This document shows positions 1 to 21,061 of a stretch of DNA of 21,061 nt, one piece after another. The notes under the pieces are model-generated. The model was given only the letters and a program-made list of their open reading frames with translations. It searched no databases and had not been told where the DNA came from. The stretch comes from Bacteroidales bacterium 45-6 (GTDB taxonomy: Bacteria > Bacteroidota > Bacteroidia > Bacteroidales > Dysgonomonadaceae). Positions within the stretch are counted from its first letter, which is position 1. Each line of letters opens with the position of its first letter. A program made the position numbers and the translations under genes. The stretch covers positions 1-21,061 of the forward strand of contig MKRS01000094.1 of NCBI GenBank assembly GCA_001897035.1, read 5' to 3'.

Positions 1-343
1 CGGCATGGATGAAATGGTTTCCTCCGATAGCCAGGCAATCGCCGTCTCCCGTGGCCAGCCACACTGAAAGTTTCGGGTTGGCCACTTTCACGCCCGTCGC
101 CACAGCCGCGCCACGTCCATGGATGGTGTGGAAGCCGTATGTGTTCATGTAGTAAGGCAACCTGGACGAACATCCAATTCCGGAAATAACGGCCACATTG
201 TGGGCTTCTATGCTCAGTTCGGACATTGCCTTGTGCAAGCTGTTGAGCAGGGCGTGGTCGCCGCACCCCGGACACCAGCGAACAGCTTGGTCGCTCTTGT
301 AATCTTTTGGTGTGAAAATTGGTTTTATATCTGCATTTACCAT
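1..343 (-). CDS. korB: 2-oxoacid:ferredoxin oxidoreductase, beta subunit (N-terminal part)
   Basis: Thiamine-diphosphate-binding beta subunit of a 2-oxoacid:ferredoxin oxidoreductase, most likely acting on 2-oxoglutarate to give succinyl-CoA, CO2 and reduced ferredoxin in the cytoplasm. Only the first 114 codons are present; the gene runs off the left edge. Seen near the N-terminus is the CPGCGDH motif typical of this subunit, and later the [12 protein letters not shown] stretch, which is the TPP and Mg-binding motif. The start is the ATG at 343, four bases after the korA stop. It is preceded by GGGAGGA lying in the last codons of korA, an unusually good Shine-Dalgarno for this group, so the two are translationally coupled. 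Substrate (2-oxoglutarate rather than another 2-oxoacid) is inferred from family resemblance and the nearby sucCD. Confidence 0.93.
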
Positions 344-347
344 TTTG

Positions 348-2201
348 TTATTCCTCCCATTTTTTTGTAAATGTATCCATTAAATCAATCACTGAAAATG
401 GTTGGCCTTCTATTTTGTTGTATTGTGAAAAGTCCACCCCATCAAAATCAAATTTCCTCCTTAGAAAAGCAGCAAATTGACCATTGTTTTGTTCAGCTAC
501 AATAATTTTCTTAAACTTCTTCAACAGTTCGCCTGTGTTGCGGGGCACCGGGTTGATAAACTGGAAGTGCATCAGGGCTGTCTTTTTTCCCTGACGGTTC
601 ATCTTGTCAACGGCTTCCTGCAAGTGTCCGTAAGTGCCACCCCAGCCAATGACCAGCAAATCGGCGTCTTCATCGCCAAAAAGTTCCTGTAAGGGAATCT
701 TGTCGGCTATTTTGTCGATCTTCCCTTGGCGGGCATCGATCATCTTTTGGTGGTTTGACGAGCTGTTGGAGATAGCTCCTGTCACATAATCCTTTTCCAA
801 GCCGCCGAGGCGGTGAGTGAACCCGGGCGTGCCAACAGGTGCCCAATAGCGGGCCAGGTTGCTCTCGTCGCGGGTGTATCCGTTCCAGTTTTCTCCGTCA
901 TAGAGCGAAACATCGTGAGGAACAATTTCCGGATATTCGTCCAAATTGGGAATTTTCCAGGCAGACGAACCGTTGGCAATATATCCGTCCGTCAGTAGAA
1001 TCACCGGAGTGACATGCTCCATCGCTATTTTCGAGGCCCAGTAGGCAGAGTCGAAGCAGTTCGTGGGAGTGGTAGCGGCCACCACAGCCACGGGGGATTC
1101 CCCGTTCCGGCCATATAGTGCTTGGTTGAGGTCTGTTTGTTCGGTTTTGGTAGGCAAGCCGGTGGAAGGACCACCACGTTGGACGTCGATCACCACTAAG
1201 GGAAGCTCCGCCATAACAGCCAAGCCGATCGCCTCGCTTTTTAGGGCAAGTCCTGGACCCGATGTGGATGTTGCGGCAAGGTTTCCCGCAAAGGCAGCTC
1301 CGATTGCGGTGGAGATTCCGGCAATTTCGTCTTCCATTTGAACGGCTTTGACTCCTAATTCTTTCATCTTCACCAATTCTTGCAGGATGTCAGTGGCGGG
1401 CGTTATCGGATACGAGCCTAAAAACAAGGGGCGTCCCGATTTTTCGGAGGCGGCCACCAAGCCATAAGCCGTTGCGCGGTTTCCGCTCACATCCGTGTAA
1501 TATCCTTTTTCGCACGACACGGTCTCTACCCGGTAGGTGGAAACCGAGGTGTCAGTGTTTTGACCGTAGTTGTAACCATCCGACAATACCTTCAGGTTTG
1601 CCTGGGCAATCTGGGGCTTCTTCTTGAATTTTTGTTCCAACATGTGGTTCACAAAATCCAATGGGCGGTTGAACAACCAGCATACAAGCCCCAAAGCGAA
1701 CATATTCTTGCATTTGGCTTTGGATTTGGCGTCAATTTCGAAGTCAGCCAAGCTATCTTTGGTGAGGGTGGTGATTGCCACGGGGACCAATTGTAAGCCC
1801 TTCACGCCTAATTCGGCAAAAGGGTCTTGGGTCTTGAACTTTGCTTTCTCCAAGTCTTTCTCGGAAAAAGAATCGACATCGTAGATGATGACGCTGCCGT
1901 TTTTGAGCTTGTCCACGTTCACTTTCAAGGCTGCAGGGTTCATCGCCACAAGGACATCTGCCTGTTCGCCAGAATTATAAATACGGCTTCCTATATGCAG
2001 TTTGAATCCTGAAACACCGCTCAAGGAACCCTGAGGGGCGCGAATCTCAGCAGGAAAGTCAGGGAACGTGGAAATTTGGTTTCCTGAAACTGCAGAAAGG
2101 TTGGAAAAGATAGTGCCAGAAAGCTGCATTCCGTCTCCCGAGTCTCCGGAGAACAAGACGACTACATTTTCTACATCTTTGACAATTGTCTGGTCTGTCA
2201 T
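348..2201 (-). CDS. korA: 2-oxoacid:ferredoxin oxidoreductase, fused gamma-alpha subunit
   Basis: 617 residues, the length expected of a fused gamma-alpha subunit. The N-terminal gamma domain (about 12-190) opens with [13 protein letters not shown]. The alpha domain starts near residue 240 and carries [10 protein letters not shown] around Tyr264, the YPITP signature of the pyrimidine-binding domain. A C-terminal part with [13 protein letters not shown] near residue 520 matches the transketolase-C-like region. With the beta subunit it forms the CoA-dependent, ferredoxin-linked complex that interconverts 2-oxoglutarate and succinyl-CoA. It is first in a korA-korB operon with a 4-base gap. A candidate Bacteroidetes promoter lies about 65 bases upstream of the start. 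The family is certain; the exact 2-oxoacid is inferred. Sister enzymes use branched-chain 2-oxoacids. Confidence 0.93.
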
Positions 2202-2266
2202 GAGGTTAATTTATTATCTATTTCTTTTATTAAAAAAATGACTGCTTTTTTATTCGGAAAATGCGG

Positions 2267-2298
2267 CAAAGTAATGAAATACTTTGTTCGAATCCAAA
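2267..2298 (-). promoter_or_regulatory. Candidate promoter of korAB
   Basis: Read on the minus strand: TTTG (2298-2295), 20 bases, then TTACTTTG (2274-2267). This fits the Bacteroidetes -33/-7 pattern TTTG-N19-21-TAnnTTTG with one mismatch in the -7 box. It would leave a 5' leader of roughly 60 bases before the korA ATG. Confidence 0.45.
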
Positions 2299-2376
2299 CT
2301 TTTAGCAAGCAGAATTTTCCTTCTAAGTATTATTTTAAGAGAATGAAAAATCAATTTATCACTTTTATAATTTATT

Positions 2377-2841
2377 TCACTGAATTTCTTCTACGATTGA
2401 TTTTAATTCGTCCAATGCTTTGGGCCACAACGAGCTGAAAATCTCGACATAGTCGTCCGGAATTTCCACTTCCACCGTAAGCATCGTGAGGCCATCTGCT
2501 TCCTCATAGTGGTAGCTTTCTTCCAAGTTTTGCCATTGGGCAAGGCCGGCTCCATCGGTAATTTCCACGCCATTTTCGATCAGGCCTTGGGTTCGCATCG
2601 AGAGATACTGGGAGGGTACGTTTTTCGTGACAACACAAAAAATACCTTGGGGTGTGCCTTCCTCGCTTTCGCCAACGAACCTGATTTTGCTCCCTTCCTC
2701 CCAGCTTCCTTCGTATCTGGACGAGGGGTCGAAGACTTTTGCCCACTGGTGGTATGTGTTTTTGTTGCGGATGCCCAGCATCTTGTCGTACACTACGGAT
2801 GGAGGGGCATTGATCCCAACTTTAAATTTCTTTCTTTGCAT
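2377..2841 (-). CDS. SRPBCC/AHSA1-like ligand-binding fold protein
   Basis: 154 residues resembling the SRPBCC (START/Bet v1-like) superfamily. The features seen are an opening strand with KVGINAPPSVVYDKML, a strongly beta middle section, and a closing amphipathic helix (SSLWPKALDELKSIVEEI). These proteins form a deep hydrophobic cavity; many in bacteria have no assigned ligand. It follows a second SRPBCC gene on the same strand with a 52-base gap, so the two probably form a small operon of related but diverged paralogues. No signal peptide is visible, so it is probably cytoplasmic. Function cannot be stated beyond the fold. A promoter of its own is not evident in the short gap. Confidence 0.8.
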   Translation of the reverse strand: MQRKKFKVGINAPPSVVYDKMLGIRNKNTYHQWAKVFDPSSRYEGSWEEGSKIRFVGESEEGTPQGIFCVVTKNVPSQYLSMRTQGLIENGVEITDGAGLAQWQNLEESYHYEEADGLTMLTVEVEIPDDYVEIFSSLWPKALDELKSIVEEIQ

Positions 2842-2893
2842 AAGTAATTCATGTAATTAGAGTATTTTTATCTGGTTATATAATCGGAGTCCT

Positions 2894-3310
2894 TCAGGTG
2901 GATACGACATATTTCTTGAAGTTTTCGAGTATCGCTTGCCATCCGTTGTGCTGCATTTCCTCCGGAAAAGAGTCTTCCGCTTCAAAGACAGTGGTGATGA
3001 CCACGCTCTCGCCCTCGTCTTGGAATGTAGTTTCCACCCTCCTTCCGTCCTCTATAACATAAGCGAGCTTTTTACCGGGGTCTATTTCCGTATAGACCGC
3101 CTGGAAATCGAATCCGAAACTTTTATCCTTGGCTTCCATCCTGGCCAAGTATTTTCCACCAGGCTGCAGGTCGTTTTCCGCATAGGGACAATGCCAGTCG
3201 TCGGAAGCAAAATTCCAACGAACGATGTGTTCCGGCTGAGTCCAACATTTCCACACTTTATGCAGGTCGCAGCCAACAGAGGTCTGTACTGTGATTTTCG
3301 AACGGGTCAT
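2894..3310 (-). CDS. SRPBCC/AHSA1 domain protein
   Basis: 138 residues, the usual length of a single AHSA1-type SRPBCC domain. It starts TVQTSVGCDLHKVWKCWTQP, followed by EHIVRWNFASDDWHCP, the characteristic helix plus tryptophan-rich stretch of YndB/AHSA1-like proteins. Next come a PGGKY beta turn and a closing helix with GWQAILENFKKYV. It is the upstream member of a pair with the gene at 2377-2841 and is divergent from sucCD across about 290 bases. Family members include stress-responsive and uncharacterised lipid or ligand binders; no ligand can be assigned here. The start at 3310 fits the conserved N-terminus. Confidence 0.83.
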   Translation of the reverse strand: MTRSKITVQTSVGCDLHKVWKCWTQPEHIVRWNFASDDWHCPYAENDLQPGGKYLARMEAKDKSFGFDFQAVYTEIDPGKKLAYVIEDGRRVETTFQDEGESVVITTVFEAEDSFPEEMQHNGWQAILENFKKYVVST

Positions 3311-3600
3311 AGTTTTTTAGATAAAAGATGGTTTACACAGATGTGGTCGGCACGAAAGGCTAATCTACATCCCGGTTTTAAACATTCTCTAAATTACATT
3401 TGTTCTCAATCATAACCTATTATTATATTTAATTTAGACTGTGAATGAGGCCAAGAAGCAGGAGATAAGCCTTGGAATCGCCTGTAAAAGCGGGTTATAA
3501 ATTATTTCTATTGATGATATTTGTTTTTAATTCGACTAAAGTCTAAAGAAGATTGTTATATTTGGAATATTATGTTAAACCTCAAAAATCATTACAGCTT

Positions 3601-4737
3601 ATGAAAATCCATGAGTATCAAGCAAAAGATTTTTTCAAATCCTTTGGAATTCCTATTTTCGACTACATTGTTTGCAAAACGCCAGAGGAAGCTGTTGCGG
3701 CTTACAACACGCTGGGAATAAATGACGTTGTTGTGAAAGCGCAAGTACTCACGGGCGGACGCGGGAAGGCCGGCGGGGTGAAGTTGGCGCATAATGCGGA
3801 AGAAGTGCGGAAACATGCGGCCGATATTCTGGCCCTCACCATCAAGGAATATCCGGTTGAGAAAATCATTGTCACTCAGGCATCTACTATTTTAAAGGAA
3901 TTTTATGCAAGCTACACGATCGACAGAAACACCAAATCTGTGATTCTTATCATCAGTGCGGAAGGCGGGATAGACATAGAAGAGGTTGCAGCAAAAACCC
4001 CTGAAAAAATATTGACGTTCAGCATCGACCCGTTTGTGGGAGTTCCTGATTATCTGGCACGCAAGTTTGCCTTCACTTTGGTGAGCGAGCCGCATCAAGT
4101 GACGCAGTTGGCCGGCATACTGAAAGACCTTTACCAGTTGTTTATCGAAAAAGACGCTTCTTTGGCCGAAATCAATCCCTTGGTGATTGACGGGGACGGC
4201 AACCTGAAGGCTTTGGACGCCAAGATGACATTTGACGACAACGCCCTTTTCCGCCATCCTGATGTGTTGGAATTGTTTGAACCGACTCCTGAAGAAAGAG
4301 TGGAGGCGGATGCCAAGTCGAAGGGATTCAGCTACGTGCACTTGGATGGATCGATTGGCTGCATGGTGAATGGGGCCGGATTGGCGATGGGAACGGTGGA
4401 CGTGATCCACTTGTACGGCGGAACGCCGGCAAACTTCCTCGACATCGGAGGAAGCTCCAACCCGCAGAAAATCATCGATGCAATGACTCTGTTGTTGAAC
4501 GACAAGAGCGTGAAAGTGGTACTCATCAACATATTCGGGGGGATCACCCGCTGCGACGATGTGGCCAACGGACTTATTAAAGCTTTCCAGCAAGTGGAAA
4601 CCAATATCCCCGTGGTGGTGAGGCTAACGGGCACCAACGAAAAGGAGGGCCGCGAGATATTGAAAGACACAGACTTCATCGTGGCCGAAAGCATGGAGCA
4701 AGCTATCCAGTCGGCCGTTGCCAAATGCAGAGCATAA
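3601..4737 (+). CDS. sucC: Succinate-CoA ligase (ADP-forming), beta subunit
   Basis: 378 residues from the ATG at 3601, close to the usual 385-390. The first residues MKIHEYQAKDFF match the canonical SucC N-terminus, so I prefer this ATG over an in-frame TTG 48 bases upstream. The order of features is an ATP-grasp nucleotide-binding half (GGRGKAGGVK, the nucleotide-binding loop, then AEINPLVI) and a C-terminal CoA-ligase half (GCMVNGAGLAMGT, NIFGGITRCD, VVRLTGTNEKEGREIL). With SucD it interconverts succinyl-CoA, ADP and phosphate with succinate, CoA and ATP. sucD follows after 39 bases. With the nearby kor genes it joins the 2-oxoglutarate to succinate steps. No clear promoter was found upstream. 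Confidence 0.97.
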   Translation: MKIHEYQAKDFFKSFGIPIFDYIVCKTPEEAVAAYNTLGINDVVVKAQVLTGGRGKAGGVKLAHNAEEVRKHAADILALTIKEYPVEKIIVTQASTILKEFYASYTIDRNTKSVILIISAEGGIDIEEVAAKTPEKILTFSIDPFVGVPDYLARKFAFTLVSEPHQVTQLAGILKDLYQLFIEKDASLAEINPLVIDGDGNLKALDAKMTFDDNALFRHPDVLELFEPTPEERVEADAKSKGFSYVHLDGSIGCMVNGAGLAMGTVDVIHLYGGTPANFLDIGGSSNPQKIIDAMTLLLNDKSVKVVLINIFGGITRCDDVANGLIKAFQQVETNIPVVVRLTGTNEKEGREILKDTDFIVAESMEQAIQSAVAKCRA

Positions 4738-4776
4738 ACCAAATTATTCCATTTATCTATTGAAAATTAACAAGCC

Positions 4777-5649
4777 ATGAGCATACTTATCAACGAATCT
4801 TCCCGCATCATCGTGCAGGGAATCACCGGTAGAGACGGACGTTTTCATACCGAAAAGATGAAAGCCTATAAGACAAAGATTGTCGGCGGAACTTCTCCCG
4901 GAAAAGGGGGGACGGAGGTTTTAGGCATTCCCGTTTTCAACACGGTTTACCAAGCGGTTGAAGAAACAGCAGCCGACACTTCCATCATCTTTGTGCCTGC
5001 CAAGATGGCGGCGGATGCCATTATGGAAGCTGCCGATGCAGGGATACAGCTTATTATCTACATCACTGAAGGGATTCCTACCTTGGATGTAGTGAAAGCG
5101 CAACGTTTTGTCAAGATGAAGGGAGCGACCCTGCTTGGACCCAACTGCCCGGGACTGATCTCTCCCGGAAAAAGCATGGTGGGCATTCTTCCGACACATA
5201 TTTTCCAAAAAGGAAACGTCGGCGTGATAAGTCGCAGCGGAACGCTTACCTACGAGGTCGTGTATCAGCTCACCACGAACGGAATGGGGCAATCCTCGGC
5301 TGTGGGGATGGGTGGCGACCCGGTAACGGGCTTGTATTTCATCGAACTCTTGCAAATGCTCCAGGACGACCCCGAAACAGAAGCCATCGTATTCATTGGT
5401 GAAATTGGCGGAAATGCCGAAGAGCAAGCCGCAGAATTCATCACGAAGAATGTCACGAAGCCTGTTGTGGCATTCATCGCAGGCCAATATGCACCTCCCG
5501 GAAAGCAAATGGGACATGCCGGAGCTATCGTGGCAGGCGGTGCGGGTTCTGCAAAGGACAAAGTGGCGGCATTGGAACGTGCGGGAATCAAGGTGGCCAA
5601 AGAACCTTCGGCCATACCCGGGTTGCTGAAAGAACTGCTTAAAAAATAA
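4777..5649 (+). CDS. sucD: Succinate-CoA ligase, alpha subunit
   Basis: 290 residues, full length for the family. The N-terminal CoA-binding Rossmann part begins [20 protein letters not shown] and contains GGTSPGKGG, the usual CoA contact. [13 protein letters not shown] and [12 protein letters not shown] are the hallmark SucD motifs. The phosphorylated histidine is His247, in the [10 protein letters not shown] motif. It forms the heterodimer or heterotetramer with SucC and carries the phosphohistidine intermediate. A strong intrinsic terminator begins two bases after the stop codon, closing the sucCD transcript. Confidence 0.97.
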
Positions 5650-5651
5650 TC

Positions 5652-5697
5652 AAAAAATAGCCCTGATGCTCGTTTTAGTATTCAGGGCTATTTTTTT
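5652..5697 (+). terminator. Intrinsic terminator after sucCD
   Basis: Perfect 10-base stem ATAGCCCTGA (5657-5666) and TCAGGGCTAT (5682-5691) with a 15-base loop, followed by six further T. An A run also precedes the left arm, so the hairpin could work in both directions, although only the plus strand carries genes here. Confidence 0.9.
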
Positions 5698-5832
5698 ATC
5701 CTCCGCCCACCACTTTCCAAGTTTCCGCCAACTCCATCGTCTTTTTATTTGCAAAGTGCTTGTTGCGAAAGTGTTACACTCTTTTGCGATAAATACACAT
5801 GCAGCAACGGTTCGTTTGAGTGAAATAATTCG

Positions 5833-5840
5833 TATTTTTG
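5833..5840 (+). promoter_or_regulatory. Possible -7 box upstream of the HAD gene
   Basis: TATTTTTG matches the Bacteroidetes -7 consensus TAnnTTTG and lies about 110 bases before the HAD start, in the 250-base gap after the sucCD terminator. A TTTG at 5815-5818 is only 14 bases upstream, too close for a normal -33 element, so this is weak. Nothing else recognisable is seen in this gap. Confidence 0.25.
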
Positions 5841-5951
5841 TATTCCTTCTCGTGCGTTCGCGGAAGGCTCTAAGCCACCCCTGCATGATTTTCGGATACC
5901 CGATATGCTTTGCGCTATCGGATTGCTCGATAAAAAATAACAATTTCACCG

Positions 5952-6644
5952 ATGAAATATTCAACTGTACTTATCGATATTGACGACACCATCTGGGACA
6001 CACGCAACAATAGCCGGGAAGCCTTTCTGGAAATGTACGAAAGCCACCGCTGGGACGTTTATTTCGAGTCTTTCGATCATTTCTACGATGCTTATCTGCC
6101 TTCCAATATTGAACTCTGGAGCCTGTATGCACAAGGAAAAATCAAGAAAGAGGAACTGATCGTTCAACGGTTCGTGAACCCTCTGTCGCCGCACATGCCG
6201 ATGGATGCAACACATGCTTTGAAATTGAACGACGAGCTACTCGAAAGGGTCTCCGAGAAGACTAAACTGGTCGAAAACGCGAAGGAACTGCTCGACTATC
6301 TGTCACCAAAATATCAGCTGGTGATACTCTCCAACGGATTTCGTGAGGTGCAATACAAGAAGCTTCGCAACAGCAACATCGATAAGTATTTCGAGCATGT
6401 CATCCTCTCGGACGAAGCAGGAGTGAACAAGCCACACCCTGGCATTTTCAGCAAGGCATTGAAAGCTGCCAATTCAAACGGCAAGAACACGGTTATGCTG
6501 GGCGACAGCTTCGAGTCGGACATTTCAGGAGCACACAACAGCGGGATCGACCAAATCTGGTTCAACCCGGAGGCCGTTGTTCCGGAAAATTTCACCCCCA
6601 CATTTATCGTCGAGAATCTCGAAGAGGTGAAAAGCATATTGTGA
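5952..6644 (+). CDS. YjjG-family HAD phosphatase (noncanonical pyrimidine nucleotidase-like)
   Basis: 230 residues, typical of the YjjG/HAD-IA class. Motif I is LIDIDDTIWD with nucleophile Asp9 and acid/base Asp11. A helical cap (about 20-100) follows. Motif II is VILSNGF, motif III the Lys in VNKPHPGIF, and motif IV GDSFESDISGA, giving the metal-binding acidic pair. YjjG enzymes hydrolyse nucleoside monophosphates, including non-canonical pyrimidine nucleotides, as housecleaning. The assignment to YjjG rather than another HAD-IA hydrolase rests on overall resemblance (motif I DxDDT followed by W, and FNP in the C-terminal part), so substrate is inferred. It is a single gene, 84 bases before the amylase gene. 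Confidence 0.88.
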   Translation: MKYSTVLIDIDDTIWDTRNNSREAFLEMYESHRWDVYFESFDHFYDAYLPSNIELWSLYAQGKIKKEELIVQRFVNPLSPHMPMDATHALKLNDELLERVSEKTKLVENAKELLDYLSPKYQLVILSNGFREVQYKKLRNSNIDKYFEHVILSDEAGVNKPHPGIFSKALKAANSNGKNTVMLGDSFESDISGAHNSGIDQIWFNPEAVVPENFTPTFIVENLEEVKSIL

Positions 6645-6728
6645 TGAGGCCTAAAGCCGCAGATCATTTTAATTCACAATCAATACTTAAACCTTATTTA
6701 GACCAAAACAAGATAATACAGCCATCCG

Positions 6729-8255
6729 ATGAAAAACGGTGTGATGATGCAATACTTTGAGTGGAATCTGCCCAACGACGGACGGTTGTGGAAAAAACTT
6801 AAAGAAGATGCAGCCACCCTCCATCGGCTGGGCATTACGGCTGTGTGGATTCCCCCCGCCTGCAAGGCTGCCGAACAACAAAACCAAGGATACGCCGCCT
6901 ACGACCTCTTCGATTTGGGGGAGTTTGAGCAGAAAGGTTCAGTCCGGACAAAATACGGTACCAAGGCTGAACTTATCGATGCGATTGGCGAACTTCACAA
7001 ATATCAGATATCCGTATATTTGGACGTTGTCCTCAACCACAAAATTGGGGCAGACCGCAAAGAAAAGTTTGCTGCCGTGGAGGTGGATCCCGAAAACCGC
7101 ATGGCTGATATTTCCGTACCCTCCGAGATTGCAGGATGGACACAGTTCGACTTTCCCGGAAGGAAAGGGATGTATTCGCCATTCACCTGGCATTCGCACC
7201 ATTTCACCGGAATTGAAGTGGAAGATCCGGCGGGCGGCAAGCGCATCTACCGCATCACGGGAGAAAACAAGCACTGGAGCCAAGATGTTGACCCAGAAAA
7301 AGGCAATTTCGATTTTCTGATGGGCGCCGACATCGACCACAAGCACCCGGAAGTGATTGCAGAATTGAATTGCTGGGGGCATTGGGTCGCAAAAGAACTT
7401 CATCTTGACGGTATGCGCCTGGATGCCATAAAGCATATCAGCAGCACCTTTGTTCATCAGTTCATAGATCAGGTAAGAAATGACGAAACTCCGAATTTTT
7501 ATTTTGTTGGAGAATATTGGAAGGCTGACCTGCCAACATTGGAAAACTATCTGAAAGCAGTTGACTACTCCACCGACCTGTTTGATGTGCCTCTTCATTA
7601 CAACTTTCACGAAGCTTCCACAAGTGGCGAGGAATACGACTTGCGGGACTTGTACGCCAACACGCTGGTCGCCAGCTCCCCATCACATGCAGTCACGTTT
7701 GTTGACAACCACGACTCGCAGCAGGGGAGTTCTCTGGAATCGGAAGTAGGGCGCTGGTTCAAGCCACTTGCCTATGCACTGATCCTGCTTCGCAAAGACG
7801 GCTACCCTTGTCTGTTCTACGGTGATTATTACGGCATTGGACACCAAGAATCCTCCCAAAAGAACCTTCTCAAAACACTCTTGAAAGCCCGGCGAAAATT
7901 TGCGCATGGAGAGGAGAAGACATATCAGTCCCATCCAAACCTATTTGGGCTTGTGAGGTTCGGGGACAGCGAACATCCCGGATCAGGATTAGCGATGCTT
8001 TTATCCAACAGTGACACCAACATGTCACTTGTGATGAACGTTGGAGTTCAAAAAGCCGGGCAGACCTGGATCGACGTCACCGGGTCAGTGAAAGGGTCAG
8101 TGCAAATAGAAAAAGACGGAAGCGCTGAATTTCCCGTCCCAGCTCGCAGCCTTTCCGTGTGGGCCAATCCGAGAAAAGCCGGCAAATCGTTCATCTGCCT
8201 ATCTGAAATTTTGAAAAGAATAAAACCAAGGGCAAAACCTATCGCTAAAAGATAA
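6729..8255 (+). CDS. Cytoplasmic alpha-amylase, GH13 (subfamily 5-like)
   Basis: 508 residues with no signal peptide, so it acts inside the cell on maltodextrins or glycogen by cleaving alpha-1,4 links. It starts MKNGVMMQYFEWNLPNDG, the usual opening of GH13_5 amylases. All four GH13 regions are present: DVVLNHK; GMRLDAIKHI with nucleophile Asp232; FVGEYW with acid/base Glu262; FVDNHDS with transition-state stabiliser Asp329. The C-terminal beta domain ends near residue 480 at SLSVWAN. About 25 further residues rich in Lys and Arg (ending RIKPRAKPIAKR) look like an unusual tail. It is single, with no clear promoter in the 84-base gap before it; read-through from the HAD gene is possible. Confidence 0.95.
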   Translation: MKNGVMMQYFEWNLPNDGRLWKKLKEDAATLHRLGITAVWIPPACKAAEQQNQGYAAYDLFDLGEFEQKGSVRTKYGTKAELIDAIGELHKYQISVYLDVVLNHKIGADRKEKFAAVEVDPENRMADISVPSEIAGWTQFDFPGRKGMYSPFTWHSHHFTGIEVEDPAGGKRIYRITGENKHWSQDVDPEKGNFDFLMGADIDHKHPEVIAELNCWGHWVAKELHLDGMRLDAIKHISSTFVHQFIDQVRNDETPNFYFVGEYWKADLPTLENYLKAVDYSTDLFDVPLHYNFHEASTSGEEYDLRDLYANTLVASSPSHAVTFVDNHDSQQGSSLESEVGRWFKPLAYALILLRKDGYPCLFYGDYYGIGHQESSQKNLLKTLLKARRKFAHGEEKTYQSHPNLFGLVRFGDSEHPGSGLAMLLSNSDTNMSLVMNVGVQKAGQTWIDVTGSVKGSVQIEKDGSAEFPVPARSLSVWANPRKAGKSFICLSEILKRIKPRAKPIAKR

Positions 8256-8294
8256 ATTTTTGTATTTCCTGCCGCAATATTTGGGCGCAATTGC

Positions 8295-8324
8295 TTGCGT
8301 AATTTAAAAATATCACTACCTTTG
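8295..8324 (+). promoter_or_regulatory. Promoter of tRNA-Ser
   Basis: TTG (8295-8297), 19 bases, then TACCTTTG (8317-8324), an exact match to the TAnnTTTG -7 box of Bacteroidetes housekeeping promoters. Transcription would start about 15 bases before the tRNA. Confidence 0.75.
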
Positions 8325-8346
8325 CACTGCTTTTGAAAAAAGCACC

Positions 8347-8431
8347 GGAGAGATGGCAGAGTGGTCGATCGCGGCGGTCTTGAAAACCGTTGACTGTCAA
8401 AGGTCCGGGGGTTCGAATCCCTCTCTCTCCG
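8347..8431 (+). tRNA. tRNA-Ser (anticodon TGA)
   Basis: 85-base class II tRNA. The acceptor arms GGAGAGA (8347-8353) and TCTCTCC (8424-8430) pair fully, with discriminator G8431. The anticodon loop CTTGAAA puts TGA at 8381-8383, reading TCN serine codons. A long variable arm and the T loop GGTTCGAATCC follow. CCA is not encoded. The prophage integrase lies just downstream, so the 3' half of this gene is the likely attachment site. Confidence 0.97.
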
Positions 8432-8434
8432 CTG

Positions 8435-8480
8435 AAAACCAACATAAGTCGCTGATTATTAGCGACTTATGTTGGTTTTT
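8435..8480 (+). terminator. Terminator-like hairpin directly after tRNA-Ser
   Basis: Perfect 19-base inverted repeat: left arm AAAACCAACATAAGTCGCT (8435-8453), 7-base loop, right arm 8461-8479, ending in a T run. It starts four bases after the tRNA. It probably ends the tRNA transcript and shields the integrase from read-through. Since it lies downstream of the presumed crossover it may be phage-borne. Confidence 0.8.
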
Positions 8481-8569
8481 AAGGATGCTTCAAAAAGCAA
8501 AACGGAACTCAAACGGAACTGAATGAAGTCTAATTTTTAGCATGGTTTACAGATCGAGCTAAAAAAAAA

Positions 8570-9769
8570 ATGTCTACAAGTCAACTTCACAAAACACTCC
8601 TGTTAAAAGATATAGGGAATATCGCCCTTGTAAATTATGAGCCGGCCGTCCTGTGCGAATTCAATTCAGGATGGCTGATAGAATATCGGATTATGAATCC
8701 CGAAACGGGAAGAATTGAACGTAAACGGCTCAAGTTTGAAAAGATCCGCAAACGGCAGCGGAGCGACAAGGAAGCCCGCAGAATGGCGAGAATATACTGC
8801 AATGCCATCAACGAAAAACTTGAATCGGGATGGAACCCTTATATCGAAGGGAAAAAGGCCAAATCATTTCACAAGATCACAGAGGCACTGAAGGCATTCA
8901 TCAAGGAAAAAGAACTCGATTTCAAGAACGGTGTTTTTCGACACGACTCGATGCGTACCTATCGCTCGCAAATTGACATGCTTGTGACCTGGATCAACAA
9001 TCTGAATCCAAACATGTATGTGGCTAATTTCGATAAGGAAATTGCGCAGCAATATCTTGACTATGTCTACACGAACAAAGAAGTGTCGGCGAGAACCTGG
9101 AATAACTACCTCAAGTTCTTGCGGACAGCATGGGCCTGGCTTATCGAAAAAAACTACTGCAGTGAAAACATATTTCAGAATATTAAACCAAAAGCAGAAA
9201 AGGAAAAGGAACGGGTAATTATCCCTGAAGTCTGGAGTAAGAAGATCATGCAGTACTTCAGGGAAAACATTCCGGAAATGGAACTGGTGTGCGGACTGGT
9301 GTACAATTCATTCATGCGCCCTGCAGAGATATGTCGAACGCAGATCAAGAACGTGAAGCTGGAATCAAATGCGATTTACCTGGCTGGAGATAAAACAAAG
9401 AATTCCCGTGCCCGTTGGTGCTTATTGCCACCACACTTGGTGGATCTTATGAACAAAATAAATTTAGAGAAATTCCCTACAGATCACTACTTATTATCCT
9501 CTTTTCTCCGCCCGGGCAAAACAAAACTTGATACACGGAAGCTCGACAAATATTGGGATAAAATGAGATCGGCCATCGACCTGCCCACAGAAATGAAACT
9601 CTATTCATACCGGGACACGGGGATAACCGACCTCAAAAAGCAAGGGTTTTCAAATTTGTTCATCTCGACCATCACAGGACATCTGAATTCCGAAGAAATC
9701 GAAACCTATACACATGCGCCAGACCCGAAGGCTTTGGGATGGGTGCTTGAAGAGTCACGAAAACTATGA
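8570..9769 (+). CDS. int: Tyrosine site-specific integrase (prophage)
   Basis: 399 residues. An N-terminal basic arm-binding region (KRLKFEKIRKRQRSD, about 40-85) is followed by a SAM-like core-binding domain (about 100-220) and a C-terminal catalytic domain. Visible catalytic residues are Arg250 in FMRPAEIC, probable Lys277 in DKTKN, Arg348 in YSYRDTG, His371 in TGHLNS and nucleophile Tyr380 in ETYTH. The usual box-II His (HxxR) is Tyr345 here, which is tolerated in Bacteroidetes integrases. The ATG follows a run of ten A. It catalyses integration and excision by recombination between attP and the bacterial att site, here presumably the tRNA-Ser 3' end 140 bases upstream. It points into the prophage and converges with the tail genes. 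Confidence 0.93.
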   Translation: MSTSQLHKTLLLKDIGNIALVNYEPAVLCEFNSGWLIEYRIMNPETGRIERKRLKFEKIRKRQRSDKEARRMARIYCNAINEKLESGWNPYIEGKKAKSFHKITEALKAFIKEKELDFKNGVFRHDSMRTYRSQIDMLVTWINNLNPNMYVANFDKEIAQQYLDYVYTNKEVSARTWNNYLKFLRTAWAWLIEKNYCSENIFQNIKPKAEKEKERVIIPEVWSKKIMQYFRENIPEMELVCGLVYNSFMRPAEICRTQIKNVKLESNAIYLAGDKTKNSRARWCLLPPHLVDLMNKINLEKFPTDHYLLSSFLRPGKTKLDTRKLDKYWDKMRSAIDLPTEMKLYSYRDTGITDLKKQGFSNLFISTITGHLNSEEIETYTHAPDPKALGWVLEESRKL

Positions 9770-9819
9770 CAAATACAAGGGTGTAATGATAGAAAATTTC
9801 AAAAATAAATCTTTGGATT

Positions 9820-11208
9820 TCAGCCAACTATGAGCGATTCCATCAAATTATTAATCAATCCAACATATTCTGTTAATTCTGAATCTGTTAAGTAGTCACC
9901 ATTTGTAACTAAACAACATGTTGAATCCCCAACCAAATTACTAGTTCCTTGCAGTAATCCTGCGGCTGATTGTACTGTTTCAGCAGTAGTTCCAATTACT
10001 GTTGTGCCAACGAACGAATCATACACGTATGATTTCCCTGTTGAATTATTCACGTCCGCATTAATCAGCACGAGTCCTTTATAAGCTCCTGAATGTGCTT
10101 TTGAAACGCTGAACGAGTTGTAGGCGTTTGCTGAAATAGACGAGCTATTTGCTATTATAGAAGGTGTAGTTGTAGATGCAAACGTAGATGCGAATGAAGT
10201 TGAGGCCTTGAAGAAGACTCCATAATGCATCTTCTTATTTGTTAAATTATAGCCTGTTGTCACAAGTCTTAAATAAATATTAGATATAAGTCCATTTGTT
10301 CCATTCTCAAATGCAAACCCATTGTCTAGAACTGATATTAGAGCGTAAGTTGCCGATATGTTTGTCGTAATTATCAAGTCATGTGCGGCAGATGCTATAT
10401 TATAATTGTATTTGCTTGCTGATGTGGAATTCAACACAGAAGCAGTAAGACCAGTGGTCGCGGGAAATAAAATAGGAATCTGCAATGCTTTTATCTTGCT
10501 TTTCCATGATGCTGCATTCAAACTTGTAAGAAATGTGTCGATGGCTATTGCCTTATCAGCATCCCAAGTTTTCCCCATTACGTTCAACAACGAAGTAGTT
10601 GCAGCATCTAACCCATATTTAACATGCCCGGTGGCAGTTGCTAAATTTCCAGTTCCTGTTGTAGTAATTGTGTAATCAACAGTAACTGTAGGAGTTCCTG
10701 ATATAGTTACTGTTTTTGCTGTAGAATTGATAGCTGCCGTTAATCCAGTTCCTATTAACCCAGTGACTGTGACTCCAGCTGCACCCCCTCCCCATGTATA
10801 TACGATTGGGGTTATAGCTCCTGAAGTTACAACCTGGTTATTAGATCCTGAAGTTAACGTAAGTGTTTGTGCTGGCAGATTAATTGTGATAGAACCGTTT
10901 GCTGTGACGGTATTACTTGATCCTGTCGTAGTGACAACATAGGATATTGATGTAGTAACCGTAGGAGTTCCTGATATAGTTACTGTTTTTGCTGTAGAAT
11001 TGATAGCTGCCGTTAATCCAGTTCCAGTTAACCCAGTCACAGTCACACCCGTTGCATCTCCTCCCCATGTATATACAATAGGGGCTATAGCTACACCAAG
11101 TTCTATATTTTGACTGCTTGAGCCAGATGATATGTATAATTCGGACGATATTATTAATTGCCCTAAATTATTTCGTGAAGCATCAGCTCCAGTTGCTATG
11201 TAAATCAT
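9820..11208 (-). CDS. Phage tail tip or fibre protein with two Ig-like repeats
   Basis: 462 residues, very rich in Thr, Ser, Ala and Gly. A short N-terminal part is followed by two bacterial Ig-like (putative-Ig/PIG type) repeats of about 91 residues, roughly 35-95 and 125-185. Each contains IVYTWGG, GVTVTGL, GTGLTAAINST and KTVTISGTPTV. The C-terminal half (about 190-462) is a Ser/Ala-rich domain I do not recognise; it may form the receptor-binding tip. No catalytic motif is visible. It is the last gene of the minus-strand late region, 20 bases after the SGNH-hydrolase gene, and faces the integrase. A role in binding host surface polysaccharide is inferred from position and composition. Base composition is more AT-rich than the neighbouring tail gene at 13022-14218. 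Confidence 0.65.
   Translation of the reverse strand: MIYIATGADASRNNLGQLIISSELYISSGSSSQNIELGVAIAPIVYTWGGDATGVTVTGLTGTGLTAAINSTAKTVTISGTPTVTTSISYVVTTTGSSNTVTANGSITINLPAQTLTLTSGSNNQVVTSGAITPIVYTWGGGAAGVTVTGLIGTGLTAAINSTAKTVTISGTPTVTVDYTITTTGTGNLATATGHVKYGLDAATTSLLNVMGKTWDADKAIAIDTFLTSLNAASWKSKIKALQIPILFPATTGLTASVLNSTSASKYNYNIASAAHDLIITTNISATYALISVLDNGFAFENGTNGLISNIYLRLVTTGYNLTNKKMHYGVFFKASTSFASTFASTTTPSIIANSSSISANAYNSFSVSKAHSGAYKGLVLINADVNNSTGKSYVYDSFVGTTVIGTTAETVQSAAGLLQGTSNLVGDSTCCLVTNGDYLTDSELTEYVGLINNLMESLIVG
10688..10752. repeat. 65-base direct repeat, copy 1
   Basis: Identical over 65 bases to 10961-11025. The offset is 273 bases (91 codons), so the copies are in frame and encode the matching core of the two Ig-like domains. 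Flanking sequence stays similar but diverged for some 70 more bases. Confidence 0.95.
10961..11025. repeat. 65-base direct repeat, copy 2
   Basis: Second copy of the repeat at 10688-10752, encoding the first Ig-like domain of the protein because the gene is on the minus strand. Such identity at third codon positions points to recent duplication or gene conversion. Confidence 0.95.
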
Positions 11209-11228
11209 ATTTATATTTTTATTTATAA

Positions 11229-13001
11229 TTAATATAAATCGGCTAATTCATTGCCCCAAAGTGCGTAACCAGCTGCAAGAGGATGCACATTATTCTGCGA
11301 ATAATATGTTGGAAACAAATTGTAATAATTCAATTTCGTGAGCTTATGCAGTTCTATGATGCGGATTCTCATTAAGTCTGCGAATATCTTAAGCCCTTCG
11401 TAACTTGTAAATATGTTTGCATTCGATGTGTTGGCATAAAAAGCATTGATATCAAAATAGTATATACCTGAACCAGGGTATGATTCAACTAAATATGAAT
11501 TAGATGCTGAAGGAACAAGGGATATGTTAAAATTAGGAGGGGTCCAAATTACTAATTTTGTGTTTTTAAAGTTCTCTTGAAGAAATTCAACCAGCCCCTT
11601 CATGCAGGCATAAAGTGATGACCCACCCTGCGACAGAACCCAATATGTAGCATCACTCCACTTCGTGAGATCATACGAATTGAAATACCAGTCAATAATA
11701 TTAGTAGTATTTGTCATTGAGACATCACTCATTATTAACCCAGTGCTTCCAGCATTAAATGTAATTGTAGGTTGCACTGCAGCATTAGCTCCTGTGTAAA
11801 TAAGCTCTATCGTTCCAGAAGTTCTTGTTTGACCCTTTGTTGTCCAATTAGTCCAATTTGCCACGTATTCATTGAAGGCCCAGTCATTCAGTGCCGTTAC
11901 CGCTTGAACAAGAGTTTCTCCATTAGTGACATTCACTGCAAAATTTTGACCATTGATTGTTAAGGTAACTGTTCCAGCAGTAAGTGTTCCCGCAGATGTG
12001 AAACTGACTGTAGTCTTATATGTGTTATAGTTTACACGAATGACTGTCTTCAACGTAGGAACTAAAGTAGCTTTATACGCAGCTAAATCTGCTGCTTGAG
12101 TAGCGTAATAAGACTGTAAGGAAGCGTATGTCGTTGGAAACAATTTGAAATTCTGATAGTCCTGCGGCACAAAGGTATTGAAATCGGTTGATGGCTTGAT
12201 AAAATGCGTATTCTCTATCAATATAAGGTCAACGATCTTATTGTTTTCAGAACAATATTCTTTCAAAGCCTTTGCGTAGCCCATCATGTGCCCAGTATCA
12301 TAATAGTCTGGTTTATGATCTATCAGATACTGCTGAATGGTAGAGCTATATGAAGCTCCAGTTGCCGTACAAAAAGCTGGCAACCACGGCTGATTCATGT
12401 GCGAATCTCCCAAACTAACAACAAATTTTCCGTCTAATTTTTTTGTCGATGTACCACTATTACCGCTACTATTTGCTGTAATATCATTACCATCTTTATC
12501 GATAAATGCAGTTGCCTGTATTCCTTCGGGTGTAACTTTAGCCATTACATTTCCTTGTTCGTCAACAAAATAATGTCCATCAGAATGACCTTCATTTACA
12601 TTTGAATTAGATAATTTTGATGAATCCAAATCATCAATCCTGCTTTCAAGAGTTTTCGCAGTACCTGTGAATCCCCCTTTATCCAGCTTAGCACCAAGCA
12701 AATCCACTACCTTCACCCCTTCCGGATAACTTTCTAAGACCTTGAAAACCTCTGAAATTGTATTCAATACATTGTCTGGATTGTCATTCAGTAAATTGAC
12801 AAGCGTGGCAAGGTTAGCCTTATCCACATTTGAAAAATCATTGGTTGATAAACCCTTTCCCGACTCCTTGCCTTGTTTTGTGTCAATAAAATTTACAATA
12901 TCCCGGAGCAGAGATCCGATCCGAACATTGCTGTTCATATTCTCCACTTGTTCATTGTAAACCTGTAATGCCCGTGTGAGCAATTCTGAAAGTGTAGCCA
13001 T
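11229..13001 (-). CDS. Phage tail-associated SGNH/GDSL hydrolase
   Basis: 590 residues. The N-terminus (1-100; LSELLTRALQVYNEQVENMN) is helical and resembles virion-attachment regions of Bacteroidetes tail fibres. A short beta region (about 120-180, with GHSDGHYFVDEQGNVMAKV) follows. The SGNH fold starts at KFVVSLGDSHMN with nucleophile Ser200 and closes with NNVHPLAAGYALWG, giving His573. The residue three before His is Asn570 where Asp is usual. A beta-rich segment (about 330-430, with GTVTLTINGQNFAVNV) interrupts the hydrolase. Such enzymes on tails often deacetylate or de-esterify surface glycans; the substrate here is unknown. It lies 20 bases downstream of the tail gene that starts at 14218 and 20 bases before the Ig-repeat gene. 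Confidence 0.78.
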   Translation of the reverse strand: MATLSELLTRALQVYNEQVENMNSNVRIGSLLRDIVNFIDTKQGKESGKGLSTNDFSNVDKANLATLVNLLNDNPDNVLNTISEVFKVLESYPEGVKVVDLLGAKLDKGGFTGTAKTLESRIDDLDSSKLSNSNVNEGHSDGHYFVDEQGNVMAKVTPEGIQATAFIDKDGNDITANSSGNSGTSTKKLDGKFVVSLGDSHMNQPWLPAFCTATGASYSSTIQQYLIDHKPDYYDTGHMMGYAKALKEYCSENNKIVDLILIENTHFIKPSTDFNTFVPQDYQNFKLFPTTYASLQSYYATQAADLAAYKATLVPTLKTVIRVNYNTYKTTVSFTSAGTLTAGTVTLTINGQNFAVNVTNGETLVQAVTALNDWAFNEYVANWTNWTTKGQTRTSGTIELIYTGANAAVQPTITFNAGSTGLIMSDVSMTNTTNIIDWYFNSYDLTKWSDATYWVLSQGGSSLYACMKGLVEFLQENFKNTKLVIWTPPNFNISLVPSASNSYLVESYPGSGIYYFDINAFYANTSNANIFTSYEGLKIFADLMRIRIIELHKLTKLNYYNLFPTYYSQNNVHPLAAGYALWGNELADLY

Positions 13002-13021
13002 ATATATTATAAATTAATAAA

Positions 13022-14218
13022 TTACATAAAATCAACAGTATAAGTTTTATCGAATGTCTCATTATAGATGCCCAGTTCATCCAGCGACGCGCGATCCAGC
13101 TCTGGCGAAACATACTTCCCTGATCCCACCTCCGTCACCACCAGGGCCACGGATGTGGGGGCTATTTTCTTCTGACGGTAGGCCATCTTGTCGGCTTTTA
13201 CGGTACAGCGGAAATATGTTCCGTCCGGATAATAGAAATAAGCTTCATCCGAACAGACCAAATCCCGGACAAAGAGCAGGTCATCCTTCGACTTGTAGCC
13301 CGTCTCCACCTTGATCGTTTCCGTCATCGGCACCCGGTCGCGGCGGTTCTCGTAGAAATTGGAACCGGTCAATTCCTTCCAGATGGTTTCGTCCCCAAAC
13401 TCGGGTTCGTGGCTGGCCACGCCAATGACCTCCAAGACTTCGAAAGCCCCAAGGCTATTCCGGAAGCGGATCCTGTAGCGTTCTTCAGTCGTTTTATTTT
13501 CCCCGATCAGGAAGGTGAAGGCAAGCGCAGTACCTACCAGCACTTCAATTTTCAGGGCATTTTCTGAAAAATCACTTAAGAATTGGTCCTTGACTTTATA
13601 TATGTCTAGGAGGCATATAGTTCCTTCAATCTGAGTCACAGCCTCTACAGAATTTCCAGATCCGGATCGAAAGGAAATTACACCTAATGGATGCAAGAAA
13701 AGAAACGGGTACATTTCCGATTCCTTCAGCCTGACCACGTTCCTGTGTGTCCGGGTGGTGAAAAGGAAATTCCGTGTAGCCACATTGAGTCGGAAGGAAA
13801 AAATATCCTGGCTGTTTTTAGCCAACAAGGCAAGCGTCTGGTCGTTTACGCCTCCCGGAAATGCGGTTCCGGAAAAGATGTAATCATTATAAACAGGAGT
13901 ATCATTTATGAAGAAAATAAACACCGAATCCTTAATCGTGAAGGTGAACGGCACAGAATGCCCCGCGAAAGGAGTCACCATTCCAAGACCTTGTGGAAAC
14001 GAATCGGCAAGGTTCGTTTTGAACAGAAAGCCCGAAATATCCACCTTGCAGCGATATACTCCGTCTTTCAGGAAAGGATAATAAGATTGCGTGAACGTCT
14101 CCCCGTTGCAGGAGATGCTCACGTCGATTGCACCATATACAGCCGTTTGCAACTCGAAAACCACAGGGTTTCCGAGAAAGCAATATGGACCGGGAGTTTT
14201 CAGAACGGTGACTTCCAT
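13022..14218 (-). CDS. Phage tail protein of unknown role
   Basis: 398 residues from the ATG at 14218. This start (MEVTVLKTPGPYCFLGNP) is preferred to a possible one at 14287 because it is preceded by AAGAAG and overlaps the upstream gene by only 19 bases, fitting the coupled layout of this operon. The protein looks beta-rich throughout: repeated aromatic strands such as VVFELQTAVYGAIDVSI and VPFTFTIKDSVFIFFIND, with no signal peptide and few helices. I do not recognise a named domain. Its place between the lysis cassette and the fibre hydrolase suggests a tail or fibre-connector protein, but this is inference. GC content looks higher than in the two fibre genes downstream. Confidence 0.72.
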   Translation of the reverse strand: MEVTVLKTPGPYCFLGNPVVFELQTAVYGAIDVSISCNGETFTQSYYPFLKDGVYRCKVDISGFLFKTNLADSFPQGLGMVTPFAGHSVPFTFTIKDSVFIFFINDTPVYNDYIFSGTAFPGGVNDQTLALLAKNSQDIFSFRLNVATRNFLFTTRTHRNVVRLKESEMYPFLFLHPLGVISFRSGSGNSVEAVTQIEGTICLLDIYKVKDQFLSDFSENALKIEVLVGTALAFTFLIGENKTTEERYRIRFRNSLGAFEVLEVIGVASHEPEFGDETIWKELTGSNFYENRRDRVPMTETIKVETGYKSKDDLLFVRDLVCSDEAYFYYPDGTYFRCTVKADKMAYRQKKIAPTSVALVVTEVGSGKYVSPELDRASLDELGIYNETFDKTYTVDFM

Positions 14219-14706
14219 ATCTTCTTTTTGATCAAAATAAATGGAACTATAATTAGCAGGCCGATAACAAGCGATATATATATCCATTCACGGCCCTGCA
14301 CAGGCCGTGAATCTGTCTTATTATCCGTCTTCGTCTCGGATTTTGAGTCCGATTCCTTCATGCTTGATTCCCTGACAGAAGATGTACCTACGGAAACCGC
14401 AGATGATCGTCCTGTGCTAATAGCCAGCTTAGCAGATCCAGCTTTCCTCCACCGTTCTGATACGCTTCGTATTCTGCCCGAGTCTGAATAGACAGTTGTT
14501 CGCTCGTAGGTTGATTCCGTAGCGACTGCCGTTGAAGAGTCTCGATTTTCAAGAACTGTTCGGCCGCTATCTGCTGCATGTCTGACAGCAGCTTTAAAAA
14601 CCTTTTCCGTTCCGGAAGATACAGCAGTCGTACTGCTACTTGAGCTCCGACAACCGCACTGGACAGCGCAAAGAGCAATAAGGATAAGTAAAATTCCATA
14701 TTTCAT
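14200..14706 (-). CDS. Spanin-like lipoprotein with C-terminal membrane helix (candidate u-spanin)
   Basis: 168 residues. The N-terminus MKYGILLILIALCAVQ is hydrophobic and leads to Cys17-Gly-Cys19 followed by RSSSSSTT, like a loose lipoprotein signal (Cys19 has Gly at -1). A long polar Ser/Thr/Lys/Glu-rich linker (20-138) follows. Residues 141-159 (WIYISLVIGLLIIVPFILI) form a membrane helix followed by a basic tail. An outer-membrane lipid anchor plus an inner-membrane helix in one chain is the plan of unimolecular spanins such as T1 gp11, which fuse the two membranes at the end of lysis. The ATG overlaps the amidase stop as ATGA, and the 3' end overlaps the next tail gene by 19 bases. A second reading frame starts 7 bases later. 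The spanin role is inferred from topology and position. Confidence 0.68.
   Translation of the reverse strand: MKYGILLILIALCAVQCGCRSSSSSTTAVSSGTEKVFKAAVRHAADSGRTVLENRDSSTAVATESTYERTTVYSDSGRIRSVSERWRKAGSAKLAISTGRSSAVSVGTSSVRESSMKESDSKSETKTDNKTDSRPVQGREWIYISLVIGLLIIVPFILIKKKIWKSPF
14388..14699 (-). CDS. Overlapping +1-frame ORF: small membrane-anchored helical protein
   Basis: 103 codons in the +1 frame within the spanin-like gene, starting at the ATG 7 bases after its start. The product has a hydrophobic N-terminus (about 3-23; FYLSLLLFALSSAVVGAQVA), a basic turn (YLPERKRF), an amphipathic helical stretch rich in Gln, Glu and Leu (LLSDMQQIAAEQFLKIETLQ), and a tail with EYEAYQNGGGKLDLLSWLLA. 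This is the plan of an i-spanin (Rz-like) or a small pinholin or antiholin, and it reads like a real protein rather than random translation. Overlapping frames are well known for spanin genes (Rz1 within Rz). Alternatively it is an accidental open frame; the shared hydrophobic start favours chance in part, since a +1 shift of such codons can stay hydrophobic. Confidence 0.45.
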   Translation of the reverse strand: MEFYLSLLLFALSSAVVGAQVAVRLLYLPERKRFLKLLSDMQQIAAEQFLKIETLQRQSLRNQPTSEQLSIQTRAEYEAYQNGGGKLDLLSWLLAQDDHLRFP

Positions 14707-15317
14707 TTTTTTGAAGTTATGTAGTTGTTAGACAATTCAAAACCTTTGATTAATGCTTCGACCACCTTTGCATTGAATGCTGGGTCCGACAGCAGCTCCA
14801 CGTCATCCCGGTTGTCCTGGAACATGCACTCGATTAGGTTGGCCGAATACCCGCCCATCAGCACGGTGAAGTTGTCTTCGTAGTCTCGCTGCAGGTATTC
14901 CGGCGAGTACTGCCGGTGCTTCACCTCGGGGATCACTTCCTTGAATGCCTGGATAAAACAGTCTGCGAAAATGTCGCTGGTGGTGCGACCCTTGGATGTC
15001 CACACCGATATGCCGGATGCCTTCATCCACTGGCTTCCATCTCCTGAAGCATCGTTGTGCAGCGACAGCAAAAAAGGTATAAGATCCGGATGCTGTTTGG
15101 CCAAAAGCGTGCCGGCATTCTTCCTGGCGGAAAGGCCGATTTCTTTTTCCGTTGTGTTTGTCCATACAACGGTATAACCCAATGCCTCCAACCTTGGGGC
15201 AAGTTCACGAAGTCGCTCACGACTCCACTTATATTCGCGGTGTTTGCCGTCAGGCGAGCGTTTGCCCGGCACTTCTATTCCATGTGCCGGATCCAGGATA
15301 ATTAATAATTTTTTCAT
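14703..15317 (-). CDS. N-acetylmuramoyl-L-alanine amidase (Amidase_3 endolysin)
   Basis: 204 residues from the ATG at 15317, which overlaps the holin stop as ATGA; an upstream ATG at 15356 would add 13 unconserved residues. It is a single Amidase_3 domain, a zinc amidase that cuts the link between MurNAc and the stem peptide. Probable zinc ligands are His12 (LDPAHG), Glu28 (HREYKW) and His87 (LHNDAS), with catalytic Glu163 in NLIECMFQDN. There is no signal peptide and no separate cell-wall-binding domain, so release through the holin is expected. It lies between the holin and spanin-like genes, making a compact lysis cassette with 4-base overlaps on both sides. Confidence 0.92.
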   Translation of the reverse strand: MKKLLIILDPAHGIEVPGKRSPDGKHREYKWSRERLRELAPRLEALGYTVVWTNTTEKEIGLSARKNAGTLLAKQHPDLIPFLLSLHNDASGDGSQWMKASGISVWTSKGRTTSDIFADCFIQAFKEVIPEVKHRQYSPEYLQRDYEDNFTVLMGGYSANLIECMFQDNRDDVELLSDPAFNAKVVEALIKGFELSNNYITSKK

Positions 15318-15871
15318 TTGAATCGATCGGTTAGTAGTGAAATGAATTTTTTCCAAAAGCCTTGGATTACTTCAATCAGGGCTGTTTTCGGTTGCCCGTC
15401 GATCACCGATTTGTTTTCGAGAATCGAAGTAAGATGTTCAACCAGGAACATGGTGATCGTGGACAGGAAGACTATTTTAAAAAAAGCATAGGCCAGCACG
15501 TCAAATAAGTTGGTGCGAGCCATATATTCTTTTTCGAAAGCGTGGATTATATAAAATATGATTGCCCAAAGAGCGAGCTTTAGGACGCAGCGGGAAAACT
15601 TGAAGCTCTCGAAAGGCTTGCCTTGCTTTTTTGAGGCTTTGATACCCGTATAAATCTCCAAGGCCACGGCCACGAGCATCGCTAACCCAAGTTCGGGACC
15701 AAATCCAAACAGGTAACTAACTCCCCCGGAAATGGAAGACAAGAGAAGCGTAAGGAATTGGAGGTTATATTTCCAACTTGGAAACATCGATAGGATCAAT
15801 TCCTTGATTGACCCGTAATCGTAAGATTCTAATAATTTGATGATAGGTCTCATAGTCGTTTTTTGTTTCAA
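15314..15871 (-). CDS. Phage holin
   Basis: 185 residues with about four hydrophobic segments (37-56, 58-75, 95-111, 124-146) and a charged, partly amphipathic C-terminus (WKKFISLLTDRFK). The segment ELGLAMLVAVALEIYTGIKASKKQGKPFESFKF, split over residues 60-92, resembles the phage_holin_4 (toxin secretion/phage lysis holin) family. It would form the inner-membrane lesion that lets the amidase reach peptidoglycan. It is first in the lysis operon; its stop overlaps the amidase start. A strong terminator for the upstream operon lies 33-72 bases before its start, and no clear promoter is seen after it. Confidence 0.85.
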   Translation of the reverse strand: MKQKTTMRPIIKLLESYDYGSIKELILSMFPSWKYNLQFLTLLLSSISGGVSYLFGFGPELGLAMLVAVALEIYTGIKASKKQGKPFESFKFSRCVLKLALWAIIFYIIHAFEKEYMARTNLFDVLAYAFFKIVFLSTITMFLVEHLTSILENKSVIDGQPKTALIEVIQGFWKKFISLLTDRFK

Positions 15872-15903
15872 AAGTCACTATTTAGGGGGTGATCTTAAAG
15901 GAC

Positions 15904-15943
15904 AAAAAAAAAGAGCGGCGACCCATCGCAGGCCACCGCTCTT
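15904..15943 (-). terminator. Terminator of the small-gene operon
   Basis: On the minus strand the stem AAGAGCGG (15943-15936) pairs with CCGCTCTT (15918-15911) and is followed by a run of T (A at 15904-15910 on the plus strand). It ends the transcript of the 18487-16002 operon just before the holin. Confidence 0.85.
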
Positions 15944-16001
15944 GATAAAATAAATATAAAAGTAATTGAGTAAATGCAACACCCTCTCGGGCTTATGTAG
16001 T

Positions 16002-16124
16002 TTATCTTAATAGCGCATCGAGGATTTCCCGAAGCCTCAGGTATGCGAATTCCTTTTCTTCCTCGCTCCTATTTGGGTTGTGGAGCATCTCAAGCAGGCA
16101 AATAGCTTCGTCGTAGGTAATCAT
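16002..16124 (-). CDS. Small phage protein, 40 residues
   Basis: 40 codons, starting at the ATG that overlaps the stop of the preceding gene as ATGA (16121-16124). The product begins MITYDEAICLLEMLHNP and continues with an acidic and basic helical stretch (EEEKEFAYLRLREILDALL). It is probably all alpha-helical, with no membrane segment. The exact 4-base overlap, the clean stop at 16002 and the terminator 59 bases further on support a real last gene of the operon. I do not recognise a family. It may be a small DNA- or protein-binding accessory factor; that is speculation. Confidence 0.7.
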   Translation of the reverse strand: MITYDEAICLLEMLHNPNRSEEEKEFAYLRLREILDALLR

Positions 16125-16573
16125 TGTTCGCCCCCTTCCTTAAGATTTACCAACTCCTTGGCTTTGGCAAATTCTTTTGCTTTCTCCCATCCTTTCCTTT
16201 CCCATATTCGGAAAAACTTTTCTTGATGTGGAATATCTTTGTATTTCCTCCTGCGGACGTCCTGTATTCGCTCCTCTAGAATTGTCAACTCGCGTAGGTT
16301 GAATGATTCTACGACCAGCCTGTCGTTGCCGTCCACCTTCAGGGAAACCCTTGTCGGATCAATCAATCCAGGATATACGCCTATCTCAGTAATATCAACG
16401 AGCGTATGTCTCGACTCATCGTTACAGCAATGCCGATGCAATAACCCATACAGGTCATGCAAATCGTCAATTGTCAAACCGGTAGTACAAACAATATGAT
16501 CCTTACCGATGCAAAAGCGAGTTTCTTTAGGGTTTTCCGCCGGAATCTCCATCAATGACATTTTTTTACTCAT
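16121..16573 (-). CDS. Conserved-looking phage protein of unknown function
   Basis: 150 residues. The first 110 look like a compact alpha/beta domain, with alternating strands and helices (LTIDDLHDLYGLLHRHCC, HTLVDITEIGVYPG, RVSLKVDGNDRLVVE). The C-terminal 45 residues are basic and helical (ERIQDVRRRKYKDIP, ERKGWEKAKEFAKAKELVN). There is no signal peptide or membrane segment. It overlaps the genes on both sides by 4 bases (ATGA), so it is translated with them. I do not recognise the family, and the position inside an operon of small phage genes gives no specific role. Confidence 0.75.
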   Translation of the reverse strand: MSKKMSLMEIPAENPKETRFCIGKDHIVCTTGLTIDDLHDLYGLLHRHCCNDESRHTLVDITEIGVYPGLIDPTRVSLKVDGNDRLVVESFNLRELTILEERIQDVRRRKYKDIPHQEKFFRIWERKGWEKAKEFAKAKELVNLKEGGEQ

Positions 16574-16848
16574 GATATACCCCCTTTCTCTTCTTCCGGA
16601 ATGGAAAAAGCTCGAATATCGCGCTTCAAGTCTAAAAGAAGCCGGATCGTATCCCTGAATATTTCGAATGCCTCATTGTTATTGTCAAACGCAGGACTCA
16701 CAAGCAACGTATTAAGCCCATCCTGAACGGATGCAATCTCACGGCAATATCCGTCAGCTATATCATCCTCAGTCCATTGCTCCAGCACGGCCAAGCCGGT
16801 AGGCGTGATGATGGCATCGCCAATCTTGATATTCTGGTTTTTACCCAT
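16570..16848 (-). CDS. Small phage protein, 92 residues
   Basis: 92 residues, acidic. The opening IKIGDAIITPTGLAVLEQW resembles the short beta hairpin and turn of small winged or SH3-like folds, followed by helices (DIADGYCREIASVQDGL; FEIFRDTIRLLLDLKRDIRAF). It has no membrane segment or metal motif. It overlaps its upstream neighbour by 8 bases and its downstream neighbour by 4. The family is not recognised. Confidence 0.72.
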   Translation of the reverse strand: MGKNQNIKIGDAIITPTGLAVLEQWTEDDIADGYCREIASVQDGLNTLLVSPAFDNNNEAFEIFRDTIRLLLDLKRDIRAFSIPEEEKGGIS

Positions 16849-17074
16849 GGCATACCTCCTTTTCTTTTATAGCTATATAGAGTTCAAACTCATCGCATTC
16901 GAACTTTGAGATAGATCTCCCCTCTGTCTCGGCATGTGATAGCTGAAACTTCTTCCCCCTTGCCTGCACTTCCTGAGATCGAAGATAGAAATCTACCTGT
17001 AGATCAATCAACGCCTTGTTCAACGTGATCCAGGTCACCTCTTTTGTTTTGGTTTTAGTCTTTGGATTTGCCAT
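16841..17074 (-). CDS. Small phage protein, 77 residues
   Basis: 77 residues with a basic Lys/Thr-rich N-terminus (MANPKTKTKTKEV), a helix (WITLNKALIDLQVDFYLRSQ), and an acidic, aromatic end (SKFECDEFELYIAIKEKEV). It starts 6 bases after the preceding stop and overlaps the next gene by 8 bases. No family or catalytic motif is recognised; the basic start could contact nucleic acid, but this is only a guess. Confidence 0.7.
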   Translation of the reverse strand: MANPKTKTKTKEVTWITLNKALIDLQVDFYLRSQEVQARGKKFQLSHAETEGRSISKFECDEFELYIAIKEKEVCHG

Positions 17075-17080
17075 AATCGT

Positions 17081-17248
17081 TTATTTTATATTCAAATATT
17101 TCATTTCCGATTTCACTTCATTAAGCCTCTTTTTATAATAGGCCGTCCATTCGCTTTTAGGATACTTACGAAGCATTGACTCATAACGTCGCTTGTAATA
17201 GTCACGCATGCGCCTGCAAGCTTCGTCAAATTGATCTGTAGTTTTCAT
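17081..17248 (-). CDS. Small basic helical phage protein, 55 residues
   Basis: 55 residues from the ATG at 17248, which lies inside the end of the DUF6266 gene (23-base overlap). A longer reading from 17320 is possible but would overlap that gene by nearly 100 bases. The product is highly basic and helical, with repeated Tyr-Lys-Lys/Arg groups (RRMRDYYKRRYESMLRKYPK, then YYKKRLNEVKSEMKYL). It may bind nucleic acid or act as a small structural factor. The family is not recognised. Confidence 0.62.
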   Translation of the reverse strand: MKTTDQFDEACRRMRDYYKRRYESMLRKYPKSEWTAYYKKRLNEVKSEMKYLNIK

Positions 17249-17735
17249 GGTTGACAATAACTGGGCCAGCATATACGCTATCCGATACATCATTCCCGCG
17301 CCTAAAGGCAAGATACACATGCAGAGTTTGCCCGTACCATTCAGATGGAATACTGATTTTCATTCCTCCTATCCTACGGGCATTACCCTCTTCCACAAGC
17401 TTACCCTCACCCGCTTCCTCGTTAAGAACGGCCACGAAAGCCACATCACTATTTCCTCCAGGCTGCAAAGACCATGATAATCCGACCAGTCCCCCAATGT
17501 CCCTCACCCCCGCTTCGTGCGGCAAAGCCAGGCTTCCCCTTGAGACCATCAACCTGCCCCAATTAAGTTGATAGTCCGGGTAATCCCCATCAACTGCATT
17601 AGCCAGGTTGTAGGACATTGCCGCATTAAAAGGGGTTTGCTTGTATTTATAATTTTGATAACCAATTCGCACTATCGGCGTCATTGGCTTTAGTGCATTA
17701 AGAACCAATGCAAATTTGCTTCTATTATTTTCCAT
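17226..17735 (-). CDS. DUF6266-like protein lacking the usual N-terminus
   Basis: 169 residues that follow the DUF6266 pattern found in Bacteroidetes: RSKFALVLNALKPMTPIV, FNAAMSYNLANAVDGDYPDY, LMVSRGSLALP, then two beta domains with AFVAVLNEEAGEGKLV and LHVYLAFRRGNDVSDSVY. Family members I know start with about 40 extra residues containing a GGFSGKVG-type motif and a conserved basic stretch. Here the protein begins almost directly at the RSKFALV block. The upstream gene stops only 3 bases before this ATG, so there is no room for the missing part. Its function is unknown. It is co-directional within an operon of small phage genes. The assignment is from memory of the family pattern. Confidence 0.68.
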   Translation of the reverse strand: MENNRSKFALVLNALKPMTPIVRIGYQNYKYKQTPFNAAMSYNLANAVDGDYPDYQLNWGRLMVSRGSLALPHEAGVRDIGGLVGLSWSLQPGGNSDVAFVAVLNEEAGEGKLVEEGNARRIGGMKISIPSEWYGQTLHVYLAFRRGNDVSDSVYAGPVIVNHENYRSI

Positions 17736-17738
17736 GAC

Positions 17739-17987
17739 CTATTTAGTTAGTTCAATACATTCAACCATTATTGGAGCATCGCTAGAAGAAATAATCACAT
17801 CCCAAATGCTGCGATCTGAATTAATCGCATCAGGAAGAGTAAGTGTATCATCACAATATACAGCGGTAATAGTAGATACCTTCTCTTTCCCATCTCCATC
17901 TTTCACTTCTACAGTCCCTCCATTCAGCATAATTCCAAATAATTTCCAAAGGAGTTCACGCCTTTCATTTTCAGTTTTCTTTGCCAT
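17739..17987 (-). CDS. Small phage protein, 82 residues
   Basis: 82 residues. It starts with a charged helix (MAKKTENERRELLWKLFGI), then a strongly beta region (GTVEVKDGDGKEKVSTITAV) and a closing strand (PIMVECIELTK). No signal, membrane or metal motif is seen. It lies 17 bases after the Cys-rich gene and 3 bases before the DUF6266-like gene in the same operon. The family is not recognised. Confidence 0.7.
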   Translation of the reverse strand: MAKKTENERRELLWKLFGIMLNGGTVEVKDGDGKEKVSTITAVYCDDTLTLPDAINSDRSIWDVIISSSDAPIMVECIELTK

Positions 17988-18004
17988 AATGCTTTAAATT
18001 AGAA

Positions 18005-18487
18005 TTAAAATCCTTGCTCGTCTAACATCCGGTCAATTTCTTCGTCCAAGCAGGATGAAGAAGTATGAATTGGTTTTTCTACTAGCTTTGCAATGACATT
18101 CTTTTTATCGGATCTGTATCCTGGCAGACATATAAGTCCGCTACATAAATCATCTTCTTCGATAAAATCACATCCCTCACAACCATTGGTATTGGACTCA
18201 CATATAATATATTGGCGATCTATACAAGAAATCATATCACCAATTGGAACATCCTTTGCTTTAATTTCAGGCTTGGTCTCAGACTTTAAAGTTTCCCAAT
18301 AATCCCTTAGATCTTGAATCATCTCCTTGATGTCTTCGGTAGTGGAACTAAGCCAGATTACCCGTTCTAATTTCTCCCTTTTTTCCCTTATATAAATAGA
18401 TTTTGCGTCAACAGAAGGATTTTTAATCCATTCATCTTCTGCCAACAAATAAGCTTCGAGTGCATCTAATAATTTATAGTTTCGCAT
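18005..18487 (-). CDS. Cysteine-rich phage protein, possibly zinc-binding
   Basis: 160 residues and first gene of the operon. The N-terminal half is helical and charged (about 1-75). The second half has six cysteines: Cys88, Cys96, Cys103, Cys106, Cys115 and Cys120, including CEGC, in a context (CEGCDF, then DLCSGLIC, then DKKNVIAKLVE) like a small zinc-ribbon-type cysteine cluster found in Bacteroidetes phage proteins. The C-terminus is acidic. It is transcribed from a clear promoter at 18514-18544 and divergent from the XRE gene. Function is unknown; metal binding is inferred from the spacing of the cysteines. Confidence 0.75.
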   Translation of the reverse strand: MRNYKLLDALEAYLLAEDEWIKNPSVDAKSIYIREKREKLERVIWLSSTTEDIKEMIQDLRDYWETLKSETKPEIKAKDVPIGDMISCIDRQYIICESNTNGCEGCDFIEEDDLCSGLICLPGYRSDKKNVIAKLVEKPIHTSSSCLDEEIDRMLDEQGF

Positions 18488-18513
18488 AATCGTGATGTTT
18501 TATAATTATGATA

Positions 18514-18544
18514 CAAATGTATATATATTATTAAACAAAAACAA
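18514..18544 (-). promoter_or_regulatory. Promoter of the small-gene operon
   Basis: On the minus strand: TTG (18544-18542), 20 bases, TACATTTG (18521-18514), an exact -7 match at good spacing, some 27 bases before the first ATG. A second -7-like TATCTTTG lies upstream on the same strand near 18545-18556. The intervening DNA is almost pure A and T. Confidence 0.7.
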
Positions 18545-18582
18545 CAGCAAAGATAATTATATTTATACATTAACCAATTTTA

Positions 18583-18600
18583 GTATATACATAGATATAC
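18583..18600. promoter_or_regulatory. Candidate operator between divergent promoters
   Basis: Perfect inverted repeat GTATAT-ACATAG-ATATAC, 18 bases. It sits where the -33 region of the XRE promoter would be and about 40 bases upstream of the operon promoter on the other strand, so it is a natural site for autoregulation by the XRE protein. Confidence 0.45.
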
Positions 18601-18616
18601 AACATCATAGAAATAG

Positions 18617-18624
18617 TATCTTTG
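18617..18624 (+). promoter_or_regulatory. -7 box of the XRE regulator promoter
   Basis: TATCTTTG is an exact TAnnTTTG match 22 bases before the ATG of the XRE gene. No clear TTG is found at -33; the palindrome at 18583-18600 occupies that place. Confidence 0.55.
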
Positions 18625-18646
18625 TGTACATTTTTAATTACACATT

Positions 18647-18904
18647 ATGGAAAATATAAGGATTCAATACGTTTTAGATAAATACAATATATCTGCCGCT
18701 GAACTAGGAAGAAGATTGGGTGTTTCAAGATCCAGCATAACAAACACCATAAACAATGGAAATCCAGGCATCCAAATGTTGTTAAAATGGGCTGATGCTA
18801 TCGGATGCAGCGCTACTGAATTTATAGAAGAAGCACAACCAAAAGAAAATGTTATCACCTGCCCGAATTGCGGGACTAAACTGGAGGTAAAGGAGAAGGA
18901 ATAA
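18647..18904 (+). CDS. XRE-family transcriptional regulator with CxxC tail
   Basis: 85 residues. Residues 3-62 form an XRE/Cro-type helix-turn-helix (YVLDKYNISAAELGRRLGVS, then SSITNTINNGNPGIQMLLKW, then ADAIGCSATEFIEE). A short C-terminal segment (ITCPNCGTKLEVKEKE) carries a CPNC knuckle that could bind zinc if two chains pair. It is the only plus-strand gene in this part of the prophage, divergent from the small-gene operon and convergent with the gene at 18976-19275. It is likely a phage repressor-type regulator acting on nearby palindromic sites, including its own promoter. Whether it is the main lysogeny repressor is uncertain: the rest of the early region is not in view and it sits within late genes. 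Confidence 0.85.
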   Translation: MENIRIQYVLDKYNISAAELGRRLGVSRSSITNTINNGNPGIQMLLKWADAIGCSATEFIEEAQPKENVITCPNCGTKLEVKEKE

Positions 18905-18912
18905 AAAAGAGT

Positions 18913-18944
18913 AACGCCCCGCACGGTTGATCGTGTGGGGCGTT
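18913..18944. terminator. Bidirectional terminator between convergent genes
   Basis: 13-base stem AACGCCCCGCACG (18913-18925) with CGTGTGGGGCGTT (18932-18944), 6-base loop, one G-U pair. On the minus strand a T run follows (A run at 18903-18908), serving the 18976-19275 gene; on the plus strand it ends the XRE transcript with a poorer T tract. Confidence 0.85.
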
Positions 18945-18975
18945 GTCTGCATTTGATAAATAAAATAAGTTACTT

Positions 18976-19275
18976 TTAGAAATGCTCCAGTTCGTCAGCT
19001 GAAAAGCAACCAACGACAAATAGGCCATTCATCGCCCAACAATCAAATTTAGCACCATTCAAAACGACACCTTTAATTTTAGCCTGAATCCCTTTGGGTT
19101 TGACATAGACAATATCGCCAATTTCAAACGGTCGATCATTTTGAGGAACTTTTCTACTTTGAAACAAAAGAATATCCTTTATCTTCTTAATATCATTGGT
19201 CATTCCCCAAATTTTAAAGAAAAGGACGATTTGCAACAAAGCAAAAATAAGTAACACAATCTGTAATAGTTCCAT
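18976..19275 (-). CDS. Small membrane-anchored protein with SH3-like C-terminus
   Basis: 99 residues. A single N-terminal hydrophobic helix (about 3-23; LLQIVLLIFALLQIVLFFKI) is followed by a charged linker (DIKKIKDILLFQSRK). The beta-rich C-terminal part has FEIGDIVYVKPKGIQAKIKG near residues 50-70, of the kind seen in SH3/KOW-like barrels. The C-terminal domain most likely faces the cytoplasm or periplasm as a bitopic protein. It follows a 34-residue membrane peptide by 9 bases, so both probably come from one transcript controlled by the palindrome at 19408-19434. No family is recognised. A role in lysogenic conversion or superinfection exclusion is possible but is only inference. Confidence 0.72.
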   Translation of the reverse strand: MELLQIVLLIFALLQIVLFFKIWGMTNDIKKIKDILLFQSRKVPQNDRPFEIGDIVYVKPKGIQAKIKGVVLNGAKFDCWAMNGLFVVGCFSADELEHF

Positions 19276-19284
19276 AATATAATA

Positions 19285-19389
19285 TTAGAAATGAATAACT
19301 CCAAGTAACTTCAAGACAACAGCGATCACAACAATAATGATCGCTGCGATAAAGGATTCCTTGCTAATTCGGGGATGTAGTTTTCTCAT
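19285..19389 (-). CDS. 34-residue single-helix membrane peptide
   Basis: 34 codons from the ATG at 19389 to TAA at 19285. The first residues MRKLHPRISKES are basic and polar; a strongly hydrophobic helix follows (FIAAIIIVVIAVVLKLLGVI), ending HF. Positive charges at the N-terminus suggest an N-in orientation. It lies 9 bases upstream of another membrane-protein gene and downstream of a promoter region with strong palindromes. Single-helix peptides of this size occur as toxins, small exclusion proteins and complex modulators; no family is recognised, so none of these can be chosen. Reality as a gene is supported by its tight spacing and clean hydrophobic pattern. Confidence 0.6.
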   Translation of the reverse strand: MRKLHPRISKESFIAAIIIVVIAVVLKLLGVIHF

Positions 19390-19407
19390 GTGAAATAATT
19401 TACAAAG

Positions 19408-19434
19408 CACAAATTTGTGAAAAATATTTCACAA
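19408..19434. promoter_or_regulatory. Operator-like palindromes upstream of the membrane-peptide genes
   Basis: Two overlapping perfect palindromes: CACAAATTTGTG (19408-19419) and TTGTGAAA-AATA-TTTCACAA (19415-19434). On the minus strand they cover the spacer of a weak promoter (TTG, then 21 bases, then GTGCTTTG near 19401-19408), 20-45 bases before the 34-residue gene. A regulator binding here would block transcription. Confidence 0.55.
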
Positions 19435-19452
19435 TTGAAACATTTTTTAAAC

Positions 19453-19486
19453 AAAAAAATCCCCACACGGCTCGCTGTGCAGGGAT
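19453..19486 (-). terminator. Terminator after the DUF5053 gene
   Basis: On the minus strand ATCCCTGCAC (19486-19477) pairs with GTGTGGGGAT (19468-19459) through ten pairs including two G-U, followed by a T run (A at 19453-19459). It separates the DUF5053 transcript from the membrane-peptide genes. Confidence 0.75.
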
Positions 19487-19513
19487 CGGGTGTAATAAAA
19501 ACAATAAACGAGC

Positions 19514-19759
19514 CTATATCTTGTCAGCCGCCACACGCAGCCTATCGGCAAAATCCACTAACGCCCCGCGCAGCAGTTCACGTTCTTCATCGGTGAATCC
19601 TCCATCACCGCCGTTTCCATCTATTCCGTTCAGCTTGTTGTAAATCCATGAGCTTGATTTTCCGAAATAGCGCTTAGAGATTTTGGACCAAGTGACATCA
19701 AGAATAATGTCATGCAATGCAAATTTGATGTTTTGATTTTTTTTGACTGTCGTTTCCAT
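19514..19759 (-). CDS. DUF5053-like phage protein
   Basis: 81 residues fitting the DUF5053 pattern of Bacteroidetes phages and prophages: ILDVTWSKISKRYFGKSSSW, then IYNKLNGIDGNGG, then FTDEERELLRGALVDFADRL. The first half looks like a helix-turn-helix (WSKISKRYFGKSSSWIYNKL), and the C-terminus is an acidic helix. A DNA-binding regulatory role is therefore plausible, but the family has no established function that I know of. It is second in a two-gene unit behind the 48-residue gene, and a terminator follows its stop. A GC-rich hairpin lies 19 bases before its start. Confidence 0.75.
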   Translation of the reverse strand: METTVKKNQNIKFALHDIILDVTWSKISKRYFGKSSSWIYNKLNGIDGNGGDGGFTDEERELLRGALVDFADRLRVAADKI

Positions 19760-19777
19760 ATTATCGCTTTTTTTTAA

Positions 19778-19798
19778 GCCTCCCCTTTTCGGGGAGGC
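19778..19798. other. GC-rich hairpin in the leader of the DUF5053 gene
   Basis: Perfect 8-base stem GCCTCCCC (19778-19785) and GGGGAGGC (19791-19798), 5-base loop. On the minus strand it is followed by TT and then eight A, not a T run, so it is not a standard terminator. It lies between the stop of the 48-residue gene and the DUF5053 start and may set RNA stability or translation of the second gene. Confidence 0.6.
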
Positions 19799-19804
19799 CT
19801 GTTG

Positions 19805-19951
19805 TTAATTGTCTTCTTTTTCTTCCTCATTGAGCAGGTTATCAAATAATTCCCTTACCCATAATTCAAACTCGAAAGAGTAGTTGTGTTTTGTTTTTTT
19901 CAAGTTTCTGATAGCTTCAATCAGTTCTTGTTCTTTTTCATTTAGTTTCAT
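19805..19951 (-). CDS. Small phage protein, 48 residues
   Basis: 48 codons starting at the ATG at 19951. The product begins MKLNEKEQELIEAIRNLKKT, then KHNYSFEFELWVRELFDNLL and an acidic end EEEKEDN. It is helical and charged, in the style of small early proteins in Bacteroidetes prophages. It stands 25 bases downstream of an excellent promoter with an operator in its spacer, so it is first in a regulated two-gene unit with the DUF5053 gene. The family is not recognised. Confidence 0.7.
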   Translation of the reverse strand: MKLNEKEQELIEAIRNLKKTKHNYSFEFELWVRELFDNLLNEEEKEDN

Positions 19952-19975
19952 AGCGCTTATTGTTTTATTACCCTA

Positions 19976-20007
19976 CAAATATACTGTGAATTTTCATAGT
20001 ATGCAAA
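19976..20007 (-). promoter_or_regulatory. Promoter of the 48-residue/DUF5053 unit
   Basis: On the minus strand TTTG (20007-20004), 20 bases, TATATTTG (19983-19976): an exact match to both Bacteroidetes promoter elements at ideal spacing. It is the best promoter in the prophage part of the window. Confidence 0.8.
19981..20002. promoter_or_regulatory. Operator within the promoter spacer
   Basis: Imperfect palindrome with arms ATACTGTGAA (19981-19990) and TTCATAGTAT (19993-20002), 9 of 10 pairs, 2-base centre. It fills the spacer and touches the -7 box, the position expected for a repressor site. The arm contains TGTGAA, also found in the palindrome at 19415-19434. Confidence 0.55.
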
Positions 20008-20037
20008 TTTTCAAGCAATTATTTTCAACTATTTTAC

Positions 20038-20073
20038 AAAAAAAGAGGCGCGAATCTCCCGACTCACGCTCTT
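20038..20073 (-). terminator. Terminator after the tail gene
   Basis: On the minus strand AAGAG (20073-20069), an interrupted GC-containing stem, and CTCTT (20047-20043), followed by seven T (A at 20038-20044). The stem has bulges, so it is weaker than the others. It lies 50 bases after the stop of the tail gene. Confidence 0.6.
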
Positions 20074-20122
20074 ACTACAACTATTCAAACTTAAAAACTA
20101 CATTATGAAAAGAAAACAATCA

Positions 20123-21061
20123 TCATTCGTATATCTTGGCCGTCTTCAGATCAATTTCCACATCGATAACTGGATCGTCCGTCAGCTCATACGTTAATTT
20201 GTTGGCTACCATCGGCTGGCCGTCGAGCAGCTTCAGGCGGGTGAAGTCCCAAGACTGCAACACCTTGGCCGGAATGCGGCATTGGGCGGTGACGGTGTGC
20301 CAGGAGTTGCGAAGGAGCTTGTCGTAGTTTTGCCAGAACTTGGCAAACGTCCCATTCGCGCCCCAAGTATGCAGGGAAATAAGATCAGGATAGGGATTCG
20401 TCGGATAATATAATGTATTTCCGTTTTCATCGGTTTCAGTCACCACCGCCATTCGCTTACCATCCCATGTCTCAATAGCCAATATGAACGGGCATTCCAC
20501 CTTCTCCTCGCTATTGGCAGACCCATTCATCACCAACGAGGTGTTCATCCGACGGAAAGAGCCTACCTGAGCACAACCAACATTAAAATCGTACTGAACT
20601 GTAGTAGGCAGGTTGGCCGGAGAACTATGCTCTTCAGCATCAATATCATCGCCCGCATAATACATGAAATTCATTGACCCAAGATAAGTCCTTTGATACT
20701 TATGTGTGGTTGGATTCAGCAGGGTTTCTTTCCATATCTGGTTGTAAAAGTCGAAATGATGGACACCGTTTGAATTTCCATGCACGCTTCCTATAGAGTA
20801 TAAATTTCCGTATTTGCTTTTTAGTTCAGACAATGTGTCACACGGTATAGAGCCGTTTTCCAAATCGGTACCGACAGACAATTTCACCTGTCTGGCATCT
20901 GCATACTCTATCTCTTCATGGGCGATTAAATACTTCGACAAATCGAGGTCGGGATCTGAAGACAGCACATCATCAAAAAAAATTAGCCGCACTTTCTTAG
21001 AAGGCACATCAATAAAGAAATCAGCGTTGAACGATTCCCGCACAAAATCAAGAAAATCAAA
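20123..21061 (-). CDS. Phage tail or baseplate protein (C-terminal part)
   Basis: The frame is open to the right edge (313 codons seen), so the true start lies outside; an internal GTG at 21043 is not needed as a start. Visible sequence includes FLDFVRESFNADFFIDVPSK, KKVRLIFFDDVLSSDPDLDL and LISLHTWGANGTFAKFWQNY, a mixed alpha/beta pattern like tail or baseplate hub-associated proteins in Bacteroidetes siphophages. The C-terminus (KLTYELTDDPVIDVEIDLKT) is a beta hairpin. There is no signal peptide or enzyme motif in the part seen. It belongs to the late module that continues to the right, and its transcript ends at the terminator at 20038-20073. The tail role is inferred from resemblance and context. 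Confidence 0.65.
   Translation of the reverse strand, partial: FDFLDFVRESFNADFFIDVPSKKVRLIFFDDVLSSDPDLDLSKYLIAHEEIEYADARQVKLSVGTDLENGSIPCDTLSELKSKYGNLYSIGSVHGNSNGVHHFDFYNQIWKETLLNPTTHKYQRTYLGSMNFMYYAGDDIDAEEHSSPANLPTTVQYDFNVGCAQVGSFRRMNTSLVMNGSANSEEKVECPFILAIETWDGKRMAVVTETDENGNTLYYPTNPYPDLISLHTWGANGTFAKFWQNYDKLLRNSWHTVTAQCRIPAKVLQSWDFTRLKLLDGQPMVANKLTYELTDDPVIDVEIDLKTAKIYE

Follow-up and report, generated by a model that had tools for sequence, protein, structure and literature searches.

Two predicted lysis proteins appear to be encoded by one stretch of DNA in a Bacteroidales prophage family

The window analysed here, a stretch of 21,061 nt from Bacteroidales bacterium 45-6 (assembly GCA_001897035.1, contig MKRS01000094.1, positions 1 to 21,061 of the forward strand), carries on its minus strand a region that probably belongs to a prophage. 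The lysis cassette of this region runs from a holin gene (15314..15853, minus strand; Phage_holin_4_1, PF05105, E = 4.2e-10), which overlaps the start of the following gene, through an endolysin gene for an N-acetylmuramoyl-L-alanine amidase (14703..15317, minus strand; Amidase_3, PF01520, E = 7.6e-18), to a gene for a protein of 168 amino acids (14200..14706, minus strand), whose reading frame we call frame 0. Nested inside the latter, and in the same frame as the endolysin, lies a gene for a protein of 103 amino acids (14388..14699, minus strand), here called the +1 gene, which is recognized by its own ATG, its relatives and the selection tests described below. A tRNA-Ser gene (8347-8432) directly precedes a phage integrase gene (8570-9769), and this junction is probably the attachment site and the left end of the prophage.

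Both genes begin in a start hub at 14697..14706 (minus strand), where the +1 ATG (14699-14697) follows the frame-0 ATG (14706-14704) at a distance of 7 nt. The endolysin stop codon TGA (14705-14703) overlaps the frame-0 ATG, and the +1 ATG stands one codon past this stop in the endolysin's own frame (TGA AAT ATG). Readthrough of the TGA (14697-14705) would join the amidase to the +1 membrane protein; the loci L013 and L014 carry other endolysins, and there the endolysin and the +1 gene are in different frames. We set such readthrough aside as the way in which the +1 gene is started, the conserved ATG being the simpler start. An antisense frame of 266 amino acids (13691-14491) was likewise dropped as a gene, since the matching stretch of L002, a Bacteroidales metagenome-assembled genome (MAG) of UBA1309, contains stops, and it is probably due to chance.

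Judged by sequence, alignments and hydropathy, frame 0 is predicted to encode a unimolecular spanin (u-spanin), with a signal peptide, a lipobox Cys, a periplasmic part of about 120 residues, a C-terminal membrane helix (approximately residues 142-158; 14233..14283, minus strand) and a basic tail. The u-spanin plan, and the criterion that its periplasmic part is free of Cys, follow the accessible portion of Kongari et al. 2018 (PMC6139136). Across the 32 proteins of the pair set, a Cys occupies the lipobox column in all 32 (a strict consensus fit is found in only 10), the C-terminal helix reaches a hydropathy of 1.93-3.45 over 17 residues in all 32 and is followed by Lys/Arg, and the two are spaced 120-124 residues apart; the periplasmic part is Cys-free in 30, with one Cys each in L011 and L047. 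The window protein has Cys residues at positions 13, 17 and 19, and the alignments disagree on which of them belongs in the lipobox column (C17 in one, C19 in two others). We prefer C19 (QCGC, followed by RSS; codon at 14650..14652, minus strand) as the lipidated residue, with C17 as the alternative, because the residues after C19 then match those of the relatives; neither fits the strict lipobox, and QCGC lies outside the consensus. Beyond the overlap, frame 0 has a conserved DSRPVQG motif (14293..14313, minus strand). A G+C-rich inverted repeat of 10 pairs (14286-14312) in the 3' part of the gene spans the codons of this motif. Searches of Pfam, PHROGs, NCBIfam and PDB sequences with frame 0 returned scattered weak matches only. 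The lipobox-column Cys, the C-terminal helix, the Cys-free periplasmic part and the position in a lysis cassette are all found, and frame 0 is probably a u-spanin, as the original prediction had it.

The +1 protein has an N-terminal membrane helix (14631..14681, minus strand; hydropathy 2.15; when frame 0 is shuffled synonymously, 2% of the sequences attain this value) and a conserved C-terminal segment (14391..14471, minus strand) with the motif YExY...GG....WL...DHLRFP, where the synonymous constraint on frame 0 peaks. It matches no known family in Pfam, PHROGs or PDB sequences, where matches were weak and scattered (best E = 3e-4, from one member); the Rz-like spanin family phrog_89 was matched weakly by 3 of 27 +1 members (best E = 0.0024).

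A query with the +1 protein recovers proteins at 89, 82 and 65% identity, and in four other genomes it finds homologous open frames at 65, 40 (partial), 33 and 31% identity; in all of these four genomes a frame-0 homologue begins a few bases before the +1 frame and directly after an endolysin gene. The two frames of L002 are listed as separate entries, P0003 and P0008, one frame per protein source, and at this one matched locus the pair is thus easily missed. Of 101 genomes of the family, 12 (the window's own among them) contain a match to the frame-0 profile. The profile also matches at 11 loci in named species genomes, some of them shared with the family set (Bacteroidales UBA1309, Dysgonomonas, Proteiniphilum, Fermentimonas, and MAGs labelled Prevotella, Tannerellaceae and Dysgonomonadaceae), as well as in 23 viral contigs. 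Among 393 genomes of the order, 16 match frame 0 at E <= 0.001, and only the window's own match passed the later cut (best candidates, at most 9 per genome). These loci, pooled and freed of identical copies, comprise 50 frame-0 sequences, of which the 36 scoring above 50 bits, window included, were counted; the 14 excluded sequences score 36 bits or less and all lack the DSRxxQ motif. The 36 include near-copies (L055/L056; L014/L064/L067), so that the loci are partly non-independent. Two further loci, L092 and L093, were found later through the +1 protein; both frames are present there, outside the count of 36.

Viral contigs searched with a single sequence of either frame gave no match, nor did phage records searched by tblastn with both window frames, P0016 and the +1 protein of L066. 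For the +1 family, the 393 genomes of the order gave three weak partial matches besides the window, all inside long frames, and hence no stand-alone +1 copy among these genomes (best candidates, at most 12 per genome). Relatives of the endolysin occur in 59 phage records; ten of these regions were searched with the profiles of both families, and neither profile matches in any of the ten. A reading of the open frames of L098-L104 shows different spanin-like frames after the endolysin in L098, L100 and L104. In L098 (2403-2810, 2530-3084) and L100 (2402-2797, 2655-3077), a related amidase is followed by an i-spanin-like frame that overlaps a second frame; the i-spanin-like frame is basic before its helix, the other frame has a C-terminal helix, and the profiles of the present pair do not match them.

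The +1 frame is open over 77-119 codons in 33 of the 36 frame-0 genes (L020 is truncated where its contig ends), which bears out the claim that the 103 codons starting at 14699 are a second gene. Loci with a broken +1 frame and an intact frame 0, named beforehand as evidence against such a gene, do exist (L016, L017 and L070), but only at 3 of the 36; they indicate that the +1 gene is not essential everywhere. A tree of 39 frame-0 proteins places L016 among +1-bearing loci at a support of 95/57, which is not firm, and this suggests that L016 lost the gene; the long branches of L017 and L070 leave these two without placement. Among the 32 loci with intact starts, the +1 ATG follows the frame-0 ATG by 7 nt in 21, by 10 nt in 10 and by 13 nt in one (L047), so that the nearly shared start, which had been singled out as unlike that of Rz1 in Rz, holds throughout. 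The +1 protein ends in FP in 24 of these, in YP in 3 and otherwise in 5. The longest open stretch in the +2 frame among the 36 genes is 67 codons. The +1 family profile is matched by 31 of the 36; in L044 and L047 the frame is open but the profile does not match. Since 25 of the matched loci were in the profile itself, the cross-clade test given below is the fairer one.

When frame 0 of the window was reshuffled synonymously, the +1 frame stayed open in 5 of 1000 sequences under family codon usage and in 36 of 1000 under within-gene permutation, a result that for the window alone is suggestive only. Reshuffling of 32 loci left the frame open in 0-28 and 0-78 per 1000, respectively, and because 33 of the 36 genes keep it open, the +1 gene is decisively more than chance would provide. 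We then scored codon agreement in frame 0 at aligned identical residues, in pairs below 40% protein identity, with region-wise permutation as the expectation. Agreement in the overlap is 0.519 (7789 sites) against 0.358 when permuted (z = 20.7), and in the tail of the gene 0.365 (5884 sites) against 0.353 (z = 1.7); this is the check for synonymous constraint that the original prediction had proposed, and the excess in the overlap is strong. The window compared with the others behaves similarly (overlap 0.515 vs 0.341; tail 0.352 vs 0.322), and the signal is weak in L044 and L047 (overlap z = 2.9 and 2.4; L047 tail z = 3.1). Over the first two thirds of the overlap the excess is slight or absent (0.40 vs 0.36, 0.39 vs 0.39, 0.45 vs 0.36, 0.43 vs 0.41), and over the C-terminal segment of the +1 protein agreement rises to 0.56, 0.62 and 0.67 against an expected 0.34, 0.38 and 0.28. 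The alignment column of the +1 stop is shared by 29 of 32 loci, and the synonymous excess ends at this stop, agreement falling to 0.39 against 0.41 right after it; the codons of the DSRPVQG segment are at chance (0.36 vs 0.37) despite strong conservation of the protein.

Closely related sequences point in the same direction. We compared ten pairs of close or fairly close relatives and pooled five that have no member in common, which gave 0.011 changes per site where both proteins are altered (NN, 8/730), 0.072 where only frame 0 is altered (NS, 20/277), 0.038 where only the +1 protein is altered (SN, 12.5/331) and 0.31 where neither is (SS, 3.5/11.3, thus only 11 sites). In the tail, available for four of the five pooled pairs, the rates are 0.033 for nonsynonymous and 0.163 for synonymous changes. 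The pooled pairs therefore show purifying selection in both frames. A pair outside the pool, L014-L059, runs counter to this trend, with no deficit of NN changes (NN 0.070, NS 0.063), and the pair of the window and L002 is under weaker constraint (0.218, 0.341 and 0.381). When +1 profiles were built in one clade and scored in the other (ten of one clade against 17 of the other, and the reverse for ten; L044, L047, L050, L055 and L056 were left out), the real sequences beat their shuffles: with 93-100 shuffles each, for 26 of 27 genes no shuffle attains the score of the real sequence, and for L036 1 of 100 does. The +1 helix has a mean hydropathy of 2.67, against 0.93 in shuffles, of which 0-7% reach the real value; the shuffles are nevertheless still hydrophobic, and this suggests a route by which a membrane protein might originate opposite a signal peptide. 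An overlapping gene under dual selection is expected to have a conserved start of its own and to show purifying selection on each of the two frames, as is the case here, and on this comparative evidence both frames are almost certainly real genes.

The plan of an i-spanin, which the original prediction had offered among others for the +1 protein, is not borne out in that form. No Lys or Arg precedes the helix in 27 of 32 +1 proteins (the exceptions are L034, L011, L059, L068 and L069), and the net charge of the 20 residues past the helix is positive in 25, zero in 4 and negative in 3. In the i-spanins lambda Rz, T7 18.5 and P2 LysB, the helix is preceded by 1-2 Lys/Arg, and the 20 residues that follow it contain 4. 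Charge alone thus suggests that the +1 protein would lie with its N-terminus out and its C-terminus in, unlike an Rz i-spanin, although known i-spanins are also basic past the helix. In the accessible parts of the respective papers, an N-out/C-in topology is described for the Mu releasin gp25 (PMC9239132) and for mycobacteriophage LysF1b (PMC13056207).

The neighbourhood of the pair varies. Among representative pair loci, the upstream enzyme is Amidase_3 in the window, Amidase_2 in L014, Peptidase_M15_3 in L013, GH108 in L034 and L047, and DUF5675 in L057 and L012/L039, that is, five endolysin Pfam families among the representatives scanned, with a GH19-like enzyme in L049 just below the cut-off; endolysin types beyond these representatives were sorted by eye. 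The +1 gene is hence not tied to one endolysin. The endolysins beside the pair show no membrane segment by hydropathy, and, read by eye, no endolysin lies directly upstream in L055, L056, L062, L063, L068 and L069. The proteins in the holin position include Holin_4_1, two-helix and single-helix types, several of them without a match to a holin family. In L016 (560-1075), L019 and L066, the protein in this position has a single helix and a long tail and is not Holin_4_1; L016 has this protein and no +1 gene, and L019 and L066 have both. The retention of the +1 gene across such settings makes the spanin a more likely partner for it than one particular holin or endolysin. However, the overlap forces the two genes to be transferred together, so that modularity alone is no proof of a shared function.

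We propose that the locus is a holin-endolysin-spanin cassette with a genuine overlapping pair, consisting of a u-spanin and an inner-membrane accessory protein, and put the probability of this reading at roughly 0.7. The frame-0 lipoprotein would span the envelope, with its N-terminus in the outer membrane and its C-terminal helix in the inner membrane, and would disrupt the outer membrane after the endolysin has cleared the wall. The +1 frame would be initiated independently 7-13 nt downstream to yield a small inner-membrane protein, its N-terminus probably outside and its helical tail in the cytoplasm, and the common translation site could keep the two products in proportion. Such a protein would be a lysis accessory, with the spanin as its likeliest partner or target of regulation; taken jointly over the roles of spanin partner, i-spanin-like protein and holin- or endolysin-related protein, the sequence data make an inner-membrane lysis accessory a probable assignment. 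It is a good deal more tentative, and somewhat less likely than otherwise, that the pair represents a further spanin architecture, a u-spanin gene with a dedicated inner-membrane partner (an anti-spanin that keeps the spanin inactive until lysis, for example) which originated by overprinting and travels as an indivisible mobile unit among unrelated holins and endolysins.

The two genes could be read in other ways. That frame 0 is the sole gene, and the open +1 frame a by-product of codon usage and sequence, would agree with the three relatives that lack the frame and with an openness that in the window alone is moderately unlikely (5 or 36 per 1000), but the synonymous constraint is confined to the overlap, the ATG and stop are conserved, similarity between clades exceeds that of shuffles and the helix is far more hydrophobic than theirs (2.67 vs 0.93), which makes this account highly improbable. 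Frame 0 might instead be another envelope lipoprotein, such as a superinfection or structural accessory, that stands after the endolysin by chance. Its lack of clear similarity to known spanins, the relatives that are not beside an endolysin and the listing of Bacteroides phage B124-14 as spanin-less in the available part of the 2018 survey (PMC6139136) would all allow this; nevertheless, the lipoprotein signal with a C-terminal helix, the periplasmic part without Cys in 30 of 32 proteins and the place in the lysis cassette argue for a spanin, and the phages of Bacteroidetes in the dataset of a 2025 survey use only unimolecular spanins, according to the accessible portion of that paper (PMC12596118). 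We consider the other-lipoprotein reading improbable.

The role of the +1 protein leaves more room. It could be an Rz-like i-spanin with its N-terminus in and a periplasmic tail, frame 0 being an o-spanin partner that gained an inner-membrane anchor: the +1 protein has a single N-terminal helix and a helical-looking tail, layouts with two overlapping frames are common among spanins (PMC6139136, in the part available), 3 of 27 members match phrog_89 weakly, and the i-spanins of lambda, T7 and P2 are likewise basic after the helix (4 Lys/Arg in 20 residues). Against this stand the 27 of 32 proteins without a basic residue before the helix, where lambda, T7 and P2 have one or two, the absence of profile similarity to lambda Rz and a frame 0 that already appears to be anchored in each membrane, and we think such an arrangement unlikely. 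Hardly better placed is the idea that the +1 protein works with the holin or the endolysin, be it as an antiholin, a small component of the holin or a releasin-like factor tethered to the membrane, and shares its DNA with the spanin for economy only. The gene does sit in a lysis cassette, and its size and predicted topology fit Mu gp25 (99 amino acids, N-out/C-in), as its plan fits LysF1b, going by the accessible descriptions of both; yet the protein has no similarity to Mu gp25, it is kept beside five endolysin families among the representatives and beside varied proteins in the holin position, the neighbouring endolysins have no membrane segment that hydropathy reveals, and six pair loci, read by eye, have no endolysin directly upstream. 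Thus, the u-spanin with an inner-membrane accessory remains the reading that we prefer.

Spanin genes are a textbook case of overlapping genes, as pairs of i-spanin and o-spanin. The present pair is an unusually clean nesting of two membrane-protein genes, with measurable dual selection and a second ATG 7-13 nt after the first, and if the +1 product is made and active in lysis, a one-chain spanin does not always come by itself. If our reading is true, the +1 protein would be a new component of the final lysis step in phages of Bacteroidota.

In the open-access PMC literature, with few subscription papers covered and the sources available in part, we came across no description of a u-spanin gene that contains a second, nested gene and nearly shares its start with it. 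The u-spanin prototype, T1 gp11, resembles frame 0 in its lipoprotein signal, periplasmic stretch, C-terminal helix and lack of periplasmic Cys (30 of 32 here), and, as in T1, frame 0 of the window follows the endolysin. The two have no useful sequence similarity, what there is being confined to the lipobox, and both other frames of gp11 are closed by stops, whereas frame 0 carries a nested gene. Mu gp25 (DUF2730, 99 amino acids), as far as its description was accessible, is like the +1 protein in having about 100 residues, one N-terminal helix, a predicted N-out/C-in topology and a place near the endolysin. However, hhalign of the +1 alignment (A5) against gp25 gives a probability of 0.4% and places the +1 protein outside DUF2730, which is also absent from the 25 listed of 43 weakly matched Pfam families; gp25 is not nested in a spanin gene, and its tail is described as predominantly anionic, while the net charge of the +1 tail lies between -7 and +14, with positive values in 21 of 32. 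Mycobacteriophage LysF1b, likened here by its partly accessible description, shares a single N-terminal helix, the predicted N-out/C-in topology and a lysis cassette, and differs in its mycobacterial host, its separate gene and its reported holin function (PMC13056207). Called open frames in Porphyromonas gingivalis phages are often frameshifted relative to the candidate spanins, according to the available part of one study (PMC10367356), and these frameshifts may hint at similar nested cases. About 70% of the embedded pairs in the 2018 survey (PMC6139136, in the part available) have an o-spanin start that falls at 0.4-0.5 of the length of the i-spanin. Compared with such Rz/Rz1-type pairs, the present starts are only 7-13 nt apart and the lipoprotein is the longer, outer gene with a C-terminal helix of its own, so that frame 0 is not an o-spanin in the sense of a lipoprotein without its own membrane helix. 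Nonetheless, lambda Rz/Rz1 and T7 18.5/18.7 are, like the present pair, two envelope proteins of a lysis cassette that are encoded in overlapping frames.
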